From Duganella sp. Root336D2 (lineage in GTDB: Bacteria > Pseudomonadota > Gammaproteobacteria > Burkholderiales > Burkholderiaceae_D): a stretch of DNA of 64,000 nt. Shown piece after piece: positions 1-64,000 of the stretch (its first letter is position 1; each line of letters opens with the position of its first letter). Both the position numbers and the translations under genes were made by a program. Location of the stretch: contig NZ_LMDB01000037.1 in the NCBI RefSeq assembly GCF_001425005.1, forward strand, positions 191,269 to 255,268, read 5' to 3'. Under the pieces are notes generated by a model. It worked only from the letters and a program-made list of their open reading frames with translations. It had not been told where the DNA came from and searched no databases.

Positions 1-990
1 GAGGTAATCGGCTGCATGGGTGGAAACTCGTTTGGAGGCGTCGGCCAGGTCCAGGCCCAGCCCGACCAGGTTGCGCAGGGCCTGGTCGAGCGTCAGCGTG
101 GAACCGGCCAGGGTGCCGTCGGGCAGGCGCACACCGCCCATGCATTTATGCACGATGTGGCGGCCCAGCATGTACTCGCCATCCGGCATGCCGGTGGCAG
201 CGGTGGAATCGGTCACGCAGTACAGGCGCGGGATGGCGCGCAGCGCGCCCTTGATTGCGCCCGGGTGCACGTGCAGCAGATCGGGAATCAGTTCGGCAAA
301 TTCGGCATGCGCCAATGCGGCGCCGACCATGCCGGGCTCGCGGTGGTGCAGCCCGCTCATCGCGTTGAACAAATGGGTGAAGCCGGTGGCGCCATGGTCC
401 AGTGCTGCCACGCCTTCTTCATAGGAGCCCAGCGTGTGGCCGATCTGCACGCGCACGCCGTGGCCAGCCAGGTCGCGCACCAGTTCCAGGTGGCCGGAAA
501 TCTCCGGCGCCACGGTGATCACGCGCATCGGCGCCAGCTTTTCCAGGCGATGCACTTCTTCGATCGTGGCGGCGCGCGCAAAGTTCGGCTGCGCACCCAG
601 CTTGCCGCTATTGATATACGGGCCTTCCAGGTGGGCGCCCAGCACGCGGGCTTCGCCTTTGCCGCGCTGGCGCACCGCCTTGCCGATGGCGGCCAGCGCC
701 ACGTCGATATCCTCCGGCGGCGCGGTCATGGTGGTGGCCAGCATCGAGGTGGTGCCGTGGCGCGCGTGGATCGCGGCAATCGCATGCACCGCGTCGCCGC
801 CTTCCATCACATCCTTGCCGGCGCCGCCGTGCACGTGCAGGTCGATGAAGCCGGGCAGGATGTAGTCGTCGCTGTTTGATTTCGGGTCGCTGCCGCTGCC
901 CGCGACGTCCTCGATCCGCTCGCCGAAGGAAATGGTTCCGTTCAGCCAGCCGGACGGTGTCAGGATATTACCTTTGATTGCCTGGTTCAT
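1..990 (-). CDS. nagA: N-acetylglucosamine-6-phosphate deacetylase, C-terminus cut by window edge
   Basis: The minus-strand frame is open from an ATG at 990 to the window edge, giving 330 codons; family members are near 380 residues, so roughly 50 C-terminal residues are missing. Amidohydrolase features are visible in order: the HVHGG metal motif at residues 52-56, GAHLEGPYIN near residue 127, a THLFNAM block, and a TDSTAATG segment. The enzyme removes the acetyl group from GlcNAc-6-phosphate in the cytoplasm to give glucosamine-6-phosphate. The start codon overlaps the stop of the upstream gntR gene by 4 bp (ATGA), so the two are translationally coupled in one amino-sugar operon with the kinase at 1725-2594. 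Confidence 0.93.
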   Translation of the reverse strand, partial: MNQAIKGNILTPSGWLNGTISFGERIEDVAGSGSDPKSNSDDYILPGFIDLHVHGGAGKDVMEGGDAVHAIAAIHARHGTTSMLATTMTAPPEDIDVALAAIGKAVRQRGKGEARVLGAHLEGPYINSGKLGAQPNFARAATIEEVHRLEKLAPMRVITVAPEISGHLELVRDLAGHGVRVQIGHTLGSYEEGVAALDHGATGFTHLFNAMSGLHHREPGMVGAALAHAEFAELIPDLLHVHPGAIKGALRAIPRLYCVTDSTAATGMPDGEYMLGRHIVHKCMGGVRLPDGTLAGSTLTLDQALRNLVGLGLDLADASKRVSTHAADYL

Positions 991-1721
991 CGACGCGACT
1001 CCGCTACAAATTCATAATAGTCACTCCGGCAGTAGGAGTGGGTAAGTTCTACCGCTGCGCCGCTCTCCAGGTAGCTCACGCGCGTGATGTGCAGCATGGC
1101 GGTGCCGGGAGCGATATTGGCCAGGCGGGCTTGCTCGGCATTGGCGTTGATGGCGCGGATGTGCTGCAGCGCGCGCATCGGCACATTGCCGCCGGCTTCC
1201 AGGTAGCCGTACAGGGAGCCGTGCACCGTGCCCGGGTCGGGCATGTACATGGCTGGAATGGTCGAAGTCTCGATCGCCATCACCACGTCATCGGCCGTGC
1301 GCAGGCGCTTCAGGCGTGCCACCGGCATGTTCGGCGACAGGCCGAGCGACAACAGCTCGAGCGGCGCCGCAATGCCGATTTCGCGCTGCAGCCAGCGCGA
1401 GCCCGCAGTAAAGCCGCGCTGGCGCAGTTCTTCCGAAAAACTGGTCAGGCGCGACAGCGGCTGTTCCAGCTTGGGCGTGATGTAAGTCCCGGAACCGCGG
1501 CGGCGCGTCAGCATGCCGCGCGCGCACAGCATGTCGATCGCCTTGCGCGCAGTCACCCGCGAGATATTGAGTATTTCCGACAGCACGCGCTCGGACGGCA
1601 GCGCTTCGTTGGCGCGCCAGTCGCCACTCGCTATGCCATCGGACAGCTTGTTAGCCAACTGCATGTACAGAGGGGTGTCGCTGTCGGCGTCAGGCCGGAA
1701 ATCGCTCAACTGGGATAGCAC
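987..1721 (-). CDS. GntR-family regulator with UTRA domain (NagR/DasR-like)
   Basis: This 244-residue protein has an N-terminal winged helix-turn-helix (about residues 10-75, containing LPSERVLSEILNISRVTARK) and a C-terminal UTRA-type ligand domain (about 95-240), the architecture of the HutC/NagR/DasR subfamily. The start is a GTG; its Shine-Dalgarno AAGGAG overlaps the stop codon of the upstream kinase, which supports coupling. Family members are repressors relieved by phosphorylated amino sugars. Its place between a GlcNAc-type kinase and nagA makes amino-sugar catabolism the likely regulon. The probable target is the GGTAT-rich region upstream of the kinase; that link is inference. Confidence 0.88.
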   Translation of the reverse strand: MLSQLSDFRPDADSDTPLYMQLANKLSDGIASGDWRANEALPSERVLSEILNISRVTARKAIDMLCARGMLTRRRGSGTYITPKLEQPLSRLTSFSEELRQRGFTAGSRWLQREIGIAAPLELLSLGLSPNMPVARLKRLRTADDVVMAIETSTIPAMYMPDPGTVHGSLYGYLEAGGNVPMRALQHIRAINANAEQARLANIAPGTAMLHITRVSYLESGAAVELTHSYCRSDYYEFVAESRR

Positions 1722-1724
1722 GGG

Positions 1725-2594
1725 CTACTCCTTCAAATGTTGTTGGATCAGGCGCAGGCCACCCGCGGCCGAATCGCCCCTGGGTGGAACAATCCGCTGC
1801 AACAGGGCAGGCGGCAGGAAAGCGCGCAGCGGTTCACCGAGCCCGCCGCACAGCGCGATCGGCAAGGTGCCGCTCGGGTCCAGGCCATGCGCGATGAGCG
1901 CCACTTGCTGGCCTGCCGCGGACAGGATGCCGTGCGCGGTCGCATCGCTGCCAGCAAACTGCAGGACGACGCGCGCCAGTTGCGCAAAGGCGGTCTGGTT
2001 GGCATTGGCCAGCCAGACCTGGATGCGGTCACGGCTGCCGCCGCAAGCATCGGCCACTGCCTGGGAGAAGGCGCTGCCGGGCACGCGGCCATCGGTAACC
2101 TGCTGCACATGGTTGATCGCCTTCATGCCGATCCAGGCGCCGCCGGCTTCATCGCCGGATGGGAAGCCCCAGCCGCCCACTTCATGGCGCGAGCCATCGG
2201 CATGCAGAATCTCGCCCACGCTGCCGGTGCCCAGCGCGATGATGGCGCCCGGCTGGCCTTCGTGCGCACCAAGCACGGTGGTAAAGGCATCGGTTTCCAG
2301 GGCCACGGCGGCATAACCAGGATTGGCGGCCACGAAATTGGCGGCCCATTGTTTGTTGTGCACCCCGGCCAGGCCCAGGCCAATCGCGATGTGCTCGCGC
2401 GCCGGTTGCGCCAGGCCGGCCGCTTCGAAGGCGCGCGCAGTGGCTTCCTCAACGGCGGCCCACGCATTCTTAATACCGTGCAGCAGGGCGGATGGACCGG
2501 CCTGGCCTTCGCCCAGCAACTGCCCGTTGGCACGCGCCAGGCGTACCCGTGTACCGCTGCCGCCGCCATCGACGCCTATCAGGAATTCGATCAT
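1725..2594 (-). CDS. BadF/BadG/BcrA/BcrD-type ATPase, probable N-acetylglucosamine kinase
   Basis: This 289-residue protein is of the sugar-kinase/Hsp70/actin fold. The N-terminus carries the phosphate-1 loop GVDGGGSGTR (residues 7-16), and ALGTGSVGE near the middle matches the second phosphate loop. Family members phosphorylate GlcNAc or glucosamine with ATP. It is the first gene of a leftward operon with gntR (3 bp gap) and nagA, so kinase plus deacetylase would convert GlcNAc to glucosamine-6-phosphate. No transporter or nagB is visible here; they may lie beyond the left edge. The substrate is inferred from context, and glucosamine is the alternative. Confidence 0.82.
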   Translation of the reverse strand: MIEFLIGVDGGGSGTRVRLARANGQLLGEGQAGPSALLHGIKNAWAAVEEATARAFEAAGLAQPAREHIAIGLGLAGVHNKQWAANFVAANPGYAAVALETDAFTTVLGAHEGQPGAIIALGTGSVGEILHADGSRHEVGGWGFPSGDEAGGAWIGMKAINHVQQVTDGRVPGSAFSQAVADACGGSRDRIQVWLANANQTAFAQLARVVLQFAGSDATAHGILSAAGQQVALIAHGLDPSGTLPIALCGGLGEPLRAFLPPALLQRIVPPRGDSAAGGLRLIQQHLKE

Positions 2595-2623
2595 TTTTTC
2601 AAGGGTTGAAAAGAACTGTGGCG

Positions 2624-2652
2624 ACTATATGAGGAGCACACCAGCTTGTCAA
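2624..2652 (-). promoter_or_regulatory. Sigma70 promoter of the amino-sugar operon
   Basis: Read on the minus strand, TTGACA (2647-2652) is followed after 17 bp by TATAGT (2624-2629). This is a perfect -35 and a 5/6 match -10, 30 bp upstream of the kinase start. Transcription would begin near 2617. Confidence 0.7.
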
Positions 2653-2671
2653 CAGGTATTTAACTGGTATT
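2651..2671. promoter_or_regulatory. Candidate GntR operator, tandem GGTATT sites over the -35
   Basis: AACAGGTATT (2651-2660) and AACTGGTATT (2662-2671) form a direct repeat with an 11 bp period that overlaps the -35 of the kinase promoter. NagR/DasR-type regulators recognise sites built on TGGT(A/C)TAGACCA, so TGGTAT half-sites here are plausible targets for the regulator at 987-1721. This is inferred from motif similarity only. Confidence 0.45.
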
Positions 2672-2745
2672 GTTTAGGTCTGCGGGTAAACGTCGATATG
2701 CAAAGACAAGTCGTTGATTTGTATGTGAAATTGCGCTGGCTGGAA

Positions 2746-2769
2746 TGGTATGCACTTTGGTATGGACTG
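2746..2769. promoter_or_regulatory. Second TGGTAT pair, possible distal operator
   Basis: TGGTATGCAC (2746-2755) and TGGTATGGAC (2758-2767) lie 12 bp apart. The second differs from the TGGTATAGAC half-site of the NagR/DasR type by one base. The pair is about 85 bp upstream of the first, which would suit binding at two places. Confidence 0.35.
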
Positions 2770-2794
2770 TGGTGCCAAAGTTGCAATAGAGACG

Positions 2795-2820
2795 AAAAAA
2801 AGCCCGGCACGTGGCCGGGC
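2795..2820 (-). terminator. Rho-independent terminator of the GIN-domain gene
   Basis: GCCCGGC and GCCGGGC pair around the loop ACGTG (2802-2820). On the minus strand the hairpin is followed by a run of T (complement of A at 2795-2801). It lies 60 bp beyond the stop of the gene ending at 2880. Confidence 0.8.
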
Positions 2821-2879
2821 AATAGGGAGAAAAAGCTAATCGCTGCCGGCGCCTCAGGCGTCAGCAGCGATGTCGTCAA

Positions 2880-4244
2880 TCATTCAGCGTGGGCGCCGCG
2901 ACGGTCGACCGTCACCACACGCTGTTTGTCGGAGATCAGTTGCTGGCCCTGTGCTGCGACCTTGCCTTCCACGTTGACCGTGGCGTTGCCCGGGCCGCGT
3001 ACATTGACTTCGGCCTGTTTGGCCAGCATGTCGCGCGCATCCAGGCTGCCGGAGCCGGTCACCTGCGCATTCAGGGTGCTGGTCCAGCCGCGCAATTGCA
3101 CGCCGCCTGGACCGCTCATGGTGACTTTGACGTCCTTGCATTCCGGTTCGGCATGCAGCTCGCCCGAGCCGCGTACGTCGGCATCCAGCGAATCGCTTAC
3201 CTTGCTCAGGTAGATATTGCCGGGCCCTTTGCTGCGGGCGATGGCCTTGGCCACCTTGAGCTGCTTGGCGTCCAGGTCGCCGGAGCCGCTGACATCGGCG
3301 CTCAGGGTTTCGCTGCTGCCGGACAGGTTCATGCCGCCGGGACCGCTCAGGCTGACGCGGGTATTCTGGGTTTGCAGTCCGCGCGCTTCCAGGTCGCCGG
3401 AACCATGCACTTCGGCGTCGAACTTCTTGATCTGGCCGTTCAGGCAGGCGCCGCCCGGTCCATTCAGCATGGCGCTGACGTTTTCCACCTGCAGGCTGCA
3501 GGCTTCCAGGTCGCCCGAGCCGGAAATCTCGACGCGGATATCGCGGCTGCTGCCACGCAATTCCACCGAGCCGGGACCGCTCAGCACGGCATTCACCTTG
3601 TTGGCACGCACATCGCCCGCCTCCAGGTCGCCCGAGCCGGACAAGACCGCGTTCAGGTCGCCGGTAATGGCCGGTGCGCTGACGTCGCCAGGACCGGTCA
3701 TCACCAGGTTGAAGTTGGCGGTACGCATGCGGTGCAGGTGCATGTCGCCGCTGCCGCTGGCTTTGACGGTCAATTCGGTGGCGCTGCCGGAGGCACTGAA
3801 GTCGCCCGGTCCGGTGGAGATCAGTTTCAAGTCGCTGCCCTCCACGCGTTCCAGTTCCACGTCGCCGCTGCCGCTGTTGCTCAGGGCTTTCAGGCCGCTG
3901 GTGCTGATTTTTACGATCACAGGCTCGCGCTGCTTGCCAAAGCTGAACACCCAGTGGTTGCGGCGCAGCGGCCGCACGTGCAGGGTATCGCCCTGGACCA
4001 CGGTTTCAAGCTGCTCAACCTGGCGTTTCGGGCCGCTGACTTCCACCGCCGGCGCGCCCTGGGCGTTGATCAGCACCTTATAAGGGCCGTCAACTTCTAT
4101 GCGCGAGAACGCCGCCACCGGCCGGTTTTCCCTGGTCGGGGTGTAATCAGCCTTCTTTTCGCTGTCCGGAGGGCTCGCATGCAGGGCCGTGACGCCCAGC
4201 GCGATCAGGGAAACAGCGGCGCCGTAGGTGATCAGCTTATTCAT
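2880..4244 (-). CDS. Secreted GIN-domain (DUF2807-like) beta-solenoid repeat protein
   Basis: The 454-residue product starts with a signal peptide (MNKLITYGAAVSLIALGV, cleavage near ALHA-SPP). After a leader that resembles the start of DUF2807 (ENRPVAAFSRIEVDGPYKV) it is almost entirely repeats. SGSGD-type and SGPG-type turns alternate about every 21 residues from near residue 125 to 430, so each 42-residue unit would give two rungs of a right-handed parallel beta structure. A GTG 12 bp upstream could be used instead; ATG at 4244 is preferred. DUF2807 proteins are cell-envelope or exported proteins of unclear function, and none is assigned here. It is monocistronic with its own terminator. 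Confidence 0.75.
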   Translation of the reverse strand: MNKLITYGAAVSLIALGVTALHASPPDSEKKADYTPTRENRPVAAFSRIEVDGPYKVLINAQGAPAVEVSGPKRQVEQLETVVQGDTLHVRPLRRNHWVFSFGKQREPVIVKISTSGLKALSNSGSGDVELERVEGSDLKLISTGPGDFSASGSATELTVKASGSGDMHLHRMRTANFNLVMTGPGDVSAPAITGDLNAVLSGSGDLEAGDVRANKVNAVLSGPGSVELRGSSRDIRVEISGSGDLEACSLQVENVSAMLNGPGGACLNGQIKKFDAEVHGSGDLEARGLQTQNTRVSLSGPGGMNLSGSSETLSADVSGSGDLDAKQLKVAKAIARSKGPGNIYLSKVSDSLDADVRGSGELHAEPECKDVKVTMSGPGGVQLRGWTSTLNAQVTGSGSLDARDMLAKQAEVNVRGPGNATVNVEGKVAAQGQQLISDKQRVVTVDRRGAHAE

Positions 4245-4437
4245 TTTGATTGTCACTGTTCAGGATTGGTGATGCTGCAACGATATGCGAATTGGCCTTG
4301 CCGCCGCGGCGGAAAAAGACAGACGCGCAAAAACGAGGCGCCAACTGCATTTTTCCGCTACTGAAATGCACACGGTACCGGCCAAAAAGTTGTGATTTCG
4401 CCTTGAAATGTCATAATGCTCGTCAGGAGAGACACTT

Positions 4438-4623
4438 ATGATCAAGTACTTAGGGACCAAAAAGACCGACCAGGGTGGAACGGTATACGTGTTCCTGATC
4501 AATGGTTTGCAGAAGGAAGTCCGCGAAGGTTCCCTGAAGCAATACCCTGGCTGCTACGAAGCGTTGCCTCCCGCGGCCAAGGCCAAGATCAGTGCCAACC
4601 GCGCCTGGATGCAGAAGCTCTGA
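4438..4623 (+). CDS. Small hypothetical protein, 61 residues
   Basis: ATG at 4438 follows AGGAGA with good spacing. The product is a basic soluble protein with no signal peptide or membrane segment. The stop TGA is directly followed by the ATG of the next gene (4624), so the two are very likely cotranscribed and coupled. I recognise no family. Confidence 0.6.
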   Translation: MIKYLGTKKTDQGGTVYVFLINGLQKEVREGSLKQYPGCYEALPPAAKAKISANRAWMQKL

Positions 4624-5097
4624 ATGATGCGGCGCTTCCTTACGGCGGCGGGCCTGCTGGCTGCCAGTCTCGCGGCGCAGGCAGCGCCGCCTTCCCACTT
4701 CGGCGACGTGCTCGGCAACGGCTTGCTGTGCCGCGACCAGACCTCCAACCGTTACTTTTTCGACTACCTCAGCCAGTACTTCGGGCGCCCCTACAAGCGC
4801 GAGGGCGGGGCCTACTGGTTCCGAACCAATGACGCGATCCTGTGGGGCTTTCCCGTGCTGGAGGTGATCATCAGCGACGAGAGCTTCCCCTACAGCTTTG
4901 TCGGCGCCGTGACCGATACTACGCCGGAGGAGCTGGAAAAGGCCATCCTTCGCCAGGATGGCCAAGCCTATGCGAAAATCGACACCTCGCGCTATCCGGT
5001 GCGGGAGTCCAAGCCAGGCAGCCGCATCGTCTATTTCAACACGCGCTCCAAGATATACTGCGCCAAATTCAAGCAACTGCCGCCCGCGCTGCGCTAA
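4624..5097 (+). CDS. Secreted hypothetical protein, 157 residues
   Basis: The N-terminus is a clear signal peptide (MMRRFLTAAGLLAASLAAQA, cleavage before APPS). The mature part of about 137 residues has two cysteines (in LLCRD and IYCAKF) that could form a disulfide in the periplasm, and it is rich in aromatic residues. It starts immediately after the stop of the 61-residue gene and ends 9 bp before gspA, so it may belong to the same transcript as gspA-gspB. No family was recognised. Confidence 0.65.
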   Translation: MMRRFLTAAGLLAASLAAQAAPPSHFGDVLGNGLLCRDQTSNRYFFDYLSQYFGRPYKREGGAYWFRTNDAILWGFPVLEVIISDESFPYSFVGAVTDTTPEELEKAILRQDGQAYAKIDTSRYPVRESKPGSRIVYFNTRSKIYCAKFKQLPPALR

Positions 5098-5106
5098 GCG
5101 CCGACC

Positions 5107-6795
5107 ATGTACACGCAATACTTCAACCTCAAACAGCAGCCGTTTTCGATTGCCCCCGACCCGCGATACCTGTTCATGAGCGAACGGCACCGCGAAGCAT
5201 TGGCGCACCTCCTGTATGGCGTGGGCAGCGGCGGCGGCTTCGTGCTGCTGACCGGCGAAATCGGTGCCGGCAAGACCACCGTCTGCCGCTGCTTCATGGA
5301 GCAGATTCCGGCCGATTGCCGCCTGGCCTATATCTTCAATCCCAAGCTGACGGTGGAAGAACTGCTGCAGTCGGTATGCGATGAATTCGGCGTGGCGCCG
5401 GAGGGGGCCAGCGTCAAATCGTATGTGGATGCGGTCAACAGCTACCTGCTGGAATCCCACGCGGCCGGCCATAATAATGTGCTGGTCATCGACGAGGCGC
5501 AGAACCTGTCAGCCGATGTGCTGGAACAGCTGCGCCTCCTGACCAACCTGGAAACCAGCGAGCGCAAGCTGCTGCAGATCATCCTGATCGGCCAGCCGGA
5601 ACTGCGCCAGATGCTGGCGCGGCCTGAACTCGAACAGCTGGCGCAGCGCGTGATTGCGCGCTACCACCTGGGGCCATTGTCCGAAGCGGAAGTCGGCAGC
5701 TACATCCAGCACCGGCTGGCGGTGGCTGGCGCTGGCGCGGTGGAACTGTTCCCGCGCGGGCTGCTGCGCCGCATCCACCAATTGAGCAAAGGCGTACCGC
5801 GCAGGATCAACCTGTTGTGCGACCGCGCGCTGCTTGGCACTTACGTTGAAAATCGCGCGCAAGTGAATGCCACCATCCTGCGCCGCGCGGCGCAGGAAGT
5901 GTTTGCGGGCGAGAGCGCGCCCATCAAGTCGCGCGCATGGCGCGTGGCTGCCGCCGGCGTATTGACCGGCGCCGCGCTGACGGCCGCCGCCGCGTGGCAG
6001 ATGATGCCAGCCGTGCGGACGCCAGCCGCCAGCGGGCTTGCCGCCGCGCCGCCCGCGGCTGCCCGTAGCGCGCAAGCGACCGGGCGGATTTCGCAAGCTG
6101 CTGCCGCGCCTGCAGCGAGTGCGGCTGCTGCGCCCCAAACCATGGCCAGCGCAGCGCCGCAAGCAGCCGCCGCGCCGGCCATGCCCACAGCCGCGCAAGC
6201 CGCTGCGCCGGCCTGGCTGACGATGGATGCCGCCTTGATCCAGCTGGCTGAAAAGTGGGAGGTGGCGTTGCCCGAAGGAGAGGGCTGTGCCGAAGCGGCC
6301 AAGCGCAACCTGCGCTGCATGCAAACCAAGGGCGGCCTGGAGGAAATCCGCAAGCTTGACCGTCCCGTCATCATCAAGCTGCGCGACGGCCAGGCGGTGC
6401 CGCGCAACGTCCTGCTGACTGCCCTCGACGACAAGAGCGCCACGCTGGTGGGCACACGCGGCAGCGAAAAGGTCCCGCTCGACGCATTGGATGCCCGTTT
6501 CGACGGTTCCTTCACCACGTTCTGGCGTGTGCCGCGCTCCTGGCGCGAGGAAGTCAGCGAAGGTGACAAGGGGCCGGACGTCGACTGGCTGGCGCGTCGC
6601 CTGGCGCAGGTGAACGGGGTCAAGAAACCGCGAGAAAACCAGCCACTATCCGGTGAAACTTTGCGATACTTGCGCGAGTTCCAGCTTGCCCAAGGCTTGA
6701 AGGCCGACGGCGTGGCGGGACCAAGAACTTTCATCCGCCTGTCGCAGCCGGGCAGGGAGACCGAGCCGCACCTGTTGGCCGAGGCGGGTAAATAA
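5107..6795 (+). CDS. gspA: ExeA/GspA-type AAA ATPase with peptidoglycan-binding domain
   Basis: This 562-residue protein has an AAA ATPase domain (residues 1-270) with Walker A GEIGAGKTT at 50-58 and Walker B VLVIDEAQ near 123. A membrane segment follows (about 278-298), then an Ala/Pro-rich linker (300-370) and a C-terminal domain ending in a peptidoglycan-binding fold (about 485-550, with LKADGVAGPRTF). This is the ExeA/GspA layout: with GspB it helps place the type II secretin through the peptidoglycan. Its stop is 1 bp before gspB. The rest of the type II secretion genes are not in this window. Confidence 0.88.
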   Translation: MYTQYFNLKQQPFSIAPDPRYLFMSERHREALAHLLYGVGSGGGFVLLTGEIGAGKTTVCRCFMEQIPADCRLAYIFNPKLTVEELLQSVCDEFGVAPEGASVKSYVDAVNSYLLESHAAGHNNVLVIDEAQNLSADVLEQLRLLTNLETSERKLLQIILIGQPELRQMLARPELEQLAQRVIARYHLGPLSEAEVGSYIQHRLAVAGAGAVELFPRGLLRRIHQLSKGVPRRINLLCDRALLGTYVENRAQVNATILRRAAQEVFAGESAPIKSRAWRVAAAGVLTGAALTAAAAWQMMPAVRTPAASGLAAAPPAAARSAQATGRISQAAAAPAASAAAAPQTMASAAPQAAAAPAMPTAAQAAAPAWLTMDAALIQLAEKWEVALPEGEGCAEAAKRNLRCMQTKGGLEEIRKLDRPVIIKLRDGQAVPRNVLLTALDDKSATLVGTRGSEKVPLDALDARFDGSFTTFWRVPRSWREEVSEGDKGPDVDWLARRLAQVNGVKKPRENQPLSGETLRYLREFQLAQGLKADGVAGPRTFIRLSQPGRETEPHLLAEAGK

Positions 6796-6796
6796 T

Positions 6797-7570
6797 ATGT
6801 CCTACATTCTCGAAGCACTGAAAAAGGCGCAGGCCGAACGCCAGATCGGCAGCACCCCGACCATCCATGCACCCGCGCTGGCCAGCGTATCGGCAGGGCA
6901 GGGCGCGCGCAGCAGGCGCGTGCCAGTGATCGCAGCAATGGCACTGATGGCCGCCGCCATCGCCGGCCTCGCCATCATGCTGGTGCGCCAGCAGCCGGCA
7001 GCCAACCAGCCGCCAGCCGCCGTCGCAGCTGCCCCCGCGGCAACTGCCGCAGCCATCGTCGCCCCTGCGCAGCCACCAGTTTCAGCGCCCGCCGCCCCTG
7101 TCGCTGCCGCGCCCCCACCCATTGACACTGGCATTGCACAACAGGCCGCGACCCCGGCCGTCCAGCAAGCAGCCAGCCAGCGCGTCGCCGACACCCGCGC
7201 CGCGCCGCACGCCGCTGCGCCAGCCGCCACCAAGCAAGCTGGAAGCGCGCCGCGCGGGGCAAGCGTAGCTGCTGCGCCGGCTCCCGCAACAGCCCCTGCG
7301 CCAGCCCGCGCAACGGCCCCGGCACCGGCCCCGCTAGAAGAACAAGTGCAATCCCTGCGCGAGCTCCCCGAGCCAATCCAGCGCGCCATCCCGCAAATCA
7401 CCCTTGGTGGCTACATGTATTCGAAGAACCCCGCCGATCGCCTGCTGCTGATCGACAAAGTCCTGCGCCGGGAAGGCGAAGAAGTCGCCCCCGGCCTGAT
7501 CCTGGATAAACTCCAGCCCAAGCAGGCAGTCTTCAGCTTCCGCGGCTACCGCTACCGGGTGCCGTTATGA
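6797..7570 (+). CDS. gspB: Type II secretion assembly protein GspB
   Basis: The 257-residue protein begins with the typical MSYILEALKKAQAER motif. A single membrane segment lies at about residues 37-57, followed by a long Ala/Pro-rich periplasmic linker (60-190). The C-terminal GspB domain (about 197-257) contains ITLGGYMYSKNPADR and ends FRGYRYRVPL. GspB partners GspA in type II secretin assembly. The stop overlaps the start of mobB by 4 bp. Confidence 0.88.
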   Translation: MSYILEALKKAQAERQIGSTPTIHAPALASVSAGQGARSRRVPVIAAMALMAAAIAGLAIMLVRQQPAANQPPAAVAAAPAATAAAIVAPAQPPVSAPAAPVAAAPPPIDTGIAQQAATPAVQQAASQRVADTRAAPHAAAPAATKQAGSAPRGASVAAAPAPATAPAPARATAPAPAPLEEQVQSLRELPEPIQRAIPQITLGGYMYSKNPADRLLLIDKVLRREGEEVAPGLILDKLQPKQAVFSFRGYRYRVPL

Positions 7571-8088
7571 GCGGCAAGCAGAACGTCGTTGGCGTTACCG
7601 GCCCCTCGGGCAGCGGTAAAACCACCCTGATCGAATACCTGGTCACCGAGCTGGCCGCACGCGGCTGGAAAGTCAACGTCATCAAGCACAGCCACCACGA
7701 CTTCGAGCTCGAGCCGCCAGGGAAAGACAGCGCCCGCTTCCGCCACGCCGGCGCGGCCGAAGTGATGATCGCCTCGCCATATCGTTTCGCCATCATCCAC
7801 GAACTGCGCGGGGCCGACGAACCGGGAGCCGACGAACAGTTGGCGCGCCTGCAACCCGCCGACCTGACCCTGGTCGAAGGCTTCCATGCATGGCAAATCG
7901 ACAAGCTTGAAGTCTATCGCCCCCTCGCCGGCCAGCCGCCGCGTTACCTGGACGATCACACCATTGTCGCCGTCGCTTCCGACCAGCCCGCCCCGGAAGG
8001 CCTGCCACCGCGCCTGCAATGGCTCGACCTGAATCGTCCAGACAGCGTGCTGGCCTGGCTGATTAAAAAAATCCCGCGCCAAGCCTAA
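7567..8088 (+). CDS. mobB: Molybdopterin-guanine dinucleotide biosynthesis protein B
   Basis: This 173-residue P-loop GTPase has Walker A GPSGSGKTT at residues 10-18, the HSHHDFE segment near 40, and TLVEGFH near 104, all typical of MobB. It binds GTP and assists MobA in attaching GMP to molybdopterin in the cytoplasm. It overlaps gspB by 4 bp (ATGA), an unusual partner for mobB, so cotranscription with secretion genes is likely even though the functions differ. Confidence 0.92.
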   Translation: MSGKQNVVGVTGPSGSGKTTLIEYLVTELAARGWKVNVIKHSHHDFELEPPGKDSARFRHAGAAEVMIASPYRFAIIHELRGADEPGADEQLARLQPADLTLVEGFHAWQIDKLEVYRPLAGQPPRYLDDHTIVAVASDQPAPEGLPPRLQWLDLNRPDSVLAWLIKKIPRQA

Positions 8089-8140
8089 AGTTTGCCCAAA
8101 GCTGTCCGTAAATTAGGATAGGTATATCTGGGAGACATAA

Positions 8141-8341
8141 ATGGATGCAATGAGCATTGCAAGGCTGGCAACGACAATGGCCGATACGAGCAATCGTACC
8201 GAGATCGGTTACGCCGTATTGAAAAAAGCACAAGACGTGCAAGCCTCCAGCGCCCAAGCCTTGATCGAAGCGATCCCGCCAGCGCCGGCAGCGGCCAGCC
8301 TGCCATCCCATCTCGGCCAGAACATCAATACCACCGCCTGA
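8141..8341 (+). CDS. YjfB-family small protein
   Basis: The 66-residue product (begins MDAMSIARLATTMADTSNR, with YAVLKKAQDVQ in the middle) matches the YjfB family of short helical proteins, sometimes called putative motility proteins. GGGAGA lies 6 bp upstream of the ATG. It has its own terminator just downstream and stands apart from mobB by 52 bp. Function is not established. Confidence 0.7.
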   Translation: MDAMSIARLATTMADTSNRTEIGYAVLKKAQDVQASSAQALIEAIPPAPAAASLPSHLGQNINTTA

Positions 8342-8367
8342 TCGCGCAAGACGCGCAGGCCACAGGA

Positions 8368-8406
8368 AACCCGCCGCACCGTCACCGGTGCCAGCGGGTT
8401 TTTTTT
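8368..8406 (+). terminator. Rho-independent terminator after the YjfB-like gene
   Basis: AACCCGC (8368-8374) pairs with GCGGGTT (8394-8400), with an inner ACCG/CGGT stem, and is followed by eight T. It separates the mobB side from the bufferin genes. Confidence 0.85.
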
Positions 8407-8449
8407 ATGGTCTAATCCCACACCTGCAAACCTACCGAGGAGACCCTGC

Positions 8450-8713
8450 ATGAAAAACCGTCAAGCCCTGATCGCCGCCGCCCTGGCCACTGCCTGCGCC
8501 ACCGCCACCACCGTCGCCACCGCAGCCCAGGAAAAGCCAGCGGAACAGGAAAAGTGCTACGGCATCGCCAAGGCCGGCCAGAATGACTGCGCTACCGGCA
8601 CCCACGGCTGCTCCAACCAGGCCAAGACCGACAATTTGGCAGGCGAATGGAAACTGGTCGCCAAAGGCACTTGCGAAAAAGCCGGCGGCAAGACCAGCGC
8701 ACCTGCCAAATAA
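8450..8713 (+). CDS. BufA1-like bufferin precursor (DUF2282)
   Basis: The 87-residue precursor has a signal peptide (residues 1-26, ending TVATAAQ) and four cysteines in the DUF2282 pattern EKCYG, NDC, HGC and GTCEK. DUF2282 proteins are now known as bufferins: exported peptides whose cysteines are modified by a DUF692 (MNIO) enzyme working with a DUF2063 partner, giving copper-binding metallophores. The gene lies 3 bp upstream of a protein carrying both those domains, which supports the assignment. GAGGAG precedes the start. No DoxX-type bufD is adjacent. Confidence 0.88.
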
Positions 8714-8716
8714 ACC

Positions 8717-10327
8717 ATGACGCCACATGCCGCGGCCCATGGGGTTGGCATTGGATTGCGGGCACCGCATTACCGCCAATTCCTTGAGCAGCGGCCGCGC
8801 GCCGCCTGGCTCGAAGTCCACACGGAGAACTACCTCGACCAGGCCGGCGGCGACTTCCACGTATTGCAGGAGTTGAGGCGCGACTACGCGCTCAGCCTGC
8901 ACGGCGTTGGCCTTGGCCTTGGTTCCGCACGCGGCTTCAGCACCGGCCACCTCACACGCATCGCCAGCCTGGCCCAGCGCATACAGCCCGCGCTCATCTC
9001 CGAGCACCTGTGCTGGGGCGCCGTCTTCGACCGCCACCTGAACGACCTGCTGCCGCTGGCGCTGAACCACGCCGCGCTCGACTTGCTGGAAGAGCGGGTA
9101 GGGCGCATGCAGGACGCGCTTGGCCGCACCATCCTGCTCGAAAACGTCTCCAGCTTCGTGCGCTTCGCCGACGACGCCATGAGCGAAGCCGAATTCCTCG
9201 CCGCCCTGGCAGGCCGCACCGGCTGCGGCCTGCTGCTCGACGTGAACAACCTCTACGTCAACCAGTGCAACCACGAAGAGGACGCCATGGCAGCGCTGGC
9301 GGCAATCACCCCCGGCACGGTCGGAGAAATCCACCTCGCCGGCCACCTCGTCACCCCCGATGCCGTAGTCGACCACCACGGCGCAGCCGTCGCCGATCCC
9401 GTCTGGCGCCTGTACGAAGCAGCGCTGGCCCGCTTCGGCGCCGTCCCCACGCTGGTCGAATGGGACACCGACATCCCGTCCCTGGAAGTCCTGCTCGGCG
9501 AAGCCGCCAAAGCCGCCACCATCGCCACCGGCTTCCCCCCAGCAAATGTCCACCCCGGGGTCAGGAACGAAAGTGGACATTTTCCCCGCGGCAGCGAAGA
9601 CGCGCTGGCCGCGCAACAGCAGTCATTTGCCGAGGCCTTGTTCGCCCCCGCCGCCGAGGCAGCCCTTCAGCTCAGGCACGCGGAACGATTCGCCCTATAC
9701 CGGGGCAACCTGACGTCGACCTGGACCAAGGCCCTGGTCGCCGCCTACCCCGTCATCGCCCAACTGGTCGGCGAGGAATTCTTCACCGGCCTGTCGCGCG
9801 AATACGGCCGCGCCCACCCCTCTGACAGCGGCGACCTGAACCGATTCGGCGCCCACCTGGAATCCTTCCTGCGCAGCTTCGAGCACGCCAAAGACCTGCC
9901 CTACCTGCCCGACATGGCCCGCCTGGAATGGCAACTGCACCGCATCCACTACGCGCGGCACGAGCTGGCGCTGCAAGCGCAGGACATCAATCCGCACACC
10001 GTGGAAGAGCAAAGTTTCCCCTGGCAGCCCACAGCCCGGCTCTTCGAGTCGGCATGGGCCGTCGTGCCCCTCTGGCTCGCTCACCAGGGCATGGAATTCC
10101 CGCAAAAGATGGATGAGCCAAGCCGCGCACTGCTCAGCCGCCCCGCCTGGACAGCCCAGGTCGCGCCGCAGCAAGCAGCGCAATTCGCGGCGCTGCAGGA
10201 ACTAAAAGAAGGGAAAACATTCGGCGCCGCACTAGACGCCGCTTTTGCGCTGGATGAAAACTTCGATCTGGCCGCCAGCCTGCAGCAATGGCTGCAGCAG
10301 CAAATCCTAGTCAAACGCCCGCATTAA
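8717..10327 (+). CDS. Fused BufB-BufC: DUF692 (MNIO) plus DUF2063
   Basis: One 536-residue frame holds two proteins that are usually separate. Residues 1-275 are a DUF692 TIM barrel with the expected blocks [43 protein letters not shown] and VEWDTDIPS, which supply the iron ligands of MNIO enzymes. Residues about 295-535 are DUF2063, the partner that recognises the precursor ([39 protein letters not shown]). Between them, residues 276-289 are encoded by a 39 bp palindromic repeat also found between genes elsewhere in this window. The pair would modify cysteines of the upstream bufferin. Whether the fusion is natural in this lineage or came from the repeat cannot be told here. Confidence 0.85.
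9544..9582. repeat. 39 bp GTCCAC/GTGGAC palindromic repeat inside bufBC
   Basis: AAATGTCCAC (9544-9553) and GTGGACATTT (9573-9582) are perfect 10 bp inverted ends around a 19 bp core containing GGGGTCAGGAACGAA. In reverse orientation it matches the 13886-13924 element at 29 of 33 central positions. It is 13 codons long, so it does not change the frame, and it falls exactly between the DUF692 and DUF2063 domains. Confidence 0.85.
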
Positions 10328-10594
10328 CTTGTCCTCGCCGGACAAGTCCTGGTGCAGCAGGTTAGCGCGGTGGGTCGTTTCGATCATGCGCAAGAGCTGC
10401 GCATCCTCGCACCGTTCCAGCTCTTCATTCGCAGCGAGCAAAGCCTGGGCGAGCTTGGCGCGTGCTGACTGGTACAGCACGCTGGTGTAGTGATCGGTGT
10501 TTTTCAGCAGCTCCTCGGCATTCTCGATGACCTGCCGCAGGTCGCCGATCAATTGTTCCTGGGACTGCACATGCTTCTCGTCGGGACCATTCAT
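10307..10594 (-). CDS. DUF883/ElaB-like helical protein without membrane anchor
   Basis: The 95-residue product is helical and acidic. Its segment [19 protein letters not shown] resembles the start of DUF883 (ElaB/YqjD) proteins, which are ribosome- and membrane-associated. The usual C-terminal membrane helix and glycine motif are missing; the tail instead reads [13 protein letters not shown]. The gene converges on bufBC and overlaps its 3' end by 21 bp. The family link is tentative. Confidence 0.6.
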
Positions 10595-10619
10595 GGAGCT
10601 ACCCCTCCGCGCGGATCAA

Positions 10620-10850
10620 TCAGGCCGCACTGCCCTCGGCATGAACCTCGATCTGCACGTCGCCCAGGCGAACCTTCTGGCCCGCCCGGATCTTCGCCGT
10701 CTTTCGCAACTCCTGTTTGCCGTCGACCTTGACATCGCCGCTAGCCACAATCTGCTTGCCGGCGCCGCCGCTGTCGCACAGGCCAACCACTTTCAGGAGC
10801 TGGTTCAGCTCGATGTACTCGCCTGTCAATTCGAAATCTACTTTCTGCAT
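10620..10850 (-). CDS. S4-domain RNA-binding protein (YbcJ-like)
   Basis: The 76-residue protein is a single S4 fold: an N-terminal helix pair (EYIELNQLLKVVGLCDSGG) and the RNA-binding turn GDVKVDGKQELRKTAKIRAGQ. YbcJ-type proteins are free-standing S4 modules, probably binding structured RNA. An upstream in-frame start exists, but ATG at 10850 has GAGG 6 bp upstream and matches the family length. It lies between fumC and the DUF883-like gene on the same strand. Confidence 0.85.
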   Translation of the reverse strand: MQKVDFELTGEYIELNQLLKVVGLCDSGGAGKQIVASGDVKVDGKQELRKTAKIRAGQKVRLGDVQIEVHAEGSAA

Positions 10851-10903
10851 TTTAATCCTCTTTCTGTTGGGTTGGCGCGGAGGTGTTGTATTCCCACCTG
10901 GCA

Positions 10904-12301
10904 TTAACCCTTGCCGCCTGGCTTGGTCATCTCCAGTGGAACAATCCACGCATTGAACTGGCTTTCGTTCACAAAACCCAGGGCTAATGCCGCTTCTTTC
11001 AAGGTGGTGCCCTCATGCTGCGCCTGCTTCGCAATTTGTGCGGCGCGATCATAACCGATATGCGGGGCCAGCGCGGTCACCAGCATCAGGGAGCGCGCCA
11101 TCAGCTCTTCAATGCGGCCCAGGTTCGGTTCGATGCCGTGGGCGCAATGCTCATCGAAGCTGCGCATGCCGTCGGCCAGCAGGCGGGCGCTTTGCAGGAA
11201 GTTGTGCGCAATCAGCGGCTTGAAGACATTCAGCTCGAAGTTGCCGGACGAGCCGCCGACTGTAATTGCCACGTCGTTGCCGAACACCTGGCAGCACAGC
11301 ATGGTCAACGCTTCGCTCTGGGTCGGGTTGACCTTGCCCGGCATGATCGAGCTGCCCGGTTCATTTTCCGGGATGCTGATTTCGCCCAGGCCTGAGCGCG
11401 GACCGGAGGCCATCCAGCGCACGTCGTTGGCCAGCTTCATCAAGGCGGTAGCCAGGGTTTTCAGTGCGCCATGGGCGGATACCAGGGCCTCATGCCCGGC
11501 CAGCGCGGCGAACTTGTTATCGGCGGTGCGGAAGGGGAGCTTCAGGCGGCTTGCCAGTTCGGCGGCAATGCGGGTTGCATATTCAGGATGCGAATTCAGG
11601 CCGGTGCCGACCGCAGTCCCGCCGGCGGCCAGTTCCAGCACGGCGGACAGGGTGGCTTCGATCGCTTTTTCGGCATAGTCCAGTTGCGCGACGTAGCCGG
11701 AAAACTCCTGGCCCAGGGTCAGCGGCGTTGCATCCTGCAGGTGGGTGCGGCCGATCTTGACGATGCCCTCGAACGCCTGCGCCTTCGCCTGCAGCGTGGT
11801 GCGCAGCTGGCGCAGGGCCGGCAGTACGTTGTTCGCCACAGCCTGCGCGGCCGCCACGTGCATGGCAGTGGGGAAGATGTCGTTCGATGATTGGCCCTTG
11901 TTGACGTCATCGTTCGGGTGCAGCTTGCGCCCTTCGCCGCGCTCGCCGCCCAGCAGCTCGGAAGCACGATTGGCCAGCACCTCATTCATATTCATGTTCG
12001 ACTGGGTGCCGGAACCGGTCTGCCAGACCGCCAGCGGGAACTCACCCGCATGTTTGCCCTCCAGGACTTCATCGGCTGCCTGCATGATGGCATTGGCTTT
12101 GCTGCCATCGAGCACGCCAAGATCGACGTTCACCTTGGCTGCGGCGCGCTTCACGCTGGCGAGAGCGGCGATCAGTTCGACCGGCATGCGCTCGCTGGAA
12201 ATGCGGAAATGCTCGAGCGAGCGCTGGGTCTGGGCGCCCCACAACTGGCTGGCTGGAACTTCAATCGGACCAAAGCTGTCGCGCTCGGTTCTGCTGTTCA
12301 T
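10904..12301 (-). CDS. fumC: Class II fumarate hydratase
   Basis: The 465-residue enzyme (start ATG at 12301 after GGGAGC) carries the fumarase/aspartase signature [13 protein letters not shown] near residue 320, plus the substrate-site blocks [10 protein letters not shown] and [14 protein letters not shown]. It interconverts fumarate and malate in the TCA cycle without an iron-sulfur cluster. Length matches FumC (about 460-467). It is transcribed away from the FimV-like gene; the 125 bp between them should hold both promoters. Confidence 0.95.
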
Positions 12302-12426
12302 GTAAAGCTCCCTCGTTTGAAAGTGATGTCTGAATTCTAACGCCAATGCGACTCGCCCTGCCGAGGCCTACAAAATCGGGATATTCTGCCGTTAATGAAT
12401 ACATTGAAGTAATAGGCCTGTCTTCC

Positions 12427-13623
12427 ATGCTAAGCAAACGATTGACCATTCATGCCCTCGCGCTGCCGCTGCTTGCCGCCTTATGCGGCTCGTTGCGCGC
12501 CGCCGAACTGGGCGAGATCAAGGTCAATTCCCACGTTGGCCAGCAGCTTTCGGCGGATATTGAACTGGTCGACCTGACGGCGGCCGACCTGGCCGATGTG
12601 CAGGCAAAGCTGGCAAATCCAGACGTCTTTAAAGGCGCCAACGTGGCGATGCCGCCCGCGCTCAGCGGGCTGTATATTTCTATCGCCAGGCGCGATAACA
12701 AGCGCTTCGTGCACTTGACCACGCTGCAGCCGGTGCATGCCGATGCTTTGCACTTGTTCCTGGAGTTGAATAGTGGAGGACGGCAGATCATCCGCGCTGC
12801 CTCGATCTGGCTGACGCCGGAGCCGCCAGGGCAGCGGACAGTCAATCAAGCTGCGACGCCGGCTGCGGAGCCAATGCCTGCTGTTGCTGCTGCTGTTGCT
12901 GCGAAACCCGTCGTGCCGGATAACGGCGAGGCCGGATTGAGCGAGGCGGCGCAACGCGCCTTCGCGCACCGCCAGCAAGTCGCCTTGGCGAAGGCCCAGC
13001 AGCAGGCCGCCAATCCGGCACCGCAGGCGGCACCGCTTCCTGCGCCGAAGGCCGAGGCGAGCCGCGCGACCGAGGCGCCGCCGCCTTCCCGCAAGCCGAC
13101 CGCAAAGCCCGCAGCCTCACCTGCGCCAATTGCCACTCCGCCGGCCAGCGCATCTGCCCAATCCTGCGCACCTGCCAAAGTGGTAGAGGCCCAAATCCGG
13201 CAATGCGAAGCCATGACAAGCAAACTGGCTGATATCGAAAGCAAAGTGCAGCGCCTGCAGACTGCCGTGGTGGCGCCCGCCGCCGTTGCGGCTGTCGCCA
13301 GCGCCACACCTGGGCCGGCGCCCGTACCCAAAACCGAAGCGGTTCCAGCGCCGGCCAAGCCAGGCGCAGCACCCGGCAAACCCGGCGCGACTCCAGTCAA
13401 GCCAGGTGTCGCCGCGGACCTGGCGGCCAACCCACGCAGCCGGCTGATGATGATTGCAGGTGGCGTGCTCGCCGGCCTGGCAGCACTTGCAGGCCTGATC
13501 TACTTCCTGCGCAAACGCCAGGCGAAGGGTCCGTTAAAGATCTGGCAATCCTTCCGCAGCAAGGGGAGTACGGAAGATGATGTGCCAGTCCTGGAAGACG
13601 CGGTGGAGGTTGCTGCACACTAG
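12427..13623 (+). CDS. FimV-like inner-membrane protein
   Basis: Starting at ATG 12427 the product has 398 residues: a signal peptide (LTIHALALPLLAALCGSLRA), a FimV N-terminal domain (about 25-135, with GEIKVNSHVGQQLSADIELV), a long Ala/Pro/Lys-rich region with a short coiled coil near 255-275, and a membrane segment near the C-terminus (MMIAGGVLAGLAALAGLIYF). FimV/HubP-type proteins help place polar pili and flagella, but this one is short and lacks a visible C-terminal TPR region. The start at 12346 upstream would spoil the signal peptide. Confidence 0.78.
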   Translation: MLSKRLTIHALALPLLAALCGSLRAAELGEIKVNSHVGQQLSADIELVDLTAADLADVQAKLANPDVFKGANVAMPPALSGLYISIARRDNKRFVHLTTLQPVHADALHLFLELNSGGRQIIRAASIWLTPEPPGQRTVNQAATPAAEPMPAVAAAVAAKPVVPDNGEAGLSEAAQRAFAHRQQVALAKAQQQAANPAPQAAPLPAPKAEASRATEAPPPSRKPTAKPAASPAPIATPPASASAQSCAPAKVVEAQIRQCEAMTSKLADIESKVQRLQTAVVAPAAVAAVASATPGPAPVPKTEAVPAPAKPGAAPGKPGATPVKPGVAADLAANPRSRLMMIAGGVLAGLAALAGLIYFLRKRQAKGPLKIWQSFRSKGSTEDDVPVLEDAVEVAAH

Positions 13624-13646
13624 TAACTACCGTTGCATTCCAGTGC

Positions 13647-13676
13647 TGGACAAGATTTTTTTACCTGCGTTATACT
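13647..13676 (+). promoter_or_regulatory. Strong sigma70 promoter of a predicted small RNA
   Basis: TGGACA (13647-13652) and TATACT (13671-13676), each a 5/6 match, are separated by 18 bp. They lie just after the FimV-like stop codon and in front of a hairpin-rich segment ending in a terminator, with no protein gene in between. Confidence 0.65.
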
Positions 13677-13682
13677 GGGTTC

Positions 13683-13889
13683 ACACGGACCGGGTTCTGC
13701 CGCAGTCACCACCGATAGCGTGACGCGAACCGCAGAGCGACGTTGATGAAACGACCCCTTCCGGAAGCAGTTCATAGCCGACTGAGGCGATCTGAACGCC
13801 GGGTGCAACCGGCGCTGAGGCGACACCAGGAGATACCTGGTGCTCGCCCCTCCCAATTCCAAGGCGCCCCAAGCGGGCGCCTTTGTTTT
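13683..13889 (+). ncRNA. Predicted structured small RNA, about 207 nt, family unknown
   Basis: A near-consensus promoter, about 200 nt without a credible reading frame, and a terminator mark this as an RNA gene. Visible stems are: I, GGTTC/GAACC (13693-13697, 13727-13731) enclosing GTCAC/GTGAC; II, GTTCA/TGAAC (13770-13774, 13793-13797) with inner GCC/GGC; III, GCCGG/CCGGC (13798-13802, 13809-13813); IV, CACCAGG/CCTGGTG (13824-13830, 13836-13842) extended by GGCG/CGCC; then the terminator. It does not show the SRP, RNase P, tmRNA or common riboswitch signatures, and a 6S-like closing stem is not evident. The 3' end was set at the last T of the terminator. Confidence 0.62.
13861..13889 (+). 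terminator. Terminator of the predicted small RNA
   Basis: AAGGCGCCC (13861-13869) and GGGCGCCTT (13875-13883) pair around CAAGC, followed by TGTTTTG. The T-rich side is only on the plus strand, which fixes the direction of the RNA. Confidence 0.82.
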
Positions 13890-13924
13890 GTCCGCATTCG
13901 TTCCTGACCCCAAGGTGGACAAAA
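13886..13924. repeat. 39 bp GTCCAC-type palindromic repeat between genes
   Basis: The 39 bp element has TTTTGTCC/GGACAAAA ends and the core TTCGTTCCTGACCCC. Its central 33 bp match the reverse complement of the element inside bufBC at 29 positions. Its left end overlaps the T-run of the small-RNA terminator, and its right end abuts the fliT terminator. Confidence 0.8.
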
Positions 13925-13947
13925 TAAAAAAGCGCCCGGAGGCGCTT
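13924..13947 (-). terminator. Terminator of the FliT-like gene
   Basis: AAGCGCC (13930-13936) and GGCGCTT (13941-13947) pair around CGGA. On the minus strand it is followed by a T-rich run (complement of A-rich 13921-13931). It lies 20 bp past the stop of the gene ending at 13966. Confidence 0.75.
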
Positions 13948-13965
13948 TCTTTGCGTTCGCTGGAA

Positions 13966-14232
13966 TCAGCCGTTCAGGCGATCCTGCCAGGCATCGGTCA
14001 CGTCGCGGATGGCGCGGTCGTTGGCCATGATCTGTTTCAGCAGTTCAATCTTGCGCTGGCGGGCATCGCCCTGCAGCGGAGCCGCACCACCCATCAGGGC
14101 TACCGAAGTCGCTGCGCACTGGTTTTCCATGCGGTCGAGCGAATCCCAGTCGCTGGCTTGCGCGGCGCCTACCATCTGGCTGGTCAAACCGGCAATTTTT
14201 TCGTAGGTAGCGAGAACTTGGGTCGAGGACAT
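13966..14232 (-). CDS. FliT-like flagellar export chaperone
   Basis: The 88-residue, all-helical product (YEKIAGLTSQMVGAAQASDWDSLDRME, continued by a second helical stretch with RQRKIELLKQIMANDRAIRD) resembles FliT-type proteins, which bind the filament cap protein FliD before export. The pattern of an aromatic/leucine helix, an acidic W-D-L-E turn, then basic helices fits FliT. No flagellar operon is nearby, so this is a stand-alone gene with its own terminator. Confidence in the family is moderate because the protein is small. Confidence 0.65.
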   Translation of the reverse strand: MSSTQVLATYEKIAGLTSQMVGAAQASDWDSLDRMENQCAATSVALMGGAAPLQGDARQRKIELLKQIMANDRAIRDVTDAWQDRLNG

Positions 14233-14333
14233 TTTGAGCCTTGGATTCTGTGCGCGGAGTACCGCATGTCAGGATTAACGTCAGGCTCGGAAGGAACTTT
14301 AGGGTCGTTTTGAAAAATAATTGGAAAATTCCC

Positions 14334-14378
14334 AAAAAAATTGCCGTTGCGCCCCCATCCCAAGGGTCGCAACGGCAA
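14334..14378 (-). terminator. Terminator of the HDOD gene
   Basis: Perfect 11 bp arms TTGCCGTTGCG (14341-14351) and CGCAACGGCAA (14368-14378) are followed on the minus strand by seven T (complement of 14334-14340). It starts 16 bp past the stop of the HDOD gene. Confidence 0.85.
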
Positions 14379-14394
14379 ATCTCAAGCAAAGCGG

Positions 14395-15210
14395 TCAGGA
14401 GATCAGTTCGTCGAGGCCGGCGCTCAGCTCATCCAGCGATGGCATTTGATCAATCAGGGCGTTTTCTTCCAGCCCCAGGCTTTCGGCCACTGCGCTTGGA
14501 TAGCAGGCAGCGATTTGTTCTGGGGTCAGTTTGTTCTCGTCAACGCGGGCGCGCCAGCAAGCCAGGTGAATCACCGCAGCCAGCTCGTTCTCACCCGGAT
14601 TGGGGATGGCGGCAATGGTTTCGGCGAAGGTCGGCGGGAATTTCCAGCGGCTGGCCAACTCGGCGCCGACGTCGGCATAGGTGTAACCCAGCGCGGCTTT
14701 TTCGGTGTCCAGGCGGCGCTCATCCAGCGGGCCGGCTTCCTTGTCGAGCGCTTTGGCCTGCTCAGGCATGCCGGCGTGGATCACGAGCTGGCCGATCGCA
14801 TGCATCATGCCGATGGTGAAGGCGAGGTCGGTGTTTTGCTTGCAAGCCTTGGCGATGAATTTGGCTCCCACCGCGGTGCGCAGGCTGTAGCGCCAGAACT
14901 GGCGCAGGTCCATCCCGGGCACGGTCTTGAAGCCGCTCACCAGCCCGGAGCTGATCACCAGGGTGCGCACGGTGACGAAGCCCAGCATCAGGATGGCATC
15001 TTCCACGGTGCCGATCGAGCGCGACACATGGTAATAGGCGGAGTTGGCCAGGCGCAGCAGCTTGGCACTCAGCACCGGGTCGGCTGACAGTTTCTTGGCG
15101 ATTTCCTCGGTGGAGACGCTGGCCTTGTCGAAGCTGCTGATCAATTCGTCAACAACCTTCGGGGCGGTTGGCAACGCAGTTGGATTCTGGAACAGTGCTT
15201 CGAGCTTCAT
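14395..15210 (-). CDS. HDOD-domain signalling protein
   Basis: The 271-residue protein is a single HDOD domain (about residues 15-210) with ALPTAPKVVDELISSF at the start and the DPVLSAKLLRLANSAYY block typical of the family. HDOD proteins are HD-related helical domains without catalytic metal residues and act in regulation and motility signalling. It is monocistronic, divergent from the M13 peptidase with a 233 bp spacer, and followed by a strong terminator. Confidence 0.88.
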   Translation of the reverse strand: MKLEALFQNPTALPTAPKVVDELISSFDKASVSTEEIAKKLSADPVLSAKLLRLANSAYYHVSRSIGTVEDAILMLGFVTVRTLVISSGLVSGFKTVPGMDLRQFWRYSLRTAVGAKFIAKACKQNTDLAFTIGMMHAIGQLVIHAGMPEQAKALDKEAGPLDERRLDTEKAALGYTYADVGAELASRWKFPPTFAETIAAIPNPGENELAAVIHLACWRARVDENKLTPEQIAACYPSAVAESLGLEENALIDQMPSLDELSAGLDELIS

Positions 15211-15443
15211 GAAAAATCTCCTCTAAATTCGGCGTTGCTGTGGGTGAAACTATATAGCGATTCCAGAGGGGAGTGCAGCAAGTTTTTCGACAAACGTTGA
15301 CAGGGCCGCACAGCATTCCCAGCTTTTTGCATTTGATCCCGGGAATTTGCAGTCTGTCGCAATTGGGCGATGCTGCGCCTGTGTTGCCGTTAGAGTGCAA
15401 CCTGGCTCATTCCGCCACTTATAACTAGATAGGGATACAAAAA

Positions 15444-17495
15444 ATGCAAGCATCCACTCGCGTCACGCCGCTCAAGCTGGCCATTACCCTGGCCTTCTGT
15501 GGAGCCGCTTTCGGGCTGGCCCCGGCGATTGCCCAACAGGCAACCCCGGCCCCAGCCGCGCAAACGCAGGACGCCGCCCCGCTGCCGGGCGACGATTTCT
15601 TTGGCCATGTGAACGCCGAATGGCTGGCCAAGACCCAGATCCCGGCCGACAAAGGCAGCTGGGGCGCAGGTTCCGCCCTGGGCGACGCGACCAATGAGCG
15701 CATCGTCAAGCTGATCGACGAAACCGCTGCCAAGTCGCCCACCGGCGATACCCGCCGCGTGACGGACTTCTATCGCAGCTTCATGGATGAAGCGGCCATC
15801 GAAGCGCATGGCCTGAAATCGCTCAAGCCGGAGCTGGAAAAGATCGACGCCATCAAGGACAAGGCCGCCCTGGTGCGCGCGCTGGCCGCTTCCATCCGCG
15901 CCGACGTGGACCCGTTGAATTCCACCAATTTCTACACCGAGAACCTGTTCGGCATCTGGATCGCCCAGGGCCTGACCGACCCGAACCACTACACCCCCTA
16001 CATCCTGCAAGGCGGCCTGGGCATGCCGGACCGCGCCTACTACCTGGACGACAACCAGCGCATGCACCAGTTGCGCACCGCCTACCAGGCCCACATCGCC
16101 GCCATGCTGAAACTGGCCGGCTACAGCGAACCGGAAGCCCGCGCCGCGCGCGTTTATGAACTGGAGCGCAAACTGGCGCAGGCCCACGGCAGCCGTGAAG
16201 ATTCCGCCGATATCCAGAAAGCCAACAACAGCTGGACCATGCGTGACTTCGCCGCCAAGGCGCCTGGCATGGACTGGCGCGCTTTCTTCCGCGCCGCCGG
16301 CCTGGGCAAGCAGAACAAATTCATCGTCTACCACCCGAGCGCGATCACCGGCAGCGCAGTGCTGGTGAACGAGATGCCGCTGCAGGCCTGGAAAGACTTC
16401 CTGGCCTTCCACACTGTGAATCACTTCGGCGGCTTCCTGCCGAAAGCCTTCGTCGACCAGCGTTTCGAGTTCTATGGCCGCACCATGAACGGCACGCCGC
16501 AGCTGTCGCCGCGCTGGAAGCGCGGCCTGGGCGCAGTCAATGGCGCGCTGCCGGATGCTGCCGGCAAGATGTACGTCGAGCGCTACTTCCCGGCAGAAGC
16601 CAAGGCACGCCTGCAAACCATGGTGTCGAATATCGTCGACTCCTTCCGCAAGCGCGTCGATGCGCTGGACTGGATGGCGCCGGCCACCAAGAAGGAAGCG
16701 CAGGAAAAGCTGCGCACCCTGTATGTGGGCGTAGGCTATCCGGACAAATGGACTTCCTACGAAGGCCTGGAAATCAAGCCTGACGACGCAATGGGCAACG
16801 CGCTGCGCGCCGAGCAGTTCCACTACAAGCAGCAACTGGCAAAACTGGGCAAGAAAGTTGATCCAACCGAATGGTGCATGCCGCCCCACGTGGTGAACGC
16901 GGTGAACATGCCGATGCAGAACGCGCTGAACTTCCCGGCCGCGATCCTGCAGCCGCCGTTCTTCGACATGAAGGCCAGCGATGCGCTGAACTACGGCGCG
17001 ATCGGCGCGGTGATCGGCCACGAAATCAGCCACAGCTTCGACGACCAGGGCGCCCAGTTCGACTCCAAAGGCCGCCTGCGCGACTGGTGGACCAAGGAAG
17101 ACGGCGAGCACTTCAAGCAAGCTGCTGCCAAGCTGGTAGCGCAGTACGACTCCTATGAAGCCTTCCCCGACCTGAAGCTGAACGGCACACTGACCCTGAG
17201 CGAAAACCTGGCCGACCTGGCCGGCCTCGCTGCAGCGCTGGATGCCTATCACGTTTCGCTGGGCGGTAAAGTCACCCCTGCGCAAGACCGTGATTTCTTC
17301 AATGGCTACGCCGCGAGCTGGGCCAACAAAGCGCGTGACGCCTCACTGCGCAACCAGGTCATGACCGACGGCCACTCGCCGGCAAAGTGGCGCACTTACA
17401 CCGTGCGCAACCTGGACGCGTGGTACCAGGCCTACGACGTGAAGCCGGGGCAGAAGCTTTACCTGGCGCCGGAACAGCGCGTGCGCGTCTGGTAA
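15444..17495 (+). CDS. M13-family metallopeptidase (PepO/neprilysin type)
   Basis: The 683-residue enzyme has a signal peptide (through LAPAIAQQ), an N-terminal M13 domain and the zinc site GHEISHSFDDQG (first His near residue 526), followed by the second zinc ligand block ENLADLAG near residue 588. The C-terminus ends PEQRVRVW, the usual M13 ending. It would act in the periplasm or outside the cell on short peptides. Length is typical (650-690). A methyltransferase gene follows 9 bp downstream, probably on the same transcript. Confidence 0.93.
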   Translation: MQASTRVTPLKLAITLAFCGAAFGLAPAIAQQATPAPAAQTQDAAPLPGDDFFGHVNAEWLAKTQIPADKGSWGAGSALGDATNERIVKLIDETAAKSPTGDTRRVTDFYRSFMDEAAIEAHGLKSLKPELEKIDAIKDKAALVRALAASIRADVDPLNSTNFYTENLFGIWIAQGLTDPNHYTPYILQGGLGMPDRAYYLDDNQRMHQLRTAYQAHIAAMLKLAGYSEPEARAARVYELERKLAQAHGSREDSADIQKANNSWTMRDFAAKAPGMDWRAFFRAAGLGKQNKFIVYHPSAITGSAVLVNEMPLQAWKDFLAFHTVNHFGGFLPKAFVDQRFEFYGRTMNGTPQLSPRWKRGLGAVNGALPDAAGKMYVERYFPAEAKARLQTMVSNIVDSFRKRVDALDWMAPATKKEAQEKLRTLYVGVGYPDKWTSYEGLEIKPDDAMGNALRAEQFHYKQQLAKLGKKVDPTEWCMPPHVVNAVNMPMQNALNFPAAILQPPFFDMKASDALNYGAIGAVIGHEISHSFDDQGAQFDSKGRLRDWWTKEDGEHFKQAAAKLVAQYDSYEAFPDLKLNGTLTLSENLADLAGLAAALDAYHVSLGGKVTPAQDRDFFNGYAASWANKARDASLRNQVMTDGHSPAKWRTYTVRNLDAWYQAYDVKPGQKLYLAPEQRVRVW

Positions 17496-17504
17496 AGTAG
17501 GGGA

Positions 17505-18119
17505 ATGGACGACATCGAGCAGATCACCCGCCGCACGCTGGAGCATTACGAGCGCAATGCGCAAGCCTTCCTGGAAGGCACGCGCGACCACGACGTAAGC
17601 CAGAACATCGCGGCGCTGCTCGATGCGATTGAAGGAACACCTCCGTTCCGCATTCTTGATTTGGGCTGCGGCCCCGGCCGCGACCTGCGCACCTTCAAGT
17701 CACTTGGGCATGAGCCGGTCGGCCTCGACGGCTCGGCTCACTTCGTGGAGATGGCGCAGCGCTGGAGCGGCTGCACCGTACTGCACCAGGATTTTGTCGC
17801 GTTGGACTTGCCGGCTGAATCGTTCGACGGCATCTTCGCCAATGCATCCCTGTTCCACGTTCCCAGTGCCGTATTACCCGCTGTAATCGCGCACCTGCTT
17901 GCAGCGTTAAAGCCGCGCGGCGTGCTGTTCAGCTCCAACCCGCGTGGCCACAATGAAGAAGGCTGGAACGGCCCACGCTACGGTTGTTACTACGATTTTG
18001 AGACCTGGTCGGAAGTGCTCACCACGGCAGGCTTCGAACCAGTCAACCACTATTACCGCCCGGCAGGCTTGCCGCGGGACCAGCAACCATGGCTGGCTTC
18101 AGTCTGGCGTAAAGGTTAG
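17505..18119 (+). CDS. Class I SAM-dependent methyltransferase
   Basis: The 204-residue protein has motif I ILDLGCGPGRDL (about residues 45-56), an acidic residue ending strand 2 (VGLDGS), and the post-motif segment FDGIFANASLFHVP, all standard for class I methyltransferases. The substrate is unknown. It starts 9 bp after the M13 peptidase stop and has no obvious terminator of its own before the CsbD gene. Confidence 0.85.
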   Translation: MDDIEQITRRTLEHYERNAQAFLEGTRDHDVSQNIAALLDAIEGTPPFRILDLGCGPGRDLRTFKSLGHEPVGLDGSAHFVEMAQRWSGCTVLHQDFVALDLPAESFDGIFANASLFHVPSAVLPAVIAHLLAALKPRGVLFSSNPRGHNEEGWNGPRYGCYYDFETWSEVLTTAGFEPVNHYYRPAGLPRDQQPWLASVWRKG

Positions 18120-18199
18120 TTCTGTTAGCTTGCGTACAGTGGCTCTCGATGCCTGTTCGTATGATTTGCTCGTCGCACTTTTTTAATGAGGAGTGGATC

Positions 18200-18406
18200 A
18201 TGAACAAGGACCAAGTGAAGGGCAAGGCTAAGGAAATCGGCGGTAAGATCCAGGAGGAAGCCGGTGAACTGGTGGGCAGCTCGAAGCAGCAGGTGAAGGG
18301 TGTCGCCAACCAGGTCGAAGGCAAGCTGCAGAAACAGCGCGGCGACCTGCGTGAAGCGATCGACGACGCCACTGACGAGCTGATCGACCGAGGCAATCGC
18401 CAGTAA
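18200..18406 (+). CDS. CsbD-family stress protein
   Basis: The 68-residue product begins MNKDQVKGKAKEIGGKIQE, the CsbD signature, and is a charged helical protein. CsbD proteins are general-stress proteins of unknown mechanism. The start at 18200 is chosen because GAGGAG lies 8 bp upstream; a longer frame adds a non-family leader. Its own terminator follows. Confidence 0.92.
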   Translation: MNKDQVKGKAKEIGGKIQEEAGELVGSSKQQVKGVANQVEGKLQKQRGDLREAIDDATDELIDRGNRQ

Positions 18407-18414
18407 TAGCTGCC

Positions 18415-18457
18415 AAGGGCCAGGATGCACGAGGTGCACGCTGGCCCTTTTCTTTTT
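18415..18457 (+). terminator. Terminator of the CsbD gene
   Basis: AAGGGCCAG (18415-18423) pairs with CTGGCCCTT (18441-18449), with an inner GCAC/GTGC pairing, followed by TTTTCTTTTTT. Confidence 0.88.
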
Positions 18458-18471
18458 TGCTGATAGGTCAG

Positions 18472-19158
18472 TCAGCTGCCGATGGTGACATACGACTCTA
18501 CCCCGACATGCTCATCGAAGGCCGCTCTTTCCGCATCGCTCATTTTGGAGCGCGCATATCGCAAGGAATATCCGCCGTGGAGCTTGCCCTCATCATTGAT
18601 CATCCAATCTTTGACTTCGCTATCTGGCACTTCAATTTGGTCCCCCACAAGGTATTCTTTGAACCCTGAAGGCAATTCAAAAATCTCGCCGACAAATCCG
18701 ACGCTATCGTGAGAGACAACAGACAGCCATATATAGGCGCGGTAGTCGGGCTCCGAAAGCAACGTTTTCACCAGAGGGAATTTCTGCTGTGAGGCGTCGA
18801 CGAGCAAATGTCGAAATTCTCCCAACGTATCTTGTGCAGCGACGATCGTCGCTTGAAATTCCTCATTATCCTTGCTGACGAATGAGAATCGTGCCCCGGG
18901 GTCCAAATCGGGCTTTCTGCCTAATTTGCGCCTCAGCATCTGCCAATCGTACCAACAATTTTCCGGATCAAGATCCGCATACCCGCGACTTTCCGCCATC
19001 GATTCGAAATGCTCTTTGGAGACCATCATGACGGAGGCCTTATCCCTGAGGGCGAGTACCTCATCCTCATCGAGCGGACTACCCTTCTCGTCTTCCATAT
19101 TCACCAACAGCACGCCAAGTGCTGGGATAAATAGAGGAACCAGTTCTTCGTTGCTCAT
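18472..19158 (-). CDS. DUF2314-domain protein
   Basis: The 228-residue cytoplasmic protein ends in a segment typical of DUF2314 (GDQIEVPDSEVKDWMI, then GKLHGGYSLRYARS). The N-terminal half is acidic and not recognised. ATG at 19158 has AGGA upstream and is preferred; the longer frame starts with TTG. The base composition is lower in GC than its neighbours (many ATC, GAA and AAA codons), hinting at a different origin. DUF2314 proteins sometimes occur near toxins as possible immunity proteins, but none is seen here. Confidence 0.72.
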   Translation of the reverse strand: MSNEELVPLFIPALGVLLVNMEDEKGSPLDEDEVLALRDKASVMMVSKEHFESMAESRGYADLDPENCWYDWQMLRRKLGRKPDLDPGARFSFVSKDNEEFQATIVAAQDTLGEFRHLLVDASQQKFPLVKTLLSEPDYRAYIWLSVVSHDSVGFVGEIFELPSGFKEYLVGDQIEVPDSEVKDWMINDEGKLHGGYSLRYARSKMSDAERAAFDEHVGVESYVTIGS

Positions 19159-19236
19159 ATTGTTCAGTCCTAATACCCGTCTTGATTGCTGGATGGGCAA
19201 TTGTAGATGAACTTGTTCATCAAGATGAGCCAAGGC

Positions 19237-19899
19237 TTATTCCTCTCCGGTAGGTACGCCCAGCGGGAACATGTGCCGGTATGGCTTCGCTTCCGCCCAG
19301 CAGCGGACAAATGAAGGGCGTTCGCGCAGGCGGCGCAGGTAGGCCATGACGTGTTCGTGTTTTTCGGGAATCGGGTGCGACCAGTGGGCGTACAGCAGGA
19401 ATGGGGCGGCGCCGCAGTCGGCCATGCTGAACTCTTCTCCGGCAGCCCAGGTGCGGCTTGCCATGATTTTGTCCAGCCAGGCGTAGGCGCTATCGAGCTT
19501 GCGGCGTGCTTCGGCCACGCCATGCGGGTCGCGTGCACCCTCGGGGCGCAGCACGTCGGCGACCAGCTTTTGCTGCGGTGTGGCGATGTGGTTGTCGAAG
19601 AAGCGGTCCATCATGCGTACTTCCAGCGCGCCTTTGGGATCGGCGGGCAGCAGCTTGACCGGTCCCGGATAGTAAAGCGCCAGGTGCTCGATGACGATGC
19701 TGGCCTCGACCACCATGCGCTCGCCGTCCAGCAGGATGGGGAACTTCTGGATTGGCCAGATTTGGGCGAACTGCTGGCAGTTGCTGGCGTGGTCGGGTGA
19801 CAGCATGCGGTACTCGAACGGCGTGCCGTTTTCATAGAGCGCAATCAGTGCTTTCATCGAATAGGAAGAGAGGGGATGGTAGAACAGCTGCAGGGACAT
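19237..19899 (-). CDS. Glutathione S-transferase
   Basis: The 220-residue protein has the thioredoxin-like N-domain (LQLFYHPLSSYSMKALIALYENGTPFEYRML) with a serine at the usual catalytic position and the cis-proline block KFPILLDGERMVVEASIVIEHL, split by the helical C-domain. It would conjugate or reduce with glutathione in the cytoplasm; substrate unknown. ATG at 19899 follows GGAGG. The DUF2314 gene starts 78 bp downstream on the same strand. Confidence 0.9.
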   Translation of the reverse strand: MSLQLFYHPLSSYSMKALIALYENGTPFEYRMLSPDHASNCQQFAQIWPIQKFPILLDGERMVVEASIVIEHLALYYPGPVKLLPADPKGALEVRMMDRFFDNHIATPQQKLVADVLRPEGARDPHGVAEARRKLDSAYAWLDKIMASRTWAAGEEFSMADCGAAPFLLYAHWSHPIPEKHEHVMAYLRRLRERPSFVRCWAEAKPYRHMFPLGVPTGEE

Positions 19900-19971
19900 G
19901 ATGCCTCCGTCGGTAGTGGGTGATCGTATCACTACGACGGATGAGGCATTCCTAATTCGACAGTGCTCCGC

Positions 19972-20100
19972 TTATTTCATGTAGGAGATTAATAGGATCT
20001 CCAGGACGAAGCACACCATCAATATGCCAACCATCCAGTTTGCAATGATCCTGGATGCGCGATCTTCATCACTCAAGGATCTTGATAGCCATTGTTTCAT
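19972..20100 (-). CDS. Small single-pass membrane protein, 42 residues
   Basis: An ATG at 20100 follows a perfect AGGAGG with good spacing. The short product has a charged N-terminus (MKQWLSRSLSDEDRASR) and one hydrophobic helix (about residues 22-40, from WMVGILMVCFVLE on). Such an ideal ribosome-binding site over a clean membrane helix argues for a real gene although it is short. It lies alone between the GST gene and the S9 peptidase. No family was recognised. Confidence 0.65.
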   Translation of the reverse strand: MKQWLSRSLSDEDRASRIIANWMVGILMVCFVLEILLISYMK

Positions 20101-20254
20101 TGGTGACCTCCTGATATGGACTGAGTTTGACATGCCCTGGCTTAATTGCAAGCAAGCTCAAGCGAAAGGTGGACTTTGTAAAGTACGAACGCGGCAACAA
20201 CGACTGCAATGATGGAAGTGCATAAGTTGGGATAATGCCGCGTCCACGGCAAAG

Positions 20255-20284
20255 AAAAAGCCCGCCGGCTTGCGCGGGCGGGCT
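20255..20284 (-). terminator. Terminator of the S9 peptidase gene
   Basis: AGCCCGCC (20259-20266) pairs with GGCGGGCT (20277-20284). On the minus strand it is followed by T-rich sequence (complement of AAAGAAAAA). It lies 27 bp past the peptidase stop. Between here and the small membrane protein (20101-20254) I see nothing else. Confidence 0.78.
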
Positions 20285-20310
20285 GGCAGGCGAGGGCGCT
20301 TGCCCGGGCC

Positions 20311-22527
20311 TTAATTCGATTCCGGTTTCAGGTGCTTGCGGAAGAAGGCGTCGATGTAGGTTTGCACGTGGCGCTTGGCGAGGCGGTTCGACACGCCGTG
20401 CTTGGCGCCCGGGTAGGTCATCAGCTCGAACTGCACGCCGCGGTTCACCAGCGCGTCGATCATCTTGGTGGTATTGGTGAACAGGACGTTATCGTCCGCC
20501 ATGCCGTGAATCAGCAGCAGCTTCGACTTCAGGCCATCGACGTGGTAGAACACGTTCGATTGCTTGTAGCCTTCCACGTTGTCGCTTGGACGATCCATGA
20601 ACTGCTCGGTGTAGTGCGTGTCGTACAGGCCCCAGTCGGTCACCGGCGCGCCGGACACGCCAGCGGCGATCTTGTCCGAACCTTGCGACAGCAGGCGCAG
20701 GGTCATGAAGCCGCCGTAGCTCCAGCCGTACACGCCAATGCGCTTGGCGTCCACGAACGACTGCTGGCCCAGCCAGTCGATACCGGTCAGCTGGTCTTCC
20801 ACTTCCACCTTGCCCAGGTTGCGGTAGATGGCGTCGGTGAACACCCGTTCGCGGCGCGAGGAGCCGCGGTTATCCAGGCGGAAGACCACATAGCCTTGCT
20901 GCGCCATGTACTGGTCGAACTGCGCGCCATCCCACTTGCGGGTCACGTGCTGCGAGTGCGGACCGCCATAGGTGGACAGGTAGACCGGATACTTCTTGCC
21001 GGCGTCGAACTTGTACGGCTTGATCATCGAGTAGTACAGGGTCTGGCCATCCTTCGCCTTCATATTGCCGAATTCGACCGGCAACTGGTCCGGCTTGTAC
21101 TTGAAGTAGGGATGCGACTCGTTGACTTCATTCTTTTCCAGCCAGCTCACGAGCGCGCCGTCCGGGCGGCGGATCCCCACTTGCGGCGGGGTTGCCGGGT
21201 CGGACCAGGTATCCACGAACACTTCACCGTGCTTGGAGAAGGACGCATCGTGCCAGCCGTCCGCCTGGGTGATGCGCTTTGGCTTGTCGGCAGTGGAACC
21301 ATCCAGCTTCAGCTCGTAGACCTGCTTGTCGTAAGCCGCATCCTTGTTGGAGGAGACGAAGACCTTGCCGGCCTTCTCGTCGACAGCCAGCACGTCGTCG
21401 AAGCCCCACTCGCCTTTGGAGATGGCGTGTTTCAGCTTGCCGTCCATGCCGTAGAAGTACAGGTGGTTGCGGCCAGTGCGCTCGGACGACCAGATGAAGC
21501 CCTTGCCGCTTTCGAGGAAGCGCAGGTCGTCATTGATGGTGGTCCAGGTCTGCGCGGTTTCCGCCAGTACCGGGCGCTGCGCCAAGGTGGCCGCGTCGAC
21601 CGCAATCAGCTCCAGCGTCTTCTGGTCGCGCGACTGGCGCTGGAAGAACAGCGACTTGGAATCCTTGCTCCAGTCGGCACGCACCAGGTAGATATCCTTG
21701 TTGGCGCCCAGGTCCACCTCGCGGATCTCGCCGCCGGCAGGCGAGACGATCTTCAGGCCCACGATGGCGTTCTTGTCGCCGGCGGCTGGATAACGCTGCT
21801 CCACCACATCGGTGCGGTCGGCATAGATCTCGAAGCGGCGTGCCACCGGCACCTGCGCTTCATCGTACCAGCGGAAGGCGATCGCGGAATCGTCCGGCGC
21901 CCAGTAGTAGCCGGTGAATTGGTGCATCTCTTCCTGTGCCACGAACTCGGCCTCGCCGTTATGCACGGTGCCCTTGCCGTCGGTGGTCAGCTGGCGTTCC
22001 TTGCCGGTCGCCAGGTCGATCACGAACAGGTTCTGGTCGCGCACGAAGGAAACGTATTTGCCCTTGGGCGAAATCTTCGGATCGATCACGCTGCCCGATG
22101 CCACCAGGCGCGCGCTGTCAGGCTTGGACAGGTCCACCAGGTACAGGTTGCCGGCCAGCGGCACCAGCAGTTGTTTGCCATCCGGCGACCAGTTGTAGGA
22201 AATGATGCCTTTCAGCGCCGCGGTGCGGGCGCGTTCGCGCAGCGCTTTTTCAGCGTCGGACAGGTTCTCGACCGGGACCAGGGCCTTGGAGTCGACCAGA
22301 CGGCGCGTGGTCTTGTCCTTCATATTGTATTCCCACAGGTCCATCTGGTACTGGTCGTCCGCGCGGGCGCGCAGGAAGGTGACGCGGGCGCCGTCCGGCG
22401 AGACTTTGAGGGCACGCACGCCGGGGCCGGATAAGGCCGGATCGGCGTACAGGCGATCCAGCGTCAGGCGTTCGGCGGAAGCAGTACCGGCGGCCAGCAG
22501 GGCTGCCAGGGTGAGGATAAGGCGCAT
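20311..22527 (-). CDS. S9-family peptidase (dipeptidyl peptidase IV type)
   Basis: The 738-residue protein has a signal peptide (MRLILTLAALLAAGTASA), an eight-bladed propeller region (about 40-490, with QEEMHQFTGYYWAPDDS) and an alpha/beta hydrolase domain. The catalytic serine is S603 in GWSYGG, the aspartate lies in HGMADDNVLF, and the histidine in GAKHGV. The double-Glu-like EE in the propeller fits a DPP-IV type exopeptidase removing N-terminal dipeptides in the periplasm. It is followed by its own terminator and preceded by the MATE gene 80 bp upstream on the same strand. Confidence 0.93.
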   Translation of the reverse strand: MRLILTLAALLAAGTASAERLTLDRLYADPALSGPGVRALKVSPDGARVTFLRARADDQYQMDLWEYNMKDKTTRRLVDSKALVPVENLSDAEKALRERARTAALKGIISYNWSPDGKQLLVPLAGNLYLVDLSKPDSARLVASGSVIDPKISPKGKYVSFVRDQNLFVIDLATGKERQLTTDGKGTVHNGEAEFVAQEEMHQFTGYYWAPDDSAIAFRWYDEAQVPVARRFEIYADRTDVVEQRYPAAGDKNAIVGLKIVSPAGGEIREVDLGANKDIYLVRADWSKDSKSLFFQRQSRDQKTLELIAVDAATLAQRPVLAETAQTWTTINDDLRFLESGKGFIWSSERTGRNHLYFYGMDGKLKHAISKGEWGFDDVLAVDEKAGKVFVSSNKDAAYDKQVYELKLDGSTADKPKRITQADGWHDASFSKHGEVFVDTWSDPATPPQVGIRRPDGALVSWLEKNEVNESHPYFKYKPDQLPVEFGNMKAKDGQTLYYSMIKPYKFDAGKKYPVYLSTYGGPHSQHVTRKWDGAQFDQYMAQQGYVVFRLDNRGSSRRERVFTDAIYRNLGKVEVEDQLTGIDWLGQQSFVDAKRIGVYGWSYGGFMTLRLLSQGSDKIAAGVSGAPVTDWGLYDTHYTEQFMDRPSDNVEGYKQSNVFYHVDGLKSKLLLIHGMADDNVLFTNTTKMIDALVNRGVQFELMTYPGAKHGVSNRLAKRHVQTYIDAFFRKHLKPESN

Positions 22528-22607
22528 TGTTTGTCCCGGAATGGTTTACTTACGAATCGCAAGACAATACCAGAACCCCCTCCCGCGGATATTCGGAATG
22601 CTAAGCC

Positions 22608-23975
22608 CTATGCCGTTTTTCCTTCGGCCACCCGGGAATTCGACAGTGTGCGCAAATAGGCTGTGAGCAAAATGGCAGCAATCGTCAGGCCAAGTACCAG
22701 CCCGATCCAGAAGCCGGCCGCCGCCATTTCTTTCCCCAATCCCAGCAGGCAGCCGACCGGCAGCGCAAAGACCCAGAAGGCCAATAGCTGGATCAGCATC
22801 GGCCCGCGCGTCACCTTGTAGCCGCGAATCGCGCAAGCCGCCGCCACTTGGGTTGCGTCGGACAGCTGGAACAGCGCGGCAAACAGCAGCAGGGTGACGC
22901 AAGTCTGCTGCACGGCGGCATCGCTGGTGTAAGCGGCCGCGATCTCATTGCGGAACAGGGCAATGAAGGCTGCCGACACCACCGCAAACGCCAGCGACAT
23001 GCCGAGCCCGACCCACGACGCCGAACGGGCGCGGTGCGCATCGCCTTCGCCCAGCGCCTGGCCGACGCGCGTCACCATGCCGATGCCCAGGCTAAGCGGC
23101 ACCATGAATACCAGCGACGAAAAGTTCAGCGCAATCTGGTGCGCCGATTGTTCGATGACGCCGAAACGGGCCACCAGCAGGGCCACCGCACCGAACGCGC
23201 TGACCTCGGCGAAGTAGGTGACGCCGATCGGCAGGCCGAGCTTCAGCATGCTGCGGATTTCCGGCCAGTGCGGCCACTCCCAATGGGTGAAAGGGAAGGT
23301 GGCGCGATAGGCCGGCGAAATGCGCATCCACAGCAGCATGGCGCCTAGCATCAGCCACATGCAGATGCCGGTCGACACCGCGCAACCCACGCCGCCCATG
23401 GCCGGCAGGCCCCAATGGCCAAAGATCAGCAGCCAGTTGACGAAGACATTGAAGGCGAGCCCGAACAGGGCGATCACCATCACCGGCTTGGTCTGGTTGA
23501 TACTGGTGCTGTAGCCATACAGCGCACGGTAGCAGGCGAACGGCGGCAGGCCGATGCTGATGAAGTGCACAAACAGGGACGCGCGCTGGTTCACTTCCGG
23601 CGCCAATTGCAGGTGGTCGAACAGCAGGGTGCACAGGTTGGCCAGCACCATGGCGAGCAGGCCGACGCCCAAGCCTTTCCACAAGCCCTGGCGCACCAGG
23701 TGTGGAATGCGGTGGTAGCTGCCGGCGCCCACTTCATGCGCCACCAGCGTGTTCATTGCCATCATGGTGCCCATCACGGTTACCAGTACGATGGACCAGA
23801 TCGCGGCGCCGGTCGACACCGCAGCCAGCTCGGAAGCCCGGGTGTGGCCGGTCATCGCCACGTCCGCCACCGCCATGCCGACAGTGGCGAGCTGCCCAAT
23901 CAATACTGGCCAGGCCAATTTCCATAATGCTGTTGCTTCGTTGCGTAAATTGGCGGTCAAAATCGTGGTTGGCAT
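22608..23975 (-). CDS. MATE-family multidrug efflux transporter
   Basis: The 455-residue protein is hydrophobic throughout with about twelve membrane segments in two similar halves, and has the MATE blocks PVLIGQLATVGMAVADVAMTG (start) and GLPIGVTYFAEVSAFGAVAL (start of second half). MATE pumps expel cationic compounds with a Na+ or H+ gradient across the inner membrane. NorM-type length. A possible short leader upstream overlaps no other gene. Confidence 0.93.
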   Translation of the reverse strand: MPTTILTANLRNEATALWKLAWPVLIGQLATVGMAVADVAMTGHTRASELAAVSTGAAIWSIVLVTVMGTMMAMNTLVAHEVGAGSYHRIPHLVRQGLWKGLGVGLLAMVLANLCTLLFDHLQLAPEVNQRASLFVHFISIGLPPFACYRALYGYSTSINQTKPVMVIALFGLAFNVFVNWLLIFGHWGLPAMGGVGCAVSTGICMWLMLGAMLLWMRISPAYRATFPFTHWEWPHWPEIRSMLKLGLPIGVTYFAEVSAFGAVALLVARFGVIEQSAHQIALNFSSLVFMVPLSLGIGMVTRVGQALGEGDAHRARSASWVGLGMSLAFAVVSAAFIALFRNEIAAAYTSDAAVQQTCVTLLLFAALFQLSDATQVAAACAIRGYKVTRGPMLIQLLAFWVFALPVGCLLGLGKEMAAAGFWIGLVLGLTIAAILLTAYLRTLSNSRVAEGKTA

Positions 23976-24072
23976 GTGTTGCGCAGTAGGAATTTGTTAC
24001 AAGGTAGGGTAGTCTAACGGCCTTTGCGCCGCGTTAGAGCGCTTAGGATGCCTGAATACCGGAGATTTAGTA

Positions 24073-24768
24073 ATGAAGAATACCTTGACCGCCGCTTTCC
24101 TGCTGGCCACTTCCCTTCTTGGCCAGGCCGCTTCGGCTGGTGAAATGCAGCTCTTCTCGCGCGAAGACTTCCGCGGCCAGCGCGTGGTGATCGCCGACGG
24201 CGCCGCCAACGATTTCCGTGACTTCGATTTCAACGATCGCGCCTCGAGCCTGGTGGTACGTTCCGGGACTTGGGAGCTGTGCGAGCACGTGAATTTCCAG
24301 GGCCATTGCGCCGTGTTCGAGCGCGGCGAATATCCAAACCTGCGCCAGTTCAACAATAACTTCTCGTCCGCGCGCGAGATTGACCGCCGCCGCGACCGGG
24401 ACCACGGTGGAAGCGGGGGCTGGGGCCGTGCAATTCGCGGCGACCGCGACGACCGTTGGCAAGAAGAGCGCCGTGAAGAGCGTCGCGAAGAACGCCGTGA
24501 CTACCGCGAAGAGGCGCGCGGCCCGGCGGTGGAACTGTTCAATGACAACGGCTTCCGCGGCCGCGTCGTGCAGATCAACAATGACCTGAACACCATGCGC
24601 AACGTCAATTTCAATGACAACGCCAACTCGATGGTCGTCAACTACGGCACCTGGGAAGCCTGTGAGCATGCTGATTTCGGCGGCCAGTGCCGCGTGTTCG
24701 CGCCAGGCCGTTACCCGGACCTGAGGGACTTCAGCGACCGCATCTCGTCGATCCGCCGCGTCCGCTGA
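24073..24768 (+). CDS. Secreted two-domain beta/gamma-crystallin protein
   Basis: The 231-residue product has a signal peptide (residues 1-21, ending GQAASA) and two crystallin domains. The first (about 24-107) contains MQLFSREDFRGQ and ASSLVVRSGTWELCEH; the second (about 150-230) contains VELFNDNGFRGR and ANSMVVNYGTWEACEH. They are joined by an arginine/glutamate-rich linker (about 108-148) with the repeated unit EERREERREERR. Each domain has paired cysteines. Family members are exported, often bind calcium and act in the envelope or stress. Its own terminator follows. Confidence 0.88.
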   Translation: MKNTLTAAFLLATSLLGQAASAGEMQLFSREDFRGQRVVIADGAANDFRDFDFNDRASSLVVRSGTWELCEHVNFQGHCAVFERGEYPNLRQFNNNFSSAREIDRRRDRDHGGSGGWGRAIRGDRDDRWQEERREERREERRDYREEARGPAVELFNDNGFRGRVVQINNDLNTMRNVNFNDNANSMVVNYGTWEACEHADFGGQCRVFAPGRYPDLRDFSDRISSIRRVR

Positions 24769-24786
24769 TCGCCACATGCCCCCGAA

Positions 24787-24814
24787 AAAACGCGCTTCCC
24801 AGCGCGTTTTTTTT
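24787..24814 (+). terminator. Terminator of the crystallin gene
   Basis: AAAACGCGCT (24787-24796) and AGCGCGTTTT (24801-24810) pair around TCCC and run into eight T. It sits 19 bp after the stop codon. Confidence 0.85.
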
Positions 24815-24892
24815 CGTTGGTGCGGCGCGCGTATTTTGCGCAACACCAGATTTGAAGCGGCTTCCCGGCCTGTGTTAGCATTGCTTTCTAGT

Positions 24893-24932
24893 ACTAATAG
24901 TTGTGAGATAGAAATATTAATAGTGACTATTA
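24893..24932. promoter_or_regulatory. AT-rich repeated CTAATAGT sites upstream of the lipoprotein gene
   Basis: ACTAATAGT (24893-24901) is followed by the perfect palindrome TAATAG-TGA-CTATTA (24918-24932), giving three copies of the same half-site in 40 bp. The region is sharply AT-rich compared with its surroundings and ends 37 bp before the lipoprotein start, so it may be an operator. No regulator is assigned. Confidence 0.4.
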
Positions 24933-24968
24933 GACAAAAATAGACGATGCTAACAACCCGAGGGAAGA

Positions 24969-26792
24969 ATGAAATTCAACAAACTGATTTTGGCTGGTGC
25001 CGTGAGCATGGCATTGGCCGCATGCGGCGGTGGCGGCAGCGATTCGAACAGCGCGGCGCCACCGGTGCAGACGTCGCCGGTTTCGGTAGTATTTAACGGT
25101 ACGGCAGCCGTGGGCGCCCCACTGGCCGGCAGTGTGACCGTCAAGGATTCGAAAGGCGCCACCAAGGTCGCCCAGATCGGCGACAACGGTGCTTACTCGG
25201 TCGATGTGACCGGCATGACCGGCCCGTTCGTATTCCGCGCCTCGGGCATGGCCAATGGCCGTACCTACACGGTGCACTCAGTCGCCACCAGCGCCGACGC
25301 CACCGGCAAGATCAATATCACCCAGCTGACCGACCTGATTGCCGCAAACGTGGGCGGCCAGCTCGCAGCCGACTATTTCGACCAGTTCGACAAAAACGCT
25401 GCCACCGCAACTGCAAGCACGATCGATGCCGAAGTCGCCAAGCTGAAAGAAAAGCTGCAGCCTATCCTGACCGCGCTGGGCGTCGATGCCAATGCCGACC
25501 TGCTGCGTACCCCGTTCACCCCGCTGACCAGCCCGCTTGATAAAGCCCTGGACGCGATCCAGGTGTCGGTCGATACTACCACCTCCGTGGCAACCATCAG
25601 CACCACCGCCAATGCCTCCGTCATCACCGACGACCTGAAGCAGAAGGCCACCGCCGAAACCAACCCGCTGAAACTGGCTGCGGACAATATCAGCACTGCG
25701 ACTACCGATGCCCCGCTGGTGAAGAAAGCGCTGACCGACTTTATCGGCCAGTTCGCCAACGGCCAGCCGACCGTTGAAGCGCTGCTCCCATTTGTTTCCG
25801 ACGGCTTCCTCCACGATGACGTGGGCGCCAAGGACTTCCTCCGTCAGCTGGTCAGCGAAACTGTACTGGTAGGCGCGACCTTCAGCGATTTCGAGATCCA
25901 CCAGGTCGATTACAGCGATCCGGCCAAGGTCACTGCACGCGTGTCGTTCACTGTGAAGACCAAGGGCGGCCAGATCCTGGACCGCCTGGAAAACTGGAAA
26001 ATCCGCAAGAGCCCGACCGACGGCGTATGGCGCCTGCACGGCAACCAGCGTGCGCTTGAACTGGAAGCGTTTGCCAGCATGACCAAGCTGGTTAATGCCG
26101 GCGGCACCTGCTACCGCACCGGCCTCAACTTCAACATCGTTGACCGCAACCCGGCCAACAACACGACCGCTGGCCTGGTCGACCACATCGTAGTAATGGG
26201 CCCAGGCTTGCCGCAGGCAGGCCTGCGCTATAACGTGGCAGGCTGGGGCCAAGAGTGGCGCAACACCGTCAATTCGTCGACCACCTATGTCATGGGCACC
26301 GACTGCAGCGGCACGATTTCGCCGATGGGTGATGATGGCATTGCGCGCCTGCCTGACAACGCGGCCTATGTGCTGACCGCGTACGACGCATCCAATGCCA
26401 AGCTCTCCTTCGCTTCCGGCAGCGCCGACGGCACTTACGTGCTGAAAGTACAGCGCCGTCCACTGAACCTGAGCGAAACGAAAGCCAGCACCGGCTTCCC
26501 GACGCTGTCGGAGCAGAGCCTGGCAGCGCTGGCGAGCTTCAGCACCCGCGACCTCACGCTGGCAGTCTCCGGCGTCAATCCAGGCACGGTGACCTGGCTC
26601 TCCATCTGGGAAGAAACCTCGCTGATCGGCAACGGTCTGGAATCGACCGAATCGCCGACTGCGGCAGGCACTTTCAGCACCAATTTCAAGCTCACGGCAC
26701 TGGCAGCAGGCGAGACAGTCAAGGCGCGTTCGGTGCGGATCGAGTCCACGGATACTTACCGCCGCTATATGCAGACCGTATATAACCGCTAA
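24969..26792 (+). CDS. Large lipoprotein, function unknown
   Basis: The 607-residue product is a lipoprotein: hydrophobic leader, lipobox LAAC with Cys19, then a glycine/serine linker GGGGSDSN. Residues about 45-105 look like a carboxypeptidase-regulatory or Ig-like beta domain (GTAAVGAPLAGSVTVKDSKG). The middle is helical and the C-terminal part is beta-rich with one cysteine pair near 380-450. No catalytic motif is visible. It would be anchored to the periplasmic side of a membrane or the cell surface. It is single-gene, with AT-rich repeats in front and a strong terminator behind. Confidence 0.75.
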   Translation: MKFNKLILAGAVSMALAACGGGGSDSNSAAPPVQTSPVSVVFNGTAAVGAPLAGSVTVKDSKGATKVAQIGDNGAYSVDVTGMTGPFVFRASGMANGRTYTVHSVATSADATGKINITQLTDLIAANVGGQLAADYFDQFDKNAATATASTIDAEVAKLKEKLQPILTALGVDANADLLRTPFTPLTSPLDKALDAIQVSVDTTTSVATISTTANASVITDDLKQKATAETNPLKLAADNISTATTDAPLVKKALTDFIGQFANGQPTVEALLPFVSDGFLHDDVGAKDFLRQLVSETVLVGATFSDFEIHQVDYSDPAKVTARVSFTVKTKGGQILDRLENWKIRKSPTDGVWRLHGNQRALELEAFASMTKLVNAGGTCYRTGLNFNIVDRNPANNTTAGLVDHIVVMGPGLPQAGLRYNVAGWGQEWRNTVNSSTTYVMGTDCSGTISPMGDDGIARLPDNAAYVLTAYDASNAKLSFASGSADGTYVLKVQRRPLNLSETKASTGFPTLSEQSLAALASFSTRDLTLAVSGVNPGTVTWLSIWEETSLIGNGLESTESPTAAGTFSTNFKLTALAAGETVKARSVRIESTDTYRRYMQTVYNR

Positions 26793-26814
26793 GCTGCGGC
26801 TACTCCACGACAAG

Positions 26815-26845
26815 AAGCGCCTTCAATTTGAAGGCGCTTTTTTTT
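26815..26845 (+). terminator. Terminator of the lipoprotein gene
   Basis: AAGCGCCTTCAA and TTGAAGGCGCTT are perfect 12 bp arms (26815-26826, 26828-26839), followed by eight T. It is 22 bp after the stop. Confidence 0.88.
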
Positions 26846-26916
26846 GGCAATGTTTATTGCTGTTTTGAGAATGAAACCGTACACTGGCGCGCTCCCAACA
26901 ATGGAATTGCGGACGT

Positions 26917-27450
26917 ATGAAAGTTCTTTCCTTGAAGTGCGTGAACTGCGGTGCCGGCCTCGAAGTGAAGCAGGACATCGACGACTTTGCTTGTGGCTAC
27001 TGCGGTGTTCAGCAACACGTTGAACGCAGTGGCAGTATTGTCTCCTTGAGCCGATTGGAAGACGCACTGGACGACGTCAAGCTGGGTACAAACCGGGCTG
27101 CATCCGAACTTGCACTTGAGCGCCTTCAAACCGACGTCGTAGCCATTTACAAGAAAAGAGATCGTGAAGTGCGCGCTTTGCTGGATGCCAATCACAAGAA
27201 TAATGTTCGAATCGGATTGGGGCTCACTCTCTGCGTAGCCTTCTCCATGGGAATCTTTGGCCCGTTGTATGGCATGCCGCTCATCTTTATCGGCTGTTTT
27301 ATTGGGTCGCGCTTCATGAAATCTGTCGCCAGAGATAAAAGGGCCATCGAAGCAAACGCCGAAGCAACGGCCAGCCCCTTGAAGGCGCAGATAGCTCGCC
27401 ATCAGTCGATCATTGACTCCTATGACTTCGGAACCCAGGGTGCGAAATGA
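26917..27450 (+). CDS. Zinc-ribbon membrane protein, unknown function
   Basis: The 177-residue protein starts with a four-cysteine zinc ribbon (KCVNCGAGLEV then FACGYCGVQQH, residues 8-34), followed by a helical region and two close hydrophobic segments (about 97-130), and a charged helical tail. This suggests an inner-membrane protein with a cytoplasmic zinc finger. It is 71 bp upstream of cbpA on the same strand and may be separate. I recognise no named family. Confidence 0.65.
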   Translation: MKVLSLKCVNCGAGLEVKQDIDDFACGYCGVQQHVERSGSIVSLSRLEDALDDVKLGTNRAASELALERLQTDVVAIYKKRDREVRALLDANHKNNVRIGLGLTLCVAFSMGIFGPLYGMPLIFIGCFIGSRFMKSVARDKRAIEANAEATASPLKAQIARHQSIIDSYDFGTQGAK

Positions 27451-27521
27451 ACGAATGATCGCGAAGCCACATCCGGCGATTTCCTGATAACCTATCCTCT
27501 CCTTCACAGAGAGGGTAAAGC

Positions 27522-28388
27522 GTGGAATACAAGGACTACTACGCCACGCTGGGAGTCGCCAAGACTGCCAGCGAAGACGAGATCAAGAAGGCTTACCGCA
27601 AGCTGGTCCGCAAATATCACCCGGACGTCAGCAAGGAAGCGGATGCCGATGCCCGCACCAAGGAGCTGAACGAAGCTTATGGCGTGCTGGGCGATGCCGA
27701 AAAGCGTGCTGCCTACGATTCGCTGGGCAGCGGCCAGTACCATGCTGGCCAGGAATTCCGTCCGCCACCGGACTGGGGCGGCGGCTTTGAAGGGGCCAGC
27801 GCCGAAGACTTCTTTGCCGACCTGTTTGCCCATGTGGGCGGGCAGCGCGGCGGCCGCCAGGGCTTCCGCATGCGTGGCGAAGACATCCATGCCGTCCTCG
27901 AAATCAGCCTGCTCGATTCCTATCATGGCGCCCAGCGCGAGATCTCCCTGGGCCGCCAGCGCAATCTCAAAGTCAGCATTCCAAAAGGCGTGACGGCCGG
28001 CCAGCAATTGCGCTTGGGAGGGCAGGGCCAGCCCGGCGCGAATGGTGCCGAGGCAGGTGATCTTTTCCTCGAAATCGCTTTCCAGGCCGATGACCGTTAT
28101 CGCGTCGAAGGCCGCGACGTTTATGAGAAGGTCCCGATCCCGCCGTGGCTTGCTGCGCTGGGCGGCGAGCGTGATGTGAGCACGCCCTCCGGCCGCGTGA
28201 CCGTGACCGTACCGTCCAATTCGCAAAGCGGCCGCAAGCTGCGCCTGAAAGGGCGCGGCATTCCCGCTGCCAATACCTCCGGTACGGCCGGCGACCTCTA
28301 CCTGACGTTGGAAATCTTTGCCCCGCCGGCCGATACACCCGAGCGGCGCGCGCTATACGAACAAATGCAACGCGAAATAGGAGGATGA
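27522..28388 (+). CDS. cbpA: DnaJ-class chaperone CbpA
   Basis: The 288-residue protein has a J domain (residues 1-70) with HPD at 33-35, a short glycine-rich stretch (about 75-110) and two C-terminal substrate domains (about 120-285), but no zinc-finger, which is the CbpA (DnaJ class) layout. It assists DnaK and in E. coli also binds curved DNA. The start is GTG, with GAGAGGG upstream. The cbpM gene follows after 3 bp, which supports the CbpA assignment. Confidence 0.92.
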   Translation: MEYKDYYATLGVAKTASEDEIKKAYRKLVRKYHPDVSKEADADARTKELNEAYGVLGDAEKRAAYDSLGSGQYHAGQEFRPPPDWGGGFEGASAEDFFADLFAHVGGQRGGRQGFRMRGEDIHAVLEISLLDSYHGAQREISLGRQRNLKVSIPKGVTAGQQLRLGGQGQPGANGAEAGDLFLEIAFQADDRYRVEGRDVYEKVPIPPWLAALGGERDVSTPSGRVTVTVPSNSQSGRKLRLKGRGIPAANTSGTAGDLYLTLEIFAPPADTPERRALYEQMQREIGG

Positions 28389-28391
28389 GCG

Positions 28392-28703
28392 ATGCCAAAG
28401 GAAGAGATTGTGGAAGGCGTTCCGCTTGAATACCAAGCGTTGACGCTGGATGAACTGGCGCGCGCCTGTGCCGTCGAGCCGGAATGGGTCGTGCACCACG
28501 TGCAGCGCGGTATCCTGATCGGCAGGGAGGGGGGCGGCATCGAAACCCTGCAATTCACCAGCGTGGACTTGGGGAGGGCGCGTCGCCTGGCCCAGCTTGA
28601 GCGGGATTTCGATGCGGACGAAGATTTGGCGGCGCTGGTAGTGGATTTGTGCGACGAAGTCCGCCGCCTGAAATCGCGCCTGCGCGCCGCCGGAATGGCT
28701 TAG
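28392..28703 (+). CDS. cbpM: Chaperone modulator CbpM
   Basis: The 103-residue product is a MerR-like winged-helix small protein (LTLDELARACAVEPEWVVHHVQRG) with a C-terminal helical part. CbpM binds the J domain of CbpA and inhibits it. The gene is directly coupled to cbpA, as in other species. Confidence 0.88.
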   Translation: MPKEEIVEGVPLEYQALTLDELARACAVEPEWVVHHVQRGILIGREGGGIETLQFTSVDLGRARRLAQLERDFDADEDLAALVVDLCDEVRRLKSRLRAAGMA

Positions 28704-28715
28704 CCGCTTGGCTGC

Positions 28716-29003
28716 CTAGCGTTGCTGGTCACGGCCGCCGCGATTGTCGCGGTTGCCGGTGTTGCCTTCTTCCTCATCCATCAAGTCATCGCGACTGCCT
28801 TGGCGCTGGCCCTGGCCGACGTCGCTCTGCTTGTTGCCGCGGCTCTGATCGGATTGCTTGTTGCCGCTCTCCTGGTCGGATTGCTGATTGCCTCCGGTCA
28901 GGTTTTCGCGCTGGCCTTGTTGACGGTTACCGCCACTTTGGCCTGCTTGACCAGCCTGGTTGCGCCAATCATCCGATTGCTCGCTATCTTTGCGTGATGC
29001 CAT
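28716..29003 (-). CDS. Gln/Gly/Asp-rich hydrophilic small protein
   Basis: The 95-residue product is almost free of hydrophobic residues, with repeated (G)NKQSD(Q/V) units around residues 45-65, and is probably disordered. GGAGAG precedes the ATG. The plus strand of the same stretch gives only an unnatural all-hydrophobic frame, so the minus strand is coding. A distantly similar hydrophilic protein (NLS, GNQQSED, DDLLSG blocks) is encoded at 40204-40485. Such proteins often belong to stress or desiccation responses, but that is inference. Confidence 0.65.
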   Translation of the reverse strand: MASRKDSEQSDDWRNQAGQAGQSGGNRQQGQRENLTGGNQQSDQESGNKQSDQSRGNKQSDVGQGQRQGSRDDLMDEEEGNTGNRDNRGGRDQQR

Positions 29004-29094
29004 GATCGCTCTCCTTTGTGTTGAAGCGATTCCATGCTAGGCCGATGCTGCAGGCCAGCCTGTAGGTGCACACGCCGCTGGCCTGTAGGAATGC

Positions 29095-30012
29095 TTAGAA
29101 AGCGTCCTGCGGCAGCGTGTGATCGAGGTCGATGAATTTCTGGCGCAGCCATTTGCCGGCTGGACCGAGTTCATCGTCACTGCGATGGATCACGAACAGC
29201 GGGTATTCCAGCTCACGGCCTTCCTGGGTATGCAGCCGCAGCAGGCGCCCCTCCGCCAGGTCGCGCATCACCGTATGCTCGGGCATATTGCCCCAGCCAA
29301 GCCCGCCGACCAGCAGCGCGTGCTTGGAGCCGAGGTCGCCCAGCCGCCAGTCGCGCAAGCCCAGCACGCCGAAATCGCGGCCTTCCGTCAGCGGGCTGCG
29401 GTCGGTCACCACCAGTTGCAAATGCTCGCGCAGCACCGAGGTCGGGATTGGCGCGGCCTCGCGCGACAGTGGATGCAATGGTGAGCAGACCGGCATCATT
29501 TTCACAAAGCCCGCCGCATGGCGTTCGATAATTGCGGGCGCGCTGGCAGCCATGCCGGCCACGCCCAATTGGCAGCGGCGATCAGCCACCATTTGCGCCA
29601 CCGCGCCCAGTGCTTCCGTATGCAGGCGCAGCGAAACGGTCGGGAACTCGCGCTGGAATTGTTCGAGCGCGCGCACCAGCACGCAGGCCGGGAACATGAC
29701 GTCGACCACGATGCTCAGTTCGGCCTCCAGGCCCATGCCAAGCGCTTTGGCGCGCGAACGCATGCCATCCACCTTGCTGGTCACTGCGCGGGCGTCGGCC
29801 AGCAGCGTCCTGCCCGCTTCGGTCAGGGTCGGCTTGCGCGAGCTGCGATCGAGCAGGGTGAGATTCAGTTGCTCTTCCAGGTTGGCAATGGTGTAACTGA
29901 TGACCGATTGGGTGCGATGCAGGGCGCGCGCGGCATGGGCAAACCCGCCGTGGTCAATGACGGCGATGAAGACGCGCAACTGGTCGAGGGTGGGGTGGCC
30001 GGGATCTCGCAT
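29095..30012 (-). CDS. LysR-family regulator next to azoR
   Basis: The 305-residue protein has the LysR helix-turn-helix (about residues 8-65, HGGFAHAARALHRTQSVISYTIANLEEQL) and a type-2 periplasmic-binding-like ligand domain. It is transcribed away from azoR with a 100 bp spacer containing an inverted-repeat operator candidate, so it probably controls azoR and itself. The inducer is unknown. Confidence 0.9.
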   Translation of the reverse strand: MRDPGHPTLDQLRVFIAVIDHGGFAHAARALHRTQSVISYTIANLEEQLNLTLLDRSSRKPTLTEAGRTLLADARAVTSKVDGMRSRAKALGMGLEAELSIVVDVMFPACVLVRALEQFQREFPTVSLRLHTEALGAVAQMVADRRCQLGVAGMAASAPAIIERHAAGFVKMMPVCSPLHPLSREAAPIPTSVLREHLQLVVTDRSPLTEGRDFGVLGLRDWRLGDLGSKHALLVGGLGWGNMPEHTVMRDLAEGRLLRLHTQEGRELEYPLFVIHRSDDELGPAGKWLRQKFIDLDHTLPQDAF

Positions 30013-30021
30013 ATCAATAAA

Positions 30022-30040
30022 ATCGATAATTTCTATCGTT
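30022..30040. promoter_or_regulatory. Candidate LysR operator between the LysR gene and azoR
   Basis: CGATA (30024-30028) and TATCG (30034-30038) form an inverted repeat with 5 bp spacing, extended by A/T at the ends. A further copy of the half-site (TCGATAAT, 30056-30063) lies towards azoR. The shape fits LysR-type binding sites in divergent spacers. Confidence 0.5.
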
Positions 30041-30112
30041 ATAAAACCTATTTCGTCGATAATAAACCCGTTCTAAGATGGCTGCAATCACCCACTTTCT
30101 TGGAGCAAGTAC

Positions 30113-30727
30113 ATGGCAAACGTTCTCTACATCAACAGCAGCGTGCGTAGCGCTGGTTCCCTGTCACGCCAACTGTCGGCTGAATTCATCGCCAAATGGA
30201 AGGCTGTCAACCCGTCCGACACCGTGGTCGAGCGCGACCTGGCAGCGAATCCGGTGCCACACCTGACCGAGCAGATGATGGGCGCCTTTTTCACTCCGGC
30301 TGAGGCGCGCAATGCCGAACAGGCGCAGGTGGTCAAAGTATCGGACACCCTGGTCGACGAACTGCTTGCAGCGGATGTGGTGGTGATCGGCGCGCCGATG
30401 TACAACTTCTCCGTACCATCGTCGCTGAAGGCCTGGATTGATCACGTAGCCCGCGTCGGCCGCACCTTCCAATACACCGCCAACGGCCCGGAAGGCCTGC
30501 TAAAAGGCAAGAAGGTCTACGTCTTCACCGCCAGCGGCGGCGTGTACAGCGAAGGCGCAGCAGTGGCCTATGACCACCTGACCACCTTCCTGCGCACCGT
30601 GCTGGGCTTCATCGGCCTGGTTGACGTCCAGTTCATCCGCGCCGAAGGCGTAGCGATGGGCGAGCAAGCGGTAGCCGACACCTTGGCCAAAGCACAGAAG
30701 TCGATCGAACAACTGCTCGCCGCGTAA
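30113..30727 (+). CDS. azoR: FMN-dependent NADH-azoreductase
   Basis: The 204-residue flavodoxin-fold enzyme begins with the FMN-binding motif SSVRSAGSLSRQLS (near residues 8-20), then has APMYNFSVPSSLKAWID near residues 95-110 and the TASGG loop near 140, as in AzoR. It reduces azo compounds and quinones with NADH and FMN in the cytoplasm. Divergent from a LysR regulator, the usual arrangement for inducible azoR. Confidence 0.93.
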   Translation: MANVLYINSSVRSAGSLSRQLSAEFIAKWKAVNPSDTVVERDLAANPVPHLTEQMMGAFFTPAEARNAEQAQVVKVSDTLVDELLAADVVVIGAPMYNFSVPSSLKAWIDHVARVGRTFQYTANGPEGLLKGKKVYVFTASGGVYSEGAAVAYDHLTTFLRTVLGFIGLVDVQFIRAEGVAMGEQAVADTLAKAQKSIEQLLAA

Positions 30728-30739
30728 CTACAGCCCAGC

Positions 30740-30846
30740 CCGTGTCACACCTTGGGGTCACACCCTAGGTGTGACACGGACTCGACTGCTACGTGCTTGA
30801 GCCCGTGTCACACTTGGGGTGTGACCCCATGGTGTGACACGGGCTC
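30740..30846. repeat. Tandem pair of GTGTCACAC palindromic repeats
   Basis: Copy 1: CCGTGTCACACC (30740-30751) and GGTGTGACACGG (30768-30779). Copy 2: GAGCCCGTGTCACAC (30799-30813) and GTGTGACACGGGCTC (30832-30846). Both pairs are perfect inverted repeats with a TTGGGGT core in the loop, and the copies are 19 bp apart. This is a REP-doublet arrangement in the 202 bp between azoR and the next gene; I see no promoter there that stands out. Confidence 0.85.
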
Positions 30847-30929
30847 GACCATTCACTTTCCCGTAGTGGACTTGGCAGCACTGGCCCGCCGGCCGTGCTG
30901 CCTTTTTTATCATTTGCTATCATTGCAAA

Positions 30930-31763
30930 ATGAAACGCCACTATCACTTGCTCATCATCGATCCGCAGAACGATTTCTGCGATTTGCCACCACCGGCTGC
31001 GCCGGCTTTGCCGGTTCCGGGCGCCCATCAGGATATGCTGCGTGTCGCCAGCCTGATCGAGCGGGGCGGCGCCGGTCTTTCTGCCATCACCGTTACGCTC
31101 GATTCGCACCACCGCTATGATGTGGCGCACCCGACCTTCTGGCATACGGCCGAAGGCGCGGCGCCGGGACCGTTCACGCAGATTTCGGCCGCTGACGTGC
31201 GCGCGGGGCGGTTTGCGCCGCGCGATGCTGCCGCTTTGCCGCGTGTGCTGTCCTATCTCGATGCGCTGGAATCGGCCGGCCGCTACCAACTGATGGTCTG
31301 GCCGGTTCATTGCGAAATCGGCAGTTGGGGCTATAACGTGCACGACGCAGTGCGCGCTGCCTATAACGCTTGGGAAGAGGGGCGCCATGCCGTAGTTGCC
31401 AAAGTCGGCAAAGGTTCCAATCCCTGGACTGAACACTATTCCGCTGTCATGGCCGAAGTGCCCGATCCGTCCGATCCGGCCTCGCAACTGAATCGCGAAC
31501 TGATTGCCAGCCTGGCGCAAGCGGACACCATCTACATCACCGGTGAAGCCGGCAGCCATTGCGTGAAGGCGACCACCGAACATATTGCCGATCATATCGA
31601 TCCGCGCAAGCTGGTGCTGGTGACCGATTGCATGAGTCCTGTGACCGGTTTTGAAACCCAATACCTCGAATTCGCGCAAGCTATGCAGCGCCGCGGTGCG
31701 CGCCTTGCCGCTTCGGCTGAAGTGCTGCCGGAACTGCTGGCCAATGCGGAGAGCAAACAATGA
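30930..31763 (+). CDS. Isochorismatase-fold cysteine hydrolase, probable nicotinamidase
   Basis: The 277-residue protein has the family residues: catalytic Asp10 in LIIDPQNDF and Cys211 in [11 protein letters not shown], with the metal/active-site segment [12 protein letters not shown] in between. It is longer than typical PncA (about 210). Because its stop overlaps the start of pncB by 4 bp, converting nicotinamide to nicotinate is the likely job, feeding PncB in NAD salvage. Other amidohydrolase substrates remain possible. Confidence 0.82.
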
Positions 31764-32950
31764 TCCCTGTCGTCCGCAGCCTGCTTGAAACTGACCTGTA
31801 CAAATTCACCATGTGGCAGGCCTTGCTGCATAGCCACCCAAGCGCGCATGCCGAATATGAATTCGTGTGCCGCAACCAGACGGCCTTCCCGCTGTCGGCG
31901 CTGAAGGAAGAAGTCGAGGCCCAGCTTGACCACTTGTGCAGCATGTCCTTCATCGAGGACGAACTGAATTACCTGCGCTCCCTGCGCTACATCAAGAGCG
32001 ACTTCGTCGATTTCCTGACGCTGTTCCGCTTCCAGCGCAAGTTCATTGAAGTGCGCGCGGAAGGCGACACGCTGGTGATCCGTGCCGAGGGCCCGCAAGT
32101 GCACATCATGGCGTATGAGATCTTCGTGCTCTACATCGTCAATGAACTGTACTTCCGCCGCGTCGGCACGCCGGCTGCGCTGGAAGAGGGGCGCAGGCAC
32201 CTCGGCGACAAGATCGCGCAGCTAAAGGCTTTCGGGACTGATCCGGCGCTGCGCCATCCCTTCGAGTTTTCCGACTTTGGCTTGCGCCGCCGTTTTTCGG
32301 CCGTATGGCACGATGAAGTCGTCGAGCGCCTGGCACGCGAGGTGCCGGAGTGCTTCAAAGGCACCTCTAACGTCTACATCGCGAAAAAATTTGGCCTGAT
32401 CCCGATCGGCACCATGGCCCACGAGTACATGCAGTCCTTCCAGGCTTTCGGCGTGCGGCTGCGCGAATTCCAGAAAGCTTCGCTCGAGGCGTGGGTGCAG
32501 GAATACCGTGGCGACCTCGGTATCGCGCTGACCGACGTGGTGGGGATGGATGCTTTCCTCGACGACTTCGACCTGTACTTCGCCAAGCTGTTCGACGGCT
32601 TGCGGCATGACTCGGGCGATCCGATCGTGTGGGGTGAAAAGGCCATCGCGCATTACCAGGCCTTGCGTATCGACTCCAACACCAAGCGCCTGGTGTTTTC
32701 GGATGGGTTGGACTTCGACACGGCGTTCCGCCTGTACCGCCAGTTCGCCGACCGCATCATGGTGGGCTTCGGCATCGGCACCTGGCTGACCAACGATGTC
32801 GGCATCAAGCCGCTGAATATTGTGATGAAGCTGATTCGCCTGAACGGGCAATCGGTTGCCAAGCTGTCCGATTCGCCCGGCAAGACGCTGTGCAAGGATG
32901 AGACTTTCCTCGCCTACCTGCGGCAAGTCTTCAACCATCAAGCTTCCTGA
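31760..32950 (+). CDS. pncB: Nicotinate phosphoribosyltransferase
   Basis: The 396-residue enzyme matches PncB in length and motifs: an N-terminal [30 protein letters not shown] in the middle, [12 protein letters not shown], and [15 protein letters not shown] near residue 280. It makes nicotinate mononucleotide from nicotinate, PRPP and ATP. It is coupled to the upstream hydrolase (4 bp overlap) and its 3' end overlaps the converging GlxA-type gene by 13 bp. Confidence 0.95.
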
Positions 32951-33900
32951 GGATGGAAGCGCTGGCGGTAGTCGCCCGGCGTCACGCCGAGGCGGCGCAC
33001 GAAGGCCCGCCTTAAGCTGTTCTGGTCGTGGAAGCCGCTGCGTGCCGCTACCCGCTTGAGCGGGCTGGCGGTTTCCTCCAGCATGCGGCGCGCTGCGTCG
33101 AGCCGCGCGGCTTCGACGAAATCGGCTGGCGTTTCACCCGTATCGCTTTTGAACGCGCGTGAGAAATTGCGTACGCTCATGCCGGCTTGAGCGGCCAGTT
33201 GGTCCACGGTCAAATCTTCTTCCAGGTTTTCCAGCACCCATTCCTGTACTTGGCGGATCGGGTTGCGTTGCGCCGTTTGCGCGGCGAGGTGGGCGCTGAA
33301 CTGCGCCTGGCCGCCGGGGCGCTTGATGAACATGACCAGCTCACGTGCCACGGCCAGGGCGACGTTGCGGCCCAGGTCTTCTTCCACCAGGGCCAGCGCC
33401 AGGTCCATGCCGGCCGTGACGCCGGCCGAGGTGTAAAGGTTCCCGTCGCGCAGGTAGATCTGGTCATGCTCGACCTGCACCTGCTCGAAGCGCAGTGCCA
33501 GCGAGGCTGAAATATTCCAGTGGGTGGTGACGCGGCGGCCGTCGAGCAGGCCGGCGTGGGCCAGCAGCCAGGCGCCGGAACATACGGAACCGAGGCGGCG
33601 CACCGTGGTTGCCTGCTGCTGCAGCCACTGCATCAGGCGCGGGTGGCCGGTTACTTCCTGCACCGCGTGGCTGCCGGTGACGAGCAGCGTATCCACCGCG
33701 TGGCCGAGCGTATCGATGGTGGCCGTCGGCTGGAACAACATGCCGTTGTCGGCGCGCACCGGTCCTTCTTCCAGGGCGACCAGGTCGAACTGGTAAGTGC
33801 CCGGCTTGCCCGACTGGCGGGCCGCTTCATGGAAGACATCCATCGGCCCGGCCACGTCGAGCAATTGCACGCCAGGGAAAACGAGTAAAGCGATACGCAT
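32938..33900 (-). CDS. GlxA-family regulator (DJ-1/PfpI plus AraC)
   Basis: The 320-residue protein has an N-terminal DJ-1/PfpI-like domain (about 1-165) with the [15 protein letters not shown] elbow (a cysteine at the usual nucleophile place) and a C-terminal AraC-type DNA-binding domain with two helix-turn-helices (about 215-315, [17 protein letters not shown]). Such GlxA-type regulators often activate genes for small nitrogen or carbon compounds. It starts 2 bp after the stop of the SLAC1-like transporter gene upstream, so it may share its transcript. Confidence 0.88.
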
Positions 33901-33902
33901 GG

Positions 33903-34874
33903 TCAGCCTGCCAGGAGTTTGCCGGTGTACAGGGAATATAAGGTACGCACCAGCAGCACGGCAATCGTTACGGTCAGGAAGGCGAGCAGTACGCCGGCCA
34001 GCACCACGACAGCTGCGCTATCGGCCGTGGCGGCGTACTTGATCGCGGCATTCACCAATGCTGCGATCGGGAAGCTGATGCCCCACCAGGCCGGGCCAAA
34101 TGGTACCGAGCGGCGGAATACACGCGGGGCCAGCACCAGGAACATGAACAGGCCAAAGTAGAACAGCATGGCGGCGAACATGTCGACGTGCTGCGTGACG
34201 TTGACGTAGGCCAGGAAGCCGACTTCGAACGGTGCAATCATCACCATCAGCGAAGGCAGCATGCCGGTCGGCAGCGGGTCGCCATGCACCAGGCGGCTGA
34301 AGATCATCACATAAAACACGATGGCGATGGCCGTGCCGATGCCGAGGGCCAGCATATTCATTTCATGGCCCCAGGTGCCGCCGGTCACCGCGATATCAAG
34401 CGAGGCCACGCCGGGAATCAGCCAGGCCGGCACGACGTTGGCTGGCGTCATATTCCCTTGCAGGACGCGTGACACTACGACATAACCCAGCACCAGCGTG
34501 GCGACCGCGCCGGCCGTCCACACCAGTTTTTGCAAGGCGGCGCTCCACGGTGCGACGACGCTTGATAACAGCAGCACGGCGATGCTGATCGTGCCGAAGA
34601 AGTTGCCGGCAACAGGGTGCGAGAACTCGGCCTTCACAGCTTCAGGGAACGCGGCCCATTTCGACAGGTAGGCCACGGCCAGCACCGCAAACACCAGCAG
34701 CGACAGGAGCCCGACGCCATCGGCGATCAGCGTGCTGCTGCCGAACAGGTGGGCCGCGCCGCGCCAGGCCAGTGCCAGGCCGGCAATGCCCATGACGGAG
34801 CCAAACAGGTTGACGGGCAGGTTTTTGACCGAGGCGCTGCTGGTGGGCAGGGCAGTGGCAATGGTGGTTTGCAT
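33903..34874 (-). CDS. SLAC1/TDT-family transporter (TehA-like)
   Basis: From ATG at 34874 the product has 323 residues with about ten membrane segments, starting with NLPVNLFGSVMGIAGLALAW, a block typical of the TDT (tellurite-resistance/dicarboxylate) and SLAC1 channel family. Such proteins move small anions across the inner membrane. A longer frame (to 34961) adds a non-family leader and a good start at 34874 is preferred. It heads a two-gene leftward unit with the GlxA-type regulator. Confidence 0.82.
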   Translation of the reverse strand: MQTTIATALPTSSASVKNLPVNLFGSVMGIAGLALAWRGAAHLFGSSTLIADGVGLLSLLVFAVLAVAYLSKWAAFPEAVKAEFSHPVAGNFFGTISIAVLLLSSVVAPWSAALQKLVWTAGAVATLVLGYVVVSRVLQGNMTPANVVPAWLIPGVASLDIAVTGGTWGHEMNMLALGIGTAIAIVFYVMIFSRLVHGDPLPTGMLPSLMVMIAPFEVGFLAYVNVTQHVDMFAAMLFYFGLFMFLVLAPRVFRRSVPFGPAWWGISFPIAALVNAAIKYAATADSAAVVVLAGVLLAFLTVTIAVLLVRTLYSLYTGKLLAG

Positions 34875-34982
34875 GATGTTTGTCCGATGGATTAGCGATG
34901 AAATCATTATCGGACGCCGAGCATTTGGCCGATAGTGCGCATATGCGTCAATTTCAGCCAACCCTGAGCCACCCTCGGCCAG

Positions 34983-35885
34983 TCAGGGCGCCAGCTCGGC
35001 CAGCTGGTTGTTATAGGCGACCGGGATCCAGCGGAAGGAATCGCCGTCCTTGCGCAGGTGCCCCACGCCGGGGAAGGAAAAATGCGGCGACGCTACCACC
35101 ACGCCGCTGGCGGCCACTTCGTCGAACAGTTTGCGGCGCGCGGCGGCGGCTTGCGGCTGGCTGTCGTCGTAAGAGATGGTGATGCCGGGGTGCGCCAGCT
35201 GGACTTCCGCCACATGCACCGTATCGTCCCAGAACAGCATGCGGTGACCTTTGCTCTCCACCAGGTAGGCGCTATGGCCCGGCGTGTGCCCCGGCACGGC
35301 GCGCGCTGTGATGCCAGGCAGGACTTCGCCGCTCGCCGGCAGGTACTTGATGCGCCCCGCGTCGTAGTAGGGGCCGACGGTCGCTTTCGGCGCGGGCTCA
35401 TTGATCCAGCGCGCCACTTCGCGCCGGTCCACATACACCTGGGCGTTCGGGAACAGCATCTTGCCGCCGTTGGAAAGCCCGCCGGAGTGGTCGCCATGGA
35501 TGTGCGTCAGCAGGATGGCCTCGATCTGTTCGGGCTTGAATCCTGCCGCGGCGAGGTTGGCCAGCAGGTGGCCGCTGGTGGCGCCAAACAGTTCGCCCGC
35601 GCCGGTATCGATCAGCACGCGGTGTTTGCCGGTATCCACCAGGTAGACGTTGATCGACAAGGCCAGGGTGTCGTGCAGGTGGCTGGCGCGCAGTTCGGCG
35701 CGGGCGGTGGCCGCGTCGCTCAGGATCGTCGTGACATCGCGCGGGGCGACACCGTCCGATATGGCGGTGACCTCGAAATCACCCAGCAGGGCGCGGTAAA
35801 AACCTGGCGCCTGGTCGGCAGCCAAGGCCAGGGTGGGGGCTTGTGCGGCAAGGGCCATCAAGGCGGTGGCGATCATTCGTTTCAT
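34983..35885 (-). CDS. MBL-fold metallo-hydrolase, exported
   Basis: The 300-residue protein has a signal peptide (residues 1-22, ending APTLALA) and the metallo-beta-lactamase fold with HIHGDHSGG near residue 130 (zinc site), a GHTPGHSAYLV block near 200 and a final histidine near 275. It is related to quorum-quenching and other hydrolases of this fold; the substrate is unknown. GGAGAT precedes the start. It is divergent from a LysR gene with a 95 bp spacer, so that regulator probably controls it. Confidence 0.85.
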   Translation of the reverse strand: MKRMIATALMALAAQAPTLALAADQAPGFYRALLGDFEVTAISDGVAPRDVTTILSDAATARAELRASHLHDTLALSINVYLVDTGKHRVLIDTGAGELFGATSGHLLANLAAAGFKPEQIEAILLTHIHGDHSGGLSNGGKMLFPNAQVYVDRREVARWINEPAPKATVGPYYDAGRIKYLPASGEVLPGITARAVPGHTPGHSAYLVESKGHRMLFWDDTVHVAEVQLAHPGITISYDDSQPQAAAARRKLFDEVAASGVVVASPHFSFPGVGHLRKDGDSFRWIPVAYNNQLAELAP

Positions 35886-35980
35886 GGCAATCTCCGTTTG
35901 TCGGTTGGTGGATGATTGCCATTGTGGCTAGCCTTGACATATACTTGAAATCGATCGTTGATATTCGACCTATAATTCAT

Positions 35981-36883
35981 ATGGATATAAGGCCTTCCGA
36001 CCTCGCCTTGCTGGTATCGCTCAACGCCCTGCTGGAGGAGAACAATGTGACGCGCGCCGCAGCGCGGCTGCATATCAGCCAGCCCGCCTTGTCGGCCCAG
36101 CTGGCGCGTCTGCGGGACCTGTTCGGCGATCCGCTGCTGGTCCCGTCCGAAAGCGGAAGGGGCATGGTGCCGACGGCGCGGGCGCTGGCGCTGCGTGACG
36201 GCTTGCGCGATTCGTTGCGCCTTCTTGAAGCCGCTGTGCGCGATCCGGAATCCTTCGATCCGGCGCGCGCCGAACGCACCTTCATGATTGCCGCCAACGA
36301 CAATGTGGTGACGATGTTCGGCATTGAACTGGTGCGGCGCATTGCGGCGAGCGGCGGCGACGGCCTGCGCGCCGGTTTTGTTGAACCAAACGCGGATGGC
36401 ATCGTGGCGCGCATGGAGCGCGGAGAGCTTGACCTGCTGCTTGGTGCAGCGCAGACCATTCCGCAGGCATTGAAAGCCGTGCCCTTATCGAGCGAGCGTT
36501 ATGTCATGGCGCAGCGGAGTGGCCATCCGCGCGGCATGCGTGCGCCGTCGCTGAAGCAGTTTTGCGCGTTGAAACATGTGCTGGTGTCGGGCAGGGGAGA
36601 ATTCCACAGCTTCCTGGACCAGCGGTTGAAAGACCTGGGCCAGCAGCGGCAGGTGGCTGTGGTTGTGCCGCATTACAGCCTGGTGCCGACGATCCTGGCC
36701 AATACCGATTATGTCTGCACCTTGCCGGTACGCTTCCTGCAGCGCTTCAGCGGCCAACTGGATATCTTCAAGCTGCCCTTCGACCTGCCGGAATTTGCGA
36801 TTGCCATGGCCTGGCATCCGCGCAGCGAGCACGATGCCGGGCACCGCTGGCTGCGCGAGCAATTGAAGTCGGTCCAGCTTTAG
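35981..36883 (+). CDS. LysR-family regulator next to the MBL hydrolase
   Basis: Starting at ATG 35981 the protein has 300 residues with the LysR helix-turn-helix (about residues 8-65, NNVTRAAARLHISQPALSAQLARL) and a ligand domain of the NodD/NahR-like kind. The frame can be extended upstream but the extension covers the divergent promoter. It is placed head to head with the exported MBL hydrolase and is its likely regulator. The 3' end overlaps the converging 99-residue gene by 4 bp. Confidence 0.88.
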   Translation: MDIRPSDLALLVSLNALLEENNVTRAAARLHISQPALSAQLARLRDLFGDPLLVPSESGRGMVPTARALALRDGLRDSLRLLEAAVRDPESFDPARAERTFMIAANDNVVTMFGIELVRRIAASGGDGLRAGFVEPNADGIVARMERGELDLLLGAAQTIPQALKAVPLSSERYVMAQRSGHPRGMRAPSLKQFCALKHVLVSGRGEFHSFLDQRLKDLGQQRQVAVVVPHYSLVPTILANTDYVCTLPVRFLQRFSGQLDIFKLPFDLPEFAIAMAWHPRSEHDAGHRWLREQLKSVQL

Positions 36884-37179
36884 GCTTCCTGCGCGCCGAA
36901 ACTGGCCATGATGCGGTCTGCCTGCTCGCGCTGGGCGTCGTCGTCCACGTCCACCGACAGCAGGGCGGCGGGGCGATCCGGTTTGTCGGTGTTGTCGACA
37001 TCGTCCGGCGTAAGGGAATCCATGATGTTTTTCACGGCAGACGCGGTGGTGCTCAGCGCGCGCGCTTCATGCAGGTTCAGTTGTACAGCCGAATTGGCAA
37101 AGCCTTCGGCCAGCAGGGCGCTGCGCGCGCCTTCGGCATCGGCGATCTGGCGGAAATTTCGGTAAATAGTGCTTGGCAT
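36880..37179 (-). CDS. Hypothetical protein with a general-stress-like fold
   Basis: The 99-residue product (IYRNFRQIADAEGARSALLAEGF near the start, LLSVDVDDDAQREQADRIM near the end) has the alternating pattern of the small alpha/beta domain seen in YflT/17M-type stress proteins. It is soluble and acidic. A GGAG lies upstream of the ATG. No function is assigned. Confidence 0.6.
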   Translation of the reverse strand: MPSTIYRNFRQIADAEGARSALLAEGFANSAVQLNLHEARALSTTASAVKNIMDSLTPDDVDNTDKPDRPAALLSVDVDDDAQREQADRIMASFGAQEA

Positions 37180-37235
37180 GATAAGTCTCCTGTTTGGCGG
37201 GATTGTCGCGTAAGGCGCTGCAACGTGGCGCGCGC

Positions 37236-37667
37236 TTACTTGGCCTGGGCTTTGCGTGATGACCAGTGCAGGTGCACGATCTGCCAGCCGTCGCCAACCT
37301 TTTCCAGCACGGCAGTTTCGAGCCCGAACACGTGGACCTCGGCGTCCTTGTAGCTGCCAGTGGTTTCCGTTTCGCGCATCACGATTGCGGTCGCGCCATC
37401 GCGGCGTTCTTCGTGACGCAGCAGGTGCGACCTGGTCGTGCGCAGGAAGTCGATATCGCTGTCGAGATGGTGCGCGGCATATTCGTCGCGGCTATTCTCG
37501 GTATAGCCGGATTCGAATATCCTGACCTTGGGGCTCAGCAGGGCCAATGCCGCGTCGCGCTTGCCCTCGGCCAGCGCGCGCTGGAACGCGTCCATGGTTT
37601 CCGCCGGGGTGGCAGCAAAAGCAGGCAGGCTGGCCGCGGCCAGCAGCAGGCAGGCGAGGATTCGCAT
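37236..37667 (-). CDS. Exported NTF2-like (DUF4440-type) protein
   Basis: From ATG 37667 the 143-residue product has a signal peptide (MRILACLLLAAASLPAFA) and an NTF2-like domain: an N-terminal helix, the FESGYTENSRDEYAAHHLDSD segment, and a C-terminal beta sheet ending GDGWQIVHLHWSSR. It is preceded with a 1 bp overlap (TGATG) by the antibiotic-biosynthesis-monooxygenase-like gene, forming a two-gene unit. Ligand or substrate unknown. Confidence 0.78.
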   Translation of the reverse strand: MRILACLLLAAASLPAFAATPAETMDAFQRALAEGKRDAALALLSPKVRIFESGYTENSRDEYAAHHLDSDIDFLRTTRSHLLRHEERRDGATAIVMRETETTGSYKDAEVHVFGLETAVLEKVGDGWQIVHLHWSSRKAQAK

Positions 37668-37966
37668 CAGAATCCGGCGACAACGTTGGTGGTGTGCTCG
37701 ACGCGCGGGGTGTTGGCGAAGTATTGGCCAACCATGCCGCGCCATGTCTGGAAGTCTTCGCTGCCGCGGAAATCGACGGTGTGGTTTTCCAGCGTCTCCC
37801 ACACGATGACCAGCATATAGGTATTGGCGCGCTCGATGACGCGCTCCAGCCGCATCGACTTGCAGCCCTTCGCGCGCTGGAACAACGGTACGGCTTTCTG
37901 CACCGCTGCTTCAAACTCGCCGCCCTGGCCATCCTTGATCTCAAATTCCGCCAGCTCATAAATCAT
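37667..37966 (-). CDS. ABM-domain monooxygenase-like protein
   Basis: The 99-residue protein is a ferredoxin-like antibiotic-biosynthesis-monooxygenase (ABM) domain: ELAEFEIKDGQGGEFEAAV, then CKSMRLERVIERANTYMLVIVWETLENH and a final FRGSEDFQTWRG. Family members bind small aromatics or haem-like substrates as dimers. It is followed by the NTF2-like gene with a 1 bp overlap. Confidence 0.82.
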   Translation of the reverse strand: MIYELAEFEIKDGQGGEFEAAVQKAVPLFQRAKGCKSMRLERVIERANTYMLVIVWETLENHTVDFRGSEDFQTWRGMVGQYFANTPRVEHTTNVVAGF

Positions 37967-38014
37967 CGGGACATTCCTTTCGCAAAGTAATGTCCCGATT
38001 GTGCCTCAGTTGGA

Positions 38015-40102
38015 TCAGAAGCGGTAGCGGGCCGTTACGCGGAAATTGCGCGGCGCGCCCGGCAGGTTAAGCAGCTTGCTTGACCCGTGACCGGAAACAA
38101 TGTAGTCGCGATCGAGCAGGTTGTTCACGTTCAGCTGAACGTCGAAGGACGCGGTGCGGTAGGCCAGCATGGCGTCGACCACGGTGTAGCCAGGCAGGGT
38201 GGCGGTGTTGCCCGGGTTGGCAAAGCGGTCGCCCTGGTAGTTCACGCCGGCGCCGGTGAACCAGCCGCCGCCCAGCGCCTTGTTCAGCCACAGGTTCGCG
38301 CTGCGCTTAGGCGTGAGCGTCGGTTGCTTGCCTTGTACATCCTGGCCGTCGTCGCGTGCGATGGATTTGATGATTTCCGCATCCATCAACGCCAAGCCGG
38401 AAGCTACTTGCCAGCCTTGGCCCAGTTCACCGGTGAAGGTCAGTTCCAGGCCGTCGGTGCGCTGGGTGCCGACTGGCATGACGATGCTGGTGATTGGATC
38501 GGTCGCCTTGATGCCGGTGCGCTGCAGGCGGAACAGCGATGCGCCAACGGTGGCCTGGCCGCCCAACAGGTCGATCTTCGCGCCCACTTCCTTGTTGGTG
38601 GTTTCCTCCGGCTCGATGGCGGCGTTGGTGGCGGCCAGCGCGAAAGTTTCACCCGAAGGCTGGAAGGATTTGCTGAACGAGGCGTAATAAGAAACGGTGC
38701 CGCTTGGCTGGTATACCAGGCCTGCGCGCGGGCTCCAGGCGCGGTCGGTGCGTTCCAGGTTTTTCTGGCCTACGCGGCGCTCGCGCGTCTCCTGGCTGAA
38801 GTCATCGTAGCGCACGCCGGCCAGCAGCTTCCACTGCGGCGTCAGCGTCGCCAGGTCCTGCACGTAGACGCTCTTGTTCTTCATGATGCCCAGGTTGTCG
38901 GTGCCTGGCGCGACGTTGGCCGCCAGTTGCAGCACCGGCAGCACTGGATTGAACAGGTTGACCGTCGCCACATTGGTCTTCGAGCGGTTGACCTGGTCCT
39001 TGTCCTGCTTGCCGATCTCCACGCCGTACAACAGCTGGTGCTGCATGCCGAAGAATTCTGCGCGCTGGGTCAACTCGGTCTGGTTGAAGTAGCCGTCTTC
39101 CTCGCGGCGTACATTGCCGTGGGTGAGGGACGCGGTTTGCGCCGTTTCGTTGACGCTGCCCACCAGGGTGTTGTTGCGGTTCAGCGAGTAGTCGTAGCGG
39201 CGGAAGGCGTTGCGCAGCGACCAGTTGGCGTTGATGCGGTGATCCAGCACCACGGCCAGCGATTTCACGCGCGCCTGGCTGAAGTCCACATCGCGCGCAT
39301 TGGCGGCGCCGAAGTAGGTGCCTGGATCCACGTCGACCGGCGCGCCCTTATACGAAGGGATGCCGAAGTCGGTCAGGCGGCGGTCGGACAGGTATTCGCC
39401 CTGCACCAGCAGGGAGGTGTCGGCATTGATCTTCCACAGCACGGATGGCGACAGTGCCTCGCGCTTGAGGAATTGCTGGTCGCGGTAGCTGTCCGAATCT
39501 TCCTTGGCGCCGGTGACGCGGAAGGCTACGCCGCTATCCTTCAGGTTGCGCGCCAAGTCGAATTCGCCGCGCTTTTTGCTCCAGCTGCCGAAGGTCACGC
39601 TGGCTTCCGTGCGGTCGATGCCGGGCTTCTTGGTGATGCGGTTGATCATGCCGCCCGAAGAACCGCGGCCATACAGCACCGAGGCCGGGCCCTTGATGAC
39701 TTCAATCTGTTCGATGTTGGACAGGTCGCGAAAATACAGCGCATCGTCGCGCATGCCATCGATGAACTGGTCGGCAATCGCGGTAAAGCCGCGGATGGTC
39801 ACCTGGTCGCGCTGGCCGTCGCCGTGCGACAGGCCGACGCCTGGAATGCCCTTCATCACGTCTTCCATCGAGCTCGCGCCCTGGTCGCGCAGCAATTCCT
39901 GCGGCACCACGTTCACGGTCTGCGGGATGTCGCGCAGCGGCGCATCGATCTTGGTCGCGCTGGTGGCGGTGCTCGGGTTGTAAGCGGCTTCGCGGGCGGC
40001 GGAGACGGTAACGGAGGGGAGGGTAGCGTCTTCGGCGAAAACGGCGAAATGCGGCATTGCCAGCGCAACGGCAAGCGCCAGCGGGGACTTGTTCAACGAC
40101 AT
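38015..40102 (-). CDS. TonB-dependent siderophore receptor
   Basis: The 695-residue outer-membrane protein has a signal peptide (1-22, ending FAVFA), a short TonB-box-like LPSVTVSAA, a plug domain (about 40-150, IPQTVNVVPQELLRDQ and VLYGRGSSGGMINRITKKP) and a 22-strand barrel ending in aromatic RYRF. It fits the FhuE/FpvA-type ferric-siderophore receptors. A Fur box lies 25 bp upstream of the start, so expression is likely iron-repressed. No siderophore genes are next to it. Confidence 0.93.
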   Translation of the reverse strand: MSLNKSPLALAVALAMPHFAVFAEDATLPSVTVSAAREAAYNPSTATSATKIDAPLRDIPQTVNVVPQELLRDQGASSMEDVMKGIPGVGLSHGDGQRDQVTIRGFTAIADQFIDGMRDDALYFRDLSNIEQIEVIKGPASVLYGRGSSGGMINRITKKPGIDRTEASVTFGSWSKKRGEFDLARNLKDSGVAFRVTGAKEDSDSYRDQQFLKREALSPSVLWKINADTSLLVQGEYLSDRRLTDFGIPSYKGAPVDVDPGTYFGAANARDVDFSQARVKSLAVVLDHRINANWSLRNAFRRYDYSLNRNNTLVGSVNETAQTASLTHGNVRREEDGYFNQTELTQRAEFFGMQHQLLYGVEIGKQDKDQVNRSKTNVATVNLFNPVLPVLQLAANVAPGTDNLGIMKNKSVYVQDLATLTPQWKLLAGVRYDDFSQETRERRVGQKNLERTDRAWSPRAGLVYQPSGTVSYYASFSKSFQPSGETFALAATNAAIEPEETTNKEVGAKIDLLGGQATVGASLFRLQRTGIKATDPITSIVMPVGTQRTDGLELTFTGELGQGWQVASGLALMDAEIIKSIARDDGQDVQGKQPTLTPKRSANLWLNKALGGGWFTGAGVNYQGDRFANPGNTATLPGYTVVDAMLAYRTASFDVQLNVNNLLDRDYIVSGHGSSKLLNLPGAPRNFRVTARYRF

Positions 40103-40126
40103 GCTATTTCCTAAGTGGCTGCGTAA

Positions 40127-40147
40127 TGAGAATTGTTATCATTCTCA
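40127..40147. promoter_or_regulatory. Fur box upstream of the TonB receptor
   Basis: A 21 bp palindrome with the arms TGAGAAT and ATTCTCA around TGTTATC matches the Fur consensus arrangement GATAATGATAATCATTATC. It lies about 25 bp upstream of the receptor start at 40102 and so probably over its promoter. Confidence 0.85.
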
Positions 40148-40203
40148 ATTATGCGCCACCCGGGAAATTTGTTCAACCGTAAATCTTGTACTGGGTTAAG
40201 AAA

Positions 40204-40485
40204 CTAGCGTTCGCTGCGCCGCACGGTATCGGGGCCCGTTTCGTGCGATTCACCTTGGCGATATTGCGTGCCGGTCTGGAAACCATGCTCGCGTTTATCC
40301 TCATCGACGCAGCCGGACAGCAGGTCGTCGGTGCGGCCGGCAGAATCTTCCGATTGCTGGTTGCCTTCCTGGGAACGGGACAGGTTGCGGCGGCCAGTGC
40401 ATCCGGCGCCCATGGTCGCGATGCTGCTGGTGCCATCGTGGGTTTGCTGCTCCAGGCTGCGTCCCTTGTTGAGTGTGGACATGAT
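40204..40485 (-). CDS. Hydrophilic small protein, relative of 28716-29003
   Basis: From ATG 40485 (after GGAGG) the 93-residue product is Ser/Gln/Gly/Arg rich, with two cysteines, and is predicted to be disordered. Blocks RRNLS, EGNQQSED and RTDDLLSG line up loosely with RENLT, GNQQSDQ and RDDLMD of the protein at 28716-29003. Function unknown; a stress-associated role is a guess from composition. Confidence 0.6.
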   Translation of the reverse strand: MMSTLNKGRSLEQQTHDGTSSIATMGAGCTGRRNLSRSQEGNQQSEDSAGRTDDLLSGCVDEDKREHGFQTGTQYRQGESHETGPDTVRRSER

Positions 40486-40540
40486 TGCCTCCTTGTAGCT
40501 ACGGCCAATAGTCCATTCTAGGCCTGTAGGGAGGAATATC

Positions 40541-41332
40541 CTAGTTCTCGGTGTATTTGCGAAGCAGCAGGTTGAAGCGCTTGTTGCCATTGGTGCCGAG
40601 CCAGTTCCAGAGGGTATCGACTTGGTGGCGGTGCGCCTCGTAATAGGCGGTGCTGGTCGCGATCCAGTTATGGGATTTCAGCACAGGCTTTTCCAGCCGC
40701 ACCAGTTGGCCCTTGTAGCGGTCAGCCACGTACTTGTCCAGGTCTGTAGCGGCGATCATCGGCACGACGAAGGCATCGATGCGGCCAAGCTGGAGCTTTT
40801 CGAAATTGCTCGGCACGGTAGGCGCGCCCTGGTCGAGGATGGCGCCGGACTTCTCCAGTTGCACGCCGTAGGATGAGCCATACATCACGCCAACCCGTTT
40901 TCCGCGCACCATTTCCCCCGGATCGAGGTCGCGCGGGTAGCCGTCCTTGGCGCGCACAAAAGCCATCACGACCAGGCTGGTGGCGCGCCTGGTGTCCGGT
41001 TTGCCTTGCGCATCGCGCGGGATCACGATGCCGGGCTGCCCATCGGCCGTGATGTCGACCGGGACAAAGTCCACCGCACCGCTGACCAGCGCACTGCGCA
41101 AGCGCATCACCGGCAGCCGCGCCAGTTCAATTGCGCAGCCACCGCTGGCGGCGAATTCGCGAATCCACTCCACGCTGGCGCCAGCAGGTTCGGGCACGGT
41201 CGCGCCATTGCCCATCCAATACGGCGGGCGGTGCTGGTCGGGGTAGGCGAAGCGGATCGTGCCGCAGGCGGCCAGCACATTGTTGGCAGCGAAAGCGAGG
41301 AGGATAGTCGCAGTGAAAGGTTTCCATTTCAT
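40541..41332 (-). CDS. Periplasmic substrate-binding protein (SBP family 3-like)
   Basis: The 263-residue product has a signal peptide (ending AANNVLAA) and a type-2 periplasmic-binding fold: RFAYPDQHRPPYWMGNG at the start and ALVSGAVDFVPVDIT in the middle. Typical of amino-acid-binding or sensor SBPs of family 3. No ABC permease or ATPase is nearby, so it may act alone or with a distant system. Ligand unknown. Confidence 0.78.
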   Translation of the reverse strand: MKWKPFTATILLAFAANNVLAACGTIRFAYPDQHRPPYWMGNGATVPEPAGASVEWIREFAASGGCAIELARLPVMRLRSALVSGAVDFVPVDITADGQPGIVIPRDAQGKPDTRRATSLVVMAFVRAKDGYPRDLDPGEMVRGKRVGVMYGSSYGVQLEKSGAILDQGAPTVPSNFEKLQLGRIDAFVVPMIAATDLDKYVADRYKGQLVRLEKPVLKSHNWIATSTAYYEAHRHQVDTLWNWLGTNGNKRFNLLLRKYTEN

Positions 41333-41404
41333 TCTGTCGCTATTCTAAGTCAACAGTAATGCGCCTGGCTGCACGGTAGTAGAATCAAAGGACAGGAGGC
41401 GACT

Positions 41405-41689
41405 ATGGAAAATACTATGCGCCCGATCCATCCGGGCGAAGTCTTGCTGGAAGAGTTCATGGACCCAATGGGGCTGACTGCGAACACGCTGGCCGGCGTG
41501 CTGCACCTCGAACCTGGATACCTGACTGGCATTGTGCGGCAGGAGCGCAGCATCTCGCCCGCCACCGCCCAGCAGCTCGCCAGCTATTTCGACACCACGC
41601 CGGAGTTCTGGCTCACCCTGCAGACCACCTACGACACCCGCCGGGCCTTGATGAAAAGACGGCGCGCGCTAAAACGCACGCTGCATTGA
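41405..41689 (+). CDS. HigA-type antitoxin, without a HigB partner
   Basis: The 94-residue product starts with the HigA family motif MRPIHPGEVLLEEFMDPMG and has a Cro/C1-type helix-turn-helix ending in TTPEFWLTLQTTYD. HigA binds DNA and neutralises a HigB mRNase toxin normally encoded just upstream. Here the 72 bp upstream region (41333-41404) holds no gene, so the antitoxin is orphan. AGGAGG precedes the start. Confidence 0.88.
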   Translation: MENTMRPIHPGEVLLEEFMDPMGLTANTLAGVLHLEPGYLTGIVRQERSISPATAQQLASYFDTTPEFWLTLQTTYDTRRALMKRRRALKRTLH

Positions 41690-42323
41690 ATCGCTGCGGC
41701 GGTCGCTGGAGTGCCAGGGCAGGGAAGCCACCGACCTGACTTGCGTCGGGAAACGTTCCGCGAAAGAGCGGATCAGCATGTGCTCCACACCGCAGATGGC
41801 GAGGTAGGAATAAGCCGCGCCCTGGTCGAAGGCCAGGGCGGTGCGCACTGCCATGTCGAAACGCTCGGCAGTACCGCTGTCGTGACGCCGTTCCTTGTGA
41901 CTTCGTTGATCCACGCTGCCTCCTTGAGCCAGCGGATAGGCTACGTCGCGCGCGGGAGCGCGGTCTGTGCGTCAGTCCACATCGTGCATCCACATAGGCC
42001 CACGCAACAGTTCCGGATGCGAGCGTGATGCGATGGCGCTTGTACGCGGCCACCTCGTACCGGTCCGCCTGCTGCAGTTCCGCTGGCGTGACCAGAAGAA
42101 CCGAGCCGGCTACGGCATCCATCGCACTGCTGCTCCGCGCGATGATCGGATGATGCGTCTTGCCGCTGGTCGCAACTACTTCGGGATCATCGATCTCCAG
42201 CAGCCCAAGCTTATAGCCATTCAACTGGTCTGCCATGCCTTCGAGCTTGCGCCCGAACGTCGCAAGCTGCACGCCTTGCTGTTGCAGCGTCCCATATGAA
42301 AACAGCTTTTCGAATTTCTCCAT
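41613..42323 (-). CDS. Gamma-glutamylcyclotransferase-family protein with disrupted 3' end
   Basis: ATG at 42323 follows GGGAGG. Residues 1 to about 113 are an AIG2-like gamma-glutamylcyclotransferase domain (KLFSYGTLQQQ, EIDDPEVVATSGKTHHP, YEVAAYKRHRITLASG, WAYVDA), after which homologs normally stop. This frame instead runs on about 120 residues of Arg-rich, unlikely sequence that covers the gene at 41669-41914 in another frame and is antisense to HigA. The real product probably ends near 41980, so a lost stop codon, a frameshift or a sequence error at the 3' end is suspected. The domain itself looks intact. Confidence 0.6.
   Translation of the reverse strand: MEKFEKLFSYGTLQQQGVQLATFGRKLEGMADQLNGYKLGLLEIDDPEVVATSGKTHHPIIARSSSAMDAVAGSVLLVTPAELQQADRYEVAAYKRHRITLASGTVAWAYVDARCGLTHRPRSRARRSLSAGSRRQRGSTKSQGTASRQRYCRAFRHGSAHRPGLRPGRGLFLPRHLRCGAHADPLFRGTFPDASQVGGFPALALQRPPQRFNAACVLARAVFSSRPGGCRRWSAG
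41669..41914 (-). CDS. Small hypothetical protein with GTG start
   Basis: The 81-residue frame begins with GTG at 41914, 5 bp after AAGGAGG, and contains ALAFDQGAAYSYLAICGVEHMLI and a basic C-terminus. The ideal ribosome-binding site supports translation. It overlaps the HigA gene tail to tail by 21 bp and lies inside the run-on end of the gene upstream, which may have been its operon partner before the disruption. No family was recognised. Confidence 0.5.
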   Translation of the reverse strand: MDQRSHKERRHDSGTAERFDMAVRTALAFDQGAAYSYLAICGVEHMLIRSFAERFPTQVRSVASLPWHSSDRRSDSMQRAF

Positions 42324-42408
42324 TTCGCCTCCCATGCGATCGATTAATTGTTTTAATGATAATGTGCTTCGGCTGTCTACCATTCAAACACCACTACCGG
42401 AGCAAAGA

Positions 42409-43554
42409 ATGCGACAAAACATCCTGCCACGTTCCCGATCATTCCTGCGCCTGCTCAGCGGCCTGCTGCTGGTCGGCGCCGCAGGCTTTGCTGCAGCAGA
42501 GCCTTGCCGCAAAATCAGCACAGAAGCCGAGCTTTCCAGCTATACCAAAACTCAAGGAACCCAGGCCACGGTAGCCAGGGATATCTGCTATGCAGAGGGC
42601 ACCGAGTGGAAGGAGAAGTCGCCGGCCGGCGCTTACGATGTGACGCTGGACCAGCGCTTCGACTTCTACCGCCCCGCCTCGCTGCCCGCATCGCAACGGC
42701 TGCCGCTGATCATCTGGGCACATCCGAATGGCGCCACCGATAACTTGCCCCAGCAGGGCGACTTGTATCCGAAACTCGTAACACCCGCGCTGGCGCTGGG
42801 CTTCGCCTTGATGTCGATCGAATTCCGCCACCCGGTCGCGAGCCAGGAGTATGGCAAGTCGCCTAATCTCGATATCCCAAACACGGACATCGCACGCGCC
42901 GTGCAGTGGGCACGCCACAGGTCCGGCATGCTCGGCATCGATGGCAGCAATATTTTCATCGTCGGCCAATCACGCGGCACGCTTGGCCTGATGAATGCGC
43001 TGTCGAAGAACCTGGCCGATGACCAAGCCCCGTTCCCTTACCAGACCAAGTCGTCGCGTGTCAGGGCGGTGTATGCGGTGCAAGCGCAAACCACGTATGA
43101 AAAGGAGCAGGTCAAGCAGACCTTCATTCATCCGGACAGTTGGCCTGCGTTTGAGGCGCTCTATGCGAACTTCCATCAGCCAGGCAGCTCGATCAACGAA
43201 ATCACCACCGACGACCCACCCGTCGCGATGCGATATGAGCGGGCGCCGACTGATCAATCGCTGCAAACAGTCGTGCCGCTTCATTTGCCAGCGCAAAACG
43301 GCAACTGCGCCTATCCGGAGGGATGCTTCGACTTTCATCATCCGAACTTCGGCTTGAAACTGCATCTCGCGTTTAAGTCCCTCTCACCAACACAGCCGGC
43401 TTCGAAGTTCGACATTGCGTACAACGTGCCGACCGACTACCTCTACGTCGACCAGGTCACTAGCCGGCCCTATGCCTGCTTCTTCGCTAAGAACCTGACG
43501 CCGGAAGGGCGTGCGAATCTAAGTGCATACGCAGTTGAGGTTTGCGGGCTGTAA
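42409..43554 (+). CDS. Exported alpha/beta hydrolase-like protein
   Basis: From ATG 42409 the product has 381 residues with a signal peptide (through LLVGAAGFAAA) and an alpha/beta hydrolase core: LIIWAHPNGATDNL (oxyanion region) and the elbow GQSRGTLGL with a Ser nucleophile. It may be an esterase or polyester depolymerase-like enzyme; the substrate is unknown. Cysteines near both ends suggest disulfides. GGAGC precedes the ATG. The start codon chosen gives the best signal peptide. Confidence 0.75.
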   Translation: MRQNILPRSRSFLRLLSGLLLVGAAGFAAAEPCRKISTEAELSSYTKTQGTQATVARDICYAEGTEWKEKSPAGAYDVTLDQRFDFYRPASLPASQRLPLIIWAHPNGATDNLPQQGDLYPKLVTPALALGFALMSIEFRHPVASQEYGKSPNLDIPNTDIARAVQWARHRSGMLGIDGSNIFIVGQSRGTLGLMNALSKNLADDQAPFPYQTKSSRVRAVYAVQAQTTYEKEQVKQTFIHPDSWPAFEALYANFHQPGSSINEITTDDPPVAMRYERAPTDQSLQTVVPLHLPAQNGNCAYPEGCFDFHHPNFGLKLHLAFKSLSPTQPASKFDIAYNVPTDYLYVDQVTSRPYACFFAKNLTPEGRANLSAYAVEVCGL

Positions 43555-43707
43555 TTCGAAAACTGCGAGGGAAAACGACCTTGGTGGTAAGTTGTCGTGA
43601 TTCAGATCTGATCGCCCAGCAAGTTCTTGTCACGGGGGCGATCAAGTCTACCGGTGCGACAAACCAAATTCGTGCGTGTCATACTTCTAAGTAGCAAGGA
43701 GGTGACC

Positions 43708-43947
43708 ATGTCCGAAAAACTCACCAACTATCGCCGATTGGATCGCGTAACTGCTGATCGAGTCCAATACGGCCTGTCCCTGCTATATCTTGCAGGTGCC
43801 GCAGAAGCCCGTCAGTTCATGGCTCTTAATGGAATTCCAGATCCGATTATTGAAAGAGTACTCTCTGCTCAATACGTTCGAGGAGCTAAAAGTCCTGTTC
43901 GTATCGTCGTTAATTCACGACGTGCAGCAAAATTGCGTGAGAGTTGA
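43708..43947 (+). CDS. Small hypothetical protein, 79 residues
   Basis: ATG at 43708 follows a perfect AAGGAGGTGA. The product is basic and helical (LDRVTADRVQYGLSLLYLAGAAEAR), with a VRIVVNSRRAAKL tail. It stands alone between the hydrolase and the tmRNA region; no family was recognised. Confidence 0.6.
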   Translation: MSEKLTNYRRLDRVTADRVQYGLSLLYLAGAAEARQFMALNGIPDPIIERVLSAQYVRGAKSPVRIVVNSRRAAKLRES

Positions 43948-44186
43948 TCGAGGTCCCACTGGCATCGATCAGTGCCAGGGACTACCGATCCCTTTTTCGA
44001 CGGTCTTTGCGGACTGATAAGACCAAGCCAATCCGCGTTTGTGCGCTAGGGCGTCGGAAGACTGTTTGCAATGGTGCGAGACCAAATCCTGAGCGCGTCA
44101 CGCAGACGCGAAATGACTGCGAACACTGCCGGGCTCTACCCATTGCCTGGCAAAGCGGTCGCCTGCCTATGTTGAATCGTGAAAGC

Positions 44187-44217
44187 AAAAAAAATAGCCG
44201 CAAAATGCGGCTATTTT
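44187..44217 (-). terminator. Rho-independent terminator downstream of ssrA
   Basis: AAAATAGCCGC (44191-44201) and GCGGCTATTTT (44207-44217) pair around AAAAT. The minus-strand transcript would continue into T (complement of A at 44187-44190). It lies about 100 bp beyond the tmRNA 3' end. Confidence 0.75.
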
Positions 44218-44283
44218 AGGGTTGTCATTTTGTTGTCATTTCGGTGCCAAATCAGCCTCCAAATACCCCAATCAATGACAGCA

Positions 44284-44309
44284 TTAAAATCATAACTTCA
44301 TGATTTTAA
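44284..44309 (-). terminator. AT-rich hairpin just beyond the tmRNA 3' end
   Basis: TTAAAATCAT (44284-44293) and ATGATTTTAA (44300-44309) form a perfect 10 bp stem with a 6 nt loop, 10 bp past the tmRNA CCA. It may help 3' end processing or termination of pre-tmRNA; it lacks a clear T-run. Confidence 0.45.
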
Positions 44310-44318
44310 ATGAAATAG

Positions 44319-44681
44319 TGGTGGAGACGGCGGGAATCGAACCCGCGTCCGCAAGCACTCTACAGACAGTTCTACATACTTAGCACTATCATTTAATTTA
44401 ACCTGTACGGCACGGATGTGCACGTTCCGGACAGGCGATTCACCTTAGATTTAGGACTTCTCGAAGTGAACCCTCGAAGTCCGATCCCTTATAAATGACC
44501 CAACACGACCTTGCGGTCACACCCTAAGGGCGAGGTGTTGTCGGGCAGGTCAGCGATTAAGCTGCCAGTGCGTACGAGTTATCGTTTGCAGTTAGTTTGT
44601 TTCTGGGTGTATTTACGAGGTAACCAGCCCTCGGTATGCCCTGTTCTGCTTTGCAACCCACGTCGAAACCAGGTCGTCCCC
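44319..44681 (-). ncRNA. ssrA: Transfer-messenger RNA
   Basis: The minus strand from 44681 begins GGGGACGACC and ends with the T-arm GGTTCGATTCC and CCA at 44319; the first seven bases pair with CGTCTCC before ACCA to close the acceptor stem. The tag reading frame starts GCAAACGATAAC and reads ANDNSYALAA followed by TAA, a betaproteobacterial tag. At 363 nt it is a standard one-piece tmRNA. It rescues stalled ribosomes together with SmpB (not in this window). Confidence 0.96.
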
Positions 44682-44722
44682 ACAGAAGGAAGTTGTATTT
44701 TACCTGAATCTTTTCGAGAGCG

Positions 44723-45697
44723 TTACTCTTCGAGCGAAATCAGCGGGCGGGCGTCGTCGGGAAGTCGGTTGGCGCGGATTTCGCCGCCGGGGCCGAAGGT
44801 GAATTCGACCAGGTGGCGGCGCGAGACCGGGGCAGTGGCGGACTTGAGGTCGTGGAAGCTGTCGGCTTCCTTGAAGCCGAGGTCGATGGTCAGCCCCTGG
44901 AGCTGGTAAGTCTCGACCAGCTGCTCCACGCGGTTGCGCCGGGTGTTGGTTTCGATGGTGCCATGGTGGGCCGGCTTTTCGCCTTCGAAGTAGCGGATCA
45001 GTGCGCCTTCCATGACTTCCACATGCGAGCGGGTGGAGGCTTCACCGAGTGCGTCCTGCACTGCGGATTCAACTTTCACATCCATGCGCTTGACCAGCAG
45101 GAAGGTGTCGAGCGTGCCGTCGTTCTCTTCCATGATGCGGTTGACGGCAGGGAGGCGGCCTTTGGCCAGGCGGGATTGCGTGTCGCGCGTGATGCCGACG
45201 TACTCCACCATGCTTTCGTACTTCAGGTCGTTCGGGAATTTCTGCAGCAGGTCGTGCGCGGAATAGCACTCCGTCAGCGCGCCCCAGTTCAGCGTGATGT
45301 ACTTGTCGTGCAGGGTGACGATCGGCTTCTTGAAAGTGGCTTCGAACGGCACTTCCAGTTCGAGCGTGATCGATTCCTTGCGGTTGTCGGTGCCGGCCAG
45401 CAGCGGCACGGTCAGCTTCAGGCCGAAGAAGCCCCAGCTGGTGCCTTTCTTGATGTCGAAGCGCAGGCGCTGGCGCGAGATGACGAAGAACAGCAGCTGC
45501 TTTTCCATGGTCGCGTCGAGCGCGAACTGCATGCGGCGCTGGTAGCGGCCGATCGGGTCGCGGAAGTCGGGCACCAGCGGGTCGTTCACCAGCAGGTCGT
45601 ACCAGTAGAAGCGGCTCTCGGCAACGGAGGCATCCCAAACCTGCGGCGCACTGCTGCGTGGTGGGAGCGCCGCCTCGATGTTGTCGTCCCCGTCCAT
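44723..45697 (-). CDS. Conserved hypothetical protein, 324 residues
   Basis: The product is soluble, mostly alpha/beta, with no signal peptide. It contains ESRFYWYDLLVNDPLVPDF near residue 27 and several KKPIVTLHDKYITLNWG-type beta stretches. GGAGAC lies upstream. The stop codon is 41 bp before the tmRNA 5' end, so the ssrA promoter must lie close to or within its 3' end. I do not recognise the family and assign no function. Confidence 0.65.
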   Translation of the reverse strand: MDGDDNIEAALPPRSSAPQVWDASVAESRFYWYDLLVNDPLVPDFRDPIGRYQRRMQFALDATMEKQLLFFVISRQRLRFDIKKGTSWGFFGLKLTVPLLAGTDNRKESITLELEVPFEATFKKPIVTLHDKYITLNWGALTECYSAHDLLQKFPNDLKYESMVEYVGITRDTQSRLAKGRLPAVNRIMEENDGTLDTFLLVKRMDVKVESAVQDALGEASTRSHVEVMEGALIRYFEGEKPAHHGTIETNTRRNRVEQLVETYQLQGLTIDLGFKEADSFHDLKSATAPVSRRHLVEFTFGPGGEIRANRLPDDARPLISLEE

Positions 45698-45781
45698 AAA
45701 GTCTCCAGGTGCCTTTTTCAGTATTCGCTACTGACTATAGTATAGAAACTTATTGCTGTTGGGCAAGTTATAACGCAGTTT

Positions 45782-46474
45782 CTACGCTGCCAACGGTGTC
45801 GGCGATGGTACGGTTGCGCGAATCAGGGCCAGCAGGTCGGCTGGCGAGGCCAGCAAGTGGTCGGCGCCCCAGGCGGCGGGTTCGACTGGTCCGCAATAGC
45901 CCCATTGGCAGGCTATGGTGCGCATGCCGGCGGCGTGGCCGGCCTGGATGTCGCGCAGGTCGTCGCCGACGTACCAGCATTCTTCCGGCGCCAGGCCAAG
46001 GCGGGCCGCGGCTTCCAGCAGCGGGGCAGGGTGGGGCTTGGCGTGCGCGGTGGTGTCGCCGGAGACGACGCAGCTCGCCAGTTCCAGGCCGATCTGCGTT
46101 ACCAGCGGGTCGGTGAAGCGGGCTGGTTTGTTGGTGACGATGCCCCAGCGCAGGCCTGCTTCGGTAATGCCGGCCAGCAGTTCATGCACGCCGTCGAACA
46201 GGCTGCTGTGCACCGCCATGGCGGCTTCGTAGTTGGTGAAGAAGCCATCGCGCAATTCCTCAAAGCCTTCATCCTGCGGCTTGAGGCCGAAGGACACACC
46301 GATCATGCCGCGTGCGCCGTGCGATGCCTGCGGGCGCAGCACCTCGTATGGCGTCGGCTCCAGCCCGCGCACGGTGCGCAGCAGGTTGATGGCGGCGGCC
46401 AGGTCGGGGGCGGTGTCGGCCAGGGTGCCATCGAGGTCAAACAGGATGGCGCGCGGGGCTGGAAACAGGCTCAT
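45782..46474 (-). CDS. gph: Phosphoglycolate phosphatase
   Basis: The 230-residue HAD-superfamily enzyme has motif I AILFDLDGTLADTAPDL (near residues 10-26), motif II VTNKPARFTDP and motif IV YVGDDLRDIQAGHAAGM. Together with its neighbour ubiG (47 bp upstream on the same strand) this matches Gph, which removes phosphoglycolate formed during DNA repair. Slightly shorter than E. coli Gph (252). Confidence 0.85.
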   Translation of the reverse strand: MSLFPAPRAILFDLDGTLADTAPDLAAAINLLRTVRGLEPTPYEVLRPQASHGARGMIGVSFGLKPQDEGFEELRDGFFTNYEAAMAVHSSLFDGVHELLAGITEAGLRWGIVTNKPARFTDPLVTQIGLELASCVVSGDTTAHAKPHPAPLLEAAARLGLAPEECWYVGDDLRDIQAGHAAGMRTIACQWGYCGPVEPAAWGADHLLASPADLLALIRATVPSPTPLAA

Positions 46475-46520
46475 GATAGGGAAAGACTTTCGAAGCAGGC
46501 GGCGCGCGGGCCGCCTGGCT

Positions 46521-47216
46521 TTATGCTGGGCGGGTGCAAGCCACCAGGTAATTAACGCTGGTGTCGTTGTTCAGGGAGTAGACCTTGGTGAGCGGATTGT
46601 AGCCCATGCCCTTCAAGGCATCCACTTGCAGACCAGCAGTGCGGACATATTGCGACAGTTCGGCTGGAGTGATGAACTTTTCATAATCGTGCGTGCCCTT
46701 GGGCAGCATGCGCAGCAGGTATTCGGCGCCGATCACCGCGAACAGGTAAGCCTTGGGGTTGCGATTCAGGGTTGAGAAGAAGACATGGCCGCCCGGCTTT
46801 ACCAGGGTGGCTGCCGCGCGCACGATGGCGCCTGGGTCGGGGACGTGTTCCAGCATTTCCATGCAGGTCACAACATCGTACTGGCCGGCCTCCTGGGCTG
46901 CCATTGCCTCGGCGGCGATCAGTTTGTAGCGCACCGGCACGCCGGATTCCAGGCTATGCAGGTCGGCAACTTTCAGGGCTTTTTCCGACAGGTCGATGCC
47001 GGTGACCTTGGCGCCTTTGCGGGCCATGGATTCGGACAGGATGCCCCCGCCGCAGCCGATATCGATCACGTTCTTGCCGGCCAGCGGGGCGCGGGCGTTG
47101 ATCCATTCCAGGCGCAGCGGATTGATTTCGTGCAGGGGTTTGAATTCGGACGTGGGATCCCACCAGTGATGGGCCAGTTCGCTGAATTTTTGCAGTTCTA
47201 ATGGGTCGGCGTTCAT
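46521..47216 (-). CDS. ubiG: Ubiquinone biosynthesis O-methyltransferase UbiG
   Basis: From ATG 47216 the 231-residue methyltransferase has the UbiG start [15 protein letters not shown], motif [21 protein letters not shown], and [12 protein letters not shown]. It performs two O-methylations in the ubiquinone pathway. A longer frame upstream runs through a palindromic repeat and is not used. It is followed by gph. Confidence 0.94.
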
Positions 47217-47234
47217 GCCGGGATGATACTGGAA

Positions 47235-47259
47235 AAATGTCCACCCTGGGGTGGACAAA
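47235..47259. repeat. Short GTCCAC-type palindrome between ubiG and the OmpA-family gene
   Basis: AAATGTCCACCC and GGGGTGGACAAAA make a compact palindrome that looks like the 39 bp element of 9544-9582 with its inner part deleted. Its right end overlaps the T-run of the OmpA-family terminator. Confidence 0.7.
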
Positions 47260-47283
47260 AAAAGCCCCGCACAGGGCGGGGCT
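47257..47283 (-). terminator. Terminator of the OmpA-family gene
   Basis: AGCCCCGC (47263-47270) pairs with GCGGGGCT (47276-47283). The minus-strand transcript runs into a T-tract (complement of A at 47257-47263). It lies 25 bp beyond the stop. Confidence 0.82.
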
Positions 47284-47307
47284 CCAATAGCGCTGAGGCG
47301 CCGGGAA

Positions 47308-48033
47308 TTACTTCTTGGTGCCTACAACTTCGATTTCCACGCGGCGGTTCTGGGCGCGGCCTTCGGCGGTCTTGTTGTCCGCTACTGGCTGCTTCTCGCC
47401 CTTGCCTTCGGAGTACACGCGGTTGGCTTCCACGCCTTTGCTCTGCAGGTACGCTTTGACAGCATCAGCACGACGCAGCGACAGCTTGTCGTTGTACTGG
47501 TCGGTGCCCATGGAGTCGGTGTGGCCGACGCCGATGATTACTTCCAGGTTGATGCCGCTCAGCTTGCTGACCAGGTCGTCCAGCTTTTCTTTCGCTTCTG
47601 GCTTCAGCACGGCCTTGTCGTAGTCGAAGAATGCGTCGGATGCGAACGAAACCTTCTCAGCAGTCGGTGCCGCGGTCGGTGCTGCCGGGGTTGCTACTGG
47701 CGGTACGGCGACTGGCGGCTGCTCTGGCGCGACCGGTGGTGGAGGTGGCAGCACGCATTTGCCATCTTTCAGCTCTTCCGGTGGGGTGCAGATCGGCAGG
47801 TCGCAACCTGGCACGGCATCGGCCGGGGTCCAGTAGCCGGTGCGCCAGCACAGGCCGAATGGATTGCGGGCGATGACGCCACGGGCATCCTGCACATAGG
47901 CGCTCTTAGGCGTCGCGGCCTTGATGTCCTGGGTTACTGGTGCGAACGGAGGAGCGGTTGGCTTGTCTTGTGCTAGCACAGGGCCGGCCAGAACGGAAGA
48001 CGCAGCAAACATGGTGGCGAGGATTTTCTTCAT
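47308..48033 (-). CDS. OmpA-family periplasmic/outer-membrane protein
   Basis: The 241-residue product has a signal peptide (1-22, ending AGPVLAQ), an N-terminal region with cysteines ([24 protein letters not shown]), a proline-rich hinge ([10 protein letters not shown], near 95) and a C-terminal OmpA peptidoglycan-binding domain (about 130-240, [21 protein letters not shown]). The segment before the hinge is short, so a full eight-strand barrel is unlikely. Burkholderiales OmpA-like proteins of this layout are abundant envelope proteins that tie the outer membrane to peptidoglycan. Confidence 0.88.
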
Positions 48034-48065
48034 ATTGGTCTTTTCCTTAAACGGGGGTAACGCTG

Positions 48066-48091
48066 TTAAAACTATCTTTTAAAACTATCTT
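48066..48091. repeat. Tandem 13 bp duplication upstream of the OmpA-family gene
   Basis: TTAAAACTATCTT occurs twice without a gap (48066-48078 and 48079-48091) in the spacer between ompA-type gene and gyrA. It is 33 bp upstream of the OmpA start, in its probable 5' leader or promoter. Confidence 0.7.
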
Positions 48092-48308
48092 TTTCATTAG
48101 TTTCTCGTCCATTTTGCCATATTTCGCAAAACTGCATCAAAAGTAGAGGAAAAAGCCAGTTTCGCGCATCTGACCAAAATGTTGTTTTGTTGCAACGCAG
48201 GGGCCATAATACGGTGCATTTGTGTCAACCCAATGACTTTCATCCGGCCGCCTTGGCGCCATGCTAAAATCGCAGGCTTGTACGCCTAGACAAAAGATCG
48301 ACCCGCCA

Positions 48309-50930
48309 ATGGATCAATTCGCAAAAGAAACAATCCCAATTTCCCTCGAAGAAGAGATGCGCAAGAGCTACCTCGATTACGCCATGAGCGTGATCGTAGG
48401 CCGAGCTCTGCCGGACGCTCGCGACGGCCTTAAGCCAGTACACCGCCGCGTCCTGTTCGGGATGCACGAACTGAACAACGTGTGGAACCGCCCTTACGTG
48501 AAGTGCGCCCGTGTTGTGGGCGAAGTCATGGGTAAGTACCACCCGCACGGCGACGCGTCGATTTACGACACGCTGGTGCGTATGGCGCAGGATTTCTCCC
48601 TGCGCTACATGCTGGTCGACGGCCAGGGTAACTTCGGTTCCATCGACGGCGACAACGCCGCGGCGATGCGTTACACCGAGTGCCGCCTGGACAAGATTTC
48701 GGCAGAGCTGCTGGCCGACATCGACAAGGAAACCGTCGATTTCGCGCCCAACTACGACGGCAAGGAGAAAGAGCCTACCGTCCTGCCGACCAAGATTCCT
48801 AACCTGCTGATCAACGGCTCGTCCGGTATTGCAGTGGGTATGGCCACCAACATCCCGCCGCACAACCTGACGGAAGTGATCAACGGCGCGCTGCACGTGC
48901 TGAACAACCCGGATTGCTCGATCGACGAACTGATCGAGATCATTCCGGCGCCGGACTTCCCGACCGGCGGCACCATTTATGGTGTGTCCGGCGTGCGCGA
49001 TGGCTACCGCACCGGCCGTGGCCGCGTGGTGATGCGCGCCAAGACCCACTTCGAGGAATACGGCAAGGAAGGCGGCCGTACCGCGATCATCGTGGACGAG
49101 CTGCCATACCAGGTCAACAAGAAGTCCCTGCTGGAGCGCATCGCCGAGAACGTGCGCGACAAGAAGCTGGAAGGCATTTCCGACATCCGCGACGAGTCCG
49201 ACAAGTCGGGCATGCGCGTGGTGATCGAGCTGAAACGCGGTGAAGTGCCGGAAGTGGTGCTGAACAACCTGTACAAGCAGACCCAGCTGCAGGACACCTT
49301 CGGCATGAACATGGTCGCCCTGGTGGACGGCCAGCCGAAGCTGATGAACCTGAAGGACCTGCTGGCGACCTTCCTGTCGCACCGCCGCGAAGTCGTCACG
49401 CGCCGTACCGTGTACGAACTGCGCAAGGCGCGCGAACGCGGCCACGTGCTGGAAGGCCTGGCGGTTGCACTGGCCAACATCGACGATTTCATCGCCATCA
49501 TCAAGGCAGCGCCAACGCCGCCGATCGCGAAACAGGAACTGATGGCGCGCGGCTGGGATTCGTCCATCGTGCGCGAAATGCTGAAACGCACCGGCGAAGA
49601 AGGCCAGGGCGGTATCGAAGCCTTCCGTCCTGAGCACCTGCCGAAGCACTACGGCCTGCAGTCCGATGGCCTGTACAAGCTGTCCGACGAACAGGCAGGC
49701 GAGATCCTGCAAATGCGCCTGCAGCGCCTGACCGGCCTGGAACAGGACAAGATCGTCAACGAGTACAAGGACGTGATGTCCCTGATCGCCGACCTGCTGG
49801 ACATCCTGTCCAAGCCGGCCCGCGTGACCGCCATCATTACCGAAGAACTGAATGCCTCGATGCTGGAATTCGGCGACAAGGATCCGCGCCGCTCGAATAT
49901 CGAGAACAACGCGACCGACCTCGAAACCGAAGACCTGATCACGCCGCAGGACATGGTGGTGACCCTGTCGCACATGGGCTATATGAAGGCCCAGCCGCTG
50001 TCCGAATACCGCGCCCAGAAGCGCGGCGGCCGCGGCAAGCAGGCGGCAGCGACCAAGGATGAAGACTGGATCGACCAGCTGTTCATCGCCAACACCCACG
50101 ATTACATCCTGTGCTTCTCCAACCGCGGCCGCCTGTACTGGCTGAAGGTGTGGGAAGTGCCGCAAGGCTCGCGCACTTCGCGCGGCAAGCCGATCGTGAA
50201 CATGTTCCCGCTGCAGGACAACGAGAAGATCACCGTGGTGCTGCCGCTGTCGGGCGTAAACCGCACCTTCCCGGAAGACCATTACGTCTTCATGTCGACC
50301 AGCCTGGGTACCGTGAAAAAGACCCCGCTGAAGGACTTCTCCAATCCGCGTAAGGCCGGCATCATCGCGGTCGACCTGGACGAAGGCGACTTCCTGATCG
50401 GTGCCGCGCTGACCGACGGCAAGCACGACGTGATGCTGTTCTCCGACAACGGCAAGGCGGTGCGCTTCGATGAGAACGACGTGCGTCCGATGGGCCGTAC
50501 CGCGCGCGGCGTGCGCGGCATGAACCTGGAAGAAGGCCAGAACGTGATCGCGCTGCTGGTGGCGGAAAACGAAGAGCAGTCGGTGCTGACCGCAACCGAG
50601 AACGGTTTCGGCAAGCGTACCCCGATCGCCGAGTACACCCGCCACGGCCGCGGCACCAAGGGCATGATCGCGATCCAGACCTCCGAGCGTAACGGCAAGG
50701 TGGTGGCGGCGACCCTGGTGACCAAGACCGACGAGATCATGCTGATCACGACCGGCGGTGTGCTGATCCGCACCCGCGTCTCGGAGATCCGTGAGATGGG
50801 CCGGGCCACCCAGGGCGTGACCCTGATTGCGGTGGAGGACGGCACCAAGCTCTCGGGCTTGCAGCGCATCGTCGAAGCAGACGCGGACGAGCCGGAGGCG
50901 GAAGCAGAAGGCGGCGAAGCAGCCGAATAA
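48309..50930 (+). CDS. gyrA: DNA gyrase subunit A
   Basis: The 873-residue enzyme has the breakage-reunion domain with catalytic Tyr122 (AAAMRYTE), the quinolone region [19 protein letters not shown] (residues 76-94) and the GyrA box variant QKRGGRG near residue 575, and a beta-pinwheel C-terminal domain with an acidic tail. Numbering matches E. coli, and position 83 is Ala in place of Ser or Thr while Asp87 is kept. It starts at ATG 48309 (a longer frame upstream is not family-like). A terminator follows. Confidence 0.97.
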
Positions 50931-50941
50931 GGCTGACCCGC

Positions 50942-50984
50942 AACGGGCCCCGTCTGAGTGATCAGGCCGGGCCCGTTAGTTTTT
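50942..50984 (+). terminator. Terminator after gyrA
   Basis: AACGGGCCC (50942-50950) pairs with GGGCCCGTT (50969-50977) around an 18 nt loop, followed by AGTTTTT. It separates gyrA from the DUF2059 gene. Confidence 0.78.
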
Positions 50985-51063
50985 ATAGCTGCCAAATTCG
51001 AAAAACAAATAAGCAATGAAGAAAATAGTTGTGGAGCAGTCCCGTAAAAATTAAGGAGCCCGC

Positions 51064-51570
51064 ATGAAAAAGTTCGCCTTTGCCGCCGCAATATTTGCTT
51101 TCGCCGCCGCCGCCCATGCAGCCCCGCCGAGCGAAGCATCGATCCGCGAGTTGATGGATACCACCGGAGCGCGCGCCAATATGGCTGCCTCGCTGCAGAA
51201 CCTGGCGAAGGCGCTGCCGCAGATCCTGCGCATGCGCGCGGAAGCGGTGGTGCGCAATAACCCCAAGTTCAACGACGAGCAGCGCAAGGCCGAACTGGCG
51301 ACTGTGGAGCGCCGCATGCCGGTCATCACCGCCGCCCTGCAAAAGGATTTGAACGATCCGAAAATGGTCGATGAGCTGTACAACCAGGTGGTGCCGCTGT
51401 ATGCGAAGCATTTCACGCAGGAAGACGTCAAGGCCCTGACGGCTTTCTACCGCAGTCCGGTCGGCAAGAAGTCGCTGGAAGTGATGCCGGTGCTGATGGG
51501 CGAAAGCGCCCAGGCCGCACAAAAGCTGATGCAGGAGCGCGCGAAGCGCATTGTCGAACAAACGAAGTAA
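51064..51570 (+). CDS. DUF2059-domain exported protein
   Basis: The 168-residue product has a signal peptide (1-20, ending AAAHA) and a helical DUF2059 domain with [12 protein letters not shown] and [21 protein letters not shown]. Such proteins are periplasmic and of unknown function. AAGGAG precedes the start. serC starts 11 bp downstream, so it can be cotranscribed with the aromatic block. Confidence 0.82.
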
Positions 51571-51581
51571 GGAGTCTCGAA

Positions 51582-52664
51582 GTGGCGAACATCTACAATT
51601 TCTCCGCCGGCCCGGCCGTGCTGCCAAAGGAAGTGCTGCAACAGGCGGCCGCTGAAATGCTGGATTGGCACGGCAGCGGGATGTCGGTCATGGAGATGAG
51701 CCACCGCGGTCCTGAATTCATTGCGATCTATAAGGCGGCCGAGCGCGACCTGCGCGAGCTGCTGGCTGTGCCGGACAATTACAAGATCCTGTTCATGCAG
51801 GGCGGCGGGCTGTCGCAGAATGCGGTGCTGCCGATGAACCTGTGCGGCGGCGCCGACAGCACCATCGATTTCGTGCAGACTGGTTCCTGGTCCGGCAAGT
51901 CGATCAAGGAAGCGGCGCGTTATGCCCGCGTCAACGTGGCCGCTTCGTCGCAAGCCACCGGCTTCGACCGCGTGCCGGACCAGGCGGAGTGGAAGCTGAC
52001 TCCCGGCGCATCCTACCTGCATATCTGCACCAATGAAACCATCGACGGTGTCGAGTTCAATTTCGTGCCGACCGCGCAGGGCGAGACCGATATCGTGGCC
52101 GATATGTCGTCGCATATCCTGTCGCGCCCGGTGGACGTGAGCAAGTACGGCGTGATTTTCGGGGGCGCACAAAAGAATATCGGCCCGGCCGGCGTCACCG
52201 TGGTCATCGTGCGCGATGACCTGATCGGCAAGGCGCTGCCATTCTGCCCGTCCGCCTTCGACTTCAGGAACGTGGCGGAAAACGAATCGATGTACAACAC
52301 GCCACCCACCTACGGCATCTATATTGCCGGCCTGGTGTTCCAGTGGCTGAAGAAGCAGGGCGGCGTGGCCGCCATGGAAAAGCGTAATATTGAGAAAGCC
52401 GAGCTGCTGTACCAGGCACTCGATGCCGACGACTTCTACCAGAACCGCGTCGCAAAAGAATACCGCTCGCGCATGAACATCCCGTTCTACCTGCGCGACG
52501 AATCGAAAAATGAAGCATTCCTGGCCGGTGCGAAAGCGCGCGGGCTATTGCAGCTGAAGGGCCACAAGTCCGTCGGTGGTATGCGGGCATCGATCTATAA
52601 CGCGATGCCGATCGAGGGCGTGCAAACGCTGGTCGACTACCTCAACGAATTTGCAGGCAGATAA
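51582..52664 (+). CDS. serC: Phosphoserine aminotransferase
   Basis: The 360-residue PLP enzyme begins [16 protein letters not shown] and has the PLP lysine K198 in [12 protein letters not shown]. It makes phosphoserine, and in many bacteria a pyridoxine precursor too. The start is a GTG with GGAG upstream. It opens the serC-pheA-hisC-tyrA-aroA-cmk-rpsA block; the stop overlaps the pheA ATG by 1 bp. Confidence 0.96.
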
Positions 52665-53737
52665 TGAGCGATAAACTGAAACCCTTGCGCGAGAAGATCG
52701 ATTCGATCGACGCGCAGATCCTGGCGTTGCTGAATGACCGCGCCAAAGTGGCGCAGGAAGTAGGGCACGTCAAGGCCGAAACCAACGCGCCCGTGTTCCG
52801 TCCCGAGCGCGAAGCCCAGGTGCTGCGCGGCGTGGCCGACCGCAATCCGGGCCCGCTGGGCGCGCGCGAAGTGCAAACCATCTTCCGCGAAATCATGTCG
52901 GCCTGCCGCGCGCTCGAGCGCCGCGTGACCGTGGCCTATCTTGGCCCGGCCGGCACCTTCAGCGAACAGGCGGTGTACGCCCAATTCGGCACCGCTGTGG
53001 ATGGCATTCCTTGCGTCTCCATCGACGAGGTGTTCCGCGCCACTGAAGCCGGTACCGCCGATTTCGGCGTGGTGCCGGTCGAAAATTCCTCCGAAGGTGC
53101 GGTCAACCGCACGCTGGACCTGATGCTGGCCACGCCCTGCCTGATCTCGGGTGAGATCGCGATTGCCGTCCATCACAGCCTGATGACCAGGACCGGCACC
53201 ATGGAAGGGGTACAGGTGATTTGCGCCCACTCGCAGGCGCTGGCCCAATGCCAGGTGTGGCTGAACCAGAACTACCCGCATATCGAGCGCCGCGCCGTGG
53301 CCTCGAATGCCGAAGCGGCACGCATGGCCGGCGACGACCCGACCATCGCCGCCATCGCCAGCGAGCACGCCGGCGCACAGTATGGCCTGGGCGTGGTCAA
53401 TGCCCACATCCAGGACGATCCGCACAACCGCACCCGCTTCGTGGTGATCGGCAGCCTGCTCACCAACCCGTCCGGCCGCGACCACACTTCCGTGATCCTG
53501 GCAGTGCCGAACAAGGCTGGCGCCGTGTACCAGCTGCTGGCGCCCCTGGCCAAGCATGGCGTGTCGATGACGCGCTTCGAATCGCGCCCGGCCCGCATCG
53601 GCACCTGGGAATACTATTTCTATGTAGACGTTGAAGGGCACGTTCAAGACCCGTCCGTGACAAAGGCATTGGCTGAACTCAAGGACAATGCTGCCTTCTT
53701 CAAAGTGCTGGGCTCCTACCCGACCAGCCTCACCTGA
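52664..53737 (+). CDS. pheA: Chorismate mutase / prephenate dehydratase
   Basis: The 357-residue bifunctional protein has an AroQ-type chorismate mutase domain (about 1-85, LREKIDSIDAQILALLNDRA), a prephenate dehydratase domain (about 92-270, with YLGPAGTFSEQA and GVVPVENSSEGAVN) and a C-terminal ACT domain (about 280-355, ESRPARIGTWEYYFYVD) for feedback by phenylalanine. It starts inside the serC stop and is followed 21 bp later by hisC. Confidence 0.96.
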   Translation: MSDKLKPLREKIDSIDAQILALLNDRAKVAQEVGHVKAETNAPVFRPEREAQVLRGVADRNPGPLGAREVQTIFREIMSACRALERRVTVAYLGPAGTFSEQAVYAQFGTAVDGIPCVSIDEVFRATEAGTADFGVVPVENSSEGAVNRTLDLMLATPCLISGEIAIAVHHSLMTRTGTMEGVQVICAHSQALAQCQVWLNQNYPHIERRAVASNAEAARMAGDDPTIAAIASEHAGAQYGLGVVNAHIQDDPHNRTRFVVIGSLLTNPSGRDHTSVILAVPNKAGAVYQLLAPLAKHGVSMTRFESRPARIGTWEYYFYVDVEGHVQDPSVTKALAELKDNAAFFKVLGSYPTSLT

Positions 53738-53758
53738 CCTTTATAAGTGATTAGATCC

Positions 53759-54877
53759 ATGTCCAAGACTTACGGCCCTGAATACGTTCGCGCAATCGCC
53801 CCTTACCAGGCTGGCAAGCCTATCTCCGAAGTGGCACGTGAATTTGGCCTGAAGGAAGAATCCATCGTTAAACTGGCATCGAACGAAAACCCGTTCGGCG
53901 TGCCGGAATCGGCGCAGAAGGCGATGGCCGCTGCCGCCGCTGAACTGGGCCGCTACCCTGATGCCAATGCCTTCGACCTGAAAATGGCGCTGTCCAAGCG
54001 CTACGACGTGCCGATGGATTGGATCACCCTGGGCAACGGCTCCAACGACATCCTGGAAATCGCCGCCCACGCTTTCGTCGAGCGCGGCCAGTCCGTGGTG
54101 TACTCGCAGTACTCCTTCGCCGTGTACGCCCTGGCGACCCAGGGTATCGGCGCGCGCCATATCGTGGTGCCGGCCAGGAACCACGGCCACGACCTGGATG
54201 CGATGGCTGCCGCCATTGAAGCGGATACCAAATTGGTGTTCATCGCCAACCCGAACAACCCGACCGGCACGTTCGTCACCGGCGCCGAGATTGAAGCTTT
54301 CCTGCAGAAGGTGCCGGCGAACGTGGTGGTCGTGCTGGACGAGGCTTACAACGAATTCCTGAAGAAGGAAGACCAGTACGAGTCGGCAGCCTGGGTCAAG
54401 AAGTACCCCAACCTGCTGGTGTCGCGCACCTTCTCCAAGGCGTACGGCCTGGCCGGCCTGCGCGTAGGCTTCGCGCTGGCGCAGCCGGAAGTGACTGACC
54501 TGATGAACCGTATTCGCCAGCCGTTCAATGTGAATTCGCTGGCGCAGGCTGCTGCGATTGCGGCGCTGAACGACAAGGAATTCCTGTCCAAGTCGGCTGC
54601 CAACAATACCGCGGGCTACGAGCAGTTCGTGGAAGCGTTCAAGGATATGGGGCTGGAGTTTGTGCCGTCGTACGGCAACTTCGTCCTGGTGCGCGTTGGT
54701 TCGGATGACGCGGCCGGTGCGCGTATCAACCTGGCGCTGCTGAAGCAGGGCGTGATCGTGCGCCCGGTGGGCAACTACGGCCTGCCGCAGTGGCTGCGTA
54801 TTTCCATCGGCCTGCCGCAGGAGAATGCGGTGCTGATTACTGCGCTGCGCAAGGCGCTGGCGGAGGATCGTGCTTAA
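53759..54877 (+). CDS. hisC: Histidinol-phosphate aminotransferase
   Basis: From ATG 53759 the 372-residue class I/II aminotransferase has NENPFGVPESAQKAM, the PLP-lysine region SRTFSKAYGLAGLRVG (about 222-237) and NPNNPTGTF. In this gene block HisC homologs often also act on phenylalanine and tyrosine precursors, so a broad aromatic aminotransferase role is possible. It overlaps the tyrA start by 8 bp. Confidence 0.92.
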   Translation: MSKTYGPEYVRAIAPYQAGKPISEVAREFGLKEESIVKLASNENPFGVPESAQKAMAAAAAELGRYPDANAFDLKMALSKRYDVPMDWITLGNGSNDILEIAAHAFVERGQSVVYSQYSFAVYALATQGIGARHIVVPARNHGHDLDAMAAAIEADTKLVFIANPNNPTGTFVTGAEIEAFLQKVPANVVVVLDEAYNEFLKKEDQYESAAWVKKYPNLLVSRTFSKAYGLAGLRVGFALAQPEVTDLMNRIRQPFNVNSLAQAAAIAALNDKEFLSKSAANNTAGYEQFVEAFKDMGLEFVPSYGNFVLVRVGSDDAAGARINLALLKQGVIVRPVGNYGLPQWLRISIGLPQENAVLITALRKALAEDRA

Positions 54878-55823
54878 TAAGGTTGTTATCTTCGGCGTTG
54901 GCCTGATCGGCGGCTCGTTTGCGCGGGCGCTGAAGGCGGCTGGCGCTGTTAAGCATGTCGTTGGCGTTGATCGCTCGGAGGCGTTCCTGTCGCGGGCGCT
55001 CGAGTTGGGCATCATCGACTCGGCCGCCGAAACCGGTAAAGCGGTGTCTGACCCGCAGGGTCAGACACCGGCCGGCTACCGGTTTGAGGAAGCAATTGCC
55101 GGCGCGGACCTGATCCTGCTCGCCGCGCCAGTGGCGCAAACCGCCCGCATCCTGGCCTCGATCCTGCCCCACCTCGACGCCAGCACCATCGTCACCGACG
55201 CCGGCAGCACCAAATCCGACGTGGTGGCCGCCGCCCGCGCCGTCATGGGCGATAAAGTGCGCCAATTCATTCCCGGACACCCCATCGCCGGCCGCGAAAC
55301 CAACGGCCCCGACGCCGCCATCATCGACCTGTACCAAGGCAAGAAAACCGTCCTCACGCCCCTGGCCGAGAACGACCCCGCCGCAGTCGAGCGCGTGGCC
55401 AGCGCCTGGAAAGCCTGCGGCGCCATCATCCATACCCTGACCCCGGAAGAGCACGACAAAGTGTTCGCCGCCGTCAGCCATCTTCCCCACCTGCTGGCCT
55501 ACGCGCTGGTAGACGACATCGAACGCAAGCCCCACTCGGATTTGCTGTTCCAATATGCTGCCAGCGGATTCCGCGACTTCACCCGCATCGCCGGCAGCTC
55601 GCCTGAAATGTGGCGCGACATCAGCCTCGCCAACCAGGCCGCACTCCTGACTGAGCTGGATGCTTATCTGGCACAATTAACCCGCTTGCGCGCCAGCCTC
55701 GCCGCTGGCGACGCCGCCGCCCTGGAAGCCACCTACGTCAACGCGCAGCGCGCGCGCCGGCAATGGATCGAGACCATCGAGGCGGCTGAGCCGCCGCAGC
55801 CGAAAGATGCGGCGGCAGAATAA
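54870..55823 (+). CDS. tyrA: Prephenate dehydrogenase with an embedded palindromic repeat
   Basis: The 317-residue enzyme starts with GTG (GGAGG close upstream) and has the NAD-binding FGVGLIGGSFARAL near residue 8, GADLILLAAPVAQT, the DAGSTKSDV block and FIPGHPIAGRETNG. It converts prephenate to hydroxyphenylpyruvate. Residues 54-72, between the second strand and GADLI, are encoded by a 56 bp palindromic repeat (55030-55085) also found between aroA and cmk; homologs I know are about 17 residues shorter at this place. The reading frame stays open and the core motifs are intact. Confidence 0.9.
   Translation: MLNKVVIFGVGLIGGSFARALKAAGAVKHVVGVDRSEAFLSRALELGIIDSAAETGKAVSDPQGQTPAGYRFEEAIAGADLILLAAPVAQTARILASILPHLDASTIVTDAGSTKSDVVAAARAVMGDKVRQFIPGHPIAGRETNGPDAAIIDLYQGKKTVLTPLAENDPAAVERVASAWKACGAIIHTLTPEEHDKVFAAVSHLPHLLAYALVDDIERKPHSDLLFQYAASGFRDFTRIAGSSPEMWRDISLANQAALLTELDAYLAQLTRLRASLAAGDAAALEATYVNAQRARRQWIETIEAAEPPQPKDAAAE
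55030..55085. repeat. AAACCGGTA-type palindromic repeat inside tyrA
   Basis: Outer arms AAACCGGTA (55030-55038) and TACCGGTTT (55077-55085) enclose a perfect 13 bp stem, CGGTGTCTGACCC (55042-55054) and GGGTCAGACACCG (55058-55070), with a 3 nt loop. Both the outer arms and the inner GTCTGACCC are shared with the element at 57175-57278, so it is a repeat copy and not native tyrA sequence. Confidence 0.85.
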
Positions 55824-55832
55824 GGAACACGC

Positions 55833-57164
55833 ATGACTGATTATCCGCATTACCTCGACCTGCTGCCGGTCGCGCGAGCCGAAGGCGCGGTGCGCCTGCC
55901 AGGCTCGAAATCCATCTCCAACCGCATCCTGCTGCTGGCCGCGTTGGCCGAAGGCGAGACGCGCGTTATCGACCTGCTGGCTTCCGACGATACCGCCGTG
56001 ATGCTGGCTGCACTGCGCTCGCTGGGCGTCGAGTGGACCGAGCATCGCGAGGGCGAAAGCACGGTGCACGTAGTGCAGGGCGTGAAAGGCCGCTGGCCGC
56101 TGCGCACCGCCGACCTGTTCATGGGTAACGCCGGCACCGCGATCCGTCCGCTGACCGCGGCGCTGGCCGTGATCGGCGGCGACTACAAGGTGCACGGCGT
56201 GCCGCGCATGCACGAGCGCCCGATCGGCGACCTGGTCGACGCGCTGAATGCCGCCGGCGCCGACATCGAATATACGATGAACAAGGGTTACCCGCCGCTG
56301 CACATCCGCAGCGGCGAGTTCAAGTCGCAGCGCCTGTCGGTGCGCGGCGATGTGTCGAGCCAGTTCCTGACCGCGCTGCTGATGGTGGCGCCGCTGATGG
56401 CGCGCGAGCATGCCGTGACCATCGAGGTGGAAGGCGAGCTGATTTCCAAGCCTTATATTGAAATCACCCTGAACCTGATGCGCCGCTTTGGCGCCGTGGT
56501 GGAGCAGGATGGCTGGGCGTCGTTCACCATCCCTGCCGGGCAGACCTATAAGAGCCCGGGCGCCATCCACGTCGAAGGCGATGCCTCAAGCGCTTCCTAT
56601 TTCCTGGCTGCCGGCGCGATTGGCCGCGGCCCGGTGCGGGTGCAGGGCGTGGGCAACAACTCGATCCAGGGCGACGTGCGCTTTGCGCAGGCGCTGGAGC
56701 AGATGGGGGCGACCATCGTGATGGGCGACAACTGGATTGAAGCCAGCGCAAATGGCCCGCTGAAGGCGGTGGATATGGACTTCAACCATATTCCGGATGC
56801 GGCGATGACGATTGCCGTGGCGGCGCTGTATGCGGAAGGTACTACGACTTTGCGCAATATCGCTTCCTGGCGCGTGAAGGAAACCGACCGCCTGTCGGCG
56901 ATGGCGACCGAGTTGCGCAAGCTGGGCGCGAAGGTGGAGGAGGGGGCTGACTGGCTGTCCGTCACCCCGCCGGCGGTGCTGCTGCCGGCCGCGATTGATA
57001 CCTATGACGACCACCGCATGGCGATGTGCTTCTCGCTGGCTTCGCTGGATGGGTTCATCCGCAAGGGCGCCAAGGTTCGCATCAATGATCCAAAATGCGT
57101 CGCCAAGACCTTCCCCGAGTATTTCACCGCGTTCGCGTCGATCGCGAAGCGTGGTAGCGTTTAA
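55833..57164 (+). CDS. aroA: 3-phosphoshikimate 1-carboxyvinyltransferase (EPSP synthase)
   Basis: The 443-residue enzyme has the two EPSP signatures: [17 protein letters not shown] (residues 22-38) with [11 protein letters not shown] near 98, and [19 protein letters not shown] near 345 with DDHRMAM near 390. It is a shikimate-pathway enzyme and follows tyrA by 9 bp in the aromatic block. The class I form of the motif (TAIRP) suggests glyphosate-sensitive type, by family knowledge. Confidence 0.96.
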
Positions 57165-57174
57165 CTTTTAGCCA

Positions 57175-57278
57175 AAACCGGTAAACCTGGGTCTGACCCA
57201 AGGGTCAGACTCCTCCGAAGCCGCAGACTGCGGATACGGCGGGTCCGACCCTTGGGTCGTACCCGGGTTTACCGGTTT
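57175..57278. repeat. 104 bp composite palindromic element between aroA and cmk
   Basis: Perfect 13 bp outer arms AAACCGGTAAACC (57175-57187) and GGTTTACCGGTTT (57266-57278) enclose three hairpins: GTCTGACCC/GGGTCAGAC (57191-57210), CCGCAG/CTGCGG (57221-57233) and an imperfect GTCCGACCC/GGGTCGTAC pair (57243-57262). It nearly fills the 127 bp spacer inside the operon and may affect the aroA/cmk transcript. Confidence 0.85.
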
Positions 57279-57291
57279 AATAATTAACCAT

Positions 57292-57960
57292 ATGCCAACA
57301 TCGAACATCCCAGTCATCACCATCGACGGCCCGACCGCTAGCGGCAAGGGCACCGTGGCCCACAAGGTCGCGGACAAGCTTGGCTTCCACCTCCTCGATT
57401 CCGGCGCCCTGTACCGCCTGACCGCGCTGCAGGCCCTGCGCCGCGAAACCAACCTGAACGACGAGCATGCCCTGGCCAAGCTGGCCGAGCACCTGAACAT
57501 CCATTTCGCCGGCGACGCCGTCTACCTGTCGCAAGAAAACGTCACCGACGCCATCCGCGCCGAGGAAGTTGGCAATACGGCATCGAAAATCGCTGCCCTG
57601 CCGGCCGTGCGCCAGGCCCTGTACGGCCTGCAGCTGAGCTTTCGCAAGACCCCCGGCCTGGTCGCCGACGGCCGCGACATGGGCTCCGTCATCTTCCCGC
57701 ACGCCCCCCTCAAGGTGTTTTTGACCGCCTCCGTCGAAGCGCGCGCCGATCGCCGCTATAAGCAATTGATCGGAAAGGGAATTTCTGCTAGTATGCAAGA
57801 CCTGCTGATGGATTTGAAAGCGCGCGACGACCGGGATATGAACCGGGCCATTGCGCCGCTGGCGCCGGCAGAGGGTGCTTTCCTCCTCGATACGTCTGCC
57901 ATGAACGCTGATGAAGCGACCGAGCAGGTGTTGAAATGGTGGACCGCCACCCATAAATAA
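57292..57960 (+). CDS. cmk: Cytidylate kinase
   Basis: The 222-residue P-loop kinase has [22 protein letters not shown] (P-loop GPTASGKGT at about 10-18) and the [17 protein letters not shown] block. It phosphorylates CMP and dCMP. It lies between aroA and rpsA as in many betaproteobacteria, and is preceded by the palindromic element. Confidence 0.95.
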
Positions 57961-58037
57961 ATAGCTGTTCTTGTTCAACCCTCAACCCAGTTGAAGCCGC
58001 ATCGTGCGGGTCTTACTGGCTAACCTGGAAATAAATA

Positions 58038-59714
58038 ATGGAAAGTTTTGCAGCCCTCTTCGAAGAGTCCCTGTCGCGTCAAGACATGCGCTCTGGCGAA
58101 GTGATCTCCGCTGAAGTCGTGCGTCTGGACCACAATTTTGTGATCGTTAACGCCGGCCTGAAATCGGAAGCTTTCATTCCTGTTGAAGAATTCAAGAATG
58201 ACCAAGGCGAACTGGAAGTCAAAGTAGGCGACTTCGTTTCCGTGGCCATCGAATCGCTGGAAAATGGTTTCGGCGATACCATCCTGTCGCGTGACAAGGC
58301 CAAGCGCCTGGCATCGTGGCTGGCACTGGAAAAAGCAATGGAATCCGGCGAGATCGTCGTTGGTACCGTCAATGGCAAAGTCAAGGGCGGCCTGACCGTT
58401 CTGACCAACGGCATCCGTGCTTTCCTGCCAGGTTCGCTGGTAGACACCCGTCCAGTTAAAGACACCACCCCGTTCGAAGGCAAGACCCTCGAATTCAAGG
58501 TTATCAAACTGGACCGCAAGCGTAACAACGTCGTTCTGTCCCGCCGCGCCGTCATCGAAGCTTCGATGGGCGAAGAGCGTCAGAAACTGATGGAAACCCT
58601 GAAAGAAGGCACCGTGGTTACCGGCGTCGTCAAGAACATCACCGACTACGGTGCGTTCGTTGACCTGGGCGGCATCGACGGCCTGCTGCACATCACCGAC
58701 CTGGCATGGCGTCGTGTGCGTCACCCATCGGAAGTGCTGACCGTTGGTCAAGAGATCACCGCTAAGGTCCTGAAGTACGATCAAGAGAAGAACCGTGTGT
58801 CCCTGGGCGTGAAGCAACTGGGCGACGATCCTTGGACCGGCCTGTCCCGTCGTTACCCACAGAGCACCCGCCTGTTCGGTAAAGTCACCAACCTGACCGA
58901 CTACGGTGCGTTCGTTGAAGTTGAACAAGGCATCGAAGGCCTGGTTCACGTGTCGGAAATGGACTGGACCAACAAGAACGTGGCTCCTAACAAAGTCGTG
59001 CAGCTGGGCGACGAAGTTGAAGTCATGGTCCTGGAAATCGACGAAGAGCGTCGTCGTATCTCGCTGGGCATGAAGCAGTGCAAGGCAAACCCTTGGGACG
59101 ACTTCGGCGTGACCCACAAGAAGGGCGATAAGGTCAAGGGCGCAATCAAGTCGATCACCGACTTCGGCGTGTTCATCGGCCTGCCAGGCAACATCGACGG
59201 CCTGGTGCACCTGTCCGACCTGTCCTGGACCGAGTCCGGCGAAGAAGCCGTACGCAAGTTCAAGAAAGGTGACGAACTGGAAGCCGTTGTTCTGGCAATC
59301 GACGTTGAGCGCGAGCGCGTTTCCCTGGGCGTCAAGCAACTGGAAGGCGATCCATTCAACAACTACGCAGCCATGAACGACAAGGGCTCCCTGGTTACCG
59401 GTACCGTTAAGTCGGTTGAGCCAAAAGGCGCCGTGATCCAGCTGTCCGAAGAAGTTGAAGGCTACCTGCGCGCTTCCGAAATCTCCCGCGACCGCGTGGA
59501 AGATGCCGGCACCCACCTGAAGGTTGGTGATTCCGTGGAAGCCCTGGTGATCAACATCGATCGCAAGGCACGTTCGATCCAGCTGTCGATCAAAGCTAAA
59601 GACAGTGCGGACACCGCTGAAGTGATGTCGAAGATGGCTGCTGACTCCAGCGCCGCTTCCGGCACCACCAGCCTGGGCGCGCTGCTGAAAGCCAAGTTCG
59701 ACAACAAGAACTAA
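58038..59714 (+). CDS. rpsA: 30S ribosomal protein S1
   Basis: The 558-residue protein is six S1 RNA-binding repeats in a row, with the fourth and fifth especially clear ([21 protein letters not shown] and [21 protein letters not shown]). E. coli S1 is 557 residues. It binds mRNA leaders on the 30S subunit. Codon choice is strongly biased (CTG, GGC, GTT, AAG), in keeping with high expression. ihfB follows 15 bp downstream. Confidence 0.97.
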
Positions 59715-59729
59715 TCTACGAGCACTTAG

Positions 59730-60035
59730 ATGACTAAGTCCGAATTGATCAACCGCCTGGCTGAGCGTTACTCTCAGCTGGTGGCCAAAGATGCGGAGTA
59801 CGCCGTCAAGACCATTCTCGATGCGATGACCAACGCTTTGGCCGACGGCCAGCGCATCGAGATCCGTGGTTTTGGCAGCTTCGCCCTGAATTCGCGGCCG
59901 CCACGCATTGGACGCAATCCTAAGTCCGGCGACAAAGTGATGGTCCCTGAAAAACGGGTGCCGCATTTCAAGCCTGGCAAGCAGCTGCGCGAGCGGGTCG
60001 ATGCGATGGTCGGGCAACCGATCATTGAGGACTGA
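59730..60035 (+). CDS. ihfB: Integration host factor subunit beta
   Basis: The 101-residue DNA-bending protein has the HU/IHF signature [22 protein letters not shown] at about 45-66 and begins [13 protein letters not shown], typical of the beta subunit. It follows rpsA as in many proteobacteria. A terminator follows, but the lap genes continue on the same strand. Confidence 0.96.
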
Positions 60036-60055
60036 GTCTCTGGCACAGTAGAATG

Positions 60056-60084
60056 AAGGGGCGGGCATTTGCCTGCCCCTTTTT
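60056..60084 (+). terminator. Terminator after ihfB
   Basis: AAGGGGCGGGCA (60056-60067) and TGCCTGCCCCTT (60070-60081) pair with one G-T and end in TTTTT. It may only reduce, and not stop, transcription into lapA. Confidence 0.78.
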
Positions 60085-60099
60085 AATTTGGAACTGACG

Positions 60100-60405
60100 A
60101 TGAAATTCATCTCCACCGCCTTCGGCGTTGTCCTGTTTGTCCTGTTCTTTGGTTTTGCCCTGAAAAATACGCAGGAAGTCGACCTGCACCTGTTCCTGAA
60201 CTACGAGCTGCGCGGCCCGCTGGTGCTGATGCTGCTGGCCTTTTTCGTGGCCGGCGCCGCCCTGTGCATCCTCGCGCTGACTCCTACCTTGTTCCGCCAG
60301 CGCCGCGAATCGAACAAGCAGAAATCCACTATCCAATCCCTGCAGAGCGCGGCCATGCAAGTGAACGAGCGCCCGCTGCCGGATAGCATCAACACCCAGC
60401 ACTAA
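60100..60405 (+). CDS. lapA: LapA-family lipopolysaccharide assembly protein
   Basis: From ATG 60100 the 101-residue product has two membrane segments (FGVVLFVLFFGFALKN and LVLMLLAFFVAGAALCILAL) joined by a short NTQEVDLHLFLNYELRGP, the LapA domain, then a coiled tail. LapA works with LapB in controlling lipopolysaccharide synthesis in the inner membrane. lapB follows after 8 bp. Confidence 0.9.
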   Translation: MKFISTAFGVVLFVLFFGFALKNTQEVDLHLFLNYELRGPLVLMLLAFFVAGAALCILALTPTLFRQRRESNKQKSTIQSLQSAAMQVNERPLPDSINTQH

Positions 60406-60413
60406 GAAAAAAC

Positions 60414-61589
60414 ATGGATTTTGAACTCTGGTGGCTGCTGGGCATCCCAGCTATGTTTGCCCTTGGCTGGATCGCCGCACGCGTCGACATCCGCGCCGTG
60501 GTGTCCGAATCGCGCACCCTGCCGCGCGGCTACTTCCGCGGCCTGAACCATCTGCTGAACGACCAGCCGGACAAGGCTATCGACTCCTTCATCGAGATCG
60601 TCAAGCTCGATCCGGAAACCGCCGACATGCACTTCGCGCTGGGCAACCTGTTCCGCCGCCGCGGCGAAACGGAACGCGCCATCCGCGTGCACCAGAACCT
60701 GTTGTCGCGTCCCGACCTGCCGGCCGAGCAGCGCGCCCACGCCGAATATGAGCTGGGCCAGGATTACCTGAAGGCCGGCCTGCTGGACCGCGCCGAAGAG
60801 ACCTATACCCGCCTGCTCGACACTTCCTACGCAGTGCAGGGCCGCAAGGCGCTGCTGGAAATCTACCAGCGCGAGAAAGAGTGGAAGCGCGCCATCGAAG
60901 CCGCGCTCGCGCTGCAGGAAGCCGGCGCCGGCTCGCGCCAGAAAGAAATCTCGCAGTTCTACTGTGAACTGGCGCAGGACGCGCTGGTGCACATGAAGCC
61001 CGACGAAGCGGAAAGCCTGCTGGAACAGGCGCTGCAAGCGGACCGTTCGAGCGTACGCGCCACCATCCTGTGCGGCGACGCGCAGCTGGCCAAAGGCGAT
61101 ACCGAAGCCGCGCTGCTTACCTGGCGCCGCGTCGAACAGCAATCCGTACCGCACACCGCGCTGGTGGCAACCCGCCTGATGGACGGCTACCGCAAGGTGG
61201 GCCGCCCGCAGGAAGGCGTCAGCCTGCTGAAATCCTACCTGGAACAGGCGTCCTCGATCGACCTGCTGGAAGTGGTGTTCAAGACCGTCATCGAACTCGA
61301 TGGCGTGGACGCCGCCAAGCAGGTGGTGCTCGATGAACTGCGCCGCACCCCGACCCTGCTCGGCCTCGACAAGCTGCTGGAAGCGCGCATGATGGATGCG
61401 CCGGCCTCGGTGCTGTCCGAACTGTCGATGGTGAAAAACCTGGTGCACGGCTACACGCAAAAATTGGCCCGCTACCAGTGCAGCCACTGCGGCTTCAAAG
61501 CCCGCCAGTTCTACTGGCACTGCCCGGGATGCAGCCGCTGGGATTCCTACCCGCCGCGCCGCACCGAAGAACTCAACGTGATGAACTGA
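60414..61589 (+). CDS. lapB: Lipopolysaccharide assembly protein LapB (YciM)
   Basis: The 391-residue protein has an N-terminal membrane segment (LWWLLGIPAMFALGWIAARVD), several TPR repeats (about 60-320) and a C-terminal rubredoxin-like zinc site CSHCG...CPGC near 355-375. This is the LapB/YciM layout, which recruits FtsH to control LpxC levels. It starts 8 bp after lapA. Confidence 0.95.
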   Translation: MDFELWWLLGIPAMFALGWIAARVDIRAVVSESRTLPRGYFRGLNHLLNDQPDKAIDSFIEIVKLDPETADMHFALGNLFRRRGETERAIRVHQNLLSRPDLPAEQRAHAEYELGQDYLKAGLLDRAEETYTRLLDTSYAVQGRKALLEIYQREKEWKRAIEAALALQEAGAGSRQKEISQFYCELAQDALVHMKPDEAESLLEQALQADRSSVRATILCGDAQLAKGDTEAALLTWRRVEQQSVPHTALVATRLMDGYRKVGRPQEGVSLLKSYLEQASSIDLLEVVFKTVIELDGVDAAKQVVLDELRRTPTLLGLDKLLEARMMDAPASVLSELSMVKNLVHGYTQKLARYQCSHCGFKARQFYWHCPGCSRWDSYPPRRTEELNVMN

Positions 61590-61591
61590 AT

Positions 61592-62518
61592 ATGAGCAAA
61601 GCGCCCGCACTCGACAAAGTACGCATCCTGGTCGCCGGCGACGTCATGCTGGACCGTTACTGGTTCGGCGACGTCAGCCGGATTTCGCCGGAAGCCCCGG
61701 TTCCCGTGGTGCGCATCGAACGCCGCGAAGCCCGCCTGGGCGGCGCCGCCAACGTCGCACGCAATGCCGCGGCATTGGGCGCGCATGCCGGCCTGCTGGG
61801 CATCGTCGGCGCCGACGAAGCAGGCACGGAAGTGGAGCAGCTGCTGCAAAGCGGCGCCATTCACAGCTACCTGAAGCACGACAGCGCCATCTCCACCATC
61901 ATCAAGCTGCGCGTGATCGGCCGCCAGCAGCAGATGGTGCGGATCGACTTCGAAGAACCGCCAAGCGACGCTGTGCTGCGCAACAAGCTGGTGCAATTCA
62001 AGACCCTGCTGCCGGAATACGACGTGATTGTGCTGTCCGACTACAACAAGGGCGGCCTGGTCGATGTGGCCGAAATGATCGCCACCGCGCGCGCGGCCGG
62101 CAAGATCGTGATGGTCGACCCGAAAGGCGACGACTTCTCGCCTTACAGAGGCGCCACCGTACTGACTCCCAACAAATCAGAACTGAAACGCATCGTCGGC
62201 TCCTGGAACAGCGAAGAGCAACTGGTGACCAAGGCGCAGAACCTGCGCGCCGAACTGTCGCTGGACGCGCTGCTGCTGACCCGGTCGGAAGAGGGCATGA
62301 CCTTGTTCACCGACGACGGCATCTTCAACGTACATGCCAGCGCCCGCGAAGTGTTCGACGTCTCCGGCGCAGGCGACACCGTGATTGCCACGATGGCCGC
62401 CATGCTCGGCTCCGGCGCCGGCTGGCAAGACGCCGTCGACACCGCCAACCGCGCAGGCGGCATCGTGGTTGGCAAGCTCGGCACCGCCACCGTCACCCGC
62501 GACGAACTATTCGCCTAA
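61592..62518 (+). CDS. rfaE1: D-glycero-beta-D-manno-heptose-7-phosphate kinase
   Basis: From ATG 61592 the 308-residue PfkB-family kinase has AGDVMLDRYWFGDVSRISPEAP (start), GGAANVARNAAALG, and the PfkB signature DVSGAGDTVIATMAAML near residue 255. It lacks the nucleotidyltransferase half of bifunctional HldE, so it is the kinase-only form. Role: the heptose part of lipopolysaccharide core, which fits its place after lapAB. Confidence 0.93.
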   Translation: MSKAPALDKVRILVAGDVMLDRYWFGDVSRISPEAPVPVVRIERREARLGGAANVARNAAALGAHAGLLGIVGADEAGTEVEQLLQSGAIHSYLKHDSAISTIIKLRVIGRQQQMVRIDFEEPPSDAVLRNKLVQFKTLLPEYDVIVLSDYNKGGLVDVAEMIATARAAGKIVMVDPKGDDFSPYRGATVLTPNKSELKRIVGSWNSEEQLVTKAQNLRAELSLDALLLTRSEEGMTLFTDDGIFNVHASAREVFDVSGAGDTVIATMAAMLGSGAGWQDAVDTANRAGGIVVGKLGTATVTRDELFA

Positions 62519-64000
62519 ATTGAGCTTTGGCGCGAGACTTCGTGGCGGTGCTTGTACATGCCCAGCGCTTGCTTGAGCTCATCGCGCTGGGGCTTCACTC
62601 CTGGCAACTTCACCTTTTTCGATTTGCTCTTGCCGCTGTCCGGATCGGCCAGGGTCAGCGTCAGGACGTCGCCGCCAAAGCCGTCCTCGTAGTTCATGTT
62701 CGTGACCTGCTCCCAGCCGAAAATGCTTTGGTCGGCGTTCACGGTGATGCCTTCATACGCCACCACGATCGGGCCGAAATCGCGCGGCGGGAAATACTTC
62801 AGCACGATCGCGCGCTCCGCGTCATCGGATGGGCGGTAGCGGTACGCCAGGGTGTGCTCGTGCGCCTTGGCGAAACGAGATTCGTAGGCATTCCATAAGC
62901 GGCCTTCGATGGCGTCCGCCGTCAGGATCTCGCTGTGCCAGCTGTTCGTTACCGCCGTTGCGACCACAGCGCCAAACAGGGTGCCTGGAATCGGGCTGCC
63001 GACATTTTCCATGCGTTCGCTGAGCTTGGGGTGCGAGTCGAATGGGTGCGGTACGTTCGCGCCCTGCATCGCATCCTGGAACTGCTCGGAACAGGCGAAA
63101 GGCTTCAGGCCCTGCGCCACGTAAGTGGCGATGCCGATTTCGCCTTCGTGGCGGTCGTTGCGCTGGAACAGGTCTTCCTCGATGTGGCCGCGGTAATTGC
63201 CATAGGCGGAGATCTTGATCAGCGCCGAAATCAGCGGACGTCCCGATACCGCCTGCGCCGCTGCGCGGTCGGCGAGGAATTCGCGCTCGCGGCTTTCGCG
63301 CATCAAGCCCAGTTCCAGCGCCGTGCGGTACAGCGCCAATGGGTAGTAGGCGATCAGCGTCATCAAGTTGCCGCGCATGGCGCCAAGGTAGCCGTCGAAT
63401 TGCGACAGGGCGGGTCCGAGCTTTGCGCTGCGCTCGGTGTCGCCGCCGCTGAAGTGCGCCAGTTCGTGCGCCAGCACGGCGTCGGCTTCGCGCTGGTCCA
63501 GCACGCGCAGCAACGGCAGGCTGACGAACAGCGTGCGGCCGTCGATCGTTTCGTTGCCCAGCACGATGGGGCTTTCGGTGACAAAGAAGTTGGTGTCGAT
63601 GCCGCCGATGATCTGGCGTGGCGGGGCGGTACCCAGCATCCCAGCCAGGCCGCGCACACGCTGCCACAGTGCCGGTGCATCCTGTTCACGCACCAGTTCA
63701 CCTTCCACTTCGAACTTCCATTTGGGTCGCGCAAAGATCTGCGTGACGGCCAGCAGCGCGGCGGCTGCGGCGGCAATGCCGGTAATGGCCACCAGCTTGA
63801 TCGAATACATATGGAAGAACCAGGCGGTCAGCCAGAACGAAAGCCAGGCCAGCATGGCGTTTTGCGCCACCACTTCAAAGGAGCCCGACCAGGACAGCAG
63901 GCGTTGTCCCAGCAACAGGCTGCGGTACTGGGCGTCGCGGCCGCGCTGCGCCGCCAGGCAAAGCAGGGCGACCAGGGCTGCCAGCAGCACGCCGCCAACC
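62515..64000 (-). CDS. M48-family metallopeptidase, N-terminus outside the window
   Basis: The frame is open to the right edge, so the true start is probably beyond it; at least 494 residues are visible. Membrane segments lie near the start (about 45-80) and the zinc site VLAHELAHFSGG near residue 170, with a distal RESREREFLADRAA Glu ligand. This is the M48 (HtpX/Ste24-like) family of membrane proteases. The C-terminal half (about 330-490) is unlike the core and may be a sensor part. Its 3' end overlaps rfaE1 by 4 bp, tail to tail. Confidence 0.85.
   Translation of the reverse strand, partial: VGGVLLAALVALLCLAAQRGRDAQYRSLLLGQRLLSWSGSFEVVAQNAMLAWLSFWLTAWFFHMYSIKLVAITGIAAAAAALLAVTQIFARPKWKFEVEGELVREQDAPALWQRVRGLAGMLGTAPPRQIIGGIDTNFFVTESPIVLGNETIDGRTLFVSLPLLRVLDQREADAVLAHELAHFSGGDTERSAKLGPALSQFDGYLGAMRGNLMTLIAYYPLALYRTALELGLMRESREREFLADRAAAQAVSGRPLISALIKISAYGNYRGHIEEDLFQRNDRHEGEIGIATYVAQGLKPFACSEQFQDAMQGANVPHPFDSHPKLSERMENVGSPIPGTLFGAVVATAVTNSWHSEILTADAIEGRLWNAYESRFAKAHEHTLAYRYRPSDDAERAIVLKYFPPRDFGPIVVAYEGITVNADQSIFGWEQVTNMNYEDGFGGDVLTLTLADPDSGKSKSKKVKLPGVKPQRDELKQALGMYKHRHEVSRQSSI

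Follow-up and report, generated by a model that had tools for sequence, protein, structure and literature searches.

A 64,000-nucleotide stretch of the genome of Duganella sp. Root336D2 (contig NZ_LMDB01000037.1, positions 191,269 to 255,268 of the forward strand; this whole stretch is called the window below) contains a gene, bufBC, in which the MNIO maturase BufB and its partner BufC are encoded together, and a short palindrome lies between the two domains. This raises the question of whether the arrival of the palindrome created the fusion, as the initial annotation of this DNA had proposed as one possibility, or whether it entered a protein that was already fused and, in that case, how it came to be there and how it has behaved since.

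Profile searches upheld the reading of BufB and BufC in one 536-residue frame (Table 1). The protein matches PF05114 over residues 9-270 (320 bits against a cut-off of 25, Pfam), passes the curated BufB model NF050167 (345.4 bits against a cut-off of 310, NCBIfam) and matches PF09836/DUF2063 over residues 300-385 (68.2 bits against a cut-off of 27.2, Pfam). The HvfC model NF050145 covers residues 300-532 at 43 bits, which is under its cut-off of 142, and the C-terminal region may be of the RRE type by analogy with HvfC. The BufB domain is related to the solved MNIO chains 3bww, 8hci, 7dz9, 7fc0 and 7tcr, and the His, Asp and Glu residues H62, H97, E142, D175, H206, H210, D219, H221 and E248, candidates for the iron site, are invariant across 35 aligned fused proteins.

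The open reading frames of the window place the start of the fused gene 3 nt past the stop codon of bufA. The bufA product matches PF10048 (DUF2282; 70.4 bits, cut-off 22.4, Pfam) and, as read directly from the sequence, has four cysteines behind a signal-peptide-like N-terminal segment; an assignment to the BufA2 subtype was rejected, the NCBIfam BufA2 score (29.4 bits) being under the cut-off of 60. Of the 80 loci fetched, 79 have a bufA homologue upstream of the fused gene, at a median distance of 21 nt (range -4 to 369); in the last, L112, the homologue extends over the start assigned to bufBC. The profile scan of the neighbourhood found MobB and a YjfB-like ORF upstream and DUF883, S4-domain and fumarase-like genes downstream on the opposite strand, with no DoxX or sigma-factor gene among the scanned neighbours. 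Given these neighbours, bufA-bufBC looks like a two-gene operon, around which the gene order is conserved in L034, G009, G006 and P. violaceinigra, within the extent of the fetched stretches. The locus is a minimal bufferin operon, bufA-bufBC, with BufB and BufC in one polypeptide. A small ORF upstream of the operon (8141-8341) matches PF14070 (YjfB_motility), and the window's genome also has a separate second BufB-like gene (G000:C7:4416-5243), 41% identical to the fused one.

Table 1. Features of the bufA-bufBC locus and the two palindromic repeats, in positions of the window.
Feature	Position	Strand	Description
bufA precursor gene	8450..8713	+	87 aa; DUF2282/Buf1 type; PF10048
bufBC fused gene	8717..10327	+	536 aa, ATG start; MNIO maturase BufB + DUF2063-type partner BufC
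BufB/MNIO domain, residues 9-270	8741..9526	+	PF05114 + NF050167
Inter-domain linker, about residues 271-299	9527..9613	+	hypervariable in the family (alignments)
REP element in frame within the linker, residues 277-289	9544..9582	+	TGTCC..GGACA arms at 9547-9579
DUF2063 domain, residues 300-385	9614..9871	+	PF09836
C-terminal part, residues 386-532	9872..10312	+	possibly RRE-type, by analogy with HvfC
Intergenic REP, same family, inverted	13886..13924	-	between genes 12346-13623 and 13966-14232

MbnBC, TglHI and HvfBC are two-protein MNIO systems; like BufBC they combine an MNIO enzyme with a partner, whereas they use two polypeptides and BufBC uses one. The Buf1 clusters BufA-BufB-BufC, as they appear in passages of PMC12452194, share with the present locus a DUF2282 precursor, an MNIO enzyme and a DUF2063-type partner, adjacent and in one direction, but in the window's locus BufB and BufC form one chain and the scanned neighbours include neither a DoxX nor a sigma-factor gene. 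Other passages of that paper cover partner and fusion types of MNIO clusters, and a passage of PMC12710340 states that DUF2063-associated RREs are often paired with DUF2282 precursors. Passages of the open-licence PMC literature, those of PMC12452194 included, yielded no report of a BufB-BufC fusion, and among open-licence PMC papers BufB and BufC occur together as whole words only in PMC12452194.

The fusion itself was surveyed with each genome counted once (G016 of the relatives survey is the genome of L067, P. violacea). The relatives survey covered 60 genomes, 36 from the same genus and 24 from other families of the order. Thirty-five of the 36 same-genus relatives carry the fused gene: 30 gave one match spanning almost the full query within a single open frame, and the other five gave two matches in one frame, which were confirmed as fused on the fetched loci. 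In the remaining one, G002, the best match is a 42%-identical BufB-like gene. Thirteen of the 24 genomes from other families of the order have a match, and going by the match listing none of the 13 is fused. The family sample, in which the window's genome is one of 79, gave a match (E at most 1e-70) in 37 genomes, of which 24 are fused, 12 have a BufB frame of only 283-360 aa and one lies at a contig edge. Twenty more loci were fetched (six from the relatives survey and 14 from the family sample), and all 20 are fused. The set of 80 loci was taken as the best of 156 that matched patterns drawn from the protein of the window, which favours close, fused relatives; its genes are single frames (79 full, L110 cut by a contig end) and come from Massilia, Duganella, Pseudoduganella, Rugamonas, Janthinobacterium and further relatives. 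To judge from these sequences, the fusion appears to be old and widespread in the Massilia/Duganella/Janthinobacterium family and not peculiar to the window's genome. Within the single chain, we infer, the precursor is recognised by BufC and handed on to BufB; BufC would bind the N-terminal region of the precursor and present its cysteines to the BufB iron site. A widespread single-chain BufBC that works in this way would be a natural one-protein MNIO system for studies of structure and mechanism. As a separate observation, fused bufBC was also found in MAGs labelled Bifidobacterium breve (L101) and Acidobacteria (L112); these labels are possibly binning or labelling errors, and in the tree L101 groups among Oxalobacteraceae while L112 stands on a long branch.

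The linker does contain the 39-nt palindrome that had been described from the letters alone (AAATGTCCACCCCGGGGTCAGGAACGAAAGTGGACATTT, 9544-9582), but it encodes residues 277-289 and not 276-289. The 39 nt equal 13 codons in frame, as the initial annotation had pointed out, and five of the six frames are open, including all three forward ones, so that the element can be translated without a stop. Its mobile-like relative between genes was likewise recovered, at 13889-13921, in inverted orientation and 88% alike over 33 nt. A 15-nt core with at most two mismatches occurs twice in the window against 0.14 expected. Throughout the window's genome (G000; 6.58 Mb, 39 contigs), a 14-nt core with at most one mismatch is found at 34 places against five for a reversed-pattern control, and the 31-nt arm-and-core pattern with at most two mismatches at 41 places against none for the control. 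The copies stand as singlets and as inverted doublets (e.g. L120/L121, L126/L143, L132, L139 and L140); L134, in which the core matches and the paired arms are absent, was rejected as a REP. The linker palindrome is a REP element of a dispersed REP/REPIN population. A 31-mer identical to it lies about 12 kb away (G000:C37:188848-188878), and among the 41 listed copies the CCCC variant is common only to these two.

The position of the linker copy within a gene sets it apart from the rest of this population. In a coding test on 42 distinct REP copies from 40 fetched loci, with bufBC excluded from the training genes, only the bufBC copy is bounded on both sides by codon usage like that of coding sequence; the other 41 show no convincing coding frame, and for 11 of the 42 no frame runs through the copy with 30 open codons on either side. 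The linker copy thus departs from the extragenic position. REP/REPIN and RAYT systems, in the passages of PMC3116915, PMC8266576 and PMC8049555 that describe them, likewise consist of short dispersed palindromes with inverted doublets, and related repeats flank HuH-motif Y1 transposase genes, which here is the case in relatives; the present case differs in that the linker copy is intragenic and that the window's genome shows only fragments of the nearest transposase type. A passage of PMC8049555 regards REP singlets as decaying remnants of REPINs. REPs inside ORFs and the in-frame palindromes of Rickettsia are described in passages of PMC3733652. The linker REP would be akin to these coding palindromes in that it is a palindromic repeat translated in frame, the likeness being one of in-frame mode and not of sequence family; different here is that one and the same bufBC linker holds differing REP subtypes among species, each present in the host's pool.

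We then compared the linkers of 92 distinct fused proteins (from 110 sequences, 18 of them duplicates). The segment corresponding to residues 267-299 ranges from 18 to 62 aa, with a median of 32.5. A pattern search of the linker DNA found a REP-like palindrome in six of the 92 (the check covered 15 of the 24 fused genomes of the family sample): in the window, in G009 (Duganella sp. CF458), in P. violaceinigra (G063), in the Pseudoduganella MAG G006, in G022 (Massilia sp. BJB1822, L010) and in G065 (P. violacea, L067). Among the 20 further loci, only P. violacea and P. violaceinigra, both already counted, have linker REPs. The fused orthologues without the repeat that the initial annotation had proposed to look for are therefore plentiful. 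That annotation had also named family-wide fusion with unrelated linkers as the finding that would make the repeat a later, minor addition, and the result comes close to this, fusion without the repeat being usual among the orthologues checked. Read from these sequences, the fusion appears to be older than the linker REP.

The P. violacea linker contains two in-frame REPs of different subtypes; relative to the 93%-identical G022, it has gained the second REP together with about 25 more codons, which is the clearest single gain in the set. No REP is present in the linker of L034 (G061), whose length equals that of the window's linker, or in that of L257 (G153), an 81% identical relative whose linker is one residue longer. 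It is possible that the repeat lengthened an existing linker, as had also been suggested; these two REP-less close relatives, given their linker lengths, showed no empty site, so that insertion into the linker along the window's own line is a step that we infer. Two other candidates were rejected as linker REPs: a perfect palindrome in L025, which occurs as a single exact copy in its genome and reflects Ala/Pro codons, and a loose-pattern match in L215, which lacks the paired arms. In a tree built without the linker columns, the six REP bearers and the REP-less L034 form one seven-row set (SH-aLRT 81) that takes two changes, and a tree in which the G022/P. violacea pair is placed elsewhere is not rejected (p-AU 0.483). 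With G153 added, three changes are needed on both small trees, and a smaller protein tree gives no resolved grouping for the G022/P. violacea pair. These trees are compatible with one origin of the linker REP as well as with two.

The linker REPs were next set against the REP pools of their own genomes, the lists for G063, G006 and G022 being partial, that is, the distinct forms among the matches listed. In G000, G006 and G022, and for the second of the two REPs in G065, the genome contains a further exact copy of the linker 31-mer; for the other G065 REP, for G009 and for G063, the nearest own-genome copy among those listed has one, three and five mismatches, respectively. Exact matches also cross between genomes: a G065 copy equals the G022 linker REP, and a G022 copy equals the first linker REP of G065. 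The G009 linker REP is equally near the G000 and G063 pools (three mismatches), and that of G063 is nearer the G000 pool (four mismatches) than its own (five), so that, among the listed copies, the linker REP is clearly closest to its own pool in G000 and G006 alone. By subtype, the linker REP is ACCCC in G006, G022 and G065 and GGAA in G000, G009 and G063, and the pools agree. Several related species thus carry differing REP subtypes in the same linker, and each subtype is found elsewhere in its own genome. The REP-less G061 (L034) has one clear REP (one mismatch) among nine loose matches (control two), and the REP-less G153 has eight loose matches (control one) that are decayed forms at best. 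A linker REP is present along with a pool in six of six cases and absent with next to none in two of two, counts from related species to which no probability is attached, and the contrast is thin because the pool of the REP-bearing G009 is itself small (six places at up to two mismatches, the linker included). The evidence that the linker REP turns over in step with the genome's pool is suggestive but thin.

Y1-transposase genes (PF01797) number five in the window's genome and 20 in five relatives. Those flanked by REPs have HuH motifs and a Pfam-confirmed Y1 domain. L187 in G065 (P. violacea) has REPs on both sides that are identical to the second bufBC-linker REP of the same genome; L183 in G022 has REPs of an ACCCC-like type on both sides, 1 nt shorter than the linker form, L195 in G009 has REPs of a GGAAC type on both sides, 2 nt shorter than the linker form, and L196 in G063 has a REP of a GGAAG type on one side only. 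No such REP pair was found by the pattern used at the remaining transposase loci of the window's genome and the five relatives. In the transposase tree L195 and L196 form one clade (SH-aLRT 100) and L183 and L187 another (SH-aLRT 99), and the clades follow the REP type. None of the five Y1-transposase genes of the window's genome is flanked by a REP pair, and a search of that genome with the L195 protein returned two fragments (73% and 57% identical) at C12:581688-582150 (locus L254), with one REP directly beside them. As only fragments of this RAYT-like type turned up there, the REP pool of the window's genome may now lack its transposase and may have been orphaned. The related species could serve as natural replicates for reading the types of RAYT, REP and linker side by side.

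Taken together, the account that is very probably correct is that of an old BufBC fusion with a tolerant linker, where the REP arrived later as a passenger at a permissive site and did not cause the fusion. The fusion would have come first and become widespread in the family, with a flexible, sequence-tolerant linker; a REP of the kind copied by RAYT transposases would then have entered the linker in a small Pseudoduganella/Duganella group, presumably through RAYT-mediated copying or recombination between REPs, and the linker would have tolerated the 13 REP-coded residues. As the REPs of the genome changed, the copy in the linker seems since to have been replaced, renewed or lost; it is probably a late arrival, carried as a passenger by a permissive linker and turning over with the genome's REPs. 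A stronger form of this, in which the BufBC linker is repeatedly overwritten by the host's current REP subtype, through conversion or re-insertion, and loses it when the pool or the RAYT dies, is put forward only tentatively. If true, part of the sequence of a conserved enzyme would be set by a mobile-element population and would evolve in concert with a genome-wide repeat. The linker would be a case of REPs colonising, and possibly turning over inside, coding sequence. As a passenger the REP belongs to a known kind, though it sits in an unusual place; the fusion, useful as it is, is common across the family.

A possible but rather doubtful alternative is that the linker REP goes back to one old insertion, passed on by plain vertical descent with neutral divergence and lost in L034 and L257. 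The REPs of all six orthologues do share the same frame, orientation and place, their bearers fall in the single seven-row set, and between REP-bearing orthologues the element differs at 4-10 of 31 positions (at one of 31 for the L010/L067 pair), which is not above the divergence at fourfold sites, 29-44% for the pairs other than L010/L067. However, plain descent does not sit well with linker subtypes that go with the genome's pool (the ACCCC and GGAA groups) or with the identical copies elsewhere in the same genome, nor with the comparison of the window and L034, in which 17 of the 31 REP-aligned positions differ against 29% of the fourfold sites.

Several independent RAYT-driven insertions into the same tolerant linker in different species would explain why the second REP of P. 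violacea is of another subtype and absent from L010, and why L034 and L257 are without a REP amid REP-bearing sisters. It would, however, take coincidence or selection for each insertion to reach the same spot in the same frame, and no target site was identified, so we regard a history made up of such insertions as somewhat unlikely.

It is very unlikely that the palindrome has been kept for a function, whether as a peptide spacer for catalysis or as an mRNA hairpin at which translation pauses between the domains. A 10-bp stem is possible, and the linker REP persists in G009 and G006, whose downstream intergenic slot contains no REP by the core pattern used. However, an unusually stable RNA structure was rejected on folding against shuffled sequences (z 1.04; 174 of the 200 shuffles were as stable or more so), the palindrome is absent from 86 of the 92 distinct fused proteins, and the encoded peptide is only partly alike between species. 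The proposal that the arrival of the palindrome joined adjacent bufB and bufC genes, attractive for its place between the domains and its whole number of codons, can hardly be right, as REP-less fusion is the rule among the genes checked and REP linkers are one or two small tip groups in a wholly fused tree.

The downstream intergenic slot (window 13886-13924) holds an inverted REP pair in P. violaceinigra (L250 2419-2500) and a single REP in the window, and the fate of one REPIN could be followed there across these species.
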